From: Lichtheimia corymbifera B2541
Lineage: Eukaryota > Mucoromycota > Mucoromycetes > Mucorales > Lichtheimiaceae
Reading direction: 5' to 3'
Length of the DNA stretch: 64,000 nucleotides
Assembly: GCA_000697475.1 (NCBI GenBank)
Contig: JNEU01000987.1
Location: 202,093-266,092 of the forward strand
The position numbers and the translations under genes are program-made. The notes below the pieces were generated by a model. It was not told the DNA's origin. It made no database searches and was given only the letters and a program-made list of their open reading frames with translations. Shown here piece after piece: positions 1 through 64,000 of the stretch. The stretch's first letter is position 1. Each line of letters starts with the position of its first letter.

Positions 1-592
1 GTACCCCACGCTATGCTAGTGTCAATACCCATCTTGGCATAGGTAAGTGAGATGAGGAGGATATCCTTGGGATGGGTTGACTGATTGACCACTCTTATCA
101 TAGAACAATCGCGACGTGATGATTTGGAATCTTTGGGATACATTTTAATCTACTTTTGCCGTGGATCGCTTCCTTGGCAAGGCATTCGAGCACGCACCAA
201 GAAAGAAAAGTATGACAAGATCATGGAGAAAAAGATGACCACCCCTGCCGATGCCTTGTGTCGAGCTCTTCATCAGGAATTCACCATCTATCTCAACTAT
301 GTACGATCATTGCGATTCGATGATAAGCCAGATTACAGCTATCTACGCAAACTATTCCGTGATTTGTTTGTACGTGAAGGATTTCAATATGACTATGTAT
401 TCGATTGGACGGTGCGTAAGATGCAGCAAGAAAAGAACAAGGAGCAACAACAACCAGCATCATCGTCTGCTCTTCAAGATTCAAAGAATCATCATCATCA
501 CCATCATCGACGCATGACTCCTGCTTTGCCACGTACCAACAACAACAATAGTAATCATCATTTAGCAGCACAACAACAAGCGGCGAATGCCC

Positions 593-624
<32 letters not shown>

Positions 625-1141
625 GCAGCCGCACAACAACAACAGCAGCCATTGTATGCTACGAATGAATACTCTGGATTAGGATATGCCTCTGGTAAGT
701 GCATTGACATGCCCACCATGCATTTATTTGCTTGTCCTCCATTTCTTCCTTTGCCTTTGCCTTTTCCTCTTCCTCCTCCTTCTTCTTCCTATCGTTATCA
801 ATGCACAGAGAGTGAACCACCTCATCTTAGGAGCTCGTGGCTTACGAATCCCACCACCCACAACAACAACGACCAACAACCATCATCAGCAGCAGCCAAC
901 AGCCGTAGCCACCGCCAACGCACCAGCAGGTACCATCCCTACTACCAATCACCCAGATGATTATCCATTGGCTTATGATCAACAACAATACATGCATCAT
1001 CAACGTGCTGCTGCTCCTCCTTTTTATGCGAATACCATGCGACCATCCCCAGCTGCAGCCGCCGCTGCAGCCGCTGCTGCACAACAATCAGCCGCGCCAC
1101 CTTATCCCATGATGAATCCTTCAAGACTATACGACGATTAA
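1..1141 (+). CDS. Casein kinase I (delta/epsilon, Hrr25-like), 3' part; gene starts before the window
   Basis: Serine/threonine kinase of the CK1 delta/epsilon group, which acts in DNA repair, vesicle traffic and ribosome maturation in fungi. I read exons 1-42, 104-694 and 831-1141, with introns 43-103 and 695-830; both junctions keep the frame. The visible part is the C-lobe: the activation-segment end [12 protein letters not shown], then [10 protein letters not shown], the motif RGSLPWQG, and the CK1 signature [14 protein letters not shown]. The catalytic loop and N-lobe lie upstream of the window. After the kinase domain the tail is low complexity: six His, CAA/CAG-coded Gln runs, an alanine run of about 14 near 597-635, and a second Ala run near 1054-1080. 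The stop TAA is at 1139-1141. The gene converges on RPB2. Kinase identity is firm; the exact tail splicing is less certain, because the frame stays open through 831-1141 and another small intron could hide there. Confidence 0.93.
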
Positions 1142-1475
1142 TTTCTTCGCATCCTCAACACACATATATACACACACACGCACTTCATCTCATCCCATTC
1201 AACACATATCACCACCCGCTTTTGGAATCAACTTTAGGTTTTCTTTCTTCCTAATTTGCGTATAATTCATCTACCCCATGTGCTTTCTCTCTCTCTGTGT
1301 TAAACAAAAGAAGACCAATATGTATGTTCAACAACGGTGTATGTTCAAATGTAAAAAAGAAAAAAGAGGGGGATAACATGTGTGTGTACGAGTTAATGTG
1401 TGTCTTGACGGGAAAATAAAAAGGGATGGGATGGTAAAAGAGGACAAGGAAAAAAAATGCAATAGGTGGTTTTTT
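1142..1475. other. Intergenic region between convergent CK1 and RPB2
   Basis: About 330 bp of shared 3' flank. It holds a short CA/TA microsatellite near 1160-1180, a CT tract near 1285-1295 and A/G-rich sequence. I see no gene. Confidence 0.6.
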
Positions 1476-4400
1476 TTATGCGTCGACAAACATGCGTGGG
1501 GCAATGTTCATAGCCATGAGTTCCTGGAAGAGAAGTTTGCATGCATAGGGAATGTGGATAGCTGACACACGTGTCTTGTTCTTGCAAGCTTGACATTCGA
1601 AATGATTACGCTTGAGGTTGGCAATAGCCATCAAACCACAGATATCACACACGTGGACACGGTATGCATCCGATGCATCATATAAACGTTCCTGGATTCA
1701 CATAGGTATATAAATAAATCATCCCATCCTCCAATCCATAGACACACAACATACCTTTAAGAATTGAGCCACACCATGACTAATCATACAATCACGCTCC
1801 ATTTCACCGAAACGCAAACCACCATCACGTGAACGACCTTCCACAGGTTGACGCGTAAGAATCTGAACAGGACCACGGGCACGACTATGGATCTTGTCAT
1901 CCACCATGTGCTTAAGACGTTGGTAATAAGTGGGACCCATAAACACTTGAGCCATCAACTTGCGACCTGTGAATCCATTATACATGACTTCGAAACCACG
2001 TTGCTGGAATCCTTGTTCTGCCAAAGCCTGAGAAATCGCTTCCACAGTGACTTCAGTGAATGGCGTGGCATCACCTTCATTGCCGGTCAGCGTAGACACC
2101 TTGCCCAATAAACATTCAATCAAGTGACCAATAGTCATACGAGAAGGAATAGCGTGTGGATTGATAATCAAATCGGGTGTAATACCCTCTGCAGTGAATG
2201 GGAAATCTTCTTGACGATACGTCATACCAATGGTACCCTTTTGACCGTGACGCGAAGCAAACTTGTCACCAATTTGTGGAACACGGGTGGATCGTACGCG
2301 GACCTTTACAAACTTGAGACCATCCTGGTTGGTCGTCAGCATGACTTGATCCACAATACCCGTTTCAGTGGATCGCAGAGGGGTGGATGTATCACGCTTG
2401 GTATGGGATTCAAGACGCTGACCCAATTCCTCGGAATCTTGTGGGATGGGTGCTGTTTTGCCGATAATGATATCATCGCCAGAGACACGCGTGCCAGGTG
2501 CAATCAAACCATCATCATCCAATTTCTCATACGTGCCGTGCTTGAGACGTGTAGTCGATTCACGTGTTGGCTTTTCAAATTCCTCCATAAACATGATACC
2601 CGTCTTCTTTTCGGCATCCATGTAGGTACGGTAGAACAAGGAACGGAAGAGACCACGATCAATAGCACTCTGGTTCATAATCACCGAATCTTCTTGGTTG
2701 TAACCAGAATAACAAAGAATAGCAACAATCGCATTTTGACCAGCAGGGAGCTCACGGAAACGCAAGTATTCCATAGATCGTGTCGTTGTCAATGGCTTTT
2801 GAGGATAGTACAAGATATTGGCCAATGTATCCATACGAATCTGGTACGAGGTCAAGTAGACGCCCATAGCTTGTTTACCCATAGCAGATTGATACGTGTT
2901 ACGAGGTGACTAGAAGAAACACAAAATGAATAACATGTTTTGAAAACAACTTTTTTTTTTTCATGCTTACCTGGTTGTGATCAGGGAAAGGAATAATACT
3001 GGCACAAATACCCAAGATCATGCTAGGATGAATTTCACAATGGGTCCAAGTATGAGAATAGCCACCACGTTGACTCTTGACGCGAGCTGCAAGATCACGT
3101 TCAGGTTGCAAAGGTGCTCCGAATTCCATTGTTTCACGTGACTCTGCCAAATCCTCGGGTGTCATACAAATCATGGCCGTTTCCTCTTCAGCAGCGTCGA
3201 GATATTCAATGATACCATCTTGAATAAGATTCTGCCATCCGTAACCATCTTCAGGATTCTGCAATCTTTCTACATGCTGCTTGTTCAATACAAGACGCTG
3301 AGTCTCATCCACCAAGAACAAGGGACGGCAACAACGGCCTGCATCGGTATAGATTCTCAATTCCTTTTCACGGATATCACGCACAATCGAGACTTCAGGT
3401 GAAATATCCACGGAACGACGCATTTGACGCAACGAGTAGATAAGCTCTCCAGGATCACGATGCACACCGACCCAAACACCATTGACAAAGATCTTGGTAG
3501 CGGATGGGATACTGGTAGGTGCCAACTCCATCAAGTTCTCCATACCCCATTCTTCCAAGAATTCGAGCAAAGGATTTGCTGCGGAACCGACAGAGATGTA
3601 AGACATGAGAGCGAGGTTCTTGACAAGACCACATGCTTGACCTTCAGGCGTTTCAGCAGGACATACGAGACCCCAGTGAGTATTGTGCAATTGACGCGGC
3701 TTGGCAAGCTTGCCATCACGACCAATAGGTGTATTGCAACGACGCAAATGGGACAAGGTGGAAGCAAACGTGTATCGATTGAGCACTTGGGACACACCGG
3801 CACGACTTTGCATGGCCTTTTTCTGATCACCCCAGTTACCCGTAGCCAAAGAGTACTTGAGACCATTGGTGATGGTATTGCTCTTGACAGCCAGTGTCAA
3901 GTTGAATTCACGTCCTGACTCGATACACTTTTGCAAGTACTTTGAGACATCCTTGGTCAATTTGCGGAAGAGCAATCGGAAAAGACCTGCCATCAAGGGA
4001 CCTGCCAAATCCATACGCTTCTTGCCATAGTGATCACGATCATCCAATTCTCTTCGCTCCAATGCTGCCAATAATAAACGGTGAATCATGTAACCGAAAA
4101 AGTAGGCCTTGCGCGTCTCATTGCGATACTCCGTGCCGACGTGAGGAAGTAACTCTTTTTGTAAAATCTCGGTCGCATACTTGATACGCTTCTCACGTGT
4201 AGCACCCACAGTGGAACCACGCTTGCCAATGTAATCCAATGCAATATCCTGGTCCTGAATCACGAATGCTTCCTCAATCGATGGCTTCAACATCTCCAAC
4301 ATTTCATAATCGTTTTGGTCATAGCAAATATGGGATAAGACGTCTCGATCAGATACTTGGCCCAAGGCACGGAACACCACGACAATAGGAATATCAGCAC

Positions 4401-5514
4401 GAATATAGGGTAAAGTAGCACGAATGGATTGACCACTGGATCCACGTTCAGCTGTCGATCGTAACATTTTGATATAAAGAGGGGAAGCCTGCTTGGAACC
4501 ACGTTCAGGTGCAGATCGGATTTCAGCTGTGTATTGGACATTGGAAGGAGGTGCTTTGGCAAACACATAGACGGTATTGGTGGCCATACGTTCTTGAGCA
4601 ATCAACACCTTTTCTGATCCATTGATGACAAAGTAACCACCCATATCAAACGAACATTCACCCAGTTCGTGTACTTGTGTCTCCGGCATGTCGTGTAAGA
4701 TACAATAAGACGATCGTAACATGATAGGGACTTTGCCAATAAACACCTTGTTCTTGACGGGTGCTGCTTCTCCTCCACTTTCATCCACAAATTGCTCATT
4801 GATGTTCTTGATTGGATTGTCAGGATCCTGAGGTACGGCCACCTGTGTTCGTTTGCTCATATCCACATACAATGGTGATGCATATCTAAAACCATCATCA
4901 TTATGAGTCCCCTGTTTACCTACCATCACCCTCTTGAAAGAACTTACGTTAAATTGCGAATACGAGCTTCGTGTGGAAACATGGGTGCTGTGCTACCATC
5001 AGCTTCAGTCATTGTAGGTTTTGACAGGTAGATTTGACCGAAATCAATAATGTAACGTTTCTAAAAAAGATCGTCAATCCATTGGTCTCTGTCACAGTGT
5101 GTTCGCTCGCGTCTTACAGTGACATCGCCATCACCACCAACATGCTGTAACACCAGTGTAGGATTCTCGTCCACGAGCTCTTGCATGGTATTTTGAACGA
5201 ATTCATCAAACGAGTCGAGCTGCTGACGCACCAAACCCTTTTCTTCGAAAAACGAGCTGATCACGGTCCAGCAATCTTCTTGACTAGAGCAAGATCGTTA
5301 GCTCAAGTCCCAATGCGCGTCGTGTTGCTGATTTTGCTTACGTGATATCCTCATCCTGCATTGCCATTCCCTCCATCATTTCTTCACCCGGTGCATAGTA
5401 GTCTGATATGAATAAAAGCAGTTGAGTGAACAAGGACTCTGGATCTGTCTTTTTTGAAGAGAAAAACTAACCAGACTGCGCCATGGAATAGTTGTCATCG
5501 TAAATGGCAGCCAT
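1476..5514 (-). CDS. RPB2: DNA-directed RNA polymerase II second-largest subunit
   Basis: Second catalytic subunit of nuclear RNA polymerase II, forming the wall, protrusion and hybrid-binding parts and sharing the active site with RPB1. I reconstruct seven exons: 5472-5514, 5342-5402, 5118-5283, 4948-5060, 2971-4885, 1755-2909 and 1476-1691. They sum to 3,669 nt, or 1,222 aa, against 1,224 aa in yeast as I recall. Visible blocks in order: [90 protein letters not shown] with the acidic pair that helps bind metal [15 protein letters not shown]; and a C-terminal zinc site CDIC...CQAC. The start ATG at 5512-5514 gives [14 protein letters not shown]. All six introns are GT-AG and 57-69 nt. A widely used phylogenetic marker; complete and apparently functional. 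Confidence 0.97.
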
Positions 5515-6736
5515 AGTGTTACTGTTGTATGGGGATTGGTGTGTTGTGCTGATGCTGTTTATTCAGAATGAGAAAAAAGTGGACGATTCGAATAGTAGAG
5601 AGAGAGATATATAATATATACACACACAAGTGAAAAGGGCCGAAGAAAGCAAAGGTGTGAACGTAACTTGAGCCGGCTGGGTTCTTGTAATGCTCCCCTC
5701 CTCTCCCATCCCGCCGCCCTCTCCACCCAACCACTCATCACGCCTATCTGTGACTTACAAACATGGCCAATCTGCCTTTTGGGTTGACAAATTGACCACA
5801 TCCCTCTGTCTCTGATGTGAGACATCACGTGCACAGTATATGAAATAGCCCTCTCATCTGGTTGCTAGGATACTTGCATCCTTATGAAATGATACCAATA
5901 CACGTCATCTGTATTAATCTCGCTTGAATAAAAGAACGCTTCAAGTCGTCCCACCGCTATTCACCGCATGGTTCATTTTGTCACATAGAGCAAAAGTGGG
6001 AGTTGTTTGTTAACAATGGGTCGTGGTGTATGTATCACCCAATGTTGGTTTCAGGTTATAGAGATGTATTATGCTTCACACATCATGATGGGTTGTCGGC
6101 CTCTTCAAGTAGACACAGGCATATGTATAGTGATAGCTCCCCATTCCAAAGCGTTTCTTGAATAGTCATCCACTGCACGTGTACCAGTTTATACTATTGT
6201 AAGTTGACCAGCAAACCATCGCAGTAGCCAATCATGGATGCATGTGAATCACACAACCCCCTCCAGCCTTGACAACTCCCTTTTTGTATGCCAATTTAAT
6301 TACGGACAATCCCGATATTGTCTCATCACTTATAAAAGAGAAGTCATATAGCGCTATCTGTAACGCGAGGCATGTTGATTACAACAAAGATAGTGTCTAT
6401 ACCTTCAGAGAGTTGATATGATGTATGGCCAAGCCTGTAATAGTGGTATATCCCAGTTAAGAAACTCTAGTGTATTCTTGCGCGTCAAAGATGCAAGGGC
6501 GTGCCTTTAATTCCGTGGGAACTATGCACGTCGAGATAAATTGTCACTTGAGAAATCACCAAGCTGCGCAACGTGACATATTCAATCATTGGCACCTTGG
6601 ATATGAGAAGCCATGGATGTGTTACGGATCTCTTTACAGCAGCTTGATCCAGCGAACATCCTGATGTTACTATATGCACTCGCTTTTTTCATCTAAAAAA
6701 AGCTAACATTGCAGACACATGTGATATGAATGCTCT
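5515..6736. other. Intergenic; RPB2 promoter and first copy of the secreted-protein promoter module
   Basis: The RPB2-proximal part (5515-5900) has a GA/TA-rich microsatellite near 5595-5625 and CT-rich tracts. From about 5980 the DNA resembles, in diverged form, stretches near 7370-7800 and 11180-11560 upstream of the next two secreted-protein genes. I see no gene here; the short open frames at 6470-6680 look spurious. Confidence 0.5.
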
Positions 6737-6743
6737 TATAAAA
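6737..6743 (+). promoter_or_regulatory. TATA box of the first 10-cysteine secreted protein gene
   Basis: TATAAAA lies 73 nt before the ATG at 6810, followed by GGTGGCCCATTCATCAACG. Equivalent boxes occur at 8780 and 12703 in the same context, with TTCAT following, which supports function. Confidence 0.65.
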
Positions 6744-6809
6744 GGTGGCCCATTCATCAACGAAACCAACGCTATCATTTTATCATCAACTCATTCCTCT
6801 TTTTTCAAA

Positions 6810-7211
6810 ATGATGCCTCATGTTGCTCTGGTCGTCTTTTTGGCGTTGGTCCTCTTGATGGCTAGCACTAGTCATGCTATTCCAACAAGTGCGAAGCGTG
6901 GTGACGGCGATGGCTCTGAATTCCATGGTCAAGGAAAACGTGATGTGCAAGATACATGCCCTAAACCCGATCGTATTCTTCAAACCCTGTGGGATGATCT
7001 ATCCTATGGCCCGGATGACTGGGGCTGTGAAAAAGGATATTGCTGGTCAAGATGTGCTGGTGCAGGCAGAGCTGCTAAGAGCTTCATTAACCTTTACGAA
7101 TGGTGCTACACAACCAAAGGAAGCTCGCAAGATCGAAACTATGTTACCTGTGACAAAAAAGAAGATTGTTGCTCAACCTGGAGCTGTGGAGGACCATGTG
7201 CAGCTATCTAA
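6810..7211 (+). CDS. Small secreted 10-cysteine protein (module 1)
   Basis: A 133-aa intronless precursor; I cannot assign a known family. Residues 1-23 form a signal peptide (VALVVFLALVLLMASTSHA). Dibasic KR pairs follow at 29-30 and 43-44, so a Kex2-type protease probably removes a short propeptide. The mature part of about 89 aa has ten cysteines, suggesting five disulfides, around the block GYCWSRCAG...YEWCYTTKG and ending CSTWSCGGPCAAI. An in-frame upstream ATG at 6726 precedes the TATA box, so I chose 6810. The protein closely matches that at 8843-9268. Likely roles are antimicrobial activity or host/microbe interaction, but that is inference only. Single-copy TATA promoter and extracellular product fit inducible expression. 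Confidence 0.85.
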   Translation: MMPHVALVVFLALVLLMASTSHAIPTSAKRGDGDGSEFHGQGKRDVQDTCPKPDRILQTLWDDLSYGPDDWGCEKGYCWSRCAGAGRAAKSFINLYEWCYTTKGSSQDRNYVTCDKKEDCCSTWSCGGPCAAI

Positions 7212-8779
7212 CGTTACAATCATATCGTTGAAAATAAACTATATACTTTCATCCTCCCTTTCCAATCACAATAATGATGTCGATTATATCACTTGTACGT
7301 TCCATTTATCATGATACATAACAAATGAGGAAATCCACGCCAATGCTATGTAATAGTTAACGAGAAGGTTGTACATTGATTCGTAAAAAAATGTTAACGT
7401 GCACTCAAGGGTTGCTATACGTGTGCCATTATCTTTTTGCTCGGAATGTCATATTTTCATTCAGCAATACCATCTCTGATGTAAGAATCTAAACATGAAT
7501 CATCCCTATCATTGCATATACACTTGCGTGTCTATGACAATACCTATTTAAGGAACAGCAAGTAGCAATCCTTTGGGCTGTCATCCACTGCACATGCACC
7601 AGGGATCCAGCTTTTTCTTAGTTTTATGTTATTGCATGTTGACCAACCACAGCAGCAGTAACCAATGATCCATGATCAATGACTCTGAGAACGTCAATGA
7701 TGTAGGTCAACTTTCCCCCCCTTGAGACTTAACGACTCCCTAATGCATACGGGATTTTCGTCATGCATCTAGTAAACAAAAACGGAAATGTGATCTCAAG
7801 GTGGCAGTATCCGAACCAGCAACGCCCATAGCCCTTGCCTCCTGTAGTAAATGAAAGCCATTGCAAGGCATACTTTCAAGTACATGACAGAGACGTGGAT
7901 GGGCAAGGTAAAGACACGATGGCTGTGTCACAGCGTGTCAAGTAATTGAGAAAATGACGGCTTCTATTTGATACGTTGAAAAACAACGGGGTGGTTGCAG
8001 CAAGGAAATCGCACACACAAACCATATTCGCGGCAAGCAACACATGATTCCTTTCATCCTTCGCAAATGATCCGCAATTTTGAGACGTTGAGCTGCAGTA
8101 ATGTTTTGTATGTACATACTAAACATGGAAAGAGATCTTATTTAGATATCAACGTTGACAACAACAAATCACCACATCGCGTGTCAGATCTCGTCATCGG
8201 ATGTGGTATGAACATGACGATTAACATTCTCATGAGGCTAGCAGTCAGGTTTATTGTGAATGGCCACCACTGCACCGGCCTATGGTCAAGATTATAGTAG
8301 GAGTAAGGTGTCTACGAATCGAAAAACCTGGGTGCACCTTGGGCGTAATATGCATATGACCGCCACTTGAGAACGCAATGTACAAGCTGCAACATTCGTT
8401 AAGAGGCTTCTCGCCATAAGTTATCATCGTTTGTTGTTCGCTTTTACAAGGCTTGTAGAAAAAGTTATTCCAGACCTCATATTTCACTGTCGAAACCACT
8501 AAGATTGGGTCGTGGAGGGGAAGGAGTGGACGTGATAAATACCAAGATGATGTTATTCGCCAAACTTATGCTACATGGATACTGCTGTGCGACATCAACA
8601 AACGAAGCAACATAGCATTACATGCTCAAAGATCAGCATTGGACATATCGGTAGCTGTCGCGTCTAGTTGTTAAAGACTTACGCATTTACTTTGCATCTT
8701 CTAAGGAGAAATCCATCATTGCATATCTGTGACCAACAAGACGTAAGATAAAACAGAGATTGGACTGGCAAAATTTCTT
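7212..8779. other. Intergenic; second copy of the duplicated promoter module
   Basis: No gene recognised. The stretch 7990-8230 resembles 11750-11960 (same order of motifs GATCCGCAATTTTGAGACG versus GTCATTTTGAGACG), and 8560-8790 resembles 12315-12715. This shows that the upstream regions of the second and third secreted-protein genes are duplicates. The open frames here (for example 7995-8297) are not conserved in frame between the copies, so I treat them as non-coding. Confidence 0.6.
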
Positions 8780-8786
8780 TATAAAA
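8780..8786 (+). promoter_or_regulatory. TATA box of the second 10-cysteine secreted protein gene
   Basis: TATAAAA 63 nt upstream of the ATG at 8843, in the conserved context TTTATAAAAAGGG...CATTCATTAAC shared with the modules at 6737 and 12703. Confidence 0.65.
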
Positions 8787-8842
8787 AGGGTCCCCCATTC
8801 ATTAACTGCAATACTATCATCAATCCATTCTCCCTTTCAAAA

Positions 8843-9268
8843 ATGTTGCCTCGTCTTGCTTCTTTGATTTCTTGTGCTGCCTTGGTCCTCTTGATGGCTA
8901 ATACAAGCAATGCTACCCCTTCCAAGCAGACGCCTGGTGTTGGTGATCGTGCTACTGGCGTTCTAGTCTCGGAAGGCGAACTCACAAAACGGGATGGACC
9001 TGGAACATGCCCTGCGCCTGACGCCGCTCTTAAAGCCTTTTGGGATGATATTAGCTACGGTCCGGGTGACTACGGTTGTCATAAAGGATATTGCTGGTCC
9101 AGATGCGCAGGTGGTGCCAGAATCTTTGGATCGGTCGCACGCGATGGCATCTATGAATGGTGTTATACAACCAAAGGACGTTCGCAAGACAGAGGTTATG
9201 TCACATGTTCGAAGAAGGAGGATTGCTGTAACACATGGAGTTGTGCAGGACCATGTGCTGCCTTTTAA
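8843..9268 (+). CDS. Small secreted 10-cysteine protein (module 2)
   Basis: A 141-aa intronless precursor, paralogous to the protein at 6810-7211. Residues 1-24 are a signal peptide; a longer propeptide runs to the dibasic site LTKR at 47-50; the mature domain then starts DGPGTCPAPD. Ten cysteines occupy the same positions as in the first paralogue, with GYCWSRCAGG, YEWCYTTKG and CCNTWSCAGPCAAF. The signal peptide and propeptide junction (MLPR, LTKRD) are closest to the repeat-peptide gene at 12787, linking the two gene types. Function unknown; secreted, probably heavily disulfide bonded. Confidence 0.85.
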   Translation: MLPRLASLISCAALVLLMANTSNATPSKQTPGVGDRATGVLVSEGELTKRDGPGTCPAPDAALKAFWDDISYGPGDYGCHKGYCWSRCAGGARIFGSVARDGIYEWCYTTKGRSQDRGYVTCSKKEDCCNTWSCAGPCAAF

Positions 9269-9372
9269 TGTATTGGTTCAAAATAAATCCCTTTCCCATA
9301 CACATTATAAGATCGGATGGACAAAGTGTGCAAGTTGTACATGTATATTGTATTCCTCAAAATCATCTACAT

Positions 9373-10680
9373 TGATCCAGCTTTTAATGCTTCGACTCCT
9401 TTCCATGATTTGGCTTTGCTTTGCCATCGTCCTTTGCCACCACCTCGAACACCACTATCCGGAAGCTGTGTAGTGCTGTGGTCGCTGTGACAACGTTTTT
9501 CACTTGATTATTCGGCTCAAAGAGCACCATAATGGTTCCACCCAATTAACTTCGACTGCAGCCAATACGATCGTCTTAGTTTCACGGCCTTCCAATACTT
9601 GCTTATCCTTCAATGTATTCGCACTACGGGTGCACTGTATCACGAGACACCAATTGGTGAGCCAAACCGTTGCCACGTGACCCTGCCGAATCACCCATCC
9701 ACTGCTTGGCAGCTTTCATGCTGGTGCTGTAGACGAGTGCATTCCCCACAAAAGTCTCTGGTAGCCCCGATAGCAATCCAGTAACCTGCTTGAATATCTG
9801 AAACTTGGACTCGGCGTAATCGGTCACCCTTTGACCCATCAAAAAGAACGACTGGGTATTACCACCATGTACTTTTTCGGTGTACAGTAACTTGATCATT
9901 TGTACACAGCCGGTTGATAATATGTGTGTACCGCAGCATGGATTCATCTCAAGTCCCTTGATTCCCACAGTGAGAGAGGTGCCTGTATCATCGGTGTTGG
10001 CTTCCATATGCACGACCACAGGAATGTAATTCGACAATCATCATATTGACACGATGTCCAATTGTTCAGGCGTGGGCACACGTGAAGGATTTTGACGCGT
10101 CTCCAATTCGGTAAAAGAGCGAGTAGCACCCATGTACTTGACGAAAAGTGGTGTGTGAGCCATATGTATGCCTGTTACATCTTCCAGCAAACTCACCATG
10201 ATCCAGTTTCAGCGTGATAAGATTTCTTGTCCAAGCACAGCATGATGAAGATGTTGACCGCTATGTTGCTGCATATCATACCTGAACAACAAAATGTGAG
10301 CCCATAAAGTCGATATAGGCTGAATACAGCATACATGTACCTCGACGATCCCAATCCACTTTGACTGTCACTTGAGGTCACCGTTGCCAAGGATATCATT
10401 AATGGAACCAGTATCGAAGGGCTATCCACCACCTTCGGGAAAGAGGACTGATAGAAGAATGCATGTTAATAAAGACGCAATGAGTAAAGAGTCAGAGAGA
10501 GAAAGCAATTCAGAGAGCGTACCTGTGCCATGGAATCTGATCTAGTAGAATCCTTTCCTGTCAGGTTTATCAGAGCAGTCGATGCAAGTGGTGGTCAATT
10601 CCTTGACGTGATAGTGATGCTGACAATCTCCAACAGGGATCTGATTGCAAGTAGTGGTGGTGATGGTGAGGTGACATGAG
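9373..10680 (-). pseudogene. Decayed copy of the alanyl-tRNA trans-editing protein (AlaX/AARSD1-like)
   Basis: This stretch aligns along its whole length with the intact gene at 13659-15130, in the same orientation and with the same intron positions recognisable. It is broken. A TAG replaces the codon after KKGFY/RKGFY (near 10545-10550). The second exon is mostly missing. The exons near 9400-10040 show several frameshifts relative to the intact copy, although blocks such as MNPCCGTHILSTG, MIKLLYTEK and QRVTDYAES remain. The residual active-site motif MQQHSGQHL is also still visible near 10240-10270, but the following coding sequence is altered. It lies immediately downstream of the secreted-protein gene at 8843, exactly as the intact copy lies downstream of the one at 12787, so it arose by segmental duplication and then degenerated. 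Confidence 0.88.
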
Positions 10681-12702
10681 GTGTAAGGGAAAAAGAGAAG
10701 GTTGTGGAGAAGATGATGCCTAGCAACTTTATCCCGACGGATACTTGTCCTTCCCTCAATCAGGAATTTCACGTATTCTCAACACTAAGGCGAGTATATC
10801 AAGTGAGTCAAAAATACGTTTTGATAGTTTTTTGGATAAGTTATTGCAATGTCTATGTTATAAGCCAACTGCTCGGTTCGCTCGTAAACGTCGATTTTCT
10901 GTGGAAAGGCTTATCGCTACGTGTGCGGTAGTGTCTTACAATAGACTTACACATTTACGGAACCACACTACAACCTCGTTGGCTCTCAAGGATAGAGATT
11001 ACCTTATTCGGATTGGAAGTTGCTATGGTACATGCCTAATATAAATGATACTACTACTACACTTCGCGTTGTTGTTATTGCCTATATGGGGCACCACGCC
11101 CTCGCATGAATAGAACAACCTTTTCATGTCAACCAGCGTATGCTATTTCTTCCATCTGGGTACCTCGCTGATGACAACGGACAAATATGCAATCCGTAAA
11201 AGCATTATTGTTAATGGTGGTGTATGTATCGTTCAATTTTGGCTTCTGTCATGTCTTCCAATTACACACACTGATATATACAATGATAACACCCTATTTC
11301 AAAGCCATCGAATAGCTTTTTCCTTGAGCGATCATCTATTGCAAACGAATCAGGAGATTCCACTTTCCCAAGCTTCATGCTATTGCAAGATGGCCAATGA
11401 AGAACATCTCCAGGTGACTGTTTGCGATCATACGTTGTTATCCTCTGTTTTGATGTAGATCAACCCCTTTGTCCCTGACAACCCACTGATGCATATGCTT
11501 TCTCGTATCAGGCACCATCCTGATGCATCTTTTAAACAAACAAAGGGATGAAAGGCCCAGTACCACCACCACCACCAGCAGAGTAGTAGTAGCACCTATT
11601 TCCCCATGCCTCCTGCAGTAAATGAAGCCCTTTGCAAAACAGTTTTTCGAGTGCATAATGGGTGTTGAGCCCGTATAGGAACAGCTGTGTCACCAGTAGT
11701 TGAGAAATGAAGGCTATGATGGACGTCGAAAAAGAGATGGGACATTGTCAGCAAGCAAATCACACGCACAAAAACATCGTGACAGATTCCGTGTGCAGGT
11801 GACTCGTCATTTTGAGACGTTGATTTCTTGCAGCAATGTTTTGATATCGCTACGAAAACAAAGAAAGGATCATGATTTAGATATCAACGACAGATCGCTG
11901 CAACGCATGTCAAAATACGCCATTGCAGGGTGTTGCCGAAACATTTCGATGAACGCATCTACGAGGGATTTACATAGTATATATAATCCAGGCTTTTTGT
12001 CTCCCTTTATGATCGCATTGGAAACTAAGGTGGCCAAGGCTTTTGCAGTGACAATACCATTTGAGGGTCGGTGGTCGTGGTGCCTTTGGCGTAAAAATGC
12101 AGGTGGTGTCCCTTGCATTACGTGGGAAATGTGCATGTGATAGATCGCTGCTTGCAAAATGCTACTGCCGCAATAATCGTCAAAAGACTCTCTCTCATCA
12201 CAGGTGTTATTTTGTTTCAAGGTTTGCAGAAAAATGAGAAGCAAACGTTATGTTGTACTGTCGAAATCACTGTATAGTGGCAGCATCTGAGGAGGATGGA
12301 GGTGATTTTACGCTAACATGATGCTATGCGCCAAAGTGACGCTAGATGCTGTGCGATATCAACAAACGAAACGGCAAAGCATTGCATGCTCAAAGATCAA
12401 CATTGGGTATGTCTGTTTGGTGGTATAAAGCAAAAGGAATTGGACACATATCGTACACAACGATTAAAAACCCACAATACGTTCAAAGTAGAGTGTGTAG
12501 GGTACCAGTCGTTCTTGATGTGAGTGTCAGAGCGAGCAATGGTAAGCCCTTGATCATCTTTAAAAGTTGGTTTCAAACGCATCGTATTGATAAAAGATGC
12601 ACGTATTTATTTTGCATCTTCCAAGAAAAAAAAGCATCATCATTGCATATATGTTAATAACTGAATGTAGGATAACGCAGAGACAAGACTGTCAAGATAC
12701 CT
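10681..12702. other. Intergenic; third copy of the duplicated promoter module
   Basis: About 2 kb without a recognised gene. Parts match 7370-8780 (for example 11750-11960 and 12315-12720). A (CCA)n-type short tract lies near 11560-11580. Open frames such as 11700-12140 and 11870-12244 overlap on opposite strands and are not conserved in the duplicate, so I do not call them. Confidence 0.55.
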
Positions 12703-12709
12703 TATAAAA
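12703..12709 (+). promoter_or_regulatory. TATA box of the Kex2-repeat secreted peptide gene
   Basis: TATAAAA 84 nt before the ATG at 12787, in the same duplicated context (TTATAAAAAGG...TTCATCCAC) as the two upstream modules. Confidence 0.6.
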
Positions 12710-12786
12710 AGGCCACAGGATTCATCCACAAGAAAGTCATTCCTATCTTATCATCAACTATTACATAATATCTCCTTTTTCTAAAA

Positions 12787-13212
12787 ATGTTGCCCCGTGC
12801 TCCTTTGATCTCCTATGCGGCGTTGGTCCTCTTTACAGCCAACACCATCAACGCTGCCCCAATAAATCAAGAGCTTGATTTCGGCGATATCGAGGGTATC
12901 AACGAATCCTTTGATGGTGATCCATTTGGCCCTGGTAGCTTCAACATTGATGATCCTCTTGGCATAGACGGCGATATTAGCGTTTATGATGGTGACCCGG
13001 AACTCTTTGGAGATTTCACAAAACGTGATGAGGATAGTATCATTGGTGCTGGCGGCCACATTGGAAACCCTTTAGGCGACGTCACAAAACGCGATGAGGA
13101 TAGCATCGTTCATGCTGGCGGTGGCATTGGAAACCCTTTAGGCGACGTCACAAAACGCGATGAGGATAGTATCATTCATGCTGGCGGTGGCATTCGAAAC
13201 ACGTATAGATAG
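12787..13212 (+). CDS. Secreted precursor with tandem Kex2-processed repeat peptides
   Basis: A 141-aa intronless precursor. Residues 1-23 are a signal peptide (LISYAALVLFTANTINA) closely related to that of the 10-cysteine protein at 8843. An acidic, Gly/Asp-rich propeptide follows. Three KRDEDSI repeats then begin at KR positions 79, 101 and 123. Cleavage after each KR would release the 20-residue peptides DEDSIIGAGGHIGNPLGDVT and DEDSIVHAGGGIGNPLGDVT, and a shorter diverged last one ending IRNTYR. There are no cysteines. The architecture is that of fungal Kex2-processed repeat proteins (alpha-factor-like pheromone or cyclic-peptide precursors). The actual product and role are unknown. No modification gene such as a DUF3328/UstY oxidase was seen nearby. 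Confidence 0.85.
   Translation: MLPRAPLISYAALVLFTANTINAAPINQELDFGDIEGINESFDGDPFGPGSFNIDDPLGIDGDISVYDGDPELFGDFTKRDEDSIIGAGGHIGNPLGDVTKRDEDSIVHAGGGIGNPLGDVTKRDEDSIIHAGGGIRNTYR
13021..13194 (+). repeat. 66-bp coding tandem repeat (2.6 units)
   Basis: Units start at 13021, 13087 and 13153 with AAACGYGATGAGGATAG. The first two units are near identical over 66 bp and the third diverges after GGCATTCGAAAC. Each unit encodes KR plus a 20-residue peptide of the precursor gene. Confidence 0.9.
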
Positions 13213-13658
13213 CAACAAGAAGATGTTTTGCTGAAAATCGAGATTTTTTTCAACTGCTGTTAATAGCTACAATTACAACATGTTTTAATATACGTTTCAT
13301 TGATCTTTGTGAGATAATTTATATGGGGATGGGTTTACATAAGACAGGGGATGCAACCGGCCAAAGTAATGCATTAGATGTTGCTCTTGAAATTTTCAAG
13401 GTGATGCAAATGACCAACATATTGCTAGTCTAGATGTGCGTACTGTATTAGGCTACTTGGATCCAGTCACAGGTAATGGTCTCTGTGGGTGGTGTTATAC
13501 ATTCAATGCTCATCACATGATAGGATGAGTGCTGTCAAACATGAATCGTAATATGCAGGTTTTCAAAATATATCCCCTGTCAGATACCCATCATAAGATC
13601 GAAAAAACTCATTTATAGACATAGTGTGCAAGCTGTATATTGTATTTCTCGAAATCAT
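13213..13658. other. Intergenic region between the convergent repeat-peptide and trans-editing genes
   Basis: About 445 bp of AT-rich shared 3' flank; nothing else recognised. Confidence 0.5.
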
Positions 13659-15130
13659 CTATGTGGAGATTGATAGCTGATCCAACTTTTCTTGTAATGA
13701 TTCGATTCCTTGCCATGATTTGGCCTTGCCTTGCCAGCGCCCTTTGCCACCTCCTCGAATGCCACTATCAGCAAGCTGTGTAGTAACCGCCTCGGCAACG
13801 CTCTGCACCGAATCGTTCGAGCCTCCGAGCACCATGATAGGTCCACCCACATTAGCTTCGCCTGCAGCCAATACGATAGTCTTGGTTTCACGATCTTCCA
13901 ATACTTGCTTATCCTTCAACATATTCGCAATCTGCGTAAGGAATTCCATATCCGCATCAGCACGATACATGGCCACGGTATCACGAGATTCCAATTGATG
14001 ACCCAAATCCGTTGCTACGTGACCTGCCAAATCACCCATCCACCGCTTGGCAGCTTTCATGTTGGTGCGATTGTTTTGTTGTAGACGTGTAACATTCTCC
14101 ACAAAAGTCTCTGGTGGACCGGATAACAATGCAGTGAGTTGTTTGGAGACCTGGAACATGGATTCTGCGTAATCGGTCACTCTTTGGCCCACCAAAAAGA
14201 ACAATCGGGTATTGCCTCCACGCACTTTTTCGGTGTGCAGTAACTTGATCATTTGTAAATGGCCGGTCGACAAAACGTGTGTACCACAGCATGGGTTCAT
14301 GTCCACTCCCTTGATTTCCACAGTACGAATGGTGCCACCTCCAACATAATCATCAGGTACACTCTCAGGTCGATCCGTACCATCCTTATTCGCTTGGGTA
14401 TGCACGATCACAGGAATGGATTCCACAATCATCTTATTGACACGACGTTCCACTTGTTGCAATTGCTCAGGCGTAGGTACACGTGAAGGATCTTGACGCG
14501 TCTCCAATTCGATAAAAGAACGAGTTGCACCCATGTACCTATCCAAAAGTGATATGTGAGCAATACGTATGCTTATTACATCCTCCAACAGCAAACTCAC
14601 CAAGATCCGGTTTCAACGCGGAAGGGTTCTTGTTCAAGCACAGCAGAGAGAAGATGTTGACCGCTATGTTGTTGCATATGATCCCTGAAAAAGATGTGAG
14701 CCCATAAAGTCGAGATAGGTTGAATGTAGGATACACATACCATCGACGATCCCAATCCACCTTGACTGTCACTTCCTTCCCCACAGCAACCGGTGCCTTG
14801 GTATAATGAACATGCTCGATACCTTGCCGTTGGACACTATGTACAGGGATATCATCAATGAAGCCAGTGTCGAAAGGTTGTCCACCACCTTCGGGAAAGA
14901 GGACTGATAGAAGAATGTAAGTTAATAAAGATGCAATGAGCAAAGAACGAGAGGGAGAGTGTGCGAGAGAGGGTACCTGTGTCATGGAGCCTGATCTGGT
15001 AGAATCCTTTCTTGTCAGGTTTCTCAGAGCAGTCAATGCAAGTGGTTGTCAATTCCTTGTCGTAAGGGTGACGCTGACAATGCAAGTCTCCAACAGGGAT
15101 CTGGTTGCAAGTAGTGGTGGTGGGTGACAT
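13659..15130 (-). CDS. Alanyl-tRNA trans-editing protein (AlaX/AARSD1-like)
   Basis: Free-standing editing-domain protein that hydrolyses mischarged Ser-tRNA(Ala) in the cytosol. Four exons: 14977-15130, 14741-14903, 14601-14684 and 13659-14538; they join in frame to 1,281 nt (426 aa), close to human AARSD1. Blocks in order: CNQIPVGDLHCQRHPYDKEL; LFPEGGGQPFDTG; the zinc/active-site HMQQHSGQHLLSAV with HxxxH; GATRSFIELE; the second metal motif DMNPCCGTHVL; then a C-terminal extension with GGPIMVLGG and GGGKGRWQGKA. I took the ATG at 15130 because family similarity starts near it; an in-frame upstream ATG exists. It has a pseudogene copy at 9373-10680. All three introns are GT-AG. Confidence 0.94.
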
Positions 15131-15690
15131 GAGGTTCAAGGAAAAGAGAAGTCTGTGGAGAAGATTATACCCAGCACACCTTAAATCCCGACGGGTGTCA
15201 GGGCGTTGATGACTCACGTTACACGGGTTAAAGCCATACATGGATACCATGACGATGCCCATCTTGGTGGTAACAATCTACGCAACAGACAACTTCAGCC
15301 ATCGATATTAGAAATGTACTTGATGCCGATTTACATATGCATCCAGTAGACTCCATGAGCATCCTTGCATATATGAAATATAACCTTGTTGCATGAATAA
15401 TGATAAGGAACAAAGCAATCATTTTCTCTTTGCCCTTTGTAATCAGCCAATGCTGGTTATAATAGGCGCTGTTTGGAAAGGACCACAATTCTTTGCTATA
15501 ACATCGCCTCCCTATTACATAGCACCATCGCTATTGATCAAATGCGTTTGTATATGATGGAAACAAGTAGTAACATGATTCAGAATTGAGGTAAATCTTT
15601 ATATTTGGAATGCATGATATATTTATAAGGCCTTCGCGTGTTTCTTAGGCTATATGAGATGGCTGATATGTACCCCAAAGGAGGGGAATA
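15131..15690. other. Intergenic region upstream of the trans-editing gene
   Basis: About 560 bp of AT-rich DNA. The frame continuing upstream of the trans-editing ATG to 15262 has no family support. Nothing else seen. Confidence 0.5.
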
Positions 15691-16305
15691 TGTATGTATC
15701 CGTGTGCCCATTTGCTTCCTTGTCAGCTCTGAGTCTGATTTCCCTCCATTCTTTCACTCAGTCGATGCTTGGCTTGTGATTCCTCCGCTATAGTCCCCAT
15801 CTTCATGTTAGGTCATCATACGAGAATCCAGTCATCGGTTCACTTACCCTGATACTTTGATAGGACTTGGGTCGAAACATCTCTCAATGAACCCCCATGC
15901 GTTCCTCACGAGATCATCTTCTGATAGGCTGGAAAGGTCTTGAAAGAAATTATATTCAAATCCTCAACCTCCCGTTCAACTTCTTCGGTTTCCGATGGCG
16001 GCAGAAGGGGAATGGTGGTGATTTAACGGCTTCCCCTTGGTCAGTGGGGCCAACGATTATCGAATGCCAAGGACTAATAAGAGCAGCAATGAATAGGTAG
16101 GCCGTAATGAAGGATATCATTGACATACCTTTCCAATGTGGTTATTTTGGCTCGCTCGTATAAATATTGCTTGTCTGAAGTATGCTTGTATATGCACTAG
16201 CGGGGGATCTTCTTCAGATATTGGTGACTCTGGTTCTGGTAACCTCTTCAACGCGACGGCCGCTCTTCAACATCCACATTTGGTCTTGTTCAAGGGAAGT
16301 TGCGG
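15691..16305 (-). pseudogene. Partial, decayed copy of the 487-aa family gene at 17992-19793
   Basis: 15697-15950 nearly repeats 18548-18805 (end of one exon, the intron with CACTTACCCTGATACTTTG, and the start of the next). Then 16035-16160 resembles 19085-19205, and 16225-16300 resembles 19215-19270. The DNA in between is deleted or replaced, for example by an unrelated insertion near 16165-16225. It cannot encode the full protein. Confidence 0.8.
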
Positions 16306-17991
16306 GCAATAAAGACGAAAGAGATGTGAGGGATTGAAATGGTCCACGACAAAATTCTTATACTTGTTGGGAATGATGACGAGCAGATGGAATTTTCTGT
16401 TATCACAAAAACGAGGAAAGAGAGAGAGAGAGAGATAAAATACTTGTTGGATGGGATATGAGATAAACAAGATGGCCAGACTCCTTATCATCCAACAGTG
16501 TAACCCATCTGCTATTGCAAAGCACTGACTGTGCTCTAATTACCAAAGTAAGACGTTGTTTGACGATGTCTGCGTAAAGGGAAGATCGACAACGCCTTCA
16601 TCGATGAACATAAACATAGACCACAACATGCATAAAGTTTCCGACCACCACAGCTCGCCCCGTATGGGGGGGGGATATATAACGGCACCCGTAACAATGA
16701 AATTAGCCACTGCTTGGGATAAGCTCATAAGCGTAGCGAACGCCAAAATAGAACAAAGAAGCCAGAAAATAAGGATACATGATAAGGGGCAAGGTTTCTT
16801 TAAAGCAACAATGATCTCTTTGTTTTTATTCTTTATTGATGAATGATGATGATTGGATATCCACGCTTTCTTTTTACAAGGAAAACAAAAAGATACCTTG
16901 TCGCAAGCAATAAACAATAGGGGCTAATAGCACAGAGATTTATTATACACTGGGATATAATCGGATAGCAAGGCTCTTAAGTGCTCTGTTATAAATGGCC
17001 GTAGCTGGACATCATCGACAAGAGATTTGGATGGCGCAACAAGGAGGACAAGAATAAGCGGGGTTTCGAAATTGCATGCCAACAACAGCCTGAGCACGAT
17101 TCAAGATTAACGCAACGCTGCTTTTTAAAGGACTGCATGCCAGCCAACTCTGAACGACGAATTGCGCGTGGTAAGTACACCGATTCTCTAATCTTGTACT
17201 CTAAGCTAATTACCAACCTTTGCTAGTACTTTATGGTGTCCGATTGAGCTGCTGTCATGGGTGCAAGGGTTTGTTTAGCAAGTGTCGTCCTTGCAGAGCA
17301 ACCCGAGTGAGGTGGATGTATGCTTTGGGTCGGGACCTCAGGTATGAACTCAATAGCCTCTCTCCATTCTTGCGATGTGCACTTGAAACGATGGCTGGAT
17401 GCGGGTTATCAAGCTTAGTATTCTGAGCATATTGTACGTTTGACATCACTCACCTTTGTGTTAGTCTTTGACGTTGCATGGATACGAGCTGTTGGCATGG
17501 GTGCAAGGGCTTGTTTTGCAAGTGTCGTCCTTGCAGAGCAACCCGAGTGAGGTGGATGTATGCTTTGGGTCGGAACCTCAGGTATGAACTCAAGAGTCTC
17601 TCTCCAATTCTTGCGCGACGCACTTGAAATGATGACTGGATGCGAATGCCACGTAAGTGCTTTGATCATTGATTGTCATTCAGCTTTCGACACTAACCCA
17701 GGTCATAGAATTGTTCTATCTTGCCCCAGGAAGATGCTTGAATGGAAAAGGATTTAGGCGCTATACATACTACGAGTTGACCCGGATGATGTCTTTTGCA
17801 AAGGAACAATCCAACTTCTGCAACGAAGATGCCATTACTTAGTCTATCTGGATCTCTCTCTACTTTATGTAATAAACCTGGATACGAATATTCGTAAACA
17901 TTCAATAGAATAAGGATGATAGTTGCTATTGCTTTTTTTCTTTTAATGGGTATAGTGCATATCTTTACTAGTATAGGGGTATGATGGGTGA
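16306..17991. other. Intergenic region with a 240-bp-period duplication
   Basis: No gene recognised in about 1.7 kb. It contains a GA-rich tract near 16415-16435, an 8-base G run near 16666, and the tandem repeat listed at 17256-17644. Confidence 0.5.
17256..17644. repeat. Two-copy direct repeat with 240-bp spacing
   Basis: 17256-17403 and 17496-17644 are near identical, with GGGTGCAAGGG and AAGTGTCGTCCTTGCAGAGC each recurring exactly 240 bp apart. The spacing is a multiple of three, but neither strand gives a frame open through both copies that I can support, so coding status is undecided. Confidence 0.8.
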
Positions 17992-19793
17992 TTACATAGA
18001 ATTAGAAGCTTTGCGCTTTCTTGGTACAGGAACAGGGGTAAAAGATGGTGATAATCTAGTCATCGATTTCTTGCCAAAGCTGGTTGTCCTCCTTGATTGG
18101 TCGCGAATGATATCCCTACGCACTTGCTCCATCGTTCTCTTGGCATGGTATACGGTTGTAAAAAGAGGGATGATCAATGATATGAATTCTTCAACGGACA
18201 CTGGGTATTGTTGCCATCCAAGTGGTAAGATGCGGCAGATGTAGCCTCTTGGACAATCCATTGACAGCAGGTTCAAGTTGAGCCCTATTGAAAAAACACC
18301 ATTTGGAGGTTACTCAGAACTCATTTGGTCCCCCATCCTTTCTTACATACCGGCAATGACCATCCCTTGTACTTTGAGTTGATTGAGCTTGTTGGGGCAA
18401 CGTTTCTCCAGCTTGACCAGCATATCCTTCATTGTCTTTGGACATTTCAGCGATACTTCACGTGCATTCTTCATGCTGAGCGTATCACTGCTTCGGCCAA
18501 ACTCTGCGACACCAAATTCCAAAAGATTCGCCTTAAAGAGAAGATCTATCCGTGTGCCCATTTGCTTCCTTGTCCGCTCTGCGTCTGATTTGGCTCCATT
18601 CTTTCGTTCAGTCGATGCTTGGCTTGTGATTTCTCCTCTACAGTACCCATCTTCATGTTAGGTCATCGTATGAGAATCCAGTCATCGGTTCACTTACCCT
18701 GATACTTTGATAGGACTTGGGTCGAAACATCTCTCAATGAACCCCCACACGTTCCTCACGAGATCATTTTCTGATAGGCTGGAAAGGTCTTGAAAGAAAT
18801 TGTATTCATAGAGGTCCAATGCTGAAGTGATTGATTTTTGCATCCAATATAAATCCGCTTCCTTTTGGCGATCAAACTTGAAATCATCATTTTGGCGCCG
18901 AAGTTCATCGAGCGTTTGCTATCAAATGACCTGTTAGAAGATGGATCCAAGTTACAATCATTTTGTTATACCTTGCTAATAAATGAATCCAGGAACGCTT
19001 GCATGTCTTCAGGCATTTGTATTAGAGCTGGTGTATCGGTTTCTTGAATCTCTTCCAACTCCTCCGCGGTGAACCAACCATTAAGACCTTGGTCAGTGGG
19101 ATCAATGATCATCGAATGCCAAGGACTAATAAGAGCAGCATTGAATGGGTAAGTCGTAATGAAGGATCATGCACATACCTTTCTAACGTGGTTGCTTTGG
19201 CTCTCTCGTATAAAACCTCTTCAACGCGACGGCCACTCTTCAACATCCACATTTGGTCTTTTTCAAGGCTGTTGTACATCATTTCAAGAGCTTCAAGGTC
19301 GTTTGATGTCATTCTATAGCCTGATACTGATGCAGTGGATTGGCTTTTGCTGCTGCTGCTGCTGCTGCTGCTGCCGCTGGCGCTTTCTGTGGTGCTTAAA
19401 GTCTCATTTTGATCATAGAGGATTGGTGGATCGCATCTGTATTCGAGGATTTCGAGAGCAAGTCGGCCCCAGTCAACATTTGACTTTTCCTGTAAAACCA
19501 CTGGTTTAGTCAAAAGAACAAGGATCTATTTCATTAACACGTACCAGCGTAACATTCAACTCTTGTGTGATTGTTTGAAGTCGCTTTGGCAATATGGCCT
19601 GAATCCTTTCTCCCTTATGGACGTGCTTCAAGATAAAGTCTTTTTCTTCTAGGATAAACGAGCTGACGCTGACTGGCTTGTCAAGAGCAATGCAATTGGC
19701 GACGTACGAATGCAAGACTATTATATAGCGATCAGACATGCGACTGTAAACACAGGCAATGGGCTTACCTTCTCGCCATTTGACATCTGCCAT
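17992..19793 (-). CDS. Unnamed protein of a Mucorales-expanded family (487 aa)
   Basis: Seven exons join in frame: 19769-19793, 19545-19717, 19179-19489, 18972-19125, 18698-18918, 18351-18637 and 17992-18284 (1,464 nt). Visible blocks: DQMWMLKSGRRVEEVLYERA; SPWHSMIIDPTDQGLNGWFT; DLYWMQKSITSALDLYEYNF; then VWGFIERCFDPSPIKV, followed by GTRIDLLFKANLLEFGVAEF and a basic C-terminus PRKRKASNSM that could be a nuclear signal. I recall similar multi-copy hypothetical proteins in Mucorales genomes, none with a proven function; that is memory, not a search. A nine-serine run (AGC/AGCAGC-type repeat near 19351-19377) is present. No signal peptide or transmembrane segment is obvious. A broken copy lies about 2 kb downstream, in the same orientation. 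An alternative is that the intron after MADVKWRE is retained in some transcripts. Confidence 0.82.
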
Positions 19794-20519
19794 GGTTATG
19801 GTACAAGCGGAACCAACGCGACTCCAAGACACCACCACTGCCGCGCTCCATATATTACTGCGTCCATGCAAGAAAGTGAAACTCAGATCCAACAGGCACA
19901 CCGCCATGCCCATTATGTCACCTACAAAGGAGTCTCCATTTTTCCATCAGTCTAGGCATCCTCTTATATATAAGTGTTAGTTAACCTACCCCAAAGGGTT
20001 CATCAAGGAACCCGTAAGATCCCATTCTTTTCTACTTGTGATCCTTTTGATATTTGCGATGGCGACTTTTGAGTACGGCGAGGATGGTGACAAATTAGGT
20101 AGCTATAGCTAGATAGAGCAAATAAAGGATTGTTTATTACCACACTTGGATTTTCTAGCTTGTCCCCTTGTTGCATGCTTGTGGATTACATAGTAGTATT
20201 GCTCAGATGGTGTAATAAAAGCGGATGGGATGGAACCAATCCATTATTTTAACACACACCGTAGTACATGTACCTACCCTGATAAAGACAATCATCATCA
20301 TCATGCATTTGTGCATTTATGCAGCAACCTGTCAAGGACGTGCGTGTAACCATCACGTGCCGTTTCAGCTAGACCTTCATCTTGCTTATAGTGCTCTCGA
20401 CACTATCCATTAGGAAGAAGTAGTTTCATCATGCTTGCAGCATATGTCAAATATAAGGATATCTATTCTCAACAACTTTTTATAATGGATCGTGAGGTCT
20501 ATGAGAACAAAGATACTTG
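19794..20519. other. Intergenic region
   Basis: About 725 bp upstream of the 487-aa gene, AT-rich, without a gene I can support. A (CAT)n-like stretch lies near 20290-20305. Confidence 0.5.
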
Positions 20520-21990
20520 GCGTGGTCGACAGCACCATGCGTGCAAGTTTGACGATGGAGGTGGGCAATCGCGGGGGTGTGCACTATACACTCTACGTCT
20601 CTATTATATTTGGATCGTCCCGCATTTAAAGTTCTCATAATGAAGCATGCGTTTTTTAAATGAATGAAGTTGATCAGCATGACTCAGAGAACCTTCTTGC
20701 CAAGTTTCAAGTTCGAGATAGGGAATCCCGAGGTATTGCATACTAATTGACATTTCATGAATCTGGGCGGGTGCGGAATTTCCGTCGGTCATAGTAAATC
20801 CCACATTATACCCTCCCATTCAAGATTTACAAATAAAGTATGAAGTCTTTATGAGAACGAAAATGATCAGCATGCCTGGGAGCACCTTGTGTGAAAGTTT
20901 CATCTTTTAGAAAGGGAATCTCGAGTCACGGGGCCGTCCAACCTACATATATTCCTGTACGTTCATCGTCGGACGCCCGCATTTTATTTCTCACAATGAA
21001 GCCTGCGACTTTAATATGAATGGAGTTGATCAGCATATCGAGGCCCACGGCCTGACCAAGTTTCAGAATGGTAGTGGACAATTGCGGGGGTGTGCACTAT
21101 GCACCCTACTTGCGTTCCGTCCGTCCTATATTTGGACCGTCCGATTCATAGGAACATCATAATGAAGCATGCGGTTTTTAAATGAATGAAGTTGATCAGC
21201 ATAACACAGAGAACCTTCTTACCAAGTTTCAAGTTCAAAGTGGGCAATCCCAAGAAACTACATACTAATTGACTTTTTCATAAATCCGGCGCTTTCCCAA
21301 TTTTCATCCATCATAGTAAACCCCACATTATACCCTCCCATTCAAAATCTTTGAATGAAGTATGGGTTCTTTATTAAGACAAAGTTGATCGGCATGACCA
21401 AGAGCATATTGTGTGAAAGTTTCAGGTTCGAGAGATGTAATTCTATGATCATGGGTTAATTTACAGTGTGCATATATGTATTGCAGTGCCTGACTATTTA
21501 ACTTCCACTTCTTCCACTCCTGGCCTCTTGCCTCTTCCTCCCATTTTCAACTATTGCCCCATTCAAGCAAAACTACCACCTGCCAACGATTGCCTTGCTT
21601 CAACTCTTCATGTCAATCCTACAACTGCCTTGATCCGATTGTCTTTGACTAAATGGGCAAGTTCATGGCGTGTGCATTCCACTACAACATCCGCTTTCCT
21701 GAACACTGCACGTTCTCTTGTACACTCCTCTACCACAACCAATCGTAACAGCATTCATTGCAGCAGCTGCTCTACACGCGGTTGCCTCAAACAGCATTCG
21801 CAACCTTGTCATTCCACTACAACACACGCTCTCTTGCACACACTCCTCTGCCCGTGATCAGACGTAACAGCAGTTGCTATAGCAAGGTCTTTACTCCTCC
21901 ACTGTCTCAAGTTACTTGCAGCAGCCTTTTATTACAACAGCAGATAGCCATTGTATAGCAGCAGCTTTATTTGCGTGTAGCAACCGGCTT
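20520..21990 (+). repeat. Dispersed satellite-like repeat, copy A
   Basis: The first 900 bp consist of diverged units of 160-195 bp, each with TTGATCAGCAT, an AAGTTTCA box and GGGAATCYCGAG. Three unit types recur in the same order with a super-period of about 521 bp (20523 corresponds to 21044, 20668 to 21189, 20862 to 21384). A non-repetitive tail of about 590 bp follows: TCCACTTCTTCCACTCC, then CAACGATTGCC, and it ends near CAGATAGCCATTGTATAG and GTGTAGCAAC. The same array plus tail occurs at 37376-38815, and the tail alone at 62705-63243. No protein is encoded that I can support. Confidence 0.85.
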
Positions 21991-22571
21991 TGATGTATAT
22001 GGATTTCAATGGATGATGCCATCACCGCAATAACTGGTTGAGCTGCGATGGAAAATGACCAAGAAAGAGCAGGATGGAAAAGGAAGCATATCAGCAGCGA
22101 TTACAATGGCTCTTTTCAATTGGCATATCGATTATGATGGATGGATGCGTTTCAAGTGCAGTGATGAGAAAGAAATCCTGGGATGTTGCTTTGGTTACCT
22201 TCAGTGTCGTCAGCAGGATGTGAGCGATGGATCATGCCACATGGATACAGTTGGTGTCCCATTATCCGAAGGAGAACCTGTTACACACACACACAATGAA
22301 ACCCTTTACACTTTATGTTAGCTGCCCTCATTCATGTTTGCTGAATAATAAACACTTGTAATATAAATTGGATACGCCCATTTTGGTGACGCAACAGTAT
22401 ATGAACATCAACTTTAACATATCAGCCAAGGAAATACAATACTTTAATCAGCAATGAATGTTTAAAAATGGTGATCAGGTTGTTATGTGTGGTGGTATGG
22501 ATGGTTTAACTAATGATCCAGGGGATATGTAAGTGAAAGGACCAATCGTGTACAGTGTGCAAATCATGTAC
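21991..22571. other. Intergenic; start of the 3.5-kb duplicated unit
   Basis: No gene recognised. From about 22260 (CTGTTACACAC...CTTTACACTTTATGTTAGC) the DNA repeats at about 25795, marking the left edge of the segmental duplication. Confidence 0.5.
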
Positions 22572-22775
22572 TTACCGGCCGAGTACGTCAAGCTTGCACT
22601 CTTCGTTCAAAACGCAAATGCATCCTCCACCCTTACGACAGTAACCAGCGAATGCATCATCGTAGTCTACGCACCATCTATTGCACTGCTTGTCGTCAAC
22701 ACACTTGAAGGCGGTAGCAACATTGAAGAGAAGGGCAAAGAGCAAAAAGGAGGCGAGGACAGTCTTGTTCAACAT
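22572..22775 (-). CDS. Defensin-like secreted peptide (CS-alpha-beta pattern), paralogue 1
   Basis: A 67-aa precursor with a 22-residue signal peptide (MLNKTVLASFLLFALLFNVA...). The mature part shows the cysteine-stabilised alpha-beta signature: C-xxx-C in CNRWC, G-x-C in GYC and C-x-C in CIC, with one extra Cys near the end (EEC). This pattern is shared by plant, invertebrate and fungal (plectasin-like) defensins; membrane or cell-wall-precursor targeting is typical of the fold, but is not shown here. The stop TAA overlaps a strong donor (GGTAAGTA). Splicing to the acceptor CATTAG would still end the protein after LGR, so the reading is the same either way. Paralogues lie at 26122 and 29895. 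The TATA box is 56 nt upstream. Confidence 0.82.
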   Translation of the reverse strand: MLNKTVLASFLLFALLFNVATAFKCVDDKQCNRWCVDYDDAFAGYCRKGGGCICVLNEECKLDVLGR

Positions 22776-22817
22776 GTTTGAATTGGAAAAGATGGGATGG
22801 TTATTGACCGTTGTTTT

Positions 22818-22837
22818 GACGACGACGTGCTTTTATA
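22818..22837 (-). promoter_or_regulatory. Conserved TATA/initiator block of defensin-like gene 1
   Basis: On the minus strand TATAAAAGCACGTCGTCGTC lies 43-62 nt before the ATG. The identical 20 bases precede the other two defensin-like genes, at 26361-26380 and 30131-30150, while the surrounding DNA is more diverged. Confidence 0.75.
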
Positions 22838-22875
22838 GCCATCCTGCTGGATGGTGGACACACTGACAACACACA

Positions 22876-24120
22876 TGCGTGTGACGAGCAACCCCCCTCT
22901 GTGGATGATTTATTTCTGGAGATTCATCATCCAGACAACGTTTGAATGCAAAGCCTCGGGGGCTGAGTCGTTATGCTCTCTTCATTACAAAATACAGTTT
23001 ACAGTGTTCAAGTAGCACACTGATCATTCACTCAATATACCAACGTTTATGCGAGGCATGAGCATGAAGTCTTTCCCGATATAGAGAATTTACCCTTAAC
23101 TATGTTACATCAAATCCCGCATCAGCCCCCTCGTCGTTGAACATGTCAACCATGACACCGCAATGAAATGCGTATCACCATCGCATTGAGTTTGAATATG
23201 CCGCAACATGGAGATACCAATTATACTATGAATAGGGCTGTTGAGGAGGAGGAGGCTGATGCTAATGCGTAAATGGCAAGGTCATCTGGTGGCGGATATA
23301 CTATCGGATGAACCCCACCCGTTACATATAGGCAGCAGCATCATACATAAGATGATGCCATCTCTCGTAATTCAGTCTATAAAGTGAAACGTAGTAGCCA
23401 TATATAGCTTTGAATGATGGTTGCCATGGCAGCGTACAAGACATGTCCAAAAGATCGGTATTTAGTTGATCAGTTTTGCCAGGACGTCGCATCATGACCA
23501 CCACAAGAGCGATATAATTATTCAGGAGAGGATGGCAAAGACGACACCATTATTATTTCCCATGCACAGGATAAAATGAGTTTGTGTGGTAACACAAAGT
23601 GGTGTGGAGCGTGCATATCGTTGTTGGATTGTCACATGAAATCATACATGTATGGCGTTTTCTCGTTCATCATCTTTGACACCACCGTCCCATTCCTTCT
23701 ACATATCACTTGGACAAAGTGTAAACTACGATGGATCATATCGCAATGGCTATACAAGCTATTATTGGCGAGGTTCATCAATGCTATTATCCAATCCTAC
23801 TGATACGAGCTCCACAACGCATTATTTGTCGAAGAGATTCAGATTGTGGATGTATGTATGGAAAGCAATAGCAGTTGAACATCGATCAATAAACTTTGTA
23901 TATGAATAAAATCACTCTTTGGACAGCACCATGACTCCTTAGTTAGATACAATGCTGTATACGTTTTATTGATAGACGAATGGATTTGTGGATTCCAGGA
24001 CATGTAGTACGTACAGGGGATGTTGGTAGCTACTGCAGCGGTCGAACATGGCTTTTAAGTTTCTTGGTATAAGTATTACTGTACTTGAATCCATACGATG
24101 CTTGTCACATTACCTAGTCA
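22876..24120. other. Intergenic within duplication unit 1
   Basis: About 1.2 kb without a supported gene. 23079-23215 is the best conserved non-coding block of the duplication (near identical to 26637-26773), and 23280-23460 resembles 26830-26990. Confidence 0.5.
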
Positions 24121-24459
24121 TTATTCGCAATATTGGGTGCATTTGGGATATTCTTCGTCAGCCGAGTCGTAACAAGTAGCTTCGCACTTGCTTAATTCGT
24201 TATTTGGATCGTCTGGGTAAGTATCTCCTGCTGGATCGCAGCGGTTTCTTGCACAGATGTTCTCGCTGCCACAAAAGACCTTTAGACAATCTTTGAGGTA
24301 TTTATCATTTTCTTGAGCACATCCCTTGAGACACATATTTACAATATGTCGTGCAGTGTCTCGCTTTTGTACCGCAGGTGATTGGGCATTGGCAGCCAGC
24401 GCGACAAGGGACCATGATGCAACAAGGCCAGCAATAACAAAAGATGAGTTGAATAGCAT
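24121..24459 (-). CDS. Secreted double CX3C-module protein, paralogue 1
   Basis: A 112-aa intronless precursor. Signal peptide about 1-23 (MLFNSSFVIAGLVASWSLVALAANA), then QSPAVQKR with a dibasic site that could be cut by Kex2. The mature part has two cysteine modules: CLKGC-x10-CLKVFC and, at the C-terminus, CEATC-x10-CTQYC. Four further cysteines lie in the linker. The C-terminal CX3C-x10-CX3C pattern matches the alpha-hairpinin arrangement (two helices joined by two disulfides) known from plant antimicrobial peptides, so a helical-hairpin fold is a reasonable guess. No family name recognised. It is nearly the same as the protein at 27606 in the signal peptide, but the mature part has diverged strongly. 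Confidence 0.82.
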   Translation of the reverse strand: MLFNSSFVIAGLVASWSLVALAANAQSPAVQKRDTARHIVNMCLKGCAQENDKYLKDCLKVFCGSENICARNRCDPAGDTYPDDPNNELSKCEATCYDSADEEYPKCTQYCE

Positions 24460-24524
24460 TGGATTGTGTATTTGCTAATGAAGAAAGAGATATAGTAAAG
24501 AAGAAAGAATGGAAAGCCTTCGAT

Positions 24525-24531
24525 TTTATAC
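24525..24531 (-). promoter_or_regulatory. TATA box of double CX3C gene 1
   Basis: TATAAAA on the minus strand, about 66 nt before the ATG, in the context CGAAACGTATAAAATCGAAG. The duplicate at 28017-28023 has the matching box. Confidence 0.6.
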
Positions 24532-24839
24532 GTTTCGTTTCATGTAGGGGGGAGAAGAAGCATAGTATAGGATCAACTTGATCGAAACGCCATCTCACAT
24601 TTTTCCCAGGAGAGGGCTGAACTATATGCACGCCATGCATCACCTCCTCGATCGCTCGCGTTTCTAGAAACATTTTTTCACGGTATTAGTAGAACTATGG
24701 TGTAGTATCATGTCATCCATTGGATAAAGAAGTGTATGTCTGATGATATGGCTGTGTTAGGATGATTTATGTATAAATGCTGTCATTATGTTTAGAAGGA
24801 TTACTATTATAATAAAGAGGGTTCCTAGCTACTTGGTAA

Positions 24840-25690
24840 TGGCAAGTTGCAGCAGGTCAGAAACTAGATGATGGTCCATTGCTTTTTGGTGCGATAAGTC
24901 TTGTGATTCAGGGACCAAAAGAGTTACGAAGATTGAGCGTCCAACCATACGCAATATGCCGTTGCCATTTGCAGAGGTGTGATAGCGAACAGATCCCCCC
25001 CTGTAAACTAAGCCATGTTGCTGCTTCTTGCACTCGACAAGCCAGATCCTTTTGCTCTCCCGTATAGGTCAATCAACCATGGTGTCCCAATAGCATCACT
25101 CTTTCAGATAACCAATCCAGCAATTGCTTGATGACTGACAAGAAGAGTCTCCATGGGATGCAGTATGCAAAGTATCCACTTTCAATTCAGTACGCCATAT
25201 GCTGCTGGCCATCCCTCAATGTCGCTTGTAGAAGCCGCATGAATTCCGAGTCTTGATCTTCCACCCATACGCAGCATAAGCACATTCCTGCTATCGAGGG
25301 ATGTTTCGATACCGTTGCCCATTTGTATGTTTCCCCAAGACGGTTGCTGAAGATGGATCACAGTCAAGCAGAGTGCAACGCATAAACCACCACTGCGCTC
25401 CTTGCATCCCTCGGTCCAGTGTTTCTCCAAAGACGTGATAGTGCAGCGAACGTCGTATCGATAGTCAGGATACATAATTGGTCGTAGGATACGCATTTTG
25501 CTCGTCGTTATCAGAAACATGAGCAAGGTCGTAAAGCTCTCGTTTCTCCTCGTCATTCAAATGGTGTCGACCATCACCACCATTGCTGTTGTTGCTCCTG
25601 TCAAGAACCATTTGCAACATGGCACATATACATTTATCAGTTGCCACTTCCTTGTTCAAATGCAGGTGATGGAGTTACCTTGAAGAGGGC
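24840..25690 (-). pseudogene. Decayed gene of unknown family, copy 1
   Basis: Frames on the minus strand keep recognisable protein-like blocks shared with 28335-29640: a block like RLFLSxIKQxLDWLSERV, TSLEKHWTE/TSLKKHRTT, and RELYDLAHVSDND versus RELYNHPDLHLFHVAEND. No single open path links them, and the two copies need different frame changes. I do not recognise the family. It could be a multi-exon gene still working in one copy, but stops and shifts argue for decay. Confidence 0.5.
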
Positions 25691-26121
25691 CATTAGGAAA
25701 GGGCATGTGCTGCAGCATGCAAGTACCGTTTGAAGGAAGAGAGAAAAGAACCCTGAGATGAAATTATGTAAGTCGCGATACCAATATCCGAAGGAGATCC
25801 TGTTACACACGCATTGAACTCTTTACACTTTATGTTAGCTACCCTCATTCACGATAATGATAATGGCCTCATTCATTTTTGATGAATAATAAACACTTGT
25901 AATATAAATTGGATACACCCATTTTGGTGATACAGCAATATATGAACATCAATTTTTACATATCAGCCAAGGAAATGCAATACTTCTTTAATCAGCAACA
26001 TATATCCAATGACTATCAAGCGGCTGTTATGTGGGGTGGTGTAGATAGCTTATCTAATGATCCAAAAAGTACACATGTAAGAGGATTGGCAAGTCATGTT
26101 CAGGACGTAATCATATATTAC

Positions 26122-26316
26122 TTACCATACGTCAACGCACTCGTCGTTCTTAACGCAGATGCATCCTCCACTTTTAAGACAGTAACCAGAAACGGCATCA
26201 CCATAGTTGACGCACCATGTATTACATTGCTCGTCCCTAACACACTTGAAGGCGGTAGCAACATTGAAGAGAAGGGCAAAGAGCAAAAAGGTGGCGAGGA
26301 CGGTCTTGTTCAACAT
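26122..26316 (-). CDS. Defensin-like secreted peptide (CS-alpha-beta pattern), paralogue 2
   Basis: A 64-aa precursor; its signal peptide is identical to paralogue 1 except at one position. The mature part keeps CNTWC, SGYC and CIC in the CS-alpha-beta spacing and the additional Cys near the end (DEC). Changes compared with paralogue 1 fall mostly in loop residues, as expected for fast-evolving defence peptides. I chose ATG 26316 because the longer frame upstream includes the TATA box. The TAA lies in a donor-like GGTAAGTAA; splicing to the matching acceptor would give a stop at the junction. Confidence 0.82.
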   Translation of the reverse strand: MLNKTVLATFLLFALLFNVATAFKCVRDEQCNTWCVNYGDAVSGYCLKSGGCICVKNDECVDVW

Positions 26317-26360
26317 GGTTGGATTGCAAAAGATAGGATGGTTATCTATCGTGTTGTCTT

Positions 26361-26380
26361 GACGACGACGTGCTTTTATA
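26361..26380 (-). promoter_or_regulatory. Conserved TATA/initiator block of defensin-like gene 2
   Basis: Same 20-base block TATAAAAGCACGTCGTCGTC on the minus strand, 45-64 nt before the ATG at 26316. Confidence 0.75.
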
Positions 26381-26526
26381 CCCATTGCTGGAGGATGGTG
26401 CGTATTGACAACACAACACCATATGCTTGGGACAAGCAACAAGCTCCGCGTGTACCTCTTTGGATGATGATTTATTTCGGGAGCTTCATTATCCAGACAA
26501 CGTCGCCCTTTTGAATGCAAAGCCAC

Positions 26527-27605
26527 GGGGCCTAGTCGTTATGCTCTCTTCATGACATTGACGTTGAAGCAGCAGCAGCAGCTTTCTCTCTCTCGGTGCC
26601 GACATTTACGTGCGACATGCGCATGCAGCCTTTCCCGATATAGAGAATTTACCCTTAACTATGTTACATCAAATCCCGCATCAGCCCCCTCGTCGTTGAA
26701 CATGTCAACCATGACACCGCAATGAAATGCGTATCACCATCGCATTGAGTTTGAATATGCCGCAACATGGAGACATCAATTATGCTATGAATAGGGTTGT
26801 TGAGGAGGAGGAGGCTGATGCTAATACTCAAATAGTAAGGTATCGGGTCAACCCACCATCCATTACATTGGTAGGATCATGGTGCCATCTCTCGTAATTC
26901 AATATATGCCCAAAGTAAAATGCAGTCATAAATAGCTCTGAATGATGGTTGCCATTACAGCGTACATACAAAATAAAAATTATATTACGCCGATGGCTGG
27001 TACCTTTGGCAGGACGTTGCATCATGAACGGGATATTCAATCATCATTATCCTAAGGATGGATACGACTTTTGTGGATATGAAGACCAACTACCAATTTG
27101 AACATGTGCTCCTTTATTCCTGGTATTATTGTGGTTTCCCATGCACAGAAGGAAAATGAATAACCAATATCTTTAAGGTGGTATAAAGGGGTGTACGTTT
27201 TGGGTGAGTGCAATGCGATACCAGGATGAACGAAAACAGGGGCGGAGTGTGGTTGCTGGAAACTTCAAAGGCTGATACGACCATCACATCGCATTACTTG
27301 TCATCTAGATCTCAGTTTTGGATACTATATGAAAAGCAATAGCATTTGAGCATCGATCAATAAACTTCGCTTATGAATCAAAGCATTTTTTCGAAAGCCT
27401 CATATCCCTTAGTTAGATTCATTTGTGTATGGCTAAAATACGTTTTATTACTACAAGAGGCGATCTGTGGATTTCTGGACATGTAGTATTACAAGGGATA
27501 TCTTTGCAGCTATTACTGCAGCGATCCATCATTGGCCTCTGCCAAGTTTTCTCGGTAAGTATTACTTGAACCCATACTGTGCTCGATACAATATATACCT
27601 ACCCA
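26527..27605. other. Intergenic within duplication unit 2
   Basis: No supported gene. A CAG/GCA-repeat of five units lies near 26566-26580. Conserved with 22900-24120 of unit 1. Confidence 0.5.
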
Positions 27606-27950
27606 TCATTCGCAATTCTTGGAGCATTTGGTATAGAGTTCATCAGCCACTTTTTGACAAGCGACTTCGCATTTGTTTGATTTATCGATTACACTGCCCT
27701 CTGGATCAGCAGGGTCTGTTGGATCTACACAGTCATTATCTTGACATGTCTTGGTGCCGCCACAAAAGAGTTGTAGACATTCTCTGAGGTCTTGTTTATT
27801 TTGCTTACTACATGTCGTGTTACATGCAGTTTTGATGTGTTCTGCAGTGGCTCGCTTTTGGACAGCTGGTGATTGGACATTGGCAGCAAGCGCGACAAGG
27901 GACCATGATGCAACAAGGCCAGCAATAACAAAAGATGACTTGAATAGCAT
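27606..27950 (-). CDS. Secreted double CX3C-module protein, paralogue 2
   Basis: A 114-aa precursor with a signal peptide almost identical to the one at 24121, followed by the same QSPAVQKR processing site. Modules: CNTTC-x10-CLQLFC and C-terminal CEVAC-x10-CSKNC. Linker cysteines at CGGTKTC and NDC are kept, but most other residues differ from the tandem duplicate, so the mature part evolves faster than the signal peptide. ATG 27950 follows the TATA box at 28017-28023. Same likely helical-hairpin fold; function unknown. Confidence 0.82.
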   Translation of the reverse strand: MLFKSSFVIAGLVASWSLVALAANVQSPAVQKRATAEHIKTACNTTCSKQNKQDLRECLQLFCGGTKTCQDNDCVDPTDPADPEGSVIDKSNKCEVACQKVADELYTKCSKNCE

Positions 27951-28016
27951 TGGATTGTGTATTTGGTAATAAAGAAAGAGTAGATATAGTAAAGAATAAA
28001 GAATGAAAGCCTTCCG

Positions 28017-28023
28017 TTTTATA
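28017..28023 (-). promoter_or_regulatory. TATA box of double CX3C gene 2
   Basis: TATAAAA on the minus strand about 67 nt before the ATG at 27950, matching the box at 24525-24531 of the duplicate. Confidence 0.6.
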
Positions 28024-28334
28024 CATTTCGTTTCATGCAGGGGGAGAGGAAGCACAGCATAGGATCAAACGGCAGTCGAAACGCCTTCTCAGGAGATGAC
28101 TGAACTATATGCACGCCGTACATGTAACCTCCTCGATCGCTCGTATTTGTAGAAATTTACCTTAGTGCTATTTGTAGAGCTCTATGATGTGGCGTCGTGT
28201 CATCCATTGAATAAACATGTATGTATGATGATATGGCTGTTATATACTTAAGATTGAAGAATGGTTTATTTATACAGGGTGCCATGGCAACGTTACTATT
28301 AAAGAGGGGGGTTGCTAGCTATTCAGTAATGGTA

Positions 28335-29640
28335 TTTTGCAGCAGCTCGGAAGCGGGCATGATGGTTCATCGTCTTTAATTGGAGGGTCTGCCATGTCTT
28401 GCGATTCACGGAACGAAAGAGCTGGTTAGAATGAAAGCGCCCAGCCATATATGCGATATCCTGTTGCCATCCGCCGAGGTGTCATAGTGAACGGGATCAC
28501 CATCGTGTTGCTTCTTGAGTCCGACAACCAAATCCTTTTTGCTTTCCTGGATACTTCAATCGACCATGGTTCCCAATAGTATCACCCTTTCAGATAACCA
28601 ATCCAGTCGTTGTTTGATGGCTGACAAGAAGAGTCTCCCCCACAAGATTGGGATGCGGCACACAAAAGGAATAGCCACGTGTATGAGACCCAATACGCCG
28701 TATATATAACCCTCCGACTGCCTGCAGATGCGAGATGAACGATTGAAACTTGATGTAGATGAATAAAAACGACTGTGCATCCCACGATATCAACGCCCAA
28801 TTCATATTACGATGCTGCTCTAAAAACATGCGTTACTTTTCGGCTGCTGAATTATAACCACCTTTCCACTTACCAATGAACAAGATCGTAATGAGAATGT
28901 GTGTTGGATGCCATCCGCAACTTCGCGTTCTGTAATCATTGTTGCTGCTCGTATAAAATCTCCCTCAAATAGCTGATAATGCTCTTGTAAAGTCGTATGC
29001 GATCCATGCTCCTTGGTCTTCATCCACGCCCTGTATGACCACGCTCGTGCTATAGAATGATGCTTGGATATCTTGCCTATCATTGCCCATGTGAGCATTT
29101 CCACACAATCGCTGAAGATGGTCAAGCATACCATAATAACGAGTGTTACATCCACCACTGTACATCCTGCTTTCTGTGGTTCGGTGTTTCTTCAAAGACG
29201 TGATAATGCACAGGACCCCTTTAGCTTCAACGTCGAATCGGTATCCAGCAACCCTCGTCAGCTGTATTATAGACATTCTAGTCGTGTCACACATGTCGTT
29301 TTCAGCAACATGGAAAAGATGAAGATCGGGATGGTTGTAGAGCTCGCGTTGTCCTCGTCAATCATAGCTTCGTCATGCCGACTGCCACCAGACTGTTCCT
29401 TCCGCTGCCAAGCACCATTCACTGTAGCAACCCGGCATCAGTATTTCCTCAAGAGTCATTTGCTTGTTGTCGATGCGAAGTAATGGAGTCAACTTGAACG
29501 AAGACAATGAGTAAAGGTTGGGTAATTCCTTTTGAGAACAAGAAACTTGGTTGGTAGAATGAAAGGAGAGAGAACAATGCTGCCCGCCACCACCGGAATC
29601 AATTCCGAGAGCACGTGTCAACTTGGATACATCTCCCACC
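28335..29640 (-). pseudogene. Decayed gene of unknown family, copy 2
   Basis: Homologue of 24840-25690. Protein-like stretches include a frame starting MGDVSKLTRALGIDSGGGG near 29639, and one reading RELYNHPDLHLFHVAEND near 29300-29355 that continues into TSLKKHRTTESRMYSGG. A one-base loss relative to copy 1, near DEDNA/RELY, breaks the frame. Family not recognised. Confidence 0.5.
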
Positions 29641-29894
29641 CATCCTTCCCAACCTGGTCACTGCCATATCCCGTATCCCCAACATACTATTAGAGAACTC
29701 CCATGCATGTAGACACTGTATATAATAAGTCATAAAGCTGCAAAGACCAATGTAATCCTTTAATCCAGCATAAATTTCAAATGATGATCTTCTTGTTATG
29801 TGTGGTATGGATAGCCTTGATCGATAATGGCATCTAATTATCCAGAGAATGAGATGATTTACAAGCCATATACAGGATGCATCCATGCACTTAC

Positions 29895-30089
29895 TTATCG
29901 GTTGTCATAGTTGCACTTTTCCAGATGACAATGGCATCCTCCAGAAATAAGACAGAAACCAGAGACGGCATCATCATAGTTCTTGCACCATTCGTCACAT
30001 TGCTCGTTACTAACACACCTGAAGGCGGTAGCAATATTGAAGAGGAGGGCAAAGAGCAAAAAGGAGGCGAGAACAGTCTTGTTCAACAT
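29895..30089 (-). CDS. Defensin-like secreted peptide (CS-alpha-beta pattern), paralogue 3
   Basis: A 64-aa precursor with the same signal peptide (one Val to Ile change). CDEWC, SGFC and CHC keep the CS-alpha-beta spacing, and a further Cys follows (EKC). It is the most divergent of the three mature sequences. It lies about 3.77 kb upstream of paralogue 2 in the third, partial duplication unit. Stop TAA precedes GTAAGTG, a probable donor for a 3'-UTR intron. Downstream unit members beyond the defensin are not conserved. Confidence 0.82.
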   Translation of the reverse strand: MLNKTVLASFLLFALLFNIATAFRCVSNEQCDEWCKNYDDAVSGFCLISGGCHCHLEKCNYDNR

Positions 30090-30130
30090 GACTGGATTGC
30101 AAAATATGGATGACTATCCACCGTTGTCTT

Positions 30131-30150
30131 GACGACGACGTGCTTTTATA
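30131..30150 (-). promoter_or_regulatory. Conserved TATA/initiator block of defensin-like gene 3
   Basis: Third copy of TATAAAAGCACGTCGTCGTC on the minus strand, 42-61 nt before the ATG at 30089. Confidence 0.75.
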
Positions 30151-30998
30151 CCTTGTACCTGATGATGCTGACAACGCACATGGTTCTCGATGTGCGCGGA
30201 TTTGTTTCTGGAGATTGCCATAACACAGCATTAAAGGTTGTGTACGAGGAGGCTAAGTCAATTTACCATTTGACGTTCCAGCTCCATGGAGACAAACCCA
30301 GTTGATATGTGGTACACGCCTGTTCCTAATTTGGAGAATTCAACTTTCATCACCAGCCATATCTATAGCACGCTGCTGATGACACCACAAGACGCCATCG
30401 TGCGCCATTGAGCTTGAGACAGCATTATAGCAACAATGACAGCATCGTTGACATAGAGATCACAAATACAACATGATACTCTATATATTTAGAGTGGTTG
30501 CTGATGCGATTGTAGCTGGTAATACGGCAATGTGGCTCAGCGGATATACCTTTGCTCCTTCGTGCATGTGCTTTATTGGGACATATTTTGCATCACTCAG
30601 CTTTCATTGCATCGGCTTCATGTGGTGGGAAGCAACTATTCATAGCTCGGGTAATCATTGCGACCCTATATCCTTCATAATCGCTGTTACATGCAGAAGG
30701 TATTGTGCATCCACGAATTGTTATTTATTGCATCCTTCAATTTCATCCAGTTCACGTAGCTACCTTCAAGGTAGTTTTGAATAGCCCTATCAGCGGAGCA
30801 TTATTTCCATGGCATAATAGGCCGTTTGGAGCGCATAACAACATTTGAGTTTATATTCATAGCAGAAGGATTTATGAATCAATAGCCATGATACATGTAC
30901 AAAGTTGGCAGCTAATATGATGATCACTATTTACTGGTGTATCATGCAAACCAGGTTTTCGGTCACTTCATATGCTTGAATTTATGTGGCCTGGTCAT
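30151..30998. other. Intergenic region
   Basis: About 850 bp. An open frame at 30473-30784 (+) has no signal, motif or paralogue that I can support. Nothing else seen. Confidence 0.45.
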
Positions 30999-31316
30999 TC
31001 ATGCTTGGGGCTGTTCCGGCGGATATTGCTGGTCGCACTTGTCCATGCATTTCTGCCCAGTTTCTCGAACCGACTCATCGCAGGTCGATTGACATTTGGT
31101 CCGTTTTTCGGGATATAAATCTCCCATTACCGATGGACGATGTCCTCCTTGACAAAGCGGGTCGTCACAAAACATCCTCAAGCAGTCGCAGAGCAAATCT
31201 TCTTTCCAACAAGCTTCGTAGCACTTTTGCTTTTCTTTATCCACTTGATCAATGGCAAGTACTGTAAGGGACCAGCAGGCAAAAAAACCGATAATAATCG
31301 ATGGCTTAAACAACAT
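30999..31316 (-). CDS. Secreted double CX3C-module protein, paralogue 3
   Basis: A 105-aa intronless precursor. Signal peptide MLFKPSIIIGFFACWSLTVLA. Modules: CYEAC-x8-CLRMFC, which holds an additional CDC variation, and CQSTC-x10-CMDKC. The tail QQYPPEQPQA is proline/glutamine rich. It has no KR propeptide, unlike paralogues 1 and 2. Same family by signal peptide and cysteine spacing; function unknown. Confidence 0.78.
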   Translation of the reverse strand: MLFKPSIIIGFFACWSLTVLAIDQVDKEKQKCYEACWKEDLLCDCLRMFCDDPLCQGGHRPSVMGDLYPEKRTKCQSTCDESVRETGQKCMDKCDQQYPPEQPQA

Positions 31317-31816
31317 GATTGCGGATCCGTGGTAAAGAAAGAGAGGATAAGCGACTACAACACGTAGAAAGATGGATTAACAAACCGTGCCTTTTTGTCT
31401 ACAATTGTCTGGTATAGGGGGGTCACTATACTCGTATATCCTTTGCCGTGCTAATGGACTTGGGTTAAACGCCACTTGACACTTTCAGGGGCATTGTTTG
31501 GGCAAGCTGCAGTAGCCAAATGTCCGCAGCCTCTCCATGGACCTTCTCAATATGTACAACAAACTGAACAAGGATCATGGTGTGTCGCATCAATGACATA
31601 CCATGGATAACGCTCTTTGAAAGAGTACCCCTCTTTTTTTGTCGCTTTCGGTGTCAATGAAACGATGCATATTGCTACAACATATCCTAGCAAATACCAT
31701 CATCATTTTTATTGTTATGAAATTGCAATCACCAGCATGTATTTCCTATCGGGTAAACAATTCGCTCATTTCAACCCTCGCTTATATCGCCTGATTTAGA
31801 GGGAATTTGCTGGTTG
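31317..31816. other. Intergenic region
   Basis: About 500 bp between two family members; promoter of the 30999 gene. Nothing else recognised. Confidence 0.45.
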
Positions 31817-32161
31817 CTAATATGGGGGTGGGTTGTTGCATTCTTCTTGGCACTTTGTTATAGGATCAATGGCCTTCTTGAAGCAGTCTTTTTCACATGG
31901 AGTGTATACGCCATCAGTTGGGTCATAAAACTCAAACGAAACGGGGACAGTTTTATCGCTCTTACAAACGTCTCGGACGCACTTCTCTAACTCTTCAAAA
32001 TCGTAGAACCTATTACAATGCTTGGAGCATTGCATTTTCTCTGCCGCCGCAAGTTCGTCGGTGGACTGACCGTTCTCTGGAGAAATCGGGTCGGTGGATC
32101 CAGATGCAGTAAAGGACGATACGGCAATAAGAAACACAATAGCAGATGATTTGAATAACAT
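31817..32161 (-). CDS. Secreted double CX3C-module protein, paralogue 4
   Basis: A 114-aa intronless precursor. Signal peptide MLFKSSAIVFLIAVSSFTASG; a Ser/Glu-rich spacer; then CSKHC-x11-CVRDVC and C-terminal CEKDC-x10-CQEEC, ending NNPPPY. This copy has the plainest form of the double module, with eight cysteines and no linker cysteines. I chose the ATG at 32161, which starts the shared MLFKSS signal peptide; an earlier in-frame codon is not supported. Confidence 0.8.
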   Translation of the reverse strand: MLFKSSAIVFLIAVSSFTASGSTDPISPENGQSTDELAAAEKMQCSKHCNRFYDFEELEKCVRDVCKSDKTVPVSFEFYDPTDGVYTPCEKDCFKKAIDPITKCQEECNNPPPY

Positions 32162-32666
32162 TTTGATTTGGATTATGTGATAAAGGAAGTAGAGAGATAG
32201 AGAAATCACAACGTCTTTAAACAAGTGGACCTTTCATATACAATTCAGATGCGCTGATTGATAGGTCTCTTTAATCCTCCTTACATGCGAGTCAACTTTG
32301 ATTAAACGCCATTCGCACTTTCAGGGGTATCGCTTGTCTGAGTTGTGTGACCCATACCTTATAACTTTTGCCCTCGGTCTTTTAGAAGACGTTGTAAATG
32401 ATGTAGTAGGATTGTGTGTTTATCTTCGGAGGGTGTACCTGATGCATTCAGCTTTTGAAGGCAAGGGATATCCTACCACGAAATATTACGATGAAATAGC
32501 AATTGCAATAGTGCTTTATTTTATCACACTACCATAATTTCATCTACCATTATCTTCAAATGAATGATCATTTAATATCATTTGCTTCACCGGCGATTTG
32601 ATTCCATCGATCGTATTCGTAAGTACCTTGTATGACGGCACCACTTGTATTTCTCTTGCGATGATT
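32162..32666. other. Intergenic region
   Basis: About 500 bp, AT-rich. The stretch TTGATTAAACGCCATTCGCACTTTCAGGGG near 32296 resembles GGGTTAAACGCCACTTGACACTTTCAGGGG near 31461, in both cases upstream of a family member, so promoters are shared here too. Confidence 0.5.
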
Positions 32667-33044
32667 TTACAAGTTTGTGGTCGGATTTTGGGTTTTTGGC
32701 TGCGATGTCTTTTTCATGCAACTATCATAGCACGAATACATCATCGGATTATTCGATCCGTAGCAGTTTGACTCACACAAAGTCATAGTATCTTCGCCAT
32801 TTCCAGCCGTGAGTGGTTTGTCAGTCGGAAGTGGAGGTCCTGATGGGTCCAAGTCGCTGTTGCATTTGTTTTTTAGACAAGCCTTGAGAGAAGCCATGCC
32901 TTTGCTATCACAAGCATCTATACATGGATCTGAAGCAACATGTTGCTGTGGTTCTCCTCTTTCACGTAGCTGGGCATTATCTGCTAGTACCATGAGCGAC
33001 CATGCAGCCAAAATCACAAGGAGGGATGACTTGAGTAACATCAT
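32667..33044 (-). CDS. Secreted double CX3C-module protein, paralogue 5
   Basis: A 125-aa intronless precursor starting MMLLKSS (two adjacent ATG codons). Signal peptide to about residue 21, a spacer with QLRERG, then CIDAC-x10-CLKNKC, a proline-rich linker (SGPPLPTDKP) and CESNC-x10-CYDSC, ending in a Lys/Thr/Pro tail. It belongs with its neighbours by signal peptide and cysteine spacing; the mature sequence has little other identity. Confidence 0.8.
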   Translation of the reverse strand: MMLLKSSLLVILAAWSLMVLADNAQLRERGEPQQHVASDPCIDACDSKGMASLKACLKNKCNSDLDPSGPPLPTDKPLTAGNGEDTMTLCESNCYGSNNPMMYSCYDSCMKKTSQPKTQNPTTNL

Positions 33045-33336
33045 TGGATCAAAAAGTGAGGAAGAAATATGACAGTGTGCAAACGAACGTGAACCAGCGG
33101 CGGCTTTTTTTATGCAGGAGATGCTGAGTGTATATATCTTTATGCAGGAGGAGGTGACTGTCTTTGATCCGCCATACCAAATTTTGTATCACCACCGCAT
33201 ACATTCAGGGGCACTACTACTACTGCGAGCAGTAAAACCCGCCGATCATATCCTTTATACAACCTTTGCATTTCAACATCACGCCGTCCTTGTCATATAT
33301 AAATGTTTTAATTTGATATGTATACATCGCAACTAA

Positions 33337-33840
33337 CTACGCATCCTTCTGTGTCTTGCAATCTTCTTTACATCCATCAAGTTGAGTTTTAATGGTTTGG
33401 TCGCATTCATCGTAGCATGATCCTTTCTTTGGGTCACAGAGCTTTTTGCATGATTCCGTAAGACTATCCACAATCACTGCACATCCTGATATGCATTCAC
33501 CATACGACTTGCTGTCCGCATTAGGATTCTTCACGTTCTTCCCCATGGAACCAATCTCAGGCTGTTGTTGGTCTTGTGTAGCACCACCGGTTGCCTCAGG
33601 TAGTTGCTGTTGTTCCGTGGTATCCTCGGCAGTAGTGGCACCTGTATCAGCAGATGGTGGCTGTCTGTCATTGGTAGATCCTCCTTCTGCAACAGCAGGT
33701 GCACTCTCGGATGCCTTATTGCTTTCTCCAAGTGCTTCTTTGACGATTGCATCAAATTGATCAGCGACTGTAGGAGTGCTAAGCAACAGCAATGCAAAAA
33801 TTGTGGCAAAAGCGAGCTTGAATAATATATGTGTGTGCAT
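33337..33840 (-). CDS. Secreted double CX3C-module protein with acidic low-complexity spacer, paralogue 6
   Basis: A 167-aa intronless precursor, the longest in the array. Signal peptide about 1-27 (ILFKLAFATIFALLLLSTPTVA). A spacer of about 80 residues rich in Ala, Thr, Gln and Glu follows. The C-terminal part holds CISGC-x10-CKKLC and CYDEC-x10-CKEDC. Here all four pairs are exact CX3C, and no linker Cys remains. The expanded spacer may be glycosylated. Family placement is by signal peptide type, module spacing and position at the end of the cluster. Confidence 0.78.
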   Translation of the reverse strand: MHTHILFKLAFATIFALLLLSTPTVADQFDAIVKEALGESNKASESAPAVAEGGSTNDRQPPSADTGATTAEDTTEQQQLPEATGGATQDQQQPEIGSMGKNVKNPNADSKSYGECISGCAVIVDSLTESCKKLCDPKKGSCYDECDQTIKTQLDGCKEDCKTQKDA

Positions 33841-34928
33841 TTTTTGAGTGATAGATGGGATTGGCAATGGAAAAAGCAAGCTGCCAAAGTGGGTCCATCC
33901 TTTTGCTTCTTATATTGTTCTCCTCAATCGCTGTAGCATGCTCACGACGCTCCGTATAAGAAACGAAAGATGCAGTAGGCGTACGTACTTTTATGCATTG
34001 CATCAACGTTGCTGACGGTGCTTTTCGCATTATTGTTGATAGGTGTGACATGGCTGGCACCTTTCATACTACCAGCCTTCATTCAAATCGATGCTAATAT
34101 ATGGCCATGGTATTGGTCATTACCGTACTGGTTTCTGGAAGGCACTTTGCAGAAAAGAGATATCTGCTATCCATTCTGCTGCCACTAAACATTTTCCTGC
34201 AGCCGTTTTACGCCAGCACACACAAACCCCGTGATCGTGGGGGTAGTCCAAACCCGTTTGCTACAGTGAAGAATGCATCATAGTGGTTTTGTACAAATGA
34301 ACGATTCCACTCATATACATGTTTCTTTCGAAAGAAAAGAACACTCATCCTCACCTACGTCATAGGAAGCTATAACAAACAAGTTTCATTGTACTTGTAT
34401 CGATCATTCTTTTATCATTAAACTCCTTCTTGTATATGCTCAAACAAACATTTAACCGTTGGTATGTTTATCCTTGTGCAACACCAAGCAGGGGGAAATC
34501 CTTACAGCCATCCCTTCATGCAGCAAGAGACAAGTCGAATGGAAAGAGTGTAGTGTATACGTTGTCTACTTTTAATTTCCCCTATGATGAACAAGGTGAT
34601 AATATTGTATGGATTGAAGAATGAGAACCCAATGGCTCATTTATTGGCATGTTTGGCTATGGAAGGAATCATGGTAGTGATACGTCAAAACTAGTTATTA
34701 TATGCTGCCTGTTCGCCTTCATCATGTTTTTGTGAGATACGACAATCCTCCTGAATCACAATAATGGAGAGCTCTCGTCTTCAAAACTTGTGTAGTGTGC
34801 CTTGCGGATGGTGATGTTCACTGGCAACAAAACAGTTGGGCGATGGCAATGAATGAATGGTCGTGTGGTACAATGGAAAAAAGGTCACCTGGCGATTAAA
34901 CAATGCAGCTCTTCCCTTCTTCCGCGTT
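33841..34928. other. Intergenic region
   Basis: About 1.1 kb between the cysteine-rich cluster and the dehydrogenase gene. No gene supported; the open frame 34430-34624 lacks any motif. Confidence 0.45.
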
Positions 34929-35837
34929 ATGGAGTTTTCAGCCAAGACGATTCTTATTACTGGAGCCACGAGTGGATTGGGACAATGCGCTGCTTCCAAG
35001 TTTCTGAAACAAGGACACACAGTTATCATTACAGGCCGCGATGAGAGCAAGTTACAGCAAGCGACTCAATGGATTCGACACCATGCACTAGCATCGAGCA
35101 AGCTTTTTACAGTGGTTATGGATCAGGATAATGTCGACTCGATCAAGCAAGCCGTGGACACTTTGAAGAGCATGGATATTGGGCAACTTGATATTGTGAT
35201 CCATAATGCGGGAGGGATGCAAGGTCAACGTGAGACGATTCAACACGTGGAGAAGACCATCTTTGTCAATTCAGTGGCGCCATGGTACCTGACTTTGCAG
35301 TTGATACCGCTCATGGAACAACAAGGACGTATCTTATTTGTCACTTCGTCGCTACATGACCCTGATGCACGTGCTGGTAAAACAGAAGACAAGGTGGATG
35401 CGATGTTGAGGAATCCGGATTTGGACAACTTGGATGGCCACGTATGGTGGGAGAGCATGCCGTTTTATCGTCTTTCCAAGTTAGCACAGTTATGGCTCAT
35501 GTATCTGCTGGCAGAACACTACCCACACCTTTCCATCAATGCTTTTTGCCCTGGATTTGTACCAACCACCATGCTCAATCGTCAGTCAAGTTTGCCCCTT
35601 CGTCTATTGATGCGTCACGTGCTTGGTTGGATGAGCTTTGTTACATCAGAAAACGATGCTGCCGATGACTACGTTTATTATGCAACCGATGACCAATTCA
35701 CCAATGTGACCGGCAAGTTATTCAAGAAGAAACAGGTCCATGAAAGCTCCAAGGCATCAAAGGATATGGAGAATGCACGTCAGTTTTGGAATATTGCATG
35801 CGACATTTGTCAATTGCCCGATCACCGACTTGAGTAG
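34929..35837 (+). CDS. Short-chain dehydrogenase/reductase (retinol-dehydrogenase-like)
   Basis: A 302-aa intronless NAD(P)-dependent oxidoreductase of the classical SDR fold. Rossmann motif TGATSGLG at 11-18; TGR at 35-37, which often favours NADPH; NAG at 93-95; catalytic Ser near 140-141 (VTSSLHD); and YRLSK, with Tyr180 and Lys184. The block CPGFVPTTM after the active site is usual for the group. I chose the ATG at 34929 because the Rossmann beta strand starts right after it; the frame is open further upstream without support. No membrane anchor is clear. Substrate unknown; related proteins act on retinoids, steroids or other lipophilic carbonyls. Confidence 0.92.
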   Translation: MEFSAKTILITGATSGLGQCAASKFLKQGHTVIITGRDESKLQQATQWIRHHALASSKLFTVVMDQDNVDSIKQAVDTLKSMDIGQLDIVIHNAGGMQGQRETIQHVEKTIFVNSVAPWYLTLQLIPLMEQQGRILFVTSSLHDPDARAGKTEDKVDAMLRNPDLDNLDGHVWWESMPFYRLSKLAQLWLMYLLAEHYPHLSINAFCPGFVPTTMLNRQSSLPLRLLMRHVLGWMSFVTSENDAADDYVYYATDDQFTNVTGKLFKKKQVHESSKASKDMENARQFWNIACDICQLPDHRLE

Positions 35838-36479
35838 AACCACCATGTATATACCATATCTTTGTAATATAAAATTGTACGTAAAATATTTATCATATAC
35901 ACATGATATGAGATGTGCTATTTGCGCTACTGTAGTCAAATCCTGGTGATGACCCATTTGTCAATGCTGGATGGAGTTGATTGCTGATACATGTTGGTGT
36001 TGGATCATCGCTATTATAGTACGCGAATGCAAAAATATACAACCATACCTCCTAAATCTGTTCCTTTTGAAATGGCAATGGAGAAGAAACATTGATATAG
36101 CAGATTGCCTTCATTGTTTGATGATGGATATTGTCATCTTCTTTATCCGGATCCTGATTTGTGCATGAGCAATTAATCATATGGAGGTTCTTTGTGAAGA
36201 CACCCCACGTCTATTTCATCATTTTCTTCTATCTTTTATGATCCCAGTAGTAGTCACACCCACCACGCACATGAAAGATGCAGTCGCCAAGTCATTACCT
36301 ACTACATATCTCTGTCCTATCCATATCACTCTTTGACTCCTGCAACCTACTTCAATGCAATACTAGATGATCTTTTTAGTGAACAAGCCATGTATTCACA
36401 ATTGTGATGACTTTAGCCTTTCATCGTTATCCTCCCAATTTCATTGTCCTTGTTGTATCTGTCTCTTTTATTATGGTAA
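35838..36479. other. Intergenic region
   Basis: About 640 bp, AT-rich; nothing recognised. Confidence 0.45.
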
Positions 36480-37375
36480 ATCCTAGTTATCTCCCTCGAT
36501 GATCTGGGATTGCCAACCTCGATCGCGGAATTTCATACACACGCATTCGAGCCGCGATGAGCAACCCTGTTCTATTAAAAGACACCCACGTTTGATTGTA
36601 AAGTTTATAGAGTTATAAAAGCTTTCATGTTTTACATATGATGTAAGCGAGATACTATATGAGAAGTAATCTTTGTTCATTGTCAAGGAGGTAGACCCCG
36701 ATAGAAAAGAAGATGCAGAGGGATATGCTTGCGCAGACATGCCAAGATGGCATGGCTGGAAGGGTCAATGCATAATACATACATTCTGTTTAATGTATAG
36801 TCATACATTGGCAGCTAACATGTGCTTTTCTCATTCCCAGCTTTTGCCCAATCCACTTGATGGGAATGATGCGCGTACTCCAGTCCAACACTTCCATGAT
36901 TCAATTGTCTTGATCCGAGCTGATTTGGCTGAGTTACGCCCAAATAAAGAGACATCAGTTGAGGTAGATAGTGCATGTTGCATGATATGTATGGGCTGAT
37001 GTGCTCTTTGTTTGAGCGTAACTCGGTCAAATCAGCTCGGATCAAGAAAGCGGGATGATGGAGATGAATGTCTGTAGCAGGCGCATCATTCTCATCATGT
37101 GGATTTGGCAAAAGCTGGGAATGAGGAAAAGCACATGTTGGCTGCCAATAGCGATATATTACTGAATCGTCCATTAACAATCATATATTGACCCTTTCTG
37201 TTCGCTTCAATCATATGTGCTATGCAAACACGCTCCTCTGCATCTTTGGCTCTATTAGGGCGTAACTACTTGACAATGAACAAAGGCCACTTTCCATATA
37301 TCATCACTCTTATAACATATGTAAAACATAAAGATGAATGCATCTCAAAACTTTACAATCAAGCGTATGGTTTTT
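36480..37375. repeat. Long imperfect inverted repeat (fold-back) with arms of about 380 bp
   Basis: Left arm about 36575-36970, right arm about 37000-37375, around a spacer of roughly 30-40 bp. Pairs include TGATTGTAAAGTTT, TTTGTTCATTGTCAAG, GTGCTTTTC(C)TCATTCCCAGC and CTTGATCCGAGCTGATTTG with their reverse complements. The outer flanks (36480-36560 and beyond 37375) both look like units of the satellite-like repeat, in opposite orientation. Both arms keep an open frame that would read PHSQLLPNP...LIRADL, so a former coding piece may be duplicated in reverse. Confidence 0.85.
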
Positions 37376-38815
37376 ATTTGAATGAAGTTGATCAACATGT
37401 CGAAGACCAACCTCTGACCAAGTGCCACAATGGAGGTGGACAATCGCGGCGGTGTGCACTATACACTCTACGTCTCTATTATATTTGGATCGCCCCGCAT
37501 TTAAAATTCTCATAATGAAGCATGCGGTTTTTAAATGAATGAAGTTGGTCAGCTTGACTTTGCTCAGCTTGACTTTGCAAACCTTATTACCAAGTTTCAA
37601 GTTCGAGCTAGGGAATCCCAAGGTATTGCATACTAATTGACATTTCATGAACGTGGGCGGGTGCGGAATTTCCATCGGTCATAGTGAATCCCCCATTATA
37701 CCCTCCCATTCAAGATTTTCAAATAAAGTATGAAGTCTTTATGAGAACGAAAATGATCAGCATGCCTGGGAGCACCTTGTGTGAAAGTTTCATCTTTTAG
37801 AAAGGGATTCTCGAGTCATGGGGCCGTCCAACGTACATATATTCACATCTTTTTATCGTCGGCCGCTCCCATTTTATTATTCACAATGAAGCATACGGTT
37901 TTTAAATGAATGGAGTTGATCAGCATGTCGAAGCCCACCGTGCTGACCAAGTTTCAGATTGGCGGTGGATAATTGCGGGGTGTGCACTATGCACCCTGCA
38001 TGCGTTCCGTCAGTGCATCGTCTCCCCTATATTTGGACCGGCCGATTCATTGAATCATCATAATGAATCATACGGTTTTTAAATGAATAGATTTTATCAG
38101 CATGACTCAGAGAACCTTCTTACCAAGTTCCAAGTTCATGATGCGGAATCCCAAGATTATTCATACCAAATGGCTTTTCAATGAATCCGGCGCTTTCCCG
38201 ATTTCCGTCCGCCATAGTAAATCCCACATTACATCCTCCCATACTAAATTTTCAAATGAATTGTGGGTTCTTTATTAATACAAAGTTGATCAGCATGTCC
38301 TAAAGCATATTGTGTGCAAGTTTGAGGTTCAAGGTGAGCAATCTCGAGATCATGGATCAATTCACAGTGTGCATAAATTTGCAGGGCAGTGTCTGATCTA
38401 TTTAATTTCCACCTCTTCCACTCCCCGTTTCTTCCCTCTTCCCTCCATCTCAACCGTTAGCCCATTCAAGTACAACTACAATCTGCAAACGATTGTCCTG
38501 CTTCACCCCATCATGTCAATCCTACAACTGCCTTGATCCGATTGTCTCTGACTGAATGGCAAGTCCATGGCGCGTGTGCACCTCACTACTACAACACCCG
38601 CTTTCCTCGACACTCCACCTTCCCTTGTACACTCTTCTGCCACAACCAATCGTAACAGCATTCAATGCGGCAGTTACCATGAGCAAGGTCTTTTACTTTA
38701 TTCTCTCAAGTTACTTGCAGCAACTTGCCTTACAGCGATACTTCACGCGAACAGCAGATAGCCATTATATAGAAGTAGCTTGATTTAAGTGTAGCAACTC
38801 GATTCAATATATACG
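37376..38815 (+). repeat. Dispersed satellite-like repeat, copy B
   Basis: Same unit order and tail as copy A at 20520-21990. For example GGTGTGCACTATACACTC near 37452, TTGATCAGCATG units, and a tail with TAATTTCCACCTCTTCC ending near CAGATAGCCATTATATAG and GTGTAGCAAC. It joins directly to the fold-back repeat on its left. Confidence 0.85.
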
Positions 38816-39528
38816 ACTTGTTATGGACATATGGATATGGATATTGTTTTTGTACATGGAATAGAGGGATATGGATATCTATGCAACGTGTGGGAAAAGA
38901 GTGCATCCATTGCCGACTTGACCTTTGTGTTTGATGCGATATGATCATGAATGATGGTGCCATCTACTTGTGCAACGAGTCCATCATGTACAGCCATCAC
39001 TATGCATATAACTCACCACCACGCACCAAGAACACATCCACTCATCCTTGTTCGCACAATGCATATCCAAAGGATAGCATCACCCAAATCAACGTATGTC
39101 GCATTGAAGCAATCCGTTGCACCTCTCAACCTGTCTATTGTGGATGATGTTGGATCACTAATAGCGGATATGACAGGACCTTCTTTTTCCTGAGTCGGGT
39201 CCCGTGGTCTGTGATGAGAGAAAGGCTTATGGTGTGGGAAATACAGGATAGGATTGTAAAAGCATATCCCCGTGATAAGGAAAAAGAGAGGAAGAGAAAG
39301 GGATCAACAAGTCTACAAGCTACATATTCGATGACATCATTTGAGAATACATGTTTTATCTAGTGTGCTTAAGATACTACTATTGGGGAACAAGTAATAA
39401 TATTACAAGAGTAGAAAGCAAAAAGCTTATGCAAGAAGAGAGAATATACATACAAGTGAGAGGGATGGATGCAGTTGTAATAATGAGAGAAGGTGTGGAT
39501 GAGAAGAATGATGAAAATATGTGTGTGT
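38816..39528. other. Intergenic region
   Basis: About 700 bp including the 3' flank of the MHYT gene. Two overlapping frames at 38941-39193 have no supporting motif. Confidence 0.45.
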
Positions 39529-42500
39529 CTAATCGCCATGCATGGTTTCTTCAATGACGTTATTGAGCCACCAAAAGCGGTCGAGAGTGGGAAGAATGCT
39601 GAGGATGGTGGGTAATTCGATAGTAAGGGAAAGCGAGTTACCAAAGGGTCGTTTCTTATTGGTATCTGAAGAAGCAACATCTTGCAGACTAGCCAGTGAG
39701 AGACCACCCCCATGTGGTGATTGGACTTTGGGTTTACGTGCTCGTGGTGGCGGTGGTAATGAGACAAATTGAGCCATTGATTTATCCTCATCCTTGTTTT
39801 CATCATGGCTGGACACAGGAGCAGGTGTCGATGTAGAGGCAGTGGGAGTGGTGACGGATGACGATAGTGATGATGATAGCTGCTGCTGTTGTGCTTGATG
39901 ATAATGGGAGTTGGAATGCCTGGGTGAACAAGGTGCAGGTGTAGAAGATGATGATGTTGGTGGTGGTTGATTCATGGATGATGGCATGGTAGATGCAGGT
40001 GGCCATGTAGGTTGTGATTGTGTAGATGGCAAATATTGCTGTGAATACGAAGCAGTGGATTGGTACACGCGTTGTTGAGCAACATAGGCTGATTCAGGCA
40101 CATTGCGTAAAGCAAGTGAGCGATAAGTGTATGCTGCTTGATCCGTGATATAATAGGCGAGACTTCGATAAAGCGGAATGGGCAGACATTTGATGGTCTC
40201 ACTTGATGTTTGATTGATGGCTGAAATGGTACCAGGACTCGTAACCCAAGCACGGAACAAAATCATTTGACATGGTCCAAGAGTCAATGCAAAAGGTGGA
40301 ATATCAATCACTTCACCTTGTAGTTTGGCTACAGAGGATAAAGGCTTGCCGTACATGGAACATCCCATAAGCCTACGACCTGCATCTTCCAATGCTTGTG
40401 TGAAACGTGCCAATGCAGTGATACCATAACCAGGGTTGTCAATGGGTGATACTGGAGATGTTGCCGCTGCCATAGCAATAGGTGATGCCGTGCCAGTTTT
40501 ATCAGGTGATCGACTTCCCACCATCGTTGTCGAGTCGCCACTACGTCCAGCCCAATCACTGTTGCTACCACCACTTGCTGCTGATCGTGTTGCATCAAAT
40601 AAAGTGCTGTTGTTGGTTGTGGTGCTTGCTCGTGGAAGTACAATCGAGTTACCGCTGCCAATATTTTGCAAAGTCTGACCATGTAAACTCAAGACACAAT
40701 TACGTTCCTCACGTGAAAGCTGTGCTGGGACTTCACCATCGGCGTACTGGAATCGTACCATGGGGAATGTATATCGCCGAGCCTTATCCACCAAAATATG
40801 TACATTCATGGGATCATTTTGCTTGTCTTCCTGCACCATAACGGATAATCCCACATACACTGCTCCTCGTGTTGCGCCTTCTGGGATAGTCTCGTGCTCA
40901 GTGGAATGAATCGATCCAGTGGATGGGCTACTCAAAGCAGCTGTGCTGATATCCACACCACTGCCACCAGCACCAGAAGATGAATTGGGTGTGCCTAATG
41001 CAGCAGCAGCAGTTGAAAGTGGAATGGATGCTGGCAATTGCATTTGCAATAATGTTGGTACAGCATGAGCTAAGAGACGCATATCTTCAAAGTGCGTGTT
41101 CATATGATCGGATGGAATATGCAAATGGGCACCCATGGTCTTTGAGATGAATACTGGATCTGCAAATCGATAACCAAGTGCCATCAATCGTGCTTGCTCC
41201 TTTTTGCTCACACGTCGCACCATAAACAAATGCCTATCTTCGACCACACTCTCAGTAGAATCTGCAGCTGATCGTAAAGTGGATCCTGATACGGGACGTC
41301 GCTTGTGTTCAGGTACATTGGTAACCGCTTCATTATACTGTTGCTGTTGTTGTGTTGCATGTCCAATATCTGAAGCATAATGGTGTACGCCTTGTTCAAG
41401 CATGGTAGCGCTGTTGAATGTATCCATGCTTGCTTTGGTTGTCAGTTGATGGTTGGCTGTGATATCATGCATGCTGTTACGGTTGCTAGGTGGACAATAA
41501 GAAGCTCTTGCCATGTCTGCAGTTGTACAGGTGCTATTGCGTTTGCTGTTCTTGCCACCACCGCCGCCAAACCAATGATCCATGGGTGAGCGCAAAGCCG
41601 ATGATAAAAATTGGTGATGGGATGGTAGTTTAGTAGCAATGGTGTTGGTGGACACAACATTGTCAAACAGAATACCAAGATCGGCAAGGGATGATAAGCG
41701 TAACTGGGAAACGAGTTCTCGGGCCGCGTCAAAAAATAACATTTCGGCTGCATCGTAAGGATCCCGAGTGCGTGTAGAAGATTGTTCCGATCCTCGGTCA
41801 TAGCTGCTGGATGCATGTGGCTGTAAATGTTGATTTGGAATACGCTTAGCCCATCGATGTGTAGCCTCAAAAAATCGAAGAAATAGTGGATGACTGGTAT
41901 TGAATCCGCCAAGATCTTTCTTTGTTGTATCGGCCTATGCACGTAAAAGGGATAATACAATGAGTAAGTTGTGTTGTGGAAATGTGGTACCAATAACACC
42001 AACGTAAATTAGGTGCGGCGCCTCATTTCAATGACAGCAGCGACAACAAACATGGTTGTGTGGCATTGACATGTGATATGGACGCGGGTACCAAGGGCTA
42101 GTGATGATAATGATGATGTTACCTCAAAGTCAATGTCAGCCAGGACTTCCTTTGTTGGGACAAGACCATCAACGTTGACGAGAATTTTACCCGACCGATC
42201 GAAAAACACCGCGCCTAACATAAGGCGTTCCGACTTGCCGGATTGCACGATCGCTGGCAAATGCGACACGCCTGCTCGGATAGCAATAAACAAAAGTAGT
42301 CCACATGCCAAGACGACAATGGCAGCAATGATGCCAATCAAAGCTGCTTGAGAAAGGGCTGGCTCAGGTACACTTCCATCCTCGGATGGCACACGATACT
42401 CTGTGCCTGCCATGGCTGTGTAGTGCATGCCTATAGTTAAGATTTGGGTTAGCACCTTCTTGTTCCATTTATCATACGATTCTTGTGTCTTGTGTTTGCA

Positions 42501-43410
42501 TGTGTTGTGTGTATATGGGTGCGGGGAAGGAAAAAAAAAGGATGACTGTACCACACACTGCAAGTCCCATTAGCATAGACGAGCCTAAGCGTTTGTACCA
42601 CCGATTCGACCAATGTTCGCGAAGCTTAAAGAAAATGTAAAGTGCTGTAACCACTGCAGCACATGCAATCACCACGGCGCCTGCAACATAGCCGACTTTG
42701 TAACTCAAATGGAAAAAGTCAATGGCAAATTGACCTATGTAATGTGTAATACACAATATATTAACTAAGCTGATGATAAAAGAGAATTGCTTTTTGACTT
42801 ACCGATATAGTGCATGCATGCAATACCAATCTAGTGGGATGAAAAGAAAAGGAAGCATGAGGACATTTGTCATCAATGGAAGACAAAGAAACATTGTTGC
42901 TGCTGCAGTAATGCACTTACCCCAGCAATGATACCGCTCGGAATGATTCTCATGACCTGTGCCTCTTCGGTGACACCAACAAATGCAAATGCCACAAACA
43001 TGCATGCAATGGCGACGACCAAACTGGCAAACGTATACCCGGCCGAGTAACTTAAATGATACACGTTATCATGATACATCAGGGTCAAGCTGTTGTTGCC
43101 GATAAAGTGCATCGACCAAATGCCAACACCTCCCATGGCCAATGCTGCAGCGATGAGAAAAAGCCTGATAACGTCATGTTATTATCGTCGTCATGTGTGT
43201 GTGCGTGTGTATGTGTGTGTTGTGATGTATATCGTTTGTTGGATGAATGTCGAAGAGAGAAAGAAAAACTCACCAATTGCGAATGCCGTTGATGTGAGTA
43301 CGTCGTCCGAGTAATTCAAGAGCAGTTTGTGCACCAACGGTGGCAATGACATAGCTGACAAAGATGATGCCACCGTTGAAGCTTTGTGCTGCCAACAAGT
43401 CGTCATCCAT
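39529..43410 (-). CDS. MHYT-domain multipass membrane sensor with long cytoplasmic tail
   Basis: Six exons join in frame: 43274-43410, 42921-43164, 42803-42830 (28 nt), 42552-42734, 42123-42430 and 39529-41934; 3,306 nt, 1,101 aa. The N-terminal 290 residues or so form seven likely membrane helices with three MHYT-type motifs: SMHFIG, CMHYIG and GMHYTAM. In bacteria this domain has been proposed to bind copper and sense O2, CO or NO. After the last helix a short soluble region (LGAVFFDRSGKILVN) leads into an 800-residue tail rich in Ser, Thr, Gln and Pro, with patches like RARKPKVQSPHG and a conserved-looking block ARFTQALEDAGRRLMG. No kinase or cyclase domain is visible. It is transcribed divergently from the SANT gene across a 1.2-kb gap. 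Confidence 0.9.
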
Positions 43411-44653
43411 CACGCCAGAAAAAAAAAAAAACGAAAAGCAATAGGGAAGGGGAAGGGAGAAGGAGGACAAGGGAATGAGAATGGCAATTGAAAGAGAGAG
43501 AAAAAAGAGAGAGAGATAAAACAAAGAGCCGTCGAGTCGGGGAAAGCTGAGCAAAAGATGTGTGTGTGCTTATTGTTTTGAGCGTGTGTGTGCGCGCAAA
43601 CGGATCTGTGGTCAATGGGGGTTTCCTTTTGAGAGTGGATGCCGTCCATGGAAGGGTGAGACAAAGATTTTTCAATTGAAGCTTTCTTGCACGACGCCAT
43701 GCAACGCTCATCATTGGTCAATGATCGAATCCTCTTTGTTATTTTCTCGTTCTCATACGCCAAGAAGTGTCCATTGGTCAATTTTTACCGACAATCTGGT
43801 ACTATAAGTATAGTAGCCACCGCCCACGTATGGACAAGAGCAAAAAAAAACCTTTTTTGATATGTGGAGTGTATAGCCCGCAGCTCCGCAATTGACAGAT
43901 AACAATCGATAATAGCGCTTCTCGCGCGAACAGCTTGTTTTGCCTTGCATGCATGCAAGCTAAGCCTTTTGTGGCATATTTCCGATTTGGGGAACCACAA
44001 TGGGCAAAGATCAGCGCCAGTGCCCACGCAATACAAGGTGTGTCAGCAAACGTGAGTACCTTTTTGTCAAGGCACATACACATGCACACATTCTCTACCT
44101 AAAAACAGTGAGATCGTTGCCATTGGGTACCCACCATTTACACTATGGATGTTTTCCCCACGCCCGCCTTCTTAAATGTTGATCCTTTCCTCCAATCTGG
44201 GATTTCCGATCAAATCACATTTTTTTTTATTCAACGTTTATTACCAAGGTCTCGGTCAAGATTTACCAACTATTCCTTCAAAGGATGAATGGGGATAATA
44301 ATGTTGTCTCGCCACAGAGGATGGATGGATCCTCGCTTTTGTGTTGAAAATGTCAATTGATCCGCCTTACACAGAGCATTTATGGAGTATCACAATGACG
44401 CGGATGCTGCAAGTAATAATTCACATGTGTCCCTGTTTTAATACAATGCTCATCAAAGAGGTATTTATTGTTGTTGATCATCGTTTCAAGAGAGGCGAGA
44501 CAAAGAAAGTGGTGAGCCAATGACGATCATCAAAAAGCCACTTCCGCGGTGTGCTTAGGTAACACACACGCTCCAGGCACCATCCACGACAGCGCGTCTT
44601 TCTCTGTTTTCTTTTTTTGAGGCCGCACACACACACACACACACTCACCCACA
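43411..44653. other. Divergent promoter region between the MHYT and SANT genes
   Basis: About 1.2 kb with purine-rich tracts near 43425-43515, a (GT)n near 43555-43595 and a CA microsatellite at 44625-44645 just before the SANT start. No gene supported. Confidence 0.5.
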
Positions 44654-46132
44654 ATGACACAATTGAATGACTATGGTATGCGTTATTAAAGACACCTTTT
44701 TTTATTCTTCATTTCTCACACTCTCTCTATTAGAACTTGAACGTCAACGTAATATCGAACGCAATCGCGAATTGCTTGCTCAGCTTGAATTGCCTGCAGC
44801 TGTCAGTGCACTTGGATCGGTAGGAGGAGCAGCAACGTAAGTGGCATGGCAACCATCGATCGCGTCAAAGAGACTAATACGGTATTAGACCAGCTCCCAA
44901 GGCACGCCCAAAGAAGAAACGAGATAACAAAGCGCGTGTTGGTAAGTGCCAAAAGGAAGGATACATGTTGTAGCTTACACTATCTGATAACACACGAAAC
45001 GATTTAGTCAAACCCGATCGACCTACAAGAGCATCCTCACGACTACGTGGTCTAGAGCCACCGCCTTTCGAGATTACAGAAGATGATAGCATATCCAGCA
45101 CCAATGAAGGAGGAGGAAGCACCAACACTGTGGTAGATCCTGAATTATGGGATGGAAGATTACTTTCAGGAGACGAATACTTTGATGAGGAAATACGAAA
45201 GAATGCTATTCGTGTGGATGGTCACTATGCTGGTAATGAATCCACGGAACGTCAATCGGGATTTATTCCGTGCAGCATGTCGCTAACCACGTTTCTTTTT
45301 TACATCATCAGGTTGGATCAACCCAGAACTTGTTGAAAAGTATCACTTTGAGGCATCTGCTGCAGAAGCATGGGAAAAGAATGGTGGTGGCACATTTAGC
45401 TTTAAGGATCCTACTGGTACTGGCAAAAAGAAGGGCAGTGGACGGTTCAATGCAAAGGTAAGGATGAAACAAACGTCATTGTCGGATATCAGGCGCGGAT
45501 GACTAAACATGCATATATCACACATCTCAGGCAGCAGCTCAAGCCATGTTCAAAAAGAATCCAAACATGTATTTCTACCGACACAATGAACCGGGCGTGG
45601 TATGGTATAGATAAAGAGGGATAGGAATCCATGAACTTATTTTCATTGTGTATAGGAACAATGGACGGGTGATTGGACCGAGGAAGAAAAGAAGCTCTTT
45701 TTAGAGGTGGCCCAAAAGCATGGATGTGGTGACAAGGTATGATGATGGGGGCGAATGGTATATTTGAAGGATGACACTTGCTGACAACATGCATTCAATT
45801 ATTAACCATTTTGTGTCACCTATGTTCAGTGGGGTCTCTTTGCCAGTTACATTCCGCATCGGTAAATCATCCCCGTCCCAATTTCTTCTGCACTACTCAG
45901 CTATGCCACGTGCGTTAACATTTACCAATGGGCTCTTTTAGGGTTGGATATCAATGCAGTAACTTTTATCGAAGCGAGATTCTTCCATCTGGGTTGATAT
46001 TTGATGATAATTACAAGGCAAGTAGACAGATGATCTTGATATGCATGCATATATATTTAGGCTGACTTTTGTTTTTAGTACACACCTTCTGGACGTCCCA
46101 TTTATGTCGGCAACCATCGAGCCCGAGGTTAA
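44654..46132 (+). CDS. SANT/Myb-domain nuclear protein
   Basis: Ten exons: 44654-44675, 44734-44836, 44889-44941, 45008-45232, 45312-45457, 45531-45599, 45656-45736, 45830-45861, 45942-46017 and 46079-46132; 861 nt, 286 aa. N-terminal helix YELERQRNIERNRELLAQLE; a basic stretch PKARPKKKRDNKARV; then a single SANT domain, WTEEEKKLFLEVAQKHG...WGLFASYIPHRVGYQCSNFYR. Such domains read DNA or histone tails; the partner is unknown. The ninth intron uses a GC donor (AAG/GCAAGT at 46018). The end is uncertain: reading through gives ...NHRARG and TAA at 46132, while splicing at 46128 to CAACCAG would add about 30 residues. I chose the simpler end. Confidence 0.85.
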
Positions 46133-46245
46133 TTCCCTTTTACATTTTTATTTCCTTCACCATACAACAACCAGCATTTCATTCAACTTTATACCGCGCT
46201 CGCATAACGATAAACATACGATCATTTTCTGTACACGTGGATACT

Positions 46246-48043
46246 TTATTTGCTGTAAGGTGGCGGTGACTCATTTTTGGTATGGGAGGATGGTTTGACA
46301 TTATTGAGGACAATGACGTGTGGATGGCCGGCAGAACGGGGATCCATCATTGGTGGAGGAGGTGGTGGTGGTGGCATGCCGCGCATCGGACCCATAGGAC
46401 CACCCATAGGAGGAGGTCCCATAGGTGGAGGAACATGACGTGGATCAATAGATACTCCCATAATATGCGACAAATAGACGGCTCGTTTGATACGAAAGGA
46501 TCGAAAGCACATTGCCCAATATCCCTATTGTCATGTCTTAGTTATATATCTTCATCTTCTTCACAATAAACCCACATACATAAAACCCAACAATCATCAT
46601 CAAAGCAAGCACGCCAAATTTGAGCTCGTCTTGCCAGGATCGATCACAATTGTAAAAATCTTGTTGCTGTGCCATAGTATCTAGACCACCGGTATGGGTA
46701 GCGTCGATAAATCGCCCTGATGCAGAATCAATACACCAATCAATATAGTCGCCCCTCATGGTGATGAATAAAATCGTGTTGATAATTGCATCAACAATAA
46801 CAAGTGCTGTGCCCACCACCACGCCATGCGATACAGTCAATATATAATTGTACACGTCCTATGTTAAGAAAGGGTGGAGGTCAGTTTTTGGTGTGGATGC
46901 TGCTGCTGCTACTATAGTATAATAGCACACTTGCCAAATAAAGCGCTAGGAGACCAAACAACGATACGATAGCGAGAATCATATTGGCGATCCCAAATAT
47001 AATAAATGGAGCGCTGGATGGCATGTATGAGAAAAAGGCTGTCGTTGGAAAAAAGAGTAAGCGATGAGATGTTGAGATGATATAGGTTGGGATGATTGAG
47101 ATATTCACATACGACTGGATGGCCGAAACGAGACTGCTGTAAGATACAATGAAAATGCCTACAGTAAGGTGCTTTTCTAAGTGAGATGAGAAAGAGAGCC
47201 TTATGTAAAGACTTACAGCCCAAAACACGCATGATAAAGCACAACCAACACGTAAGTGGATGCATCCACAGCATTTCCGTAATGCCTGACTTCGAGTGTG
47301 AACGATTTTTGTCCTCCGGAAAGGTCGTAATAAGAAATCCATTTGTTATATACGAGGTCGGTGAGATTTGTAAACGAGAAAAGAGATGTTGTGTGTTTAT
47401 TTGAAAAGGAATGAATTGGATAGGGCCATTTCTTAACAAAGGCGATGTTTTGTGCCTGTCCACAAAGGGTAATTTCATGGTGGTACAAAAATGCAGCGCT
47501 TGCTTGGAAGGGTGGTGTCTCTGCATTATGTACGTCGGGGATAATGTAGCTTTCCTCGACGACCCTTGTTTCCTCGACCTTTGAATATTGGACCCTCTGA
47601 CTCTTCTTGATTTCTTGAAGACTCCATTTAAGCCTAAAGCTATGTGACGATGTCCCGCCTCCGCTGGTTTGGACGGTCTGAGAAAGAAGATCAAACAACT
47701 TTGTTAGATTTACATCTACGTAAACTTACATTATACATACCATGCCGTCATTATTGTGCCATAAGTCCCGAAAGTAACCTTTGCCAACTCGACACCTTGA
47801 ATGGTAATGGTAAAAGAGTGTTCGGCTACCAATTACCCTCGACCCCAGTATGAAAGAGCAGCGCTTCTGCAAATGTCTTTGAAGATATATGATCCCCTTT
47901 ATAACAGTGGTATGATCCTATCACATCTTTTAGTATTTTTTGCTTGGTAATGGAAAAAAAAACATGATGTGGATACCTTTATAGGAGCATGTGTGGTCCG
48001 AAAGTGGCGCTCGGGTATAACGATATAATATCGGGTCGATCAT
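46246..48043 (-). CDS. Multipass membrane protein with proline-rich cytoplasmic tail; 5' end uncertain
   Basis: Family not recognised. The 3' half is clear: a soluble part (FRLKWSLQEIKKSQ to SFTLEVRHYG); helices in YVLVVLYHACFG, APFIIFGIANMILAIVSLFG, VVVGTALVIVDAIINTILF and FGVLALMMIVGFY; then GYWAMCFRSFRIKRAV. The end is PPPMGPPPMGGP and PPPPPPPP, finishing SPPPYSK, with a PPPY motif that could bind WW domains. Introns include 46859-46934, which has a GC donor (TTG/GCAAGT). Upstream I read exons with LFHTGVEG, GVELAKVTFGTYGT and MIDPILYRYTRAPL (possible ATG 48043), but the joins near 47650-47750 are ambiguous. The true start could be the ATG near 47744 or further upstream. Confidence 0.6.
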
Positions 48044-48720
48044 GCCGTCGGATCCAAACGAGCCTTTAAAATGACCGCTAATGACAGGCCACTCTTATCC
48101 CTTGTGCCGTAATCGTTGAGGCGTTTCAAGTAACAGGATTTCGGATTCTGAAGCTGCTCCACACCATCCGTTGCACTTTGTATTCCTTTCACGAAAATCG
48201 CATTGAAGCCGGCACAGGTTGCCACAGCTGTTGACCAAAGACTGTCGTATCCATGAATATTCACGTATCCCCATCATGCAGCCTCAAGTTGTGTGCCCCT
48301 AGATTACTCGCCAACCTTAGTTTCCTTGTTCTTCTCTAGAATAAATGCACACATACATACCTTATGGGCCAAAGCGTTCAGTCGTTTAGCATTCTACTTG
48401 ATCGCAAAGGCAGGACTTGTAGTGGATGCTCTTTGAGCTGTAGCATATAAAAGAGGCAATGAGAACAACCGTAAGAAAGATCACATAGCAAATATGCTAC
48501 CTGGTAAAAAGGTTCCGAGCTATTATATATGACGTGGCCCTTTTTCCTGTAGCCTTCCTGAAGGTGTTCAATGGTAATCCCGTTCAGTCATAATCCCTTA
48601 TTCAGAATACTATCAGTGGACATCAGTGATTGCCCCTCTTTGCCTTCTTGCTTATACATACATATATCTTGGATGAAGGGATACTCCCAGCTTGTACCTT
48701 ATCTTGCTCATTATCCCATG
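48044..48720. other. Possible upstream exon and intergenic DNA
   Basis: The minus frame 48040-48264 (GYDSLWSTAVATCAGFN, LKRLNDYGTRDKSGLSL) looks coding and may belong to the membrane-protein gene or to a decayed gene. I could not join it in frame. Confidence 0.35.
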
Positions 48721-48728
48721 GATAGGAT

Positions 48729-50580
48729 CTAAAGTGTACGCAGGATAATAGTGAGGATGATGAGATTGATCTCCACATTCCCCTTCAATACATACCAAAA
48801 AATGTCTTCACCACGATCACCTTGTTGATGTAGGATGGTGCCAACTATCCCCCAGTCTTCCAAACCACTGCTTCTCGTCCTGGTTCTGAGATTGATGAGT
48901 CGTTTACATCCTCCTTCTGATAACGAGATGCCACACCCAAACTGGCGTGAGATGCTGGGATGCACGAGTGCACTTGACTAGGCAAATGTGCTTGGTAGCA
49001 GGAGCCGCGAGATCTGTTGAAGAATCACCGGCAGGTTGAAGAGTCACCGGTAATAGAAGCTGTACCACCGAGTATGTAGTAGTCGCACTGGCAACAGAGA
49101 TTGTCGTGTATTGCCAGTGGATGAGTATAACATGGTCATGCTGTGTTTGGGTAATCTTGATCCATGGTCCTGATGGATACTGCGATATTGCTCCCCCTAT
49201 TGAATATATGTCTTATTACAATGGATAAGCACTTCCCGGATGCTGAGATGCGTACTTGCAGTGGTGCAAGTGGCTAAAATATGCCTGAGCCATAGCATAT
49301 TGTACCCTAGAAATACGTTTGAGAACATGAATAAGCATATGACAAGCCTCGGGATTATACTCACATCTTCGTTATCGATAGGGCTATTCTCTTGTTGATG
49401 ACATTGACATCCTAACATCCTATATATGCAAATGAGTTTACATCCGTCAGCAATCATATAGCAGCATACCTTTATGATCGTTTCCTCAAGAATATAGGTG
49501 TGTCTCGAATACAGCTGGGTGGCCATGTATCTGTCACCAGTCGCCAGCACACACATCCGTCTCCCTCAGTTATGGGTTGCCATGCCAATTTGCCGTTTCC
49601 CTTGTTGCCAGTGGAACCTTTTTCAATACAGTCAACAGCTATCCTTGCCACACACATGATATAAAGGGAAGGACGTACGTTGCTATGGTTCTCGATCGGT
49701 TGACTGGCGGTGTGATGCATTGCGATTCGTACCATGTGAAGCATTTTGGTTCGTTTGTTGCACGCAAACTGTATCACATCAGAGCTTGTGGTGTGGGGAG
49801 GGGATCGGTTCAAGTACTTCATTGAGAAGCGGGTCGCGTTAAAGATAATATGCAGCGGACAAGGAGGCGGGTCTTGTGGACATTGGCGGCATTGTCCTAC
49901 TGCCATCTGAGACTAAAATCGACTTGGGCCCATTGACATCTGTACACTCAGCACGTCCACAGGAGATGGCTACATGGAAAGAAATATGACATGGATGTTG
50001 GGATATGATTCATCCAACAAATGATGATTGGGACTTACCTCAATCAAAAAGTGAAAATATCACAATGACAACAATGACAATGAAAGAAAGGAGATAACAA
50101 TGAAAGGCTTCTATTATCAATGACCATATCTATTAGTCGTAAATCACAAATCTTAAAAATGGCTATCTATGAGCCATACCAAGGGCTCTCGATGGTGTAA
50201 GGCAATCAAAGTATAAGATGATGGAAGAAAGAGATGGGAGGCGAGAGTAAAAGGATGGGCGACAACATCGTTGTTTATACGTATGTGCAGCGATGGGCGT
50301 GGGTACATATTTTTGTGGCCACAAAGAATGATAAATGCTTGTTGGGGATGTGCTGATAGATTGGTTCATGAGCTGATAATAGTTGTAGGGAACCTACCTC
50401 TGCTCGTAAATCTTCAATAAAGAGTCTGGGTGTGATGGTATCCATGCTCGATCAGAGGCTCTCATGATCAAATTTGGACACGTGATATGCAATTCTTTGA
50501 CATCATTCATAATAGCCGATTGTGGATGTTTGGATATATACAAATCCAATGCATAAAACAAAGAGAGCAGTCCATTCCTT
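48729..50580 (-). CDS. Unrecognised multi-exon gene (exon set incomplete)
   Basis: Several minus-strand exons look coding and have good splice sites, but I could not join all of them and do not know the family. 50398 to about 50570: RNGLLSLFYALDLYISKHP and PNLIMRASDRAWIPSHPDSL, ending at donor GTAGGT. Near 49690-49840: HTTSSDVIQFACNKRTKMLH. 49470 to about 49545: GDRYMATQLYSRHTYILEET, donor GTATGC. 49365-49411 joins on in frame (DVNVINKRIALSITK), and 49306 downward then continues as VQYAMAQAYFSHLHH. A last block at 48729-48965 reads GTILHQQGDRGEDIFWYVLK, then GNVEINL. That resembles the core of a cyclic-nucleotide-binding domain, but is too short to prove it. It could be one signalling gene, two genes, or a partly decayed one. 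Confidence 0.4.
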
Positions 50581-50589
50581 CCCAAACAC

Positions 50590-51361
50590 TTATCAAAGAA
50601 CTTGAAAAGCTATGTATTAAGGAGATAGGGTACCGACTATCCCATGTTGGGTGCTTTATTCTTGATGATGAATAGTGATGAGCATGATCCAATTACTACC
50701 ATGATGCCTTTTTGCACAAGTAGAATGATGCTTGCCATTGATATGAATAATGTTGATCCTCCGCACAACATGCTTATTCATCGGTTACACAGCGATGTTC
50801 TTCCATACGCATGATTTTTCCCCACGGACAATCACACGTCCCCCCACACACACACTCCTTTTTTTTTCCCGGGCGATTCCGTATCATCCTGAAAGCGGTG
50901 TATCAACATGAGCAACCAATGACAAAAGCTCCTTCTGAATCATCCTGGCATGATTGGTGTATAGGATGCATCGAGTTCTTTTATTCACTTGGCATCTTGT
51001 CAACACCCATCCCCCTCCATCGTATAATGTTGGCTCTTAAGAACACCATCAAACAACTATCTCCATAGGATTGCAATGTTATAAGGAATATGGCTCCTAG
51101 AAATGGTGCCCTGTCAAAGGCATTTATTGACGTATGTGGTGCATAAATAAAGATAGTGGGAGATCCCGGTAATGGGGGTGGATAGTGAGACTGATTGATT
51201 ATAGCCATCGTCGCTGGTAAAATATATATTTGTTCGCCTTTCAACATTGGGATGTGTGGAGTACAAAGTCATGAATGAAGATGGATGGTCCGCTCTTTCG
51301 TTATCTCTCTTTCCTCTCTCTTGCTTTCTTTTTATAGACTTCCAAACACACACACAACACT
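50590..51361. other. Intergenic; Nudix gene promoter
   Basis: About 770 bp. Sequence CTTTTTATAG at 51328-51337 lies near the Nudix ATG. No gene supported. Confidence 0.45.
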
Positions 51362-52200
51362 ATGCCACCTATCAAGCTCGACCCCAAGACACTTGCTTTG
51401 TTTAGTCAACGGTTACTGAATTGCCCTCGCTACAAATTCGGCTACAAGGAACAAGTCCGTGATGCCGCTGTCCTCATGCCTCTTTGTCAAGTCAATGGTG
51501 AAGCAAGTGTACTTTTCACTGTACGCAACATGAACATGCGAACCCATCGTGGTGAGATTAGGCAAGTCATTTGAACAAGTCGAAGGGTTACAAGGAAAAG
51601 CTGACGTATGAGTGTGTGTATATGCATTATGGATAACAGTTTTCCTGGTGGCAAGGCTGGTAAGTGGATATAAAAGTGAAGGAGGATGGACCGTATGTAT
51701 TAACTCAGGGGTTGTTGTTGTACACTTTTGACAGATCCACATGACCCATCACTGCAACATACAGCATTAAGGGAAACTATGGAAGAAGTTGGCATTGCTC
51801 CGTCATCGATTGATATCCTTGGCAACTACTCGACGTTACCGAACAAAACAGGATCTCTTCGGGTGCATCCATTCCTAGGTTATATCAAGGACCCCATCTC
51901 CTCTATCAAGGATCTCAACTACAACAAGGACGAAGTATCCACAGTCTTTTCTTTACCTATCGATTATTTGTCACGACGTGATATCCGGGAAGTACGGCAG
52001 TTTAGACACACTCAAGTGAAATACCCTGTGTTCAAGGTCCCACCAGAGATCGAAAGAGAGATTGAAGGAGAAAATGAGATTTGGGGCCTTACGTCCTTTA
52101 TATTAGATGGTAAGGCAATGGCAGCAAAGGTATGGTTCGGTGTCTCTAACATTCATATTTAGGTGTCTTTCGAAAAATTATTCCCGATCGCTACCCATAA
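51362..52200 (+). CDS. Nudix hydrolase, coenzyme A diphosphatase type (Pcd1/NUDT7-8-like)
   Basis: Cleaves the pyrophosphate of CoA and its derivatives, usually in peroxisomes or mitochondria. Exons 51362-51561, 51640-51659 (20 nt), 51735-52109 and 52163-52200 give 210 aa. The NuCoA signature is visible as LFTVRNMNMRTHRGEISFPGG followed by KAD, overlapping the Nudix box with TALRETMEEVGI. The first intron has a GC donor (TTAG/GCAAGT at 51562); a GT donor nearby would destroy the conserved HRGEISFPGG. The 3' end is uncertain. Splicing from 52109 to 52241 also keeps the frame and would instead end at 52395 (249 aa), with a coding-like tail LWLVQVEDRMFALREMTDDF. No peroxisomal SKL ending is seen in either version. 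Confidence 0.87.
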
Positions 52201-52604
52201 AGCCTACTTTGTATACTTTTTATCATGGGGATTTCGCTAGATATGTGCGGTTTGATGGGGTGCAGGATTGTTCATCAAGCAAGGATATATGAAGGGGAAG
52301 AGAGGTTGTGGCTAGTACAAGTCGAGGACCGGATGTTTGCTTTGAGGGAGATGACGGACGATTTCAAACTCTGGAAAGAGCAGCTGTTGGTGTAAACTTG
52401 ATGATGCATGCCAACTTTAATGTTCACCACCACGCATAGTTATCGCAAGCTACGTTAGTCATCAATAAAGGCAAACTCAAAATAGAGGATGGAATTCTGG
52501 TTTATTGGGGGAGTTTCACTACATGTGGGAGAACAACTTGAATGGGAGAGTAGCTTATACGTTCCGGAGCAACTGCAAGATGATAAACCAGTGGTCTTGT
52601 TGGC

Positions 52605-52751
52605 TTAAAAGAAATCCGCCGCACCACCGCCGTTGCCGCCGTCCTGGTCGCCGATGTCAATTGGACCAATTGCTGAACCAGCTTGAACGGAAGCAATAAA
52701 GGCCAAGACCATCAAAGAGAGGGAAGCAAGAGTAGTAACAAAGCGATCCAT
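52605..52751 (-). CDS. Very small secreted peptide gene (48 aa)
   Basis: An intronless frame too short for most gene finders. Residues 1-22 are a convincing signal peptide (FVTTLASLSLMVLAFIASVQA). The remaining 26 residues begin GSAIGPIDIGDQDGGNGG and end AADFF; they are acidic, glycine rich and without cysteine. A TATATAA box lies 60 nt upstream at 52811-52817, as in the other secreted genes of this window. There is no dibasic site, so the whole mature peptide may be released. Role unknown; a signalling peptide is one possibility. Confidence 0.65.
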   Translation of the reverse strand: MDRFVTTLASLSLMVLAFIASVQAGSAIGPIDIGDQDGGNGGGAADFF

Positions 52752-52810
52752 GATAAAATCAGGTATAAAGAAGATTGATTGTAGTTGATCATTTTTTTTT
52801 GTCTTGCTCT

Positions 52811-52817
52811 TTATATA
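52811..52817 (-). promoter_or_regulatory. TATA box of the 48-aa secreted peptide gene
   Basis: TATATAA on the minus strand within the palindrome CTTTATATAAAG, 60 nt before the ATG at 52751. Confidence 0.55.
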
Positions 52818-53458
52818 AAGTTGAAGCTCCCACCTTTTGCATATTACTCCTTAAACGCAATGTAGCCATCTACATGAAAAAAGTTAGGAGCAGCCGTGTT
52901 CACAGGATGATCTACATTATGTTATGCATGATGGCATGTATGCAACGTCATCATCTTCTTTATCGATGTCGTGATTACCGTATTGTGTGATTCGATACTC
53001 TTTTAGACATGAGAATGCTGATTAGGATAGTAACTTTATGCTTTGACATGTTGACATGATGGGGCGATCCCACCGCCATTTACACCTGAATACCCTACAC
53101 CCAAATAATGTCTTTTCGTCATCGACTCGATATAAGCAAAACAAATATGCTTACCTAGCTGTTTATGCATGGCGTTGAGTGTCCTACCCTTTGCATATTA
53201 CTCCTTAAGATGCCATTTATAACCGTCTCCCCGAAAAAGTTGGCACCCATGACGACATCACTCACCATTGGAGTGGCGCTACATCTCCTCCTTTATTGCT
53301 TGAGATTTACCCCCCACTATTTTCCTGAGCTTTGAGTAAAAGAAAGCTTTATGTAACGCCATATCCATATGCATATTCATCCACCATCCGCTTAATGGTA
53401 TGTAAACCGATATTTATTTAGGATATGAAGGATGCATACATAAAGGTATCATTTAATA
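52818..53458. other. Intergenic region
   Basis: About 640 bp. A short phrase (CCTTTTGCATATTACTCCTTAA near 52832 and CCTTTGCATATTACTCCTTAAGA near 53190) is repeated about 356 bp apart. Otherwise nothing seen. Confidence 0.45.
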
Positions 53459-56400
53459 TTAATGCCGCCTACAATATGAACGTAATACTGCTGCTAATGA
53501 TTTCTGGTTCATGGGCTTCGTAAGGTATTCATTCATGCCTGCTCTGATACATGTATCCTGTGCACATTGCTGTACATCCGCTGTCAACGCGACAATAGGA
53601 AGAAGGGTTGTGCGTTGTTCATCCGCTTCAATGGCTCGTATTGTTTTCGTTGCTTGAACGCCGTCGCAATTGGGCATATGATGATCGAAGAAACCCATTT
53701 GAAAGTAACCTGCTGGATGCTTTTTCCATGTCTCCACTGCTTCCAAGCCATCATTGGCACATTCCACCTGAAATCCCAATCGAGTAAGTTGTTTGTACAA
53801 GAGTTTCTGTGCCACGGGATTATCTATAATAGACGTCATATGAGGGGACCACTACGGTAACAAACAATGACGCCATCCGCCCCTATTTACCTTCCGCTAC
53901 AAGAATATGCATTGTTCTAAAAACAGCCTTTTCCTCATCCGTGATCTTTCCGTGATCTATGGCTTCCATGGTCCCGCTGCTACTGCTCCATTGTAATAAA
54001 GGGACGGTTTGTTGTTGTAAAGAGGGCTCTAGCAAACTCAGCATGCTTTGCAATAGCTTTCGACGTCGAAGGGGGATAGCAATCCGTGCCACTGAAGATC
54101 CCGTTGCAGTGTCAGATACCATAAAAGGAGATGCTGAAGAGGAGGAGGAGGAGAGAGTCGGTTGAAGCGTGGTATCAAATCCCATTTGTCGACTTGGATA
54201 ATGCATAATAATGGTGCCACATTTGACATTGTTGACAAAATATGTGAGATGACTCGACCATTCATGGTGATCAGGTGACTGGGATAACGACATGCCGATA
54301 ATGATGGCGTCATAATGGTGTGGCATTAATTGTAGTAATTCTGGGATAGTGCATACACCTTCCACCTTGGTGCCTGGCAATAGTTGGCGTACCATGGTAA
54401 CGGTTGAAACGTGCTTATCAGCGACTAGGATTCGAGCGCCATGCAGCTTGTCTAAATTGATAGCCACCTCATTGTTGCGTCTTGTCGATTCTTCTTGCAA
54501 ACGCTTCACTTGGATGGTAAAGTTAAAGTTGGATCCTTTTCCAGGAGTGCTTGTCACGTCAATTCTTCCCGACATAAGCTCAACCAGCTGCAGACAAATC
54601 GACAATCCAAGCCCTGTACCGCCATATTTGCGTCTATAGTATTTACACATGGTGAGTAACCATCAAGGCCACGCTACATCACTCTCCTATACTTACGTCG
54701 TACTGCCATCCACCTGAGAAAATGGAACAAATAACATCTTGCGCTGCTCTTCACTGATCCCAATGCCGGTGTCAATCACTTCAATCAACAAAGGTACCAT
54801 GTTGTCCGAAGGTCGCTTCTTTTTACTTGCAGCTTGCCTGTCGATGGTGCATCGGATGCTGATTTCGCCGTGTTCTGTAAACTATATAGTAGGATTCACT
54901 CTTAGTTTATATATTTTCCACAATACATACCACGACTTACTTTGATTGCATTGCCAAGGAGGTTGATAATAATCCTTCATGACATGTGGTGGTTAGTATT
55001 ATCATAAACTAAGCGTAGGAGATACTTACTGCTTGACTCTATTCGCATCGGCTAGAATGACGGATGGCACGTCATGGGCAATGGTATAGGTCACATTGAT
55101 CCGTTTTTGAGCCGCCATAGCAATAAGCATCTCAATGACATCGCCAATCATATCCTCGACCAGGGTAGGAGCCAAATCCAAAGCGACTTTTCCGGCTTGA
55201 AGCTTGGAGAAGTTGAGCAAATCATCAATGATACCAAGAAGATTCTCACAACTCTGCTTGGCGGTAAGCACCAGGTCCATTTGATCCATCGTAAGATCGG
55301 TGTCTGCCAGTAATGAGATCATGCCATAAAAGCCTGAAAAGGGGGTGCGGATCTCGTGACTCATGTTGGCCAAAAAGATTTCCCGTAAACGTGTTGCTCG
55401 ATCCGCTGCCTCTTTGCTTCTACGTGCTTCTTCAAGTGCTCGCTTTTGATTCTCAATCATCCTATGTATACGCATATCCAAACGTGAGTTCCCAGGCAGT
55501 CTATTCATATCGAGTTCTTCTTACCTGTGGTTGTCCTTGGTGACCTTGTTCACGGACATGAATAAAAATGCATTGGTAACAGAAATACCCATTTGCTGAC
55601 AAAGAAGACCAAGGACAGTGATATGCCTTTGCGTGAATGAGCCGACGGAGCCTTCAATAAACAAACATCCAGCAATGATGTTTTTGTGGATAATGGGCAT
55701 ACAGATGACTGATTTTCTACCAGCGCGCTCAAACCATGGACCAACAGCAAATCGAGGATCCTGCTCCACGTCCGAAATAAAAATGCTTTCACGCGTATGG
55801 ATGGTGTGGTTGATAATGCGACTTGATACAAGATCATCGGCTTCAGATAATTTACGTGGAGGGTTGTATGTGATGGCATCTTCATCCTTTTGGTGGCGAT
55901 AGGCACACACAGCAAAGTTGGATTGCTTAATGTACCCAGTGGTCCCTTCCCCTTCATTGTTGACGTTTGTTTCCAAAATAATGGCTCCTGATTCTGCACC
56001 CGCGTTCTCGAAAATGATGTTCTGCATCGATGATAAGAGGCGGTCAAACTTGATTTCTGACGACATAACTTGCGAACTTTTGAGGATGGATGCCATGTCA
56101 ACCTAGCATTGAAGGAGTCAACAAGCGCTTTGAGAATATATAATCCTATTAAGTACTTACAATGTCAAGCGTCATCAATGTTTCTTCTGTGGTCACTGGA
56201 GGAATCGACTCGCATGTATAAGGTTCGTTGGCTGTGGTTGTAGGCATGGCGTGCTGATGCTCTTCAAAGCTGGATGATATGCTCATGGCATTCTGCTGCT
56301 CGACAAGGAAAGGAAGATCCGTTTGGACACCAGCATCATACGCTTGGCAGTTGTAATGATCAAATTCAGCCAGTATACTGGCTTTTGTGCTGGTAACATG

Positions 56401-59400
56401 ACGTGCCTTGCCGTGTGCACCATGCGTCATATAGAGGTCAGTCGCCTTTCTGATCAAAGTATACGCCACATTACGTAATCCAATCCGTTCATAAAATAGG
56501 CCCGCATATTCATGTGCAATGCAAACAGCCAGATGCCATCCACCTTGTCGTGCTTGATCAATGGCGTCCTCATAGAGTCGACAGGTCTTTACGATATCCA
56601 CATTGTCTTCCAGGCTGGCCAATTCAGCTTCAATCAATGTCCAATACATCATATAATTGTCGGGACTATGCTCAGCCCATTCATACACCTTGTCTTGATT
56701 CTCCTTGATTTGTGCATAGTACATGCGTCGTAATGCAGGGTCCATATCTTTGTTGTCACGTAGCTTGCATGCAAGTGCCAATGAAAAGTAATGTAGCATG
56801 ATCCGTGTGTGACGATGGCAAGGATGTCCTTCCACGCTTTCCAATCTTTTGTAACCGAGATCAATCGCAGCATCCACGTGACCATAAAGGGCCAGCGGTA
56901 TGATTTTAAATGCGTCATACCAGCCTAGCAACAATTCTGGATTGGAGCTGTACTTTATGCTCTCCTGGACAAAGTGCTCATCGTTGAAGCCGTCATCGCC
57001 ATCAAATACGTGAGGTGTATCCGTGAATGTATGCCCAGCCAAAGCGCGACACAGCCGAATGATACAAATGGCAAACATGTTGCTGTCCACGGAGGAGGAC
57101 CATGCATGAATATCCTCATAATTGCGTTCGGCTTCGTGTAGTGTGTCAGCAAGGTTCCTGTTCAATCCCAAAAGAACCACGAGTCGATGGACTTGATTGA
57201 ATGACTGATAAATTCGATCGCCTGCCGAATAAGCAACATCGATCCCAGCTTCAAAGTACTTTAGAGCTTCGCGGTGATGATACTTCCAGCGAATATTGAA
57301 CACGGCGTACATCATATAGGCTCTTCCCTTCTCGTAGGGTCCAGCATGCTTATCCAATAATGTCAATCCAATGGCTCCGATTTCCTACATAGAGATATGT
57401 TAATAGGTGGGATGCACTAAATGAATATGCTGCATACTACATACCTCTGCAAATGCATACTTCTTGTAGAGTGTCGCATAGCCAATACCAGAATATTGAC
57501 ATCCCACGCCAGTACAGGGTGTCACACCTTTGGTCAACGAGAGCTCCACAATGCGGATGGCACAATAATAAAACTCGTGCTTTTCTCCACTCCAATACGC
57601 TATAGCCGTTCTGAACCATATAAGTATCCCATGACTCCATCTTGTTTCTGATATACATTACTTACAATTCTTCCATGATAGATGTGATCGCACGTAGCAT
57701 TGGATCTTGCGATGCTGGCATATTCGTCACGTTCTCGCCCATTTCCAACATCCTTTTCTCCACGTCAAAATACAGCTGTTCAAGTTGTTGTGCCGTGATG
57801 GTGCTGAATTTACCCGTATCCTCTCCAAGATCCTCCAGACAACGATGAAGGGTTTCACGTCCCTTATCATGCATCTGCGTGCTAAAGTAGTATTTCGCTT
57901 GTACTCGATAAGCTGTCATTCGATCCAAGGGTGTGCGTGCATGTGAAAAAATGATATCCAACAACTCCTCTGTGCGTTCGTATTGACCGACCACCCAGCT
58001 CAGCGATAAGGCACTGGTATATAAATGCAATGTTGTGCTGTACGTGTCGTCATCTTCCCACTCGGTGGCCGGATCACCAAGGTGAATAGCAGCATCATAG
58101 AACTTGAAGGCCATTCCATGGGCACCTGAAGATCGACCCTTGTTGCCTGCATCCATCATGATTTGTTGATACGGTTTCTTATCCTCCAATCCATCCAAAA
58201 GTTCTCGGCATTTCAAGAGATGATCCGCAATAAGAAATGTGTCCGGATCATTTTCTATTGTCATCATGACCGGTTATATAAATATATGTGTAAAGATGTC
58301 TGCCTGCCTGCCTACCTACCTTTCATCATGTATTGAGCAATGGCGAGATGGATTTTGCTACGTGATTTTGGACTCGCCAGCACGCCTGCAGCTTGTGTGA
58401 TACGATCATGGCTCCATTTGAATTCATCATCTCCCAGCGGCATAATATAACCTTCTTGAAGTACTGATTGCAAACCACTCAATGGATCTTGCGATGATGC
58501 ACGAGAACTCAATTTTGGACGACTGTTGCTATTGCTGCTGCTGCTGTTGCCACCCACACTCAAAGAATGCATTGTACTATCCACCACTGTATCCATTGAA
58601 CTACGATCTGTGGATGCATTATCCTCGATACTGGCTGCTGAAGATGACTCGATCGAACCCATGCTGCTTGTATCATCATCCGAATTCAATATCAAGTATT
58701 TGACAGTCGTCCATGAAAACGTGTCGCCTATAAATGATGCCCATTTCAAGACCTGTTGACTGCCACGTGACAATTCCTTGAGTCGTGCCACCATAAAAGA
58801 GACGTCTAGCTGATTTTGGGCGTGTTTGCTGTAACCCGCTCCATCACGGATCTTGGCCAAGTTGAAGTCCCATTCGTTGCGTTCCCAATTGAAATACAAG
58901 AGCTTTTTGCGTTCAAGTGTCCGTAAGAGCTGTGCCGTGTAGAATGCATTGCCAGCTGTCTTTTTCAAGATAATCTCAGCCAATGGAACCAAATCCTCTC
59001 GTGGTCGATGCAACGTATCGCAAAGAAAATCAACCATGGCATCCATATCCAAAGCATCCACGTTGATAAATGTAATGTTGGACGATTCCTTTTCTAGCAT
59101 ATCTCCCAGCTTGTCGTTTACTTCTTGATCGCGATAATTCACAAACATGAGAATCTTGACGCGCGCATGGATCAAACTGCTTATCATTTCAATCGAGTGA
59201 TCATCTACAAGCAGCTTATTAGCATGGTCCATTTATATAGAGGGGGTCTCCAATATACTGTACCAGCTTGATGTAGGTCGTCAAAGAACTATACATGCAG
59301 AAAAAGAAGGTAAACAAGCAGTCAGCGATATATGAGAGGATATACGAACCAAAGTAATCATCTTCCAATGAGTGATGGCACGTAAAGTCTCAATAAATAG

Positions 59401-61737
59401 ATTGTGAAAACGAGCTTGGGTCTCGTCATTATCCATGCTGTATGCATCACTCGGTGCTGCTGCTTCATTGTTGCTGTTGTTGTCGTGGATGGGATCAAAA
59501 ACAAGCGTGTTCAATTCAGGGATAAACTCAGCGAGTAGCTTAATGTTGCAGAATTGGGCACCCAAATGAGCTTTGAGATTATCATAAAAGAGCCGAATGT
59601 CGTTTTCTGATTCTGACAAAATTTGCTGCAAGATTTGTGATAATGCACGTAACACACCGCTATAAGGCGTCTTGTTTCTTGAATCAAACTTAATGGCGGC
59701 AATATATCTATATATGTACCATGTTAATACTCTAACCGAAAAAAAAGTTGGCATAGGGACACTTGCCCATGTTTCCTTGCTGCTGGTTGAACAGCCATAA
59801 AGAGCGTGGATTTGCCTATATAACATGCCACTCTATAAGTCCACTCTATCTTTCTCCTCTTGCCATGTTTTCCATTTACCTATGCCACCTGGTCCATATA
59901 AACTCACAATGGTTGTTGCATTTCTGCGTCGTTTGCTTGTAGAGGTCCCACCACCATAGATACTGCATTCCTCACTTTCCAAGCCTCCACCACTATGATG
60001 TAAAGAGAGAGTTCTTTGGATACTGCTGCTGCCAAAGTGATTGGAAGATGCTTCACTGCATGTGTCAGAAATAACACTCCCATGGCTGCTTGTATGAGCA
60101 CTCCCACTACTATTGGCGGTTCCAGATACTGAGCGGATGGAAGATGCTATGCTGCTGTGCGCTGGTCTCATTGGTTTGTATTCCTGCACATATCGATCAA
60201 TCGCTTGTGTCAGTTGATCAAGGACAGCTTGACGACCATAGATGGATTTGGGCAAGGTGAAAACCGATGCAACATCTTGTTGGCCAAGTGGAAATGATGG
60301 TATGGTCTAAAAAATGTTGTTGTATGAGCCATATACTCAACATGATATAATGACTTGACTATTTACCTCACTTGAATCGTGATTACTACTACCAGCACCC
60401 AATCTTTTCAAACATTCTTTGAGATCAGCACGTACACCATAAGCACTGGAATATCGGTCATCAGGTGCCTATATACATAAATACTAAGCAATGAGCTGAT
60501 CATGTCATCATCCAGTATAAGTCAACTTGATACCAACCTTGCTCGTCATTTTCTCAATGATACGTGATAAGACCTCGGGAATATCCCATCTCAAGTCATG
60601 CACCAGAGGCACCTTACGACTGACAATGCTATTGATCACTTCGAGAGGACCAGCTCCATCAAAGGGTGTTTGTTGTGTCAAGAGGATATAAAAGACAATG
60701 CCGAGAGAATAAATATCGGTGCGATGATCAGGTAAATGCGTGGTTCTGCCTGTTTGTTCAGGGCTCATGTACACCAAAAGACGTTGTAACATCTGTGACA
60801 CGTGCTTATTGTTGGCTGCCTTTTTCCATCCTTCACTTGTCAAATACGACTGGAATGATTTGCCGGATCCAAAATCCCACATTTTGATGCTTATTGCCTC
60901 ATCATCCATCTCCTTCCACTGAAATGCCGATAATCGAATTTCACCATGCACTGTGTTGTTACGATGGATATATTCCAGACAATCCGTACATTGGATAGCA
61001 AGTCGTAAAAAGGCTCCCAGGTCGTGATAAGCCGTAGTAATGGGGTTTTGTTCTTGTTGATCACCAAGAGTGGTGGGTATGTTGCCTGGATACGTACGTG
61101 TGCGTAGAATGGTGTTGCTATGACTACTCGTAGTGGTTGTGCTAGCCCCATCTTCACCACCACCATCCGCTTGGTCGTAGACAGATGCTGAAGGTCGACG
61201 TTGATCCAGAAAACAAGTAGATCCTTCATTTGCATAAATGGCGACTGAAAGACCATTGGAAAGATGCACCAATTCGATCGGTTGTACTAAAATGGGACAG
61301 GTGCCAAGTTTCAGTTTCAGTGTGTTGTCGATCCCGCATGCCATGCCCTTGCTCCCAAAATAGGTAATCAAGATCATTGCACCCCCACATGGATACAACC
61401 TCCCGTTTTCACTTACCGATATACGATCCACCGTCAGGGAGGTTGTACAGTTTTCGCATCACATAAAACTCGCGTTCCAATTGAAAAGAACTACTTGAAA
61501 CCTTGGCCATCACTGGCGTCTTGTTGGAGATTCTATTTTTATAAAGTGTTAGACAAGGAGTAATAATCTACAACGCGTCCCATCCTACCTGTAACCATAC
61601 ACCACGTTGACAGTGACACCGTGAGACAAGGTGGGACTCACCATTGACTGAAAGTGATACCCTGCAATATGAAGGGAACTTGTCAAGGTCCATTCGGGTG
61701 GTAAATGGAAGCTGGTGCCTGATTCTGAGTTGGACAT
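53459..61737 (-). CDS. Hybrid histidine kinase with N-terminal kinase-like, AAA ATPase, GAF and receiver domains (fungal Chk1/Mak type)
   Basis: Eighteen exons sum to 7,176 nt, 2,391 aa: 61589-61737, 61417-61532, 60538-61286, 60367-60468, 59880-60306, 59767-59815, 59350-59707, 59264-59288, 58320-59204, 57666-58254, 57445-57610, 56161-57384, 55525-56102, 55030-55461, 54941-54974, 54697-54881, 53891-54633 and 53459-53823. Domains: kinase-like about 1-335 (HGE at 202-204 where HRD is expected, DFG at 226-228); STAND/AAA ATPase with Walker A GPGGIGKST near 510-518 and FFDDLHQAD; helical repeats to about 1600; GAF about 1615-1800; HisKA with NMSHEIRTP (His near 1841); ATPase with NAIKFTE, DTGIGIS and GTGLGLSI; receiver with VAEDN and FFDHHMPNCDG, whose Asp is the phospho-acceptor. 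Related fungal kinases sense oxidative or osmotic stress and feed the Ypd1-type relay. The intron at 59708-59766 has a GC donor. Confidence 0.95.
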
Positions 61738-62704
61738 GCGAAGGGTCCTTGTAAACGACAAGCGGCGATCCAAGAAGAATAAAGATGAGAGGACAAAGGA
61801 GAGGAGAACAATGCAATGTGCGTGTGATGAAGAGTGTATGTGTGTGGCAGGCTGGCTGACTGTTGGATTAAGGAGAGTGAAAGAGACAAGGAAACGAAAG
61901 CACGGACACCCAATTGCCTTTTACCCATCCCACGCCGAAAAGCTTATGCAGAATAAAGTGCCCTGCACCATGCCCACACAACCCACCCCCTTTTTCTCGA
62001 TTATCCATAGACACATCCTATTACAACTGTGCTGCGTGGAGTAAGGGGTAGAGGTGTATGTGTCTAACGCTACACGTGGGGTTGTTTCCCTTGAACATGT
62101 CATATTGAATATGTTGCACAACGACAGGTTTATGTATATGAAAAATGCAAATGACAAGGATAGTTGAGTAAGAGATGATGAAGATGCTATGCATATATTC
62201 TTGCGCCGTTCGATAGGTGTTGAGAATGTGTGCATGTTGATCGGTTTCTGTGGATCCTGTCATATGATTTGGTAACACGATCGTCTAAGTTTGTTATGAC
62301 GCCTGCTGCGTGATTCTACTCGAGTACCTCATATCATCCATGGTTGAAAAGCGTCTTCCGTCAATGCCATTTCAATCCACCATCATCATTCTCAGCCGTA
62401 ACCATGTCGTATGATACATCCTTCCCGCTGTCAACCAAAACAGCATTTCAGGATTTCTCTTCAGCGCACTTGACTGCTTTTATTCATCCATCATGACCAT
62501 TAAGAAAGACCCGCATTGCTAATATGTTTCCTTTTCCATGCGGCTGTTGGTCTATCTCTTTCTTTATCATTTTCCATCGCAACTCAACCAGTTGAGGTTT
62601 ACTTGTTTGCTTGATGTATCAGATCTCAGATGTAACACCCCAATCAATGTATCCAATTTTCCATCCCATGTACCGAAGAAACAATAGATTATCCATAGGA
62701 ATAC
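61738..62704. other. Intergenic; histidine kinase promoter
   Basis: About 970 bp upstream of the kinase gene, with CT-rich minus-strand tracts near 61870-61890. No gene supported; frames at 61921-62278 overlap each other and lack motifs. Confidence 0.5.
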
Positions 62705-63243
62705 GTATGTATTGAAGAAAGTTGCTACGCGTAAATAAGCTGCTTCTATATAATGGCTATCTGTTGCTCACGGTTGGTCGTGGCAGAGAAGTGTGTGTGT
62801 AGTAGTAGAGTGACAAGATTGTGCACACTGCTTGAGACAATAAAGTCATTGCTAATAGTAACTGCTGGAATGAATGCTGTTTCGTTTGATTGTGGCATTG
62901 GAGTGTGCAAGACAGTGTGTGCTTTCAAGAAAGGCGTGTGTTAAAGTGGGGTGCAGCACGCCATGGAACTTCCCATTCAGTCCAAGAGAATCGGATCAAG
63001 ACAACTGTAGCAATGACATGATGGGTTGAAGCAGGGCAATCGTTCGCAGGTTGTAGTAGTACTTGAATGGAGGCAACAGTTGAGAATGGGAGGAGGAAGA
63101 GGGCAAGAGGCTGCGAGTGGAAGAAGTGGAAATTAAATAGATCAGGCACTGCCTGCACACTGTAAAATTGATCCATGACCTTGATTGCCTTTCTCAAACC
63201 TCAAACTTGCACACAAGGTGCTCTAGAACATGCTGATCAACTT
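62705..63243 (-). repeat. Dispersed repeat, copy C (tail part, inverted)
   Basis: The reverse complement matches the tails of copies A and B. It starts CAAAGTTGATCAGCATG, runs through TTTCCACTTCTTCCACTC and GAACGATTGCCCTGC, and ends CAGATAGCCATTATATAG with a GTAGCAAC end. The satellite units are missing, and the copy stops exactly where the 72-bp inverted repeat begins at 63244. Confidence 0.85.
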
Positions 63244-63513
63244 TGTGTTTTTGACCGAGGCCTTTGGCCGAAGGTCTATCAACATTATACGATTAGTAGT
63301 GGACCCCATCATTGTGTTCACATCTTTCCCCTTTTATTTCGAGAGCCGATCAAAAAAAGAAATAAATGAATGAATGTGAATATCTATACTACTTTATCAA
63401 AATGAACGAGAGAGCGAGAGAAATGTGGGGTGGGTGGGTGGACAATGATGGGGTCCACTACTAATCGTATAATGTTGATAGACCTTCGGCCAAAGGCCTC
63501 GGTCAAAAACACA
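63244..63513. repeat. Perfect 72-bp inverted repeat with 126-bp spacer
   Basis: 63244-63315 is the exact reverse complement of 63442-63513 as read by eye. Each arm contains the near-palindrome GACCGAGGCCTTTGGCCG. A further direct copy of GGACCCCATCATTGTG lies at about 63523-63538, touching the recombinase stop. Confidence 0.9.
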
Positions 63514-63537
63514 TTATACTTCATAGTGTGGACCCCA

Positions 63538-64000
63538 TCATTGTGACTCCAGAGAATCGGACACCTCAGTGGACGAAGAACCCAAAGCCAAATCAGAAAC
63601 TTGAGAGTGTGTCTCCTTGTTGATGCGATAGAAGGTTTCAAAAATCTCTCTTGAGGACCATCCACCATGGCATACAACATCATCCACCGAAGCACCTGCT
63701 TGGAGAGCTCTTGTGGCACCCAAAGCTCTAGCCTTGACACTTGCTGAATTAGGCAAAAGATCCATAACCTTGCGTATATGCTTGCCAATACGTTGAGCGG
63801 TGATAGCATGAAGAGGATTATTGTGACGACGGATGAGAGCATTAAGCGTTTCACCAGGGATCACAGGATGAGTTCGACGACAAGGAATATGGGCAATGCG
63901 TTGATGATAAGCGAGAAATGCACGAACAGGACAAAGGAGTGGAGATGGATGTTGATTGATGACAACAGAGCGTGTGATGCGTGAGCCATGACGCCGTTCT
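63538..64000 (-). CDS. Tyrosine recombinase, C-terminal part (DIRS-like element); continues beyond the window
   Basis: The frame is open from the window end to TGA/TAG at 63538-63540 and encodes the C-terminal 153 residues or so. Visible: RRHGSRITRSVVINQHPSPL, LCPVRAFLAYHQRI, then ARALGATRALQAGASVDDV, GGWSSREIFETFYR. The Arg of KARALG fits the second catalytic Arg, Trp of GGW the His/Trp position, and Tyr of ETFYR the nucleophile. The spacing and the GxWSSxxxFExFY ending are typical of DIRS-type recombinases as I recall them; a Crypton is the alternative. The N-terminus and any reverse transcriptase lie outside the window. The adjacent inverted repeats are what a DIRS end would have. Intact as far as visible, so it may be recent. 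Confidence 0.82.
   Translation of the reverse strand, partial: ERRHGSRITRSVVINQHPSPLLCPVRAFLAYHQRIAHIPCRRTHPVIPGETLNALIRRHNNPLHAITAQRIGKHIRKVMDLLPNSASVKARALGATRALQAGASVDDVVCHGGWSSREIFETFYRINKETHSQVSDLALGSSSTEVSDSLESQ

Follow-up and report, generated by a model that had tools for sequence, protein, structure and literature searches.

A minus-strand array of defensin-type and paired-CX3C genes, encoding apparently secreted cysteine-rich proteins, in Lichtheimia corymbifera

The window analysed here is a 64,000-nucleotide stretch of the Lichtheimia corymbifera B2541 genome. Between positions 22572 and 33840 its minus strand carries nine ORFs in the order D-C-D-C-D-C-C-C-C, where D stands for a defensin-type gene (n = 3) and C for a gene with two CX3C-type pairs (n = 6) (Table 1). 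All nine encoded proteins start with an N-terminal hydrophobic segment, as judged by eye, and the products are apparently secreted. A six-frame regular-expression scan of the window returned six quadruple-CX3C and three CS-alpha-beta matches, and none in 100 dinucleotide shuffles; the quadruple-CX3C expression was composed once the genes were already known. An earlier note on this DNA had described a nine-gene minus-strand array with two frameworks, in which defensin-like genes alternate with C genes and then give way to them. The gene count, the strand and the order stand, with details amended below, and the scan recovered both of the differing disulfide frameworks claimed for this single locus of an early-diverging fungus.

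Table 1. Genes and duplicated segments of the array, with positions in the window
Feature	Position	Strand	Description
D1	22572..22775	-	67 aa, CS-alpha-beta (defensin-type) framework, 7 cysteines; candidate splice donor GTAAGT overlaps stop codon
C1	24121..24459	-	112 aa, 10 cysteines; CX3C-X10-CX4C then CX3C-X10-CX3C; KR at residues 32-33
D2	26122..26316	-	64 aa, CS-alpha-beta framework, 7 cysteines; predicted helix 28-38, strands 43-46 and 52-55
C2	27606..27950	-	114 aa, 10 cysteines; partner of C1 by tandem duplication
D3	29895..30089	-	64 aa, CS-alpha-beta framework, 7 cysteines; more distant D copy
C3	30999..31316	-	105 aa, cysteine-rich, first half irregular
C4	31817..32161	-	114 aa, 8 cysteines
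C5	32667..33044	-	125 aa, 8 cysteines
C6	33337..33840	-	167 aa; long acidic linker, then 2 x (CX3C-X10-CX3C)
Duplicated unit 1 (D1 + C1)	22259..25152	-	blocks 76.5% and 72.3% identical to unit 2; stretch between blocks aligns poorly
Duplicated unit 2 (D2 + C2)	25781..28638	-	counterpart of unit 1
X remnant between units	25182..25620	-	degenerate, apparently coding-derived

The array grew by tandem duplication. D1-C1 and D2-C2 are tandem copies ~3.5 kb apart, and their signal peptides are 97% identical between the copies. The mature C1 and C2 proteins diverge more than the three alignable flank segments, a comparison that leaves out one poorly aligned stretch. Judged from its sequence, the locus looks lineage-specific and fast-evolving. 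The duplication was segmental, with promoters and intergenic DNA copied along with the genes. Co-duplication had been taken to suggest a functional locus; D and C were indeed duplicated together, but because the event also carried promoters and intergenic DNA, co-duplication alone does not demonstrate functional pairing. Short DNA related to the X remnant lies at 29152-29210 and at G000:C187, and the remnant frames tested gave no Pfam family above cut-off.

A TATAWAD motif is located within 150 nt upstream of five of the nine genes (D1-D3, C1 and C2), at -61 to -73, compared with 11% of random 150-nt stretches; it was not found within 150 nt upstream of C3-C6. The strong TATA boxes previously attributed to most genes are thus present in the former group and missing from the latter. 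The genes had also been described as intronless. Their coding frames are unbroken, but for D the description is doubtful. In all three D genes GTAAGT occurs at the stop codon or just beyond it, and a GGATMATTAG read by eye ends ~60-72 nt downstream, delimiting a candidate 3' intron. An eighth D cysteine contributed by a second exon was rejected, as the longer L. ornata gene model P0001 contributes none.

CS-alpha-beta superfamily proteins have the disulfides C1-C4, C2-C5 and C3-C6, numbered by cysteine. The C...CX3C...C...CXC framework and a glycine at -2 of Cys4 are found in all eight D-type sequences, the framework and glycine rule being taken as worded in PMC5234102. Structure prediction, which the earlier note had proposed as a check, gives a helix followed by two strands for D, matching CS-alpha-beta. 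The sequences and models point to a CS-alpha-beta defensin framework with a predicted helix-strand-strand fold in the D proteins. A seventh, odd cysteine is retained in 8/8 D-type sequences, suggesting that the D peptides may be disulfide-linked dimers. In an ungapped pairwise alignment of D2 and D3 only six of eight cysteine columns match because no gaps were allowed; all seven cysteines align in the multiple alignment. The D proteins are acidic, with charges of -1 to -3. The framework's first cysteine sits at residue 25, and a cut near residue 22, the assumed site, would leave no room for a propeptide. The Pfam Gamma-thionin family (PF00304) scored 13.2, 18.0 and 13.3 bits against D, below its curated cut-off of 25.1, and no match to Defensin_2 (PF01097) was listed.

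The C proteins, acidic like D, have 10 mature cysteines in C1-C3 and 8 in C4-C6. Their second half has the spacing CX3C-X10-CX3C in 6/6 genes. The first half reads CX3C-X10/11-CX4C in C1, C2, C4 and C5 and CX3C-X10-CX3C in C6, and is irregular in C3. The earlier term "double-CX3C" therefore describes the second half of every C gene; in the first half the second pair is CX4C in C1-C5 and CX3C only in C6. Similarity links C3 to C1 (39% over residues 1-96, E 1.3e-4) and C2 to C4 (E 8e-4). C6 gave no BLAST match to C1-C5 at E 1 and an hhalign profile probability of 10.6%; its possible kinship to them would rest on the cysteine framework, position and a similar signal-peptide start.

The C family has no match to curated families in the libraries searched. 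In an alpha-hairpinin the turn of the helix-loop-helix lies between the two CX3C. The best C2 model places helices at 28-62 and 87-113, where block means run from 46 to 87; in contrast to this long-helix model, NNP, DP or similar turn residues occur within several X10 segments of C. Against the PDB, a C1-C5 profile found only two matches, both non-significant, to walnut vicilin peptides with CX3C-X11/12-CX3C (E 0.75 and 1.1). A first-half profile found one, a kappa-KTx channel toxin over 8 positions, also non-significant (E 0.88), and profiles of the whole family and of the second half alone found none at E 10. By cysteine spacing the C framework may be of helical-hairpin type; the leads to alpha-hairpinins and kappa-KTx are non-significant. 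Internal duplication of the modules was rejected, since for none of the six proteins did half-versus-half scores beat Cys-fixed shuffles at the 5% level (C6 best, 73/1000). The two half-profiles aligned with an hhalign probability of 46%, for which their common cysteine spacing can account. We set aside a nested ladder of disulfides, forming one long helical hairpin; its single hint is one case, L. ornata P0013, in which exactly cysteines 4 and 5 of C6 are missing, the two that would pair innermost in the ladder.

D1 is 93% identical to L. ornata O0I10_012355, and C6 homologues were found in L. ornata and L. hyalospora. In both species D and C6 homologues are located on equal-sized contigs (194,885 bases in L. 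ornata, 152,780 bases in L. hyalospora), giving modest support to a D-C pairing conserved across Lichtheimia species. Protein searches yielded nothing but Lichtheimia or unnamed sequences for D and no named relative outside Lichtheimia for C6, absences that are weak because the method needs common 5-residue words. With D2 and C2-C6 as queries, the rest of the genome held no family member beyond the array among the best candidates scored, the exception being a C6 match at C163 (27%, E 0.045). Some homologue matches fall on short contigs, which could be transcripts; these were not counted as expression. A second secreted cysteine-rich pair lies ~13-16 kb off on the opposite strand.

The CS-alpha-beta fold is known mostly from defence peptides and toxins, and structural matches of D also fall among these. 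D was compared with plant defensins (SPE10, PvD1, VrD2) and scorpion toxins. Plant defensins have eight cysteines and are mostly cationic, whereas D has seven and is acidic. Licosin, an L. corymbifera defensin, is antibacterial and blocks hKv1.3 (PMC13199095); contig C306 of this genome has two ORFs to which both published licosin primers match. Licosin resembles D in its CS-alpha-beta framework, its secretion and its origin in the genus Lichtheimia (PMC13199095). However, by eye, it has a propeptide ending in KR, six mature cysteines and a cationic character, whereas D has no evident propeptide, seven cysteines and an acidic one. Likewise by eye, D2 and D3 have no lysine pair at the place equivalent to the pair required in licosin (34 and 35 of the mature peptide). 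An hhalign comparison of licosin with D aligned 7 signal-peptide columns (probability 15%), and such short peptides may hide homology. The quadruple-CX3C pattern was absent from the first 60 kb of C423 and the first 20 kb of C306. According to the available text of PMC4165938, the fDEF6 peptides of Mucorales (rhimisins, rhidesins, mucisin) are defensin-like, without a propeptide, and encoded by duplicated genes. D resembles them in taxonomic order, type and gene duplication and differs in net charge, tabled there as +0.5 to +13.4 for nine Mucorales members.

Plant alpha-hairpinins and scorpion kappa-KTx are helical hairpins with CX3C-Xn-CX3C, a spacing in common with the second half of all six C proteins. 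They differ in that C has two modules in one short chain and is modelled as two long helices, and alpha-hairpinin members have no significant sequence similarity to C (best E 0.75). By description only, C can be likened to Sca of Penicillium digitatum. The accessible part of PMC7711571 presents Sca as small, secreted, cysteine-rich and anionic, lacking antimicrobial activity itself and altering that of AfpB. The earlier note knew of no such mixed locus in early-diverging fungi, and we found no description of a locus mixing defensin and C-type genes in the one literature collection searched. Tandem defensin-like genes of early-diverging fungi are already described, in Mucorales as a single family with duplicated genes (PMC4165938, available text), and the term "defensin" is absent from the text available of the L. 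corymbifera genome paper (PMC4133162).

We propose, with a probability of roughly 0.5, that the array is specific to this lineage and encodes secreted peptides stabilised by disulfides, most likely chemical weapons or shields directed at competing microbes. Defence is our best guess; that role, or one in host interaction, would follow from the fold, the way the copies diverge and what is known of the defensin licosin. Signal removal, with dibasic KR cleavage in C1 and C2, would let the proteins work outside the cell. There the D peptides, probably as dimers linked through the retained seventh cysteine, may use the CS-alpha-beta fold to bind a surface target such as a wall precursor, a lipid or a channel. 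The C proteins could be helical-hairpin binders that, for instance, inhibit foreign proteases or act on membranes. D and C may act jointly, yet the proposal does not require it. We consider quite unlikely the stronger form, a venom-like two-scaffold fungal locus in which covalent-dimer, acidic, seven-cysteine CS-alpha-beta peptides and an undescribed double helical-hairpin family are made together, evolve fast and jointly hit the same outside target.

It is an even bet that D and C are merely co-located, in a nursery of secreted proteins where tandem duplication moved both and their roles are separate and unrelated. The inclusion of promoters and intergenic DNA in the duplicated unit, the lack of a D partner among C4-C6 and the other secreted pair nearby are consistent with this, whereas the continued presence of D and C6 homologues on equal-sized contigs in two relatives argues against it. 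Such a nursery is compatible with the defence proposal and denies joint function alone. The C proteins could instead be partners or modulators of D or of licosin, a reading that we regard as unlikely; it draws on the adjacency and joint duplication of D and C and on the precedent of Sca, a non-antimicrobial anionic protein that modulates AfpB (PMC7711571, accessible part). Since D and C are both acidic, simple charge pairing of C with D fails.

Non-toxic, disulfide-rich coat components on the surface or wall of hyphae or spores are improbable too, given a D fold known mainly from defence peptides and toxins and a divergence of mature C1/C2 exceeding that of the flanks. In favour of a coat, the proteins are acidic, small, apparently secreted and expanded, C6 has a long hydrophilic linker, and the text available of PMC8596622 reports fungal small secreted cysteine-rich proteins with surface activity. 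A role on animal hosts, for example as channel blockers, is suggested by licosin, which in the same genus blocks hKv1.3 (PMC13199095), and by the kappa-KTx toxin as the single PDB match of the C first half. That match is non-significant and the lysine pair needed by licosin has no counterpart in D2 and D3, making host interaction very unlikely in our estimate.

Whichever role its peptides play, the array sets an acidic, odd-cysteine defensin-type family among a C framework family without a curated match in the libraries searched. Lichtheimia can cause mucormycosis. If the peptides are made, the array would provide a compact set for testing joint deployment of two disulfide scaffolds by fungi, and its peptides could serve as stable scaffolds.

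The array comprises nine minus-strand ORFs, each beginning with an N-terminal hydrophobic segment as judged by eye. Three of them (D1-D3) have seven cysteines and carry the CS-alpha-beta framework of defensins, and six (C1-C6) encode proteins with two CX3C-type modules. In a six-frame pattern scan of the window, the CS-alpha-beta framework matched three times and the quadruple CX3C-type framework, a pattern composed only once the genes had been seen, matched six times; 100 dinucleotide shuffles produced no match for either. The nine-gene array with two cysteine frameworks claimed in an earlier note is real. The surrounding assembly has 432 contigs (35 Mb). Applied to contigs C423 (its first 60 kb) and C306 (its first 20 kb), the same scan found no quadruple CX3C match, but five and two CS-alpha-beta matches, respectively, the same numbers as the licosin-type ORFs there.

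Array genes and the upstream group (window positions)
Feature	Position	Strand	Type
D1	22572-22775	-	ORF
C1	24121-24459	-	ORF
D2	26122-26316	-	ORF
C2	27606-27950	-	ORF
D3	29895-30089	-	ORF
C3	30999-31316	-	ORF
C4	31817-32161	-	ORF
C5	32667-33044	-	ORF
C6	33337-33840	-	ORF
Secreted-type cysteine-rich paralogue 1	6810-7208	+
Secreted-type cysteine-rich paralogue 2	8837-9265	+
Third apparently secreted protein	12781-13209	+

Positions 22259-25152 and 25781-28638 are tandem copies (block identities 76.5% and 72.3%), and D3 has about 220 bases in common with the other D genes at 82-86%. From one unit to the other, D and C alike keep 97% DNA identity over their signal codons. Mature C1 and C2 are 67.4% identical, lower than three flank segments (75-85%). 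The sequences clearly point to a conserved signal with a divergent mature part. C1/C2 mismatches number 89/273 in the mature part and 212/964 in the flanks (p 0.0004), a flank count that omits 23439-23800 (gappy, 45% identity); with it added, flank mismatches are ~30% against 33%, and the gap nearly vanishes. Positive selection is suggested only, because the D1/D2 difference is not significant (mature 30/132, flanks 156/923, p 0.11) and the dN/dS interval contains 1 in all four pairs tested.

All three D genes have GTAAGT at or beside the frame end and a GGATMATTAG that ends ~60-72 nt downstream of it (by eye), a candidate 3' intron. The annotated L. ornata relative P0001 has a longer C-terminus, which on visual comparison resembles positions 25468-25620 of the X remnant; therefore a longer intron was read in that annotation. 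The X remnant (25182-25620) is degenerate sequence between the array units. Related stretches occur at 29152-29210 (59 bases, 76% identity) and C187:95070-95216 (L031; 147 bases, 77%).

The D genes form one branch within a known fold, and no relative of this branch was found beyond Lichtheimia in this analysis. Licosin, the L. corymbifera defensin, is described as antibacterial and an hKv1.3 blocker in PMC13199095, and both published primers exactly match two ORFs on C306. The stretches of C423 and C306 read hold seven licosin-type ORFs, five at C423:15827-38568 (L008, L010) and two at C306:3251-5420 (L012). Six exceed the Defensin_2 cut-off; C423:17726-18010 falls below it. About 6 kb from the C423 group lie three near-identical ORFs (C423:1745-9528; L007), one of which, when tested, proved to be Pfam Thaumatin (E 2.3e-45). 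PMC4165938, in which Lichtheimia is not mentioned, describes tandem fungal defensin-like genes in Mortierella, duplicated ones in Rhizopus, and the Mucorales members as family fDEF6, without propeptide.

The common order of the C modules is CX3C-X10/11-CX4C, spacer, CX3C-X10-CX3C; in the first module, CX3C replaces CX4C in C6 and C3 is irregular. BLAST connects C1-C5 with one another and gives no link from them to C6 (hhalign probability 10.6%). No C gene has a significant match in Pfam, NCBIfam or PDB. The C1-C5 profile had two PDB matches only (E 0.75 and 1.1), both walnut vicilin peptides with CX3C-X11/12-CX3C spacing. The first-half profile matched a kappa-KTx toxin alone (E 0.88, 8 positions), and the whole-family and second-half profiles matched nothing in PDB. 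These non-significant matches are leads toward the alpha-hairpinin/kappa-KTx hairpin type, membership not being implied. Plant alpha-hairpinin precursors can contain many modules each, according to PMC7191063. The AlphaFold2 model of C2 instead has two long helices (mean pLDDT 63.9), whereas the X10 turn residues would fit short hairpins. The C6 relative P0013 of L. ornata has lost both cysteines four and five, which would fit ladder disulfides. The C family matched no known family in the libraries searched, and its likeness to known hairpins lies in cysteine spacing only.

Upstream of the array is a second small group of three apparently secreted proteins, none above the Pfam cut-off. The first two are 62% identical; the likeness of the third to them is confined to the N-terminal region (63% over ~40 residues, E 0.0099). 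A minus-strand frame at 63541-63999 runs past the window end with a Phage_integrase match below threshold (E 0.038), and might belong to a tyrosine-recombinase element.

Where relatives of the array proteins carry a species name, it is L. ornata or L. hyalospora; with the licosin primer matches, this places the genome in Lichtheimia. With contigs of equal size counted as the same contig, D and C6 relatives are linked in L. ornata (O0I10_009783 and O0I10_009781, with almost adjacent locus tags; 194,885 bases) and in L. hyalospora (K492DRAFT_206952 and K492DRAFT_187048; 152,780 bases), and C4-, C5- and C6-like proteins all lie on one contig of 5,231 bases. L. ornata has one more D, O0I10_012355, located on a different contig (54,800). 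We recognised no published account of a mixed D and C locus in the literature searched, which included few subscription papers. The mixed array is real and lineage-specific. D and C may, but need not, function jointly, and a role in defence is our best guess for the array, at a probability of about one half.
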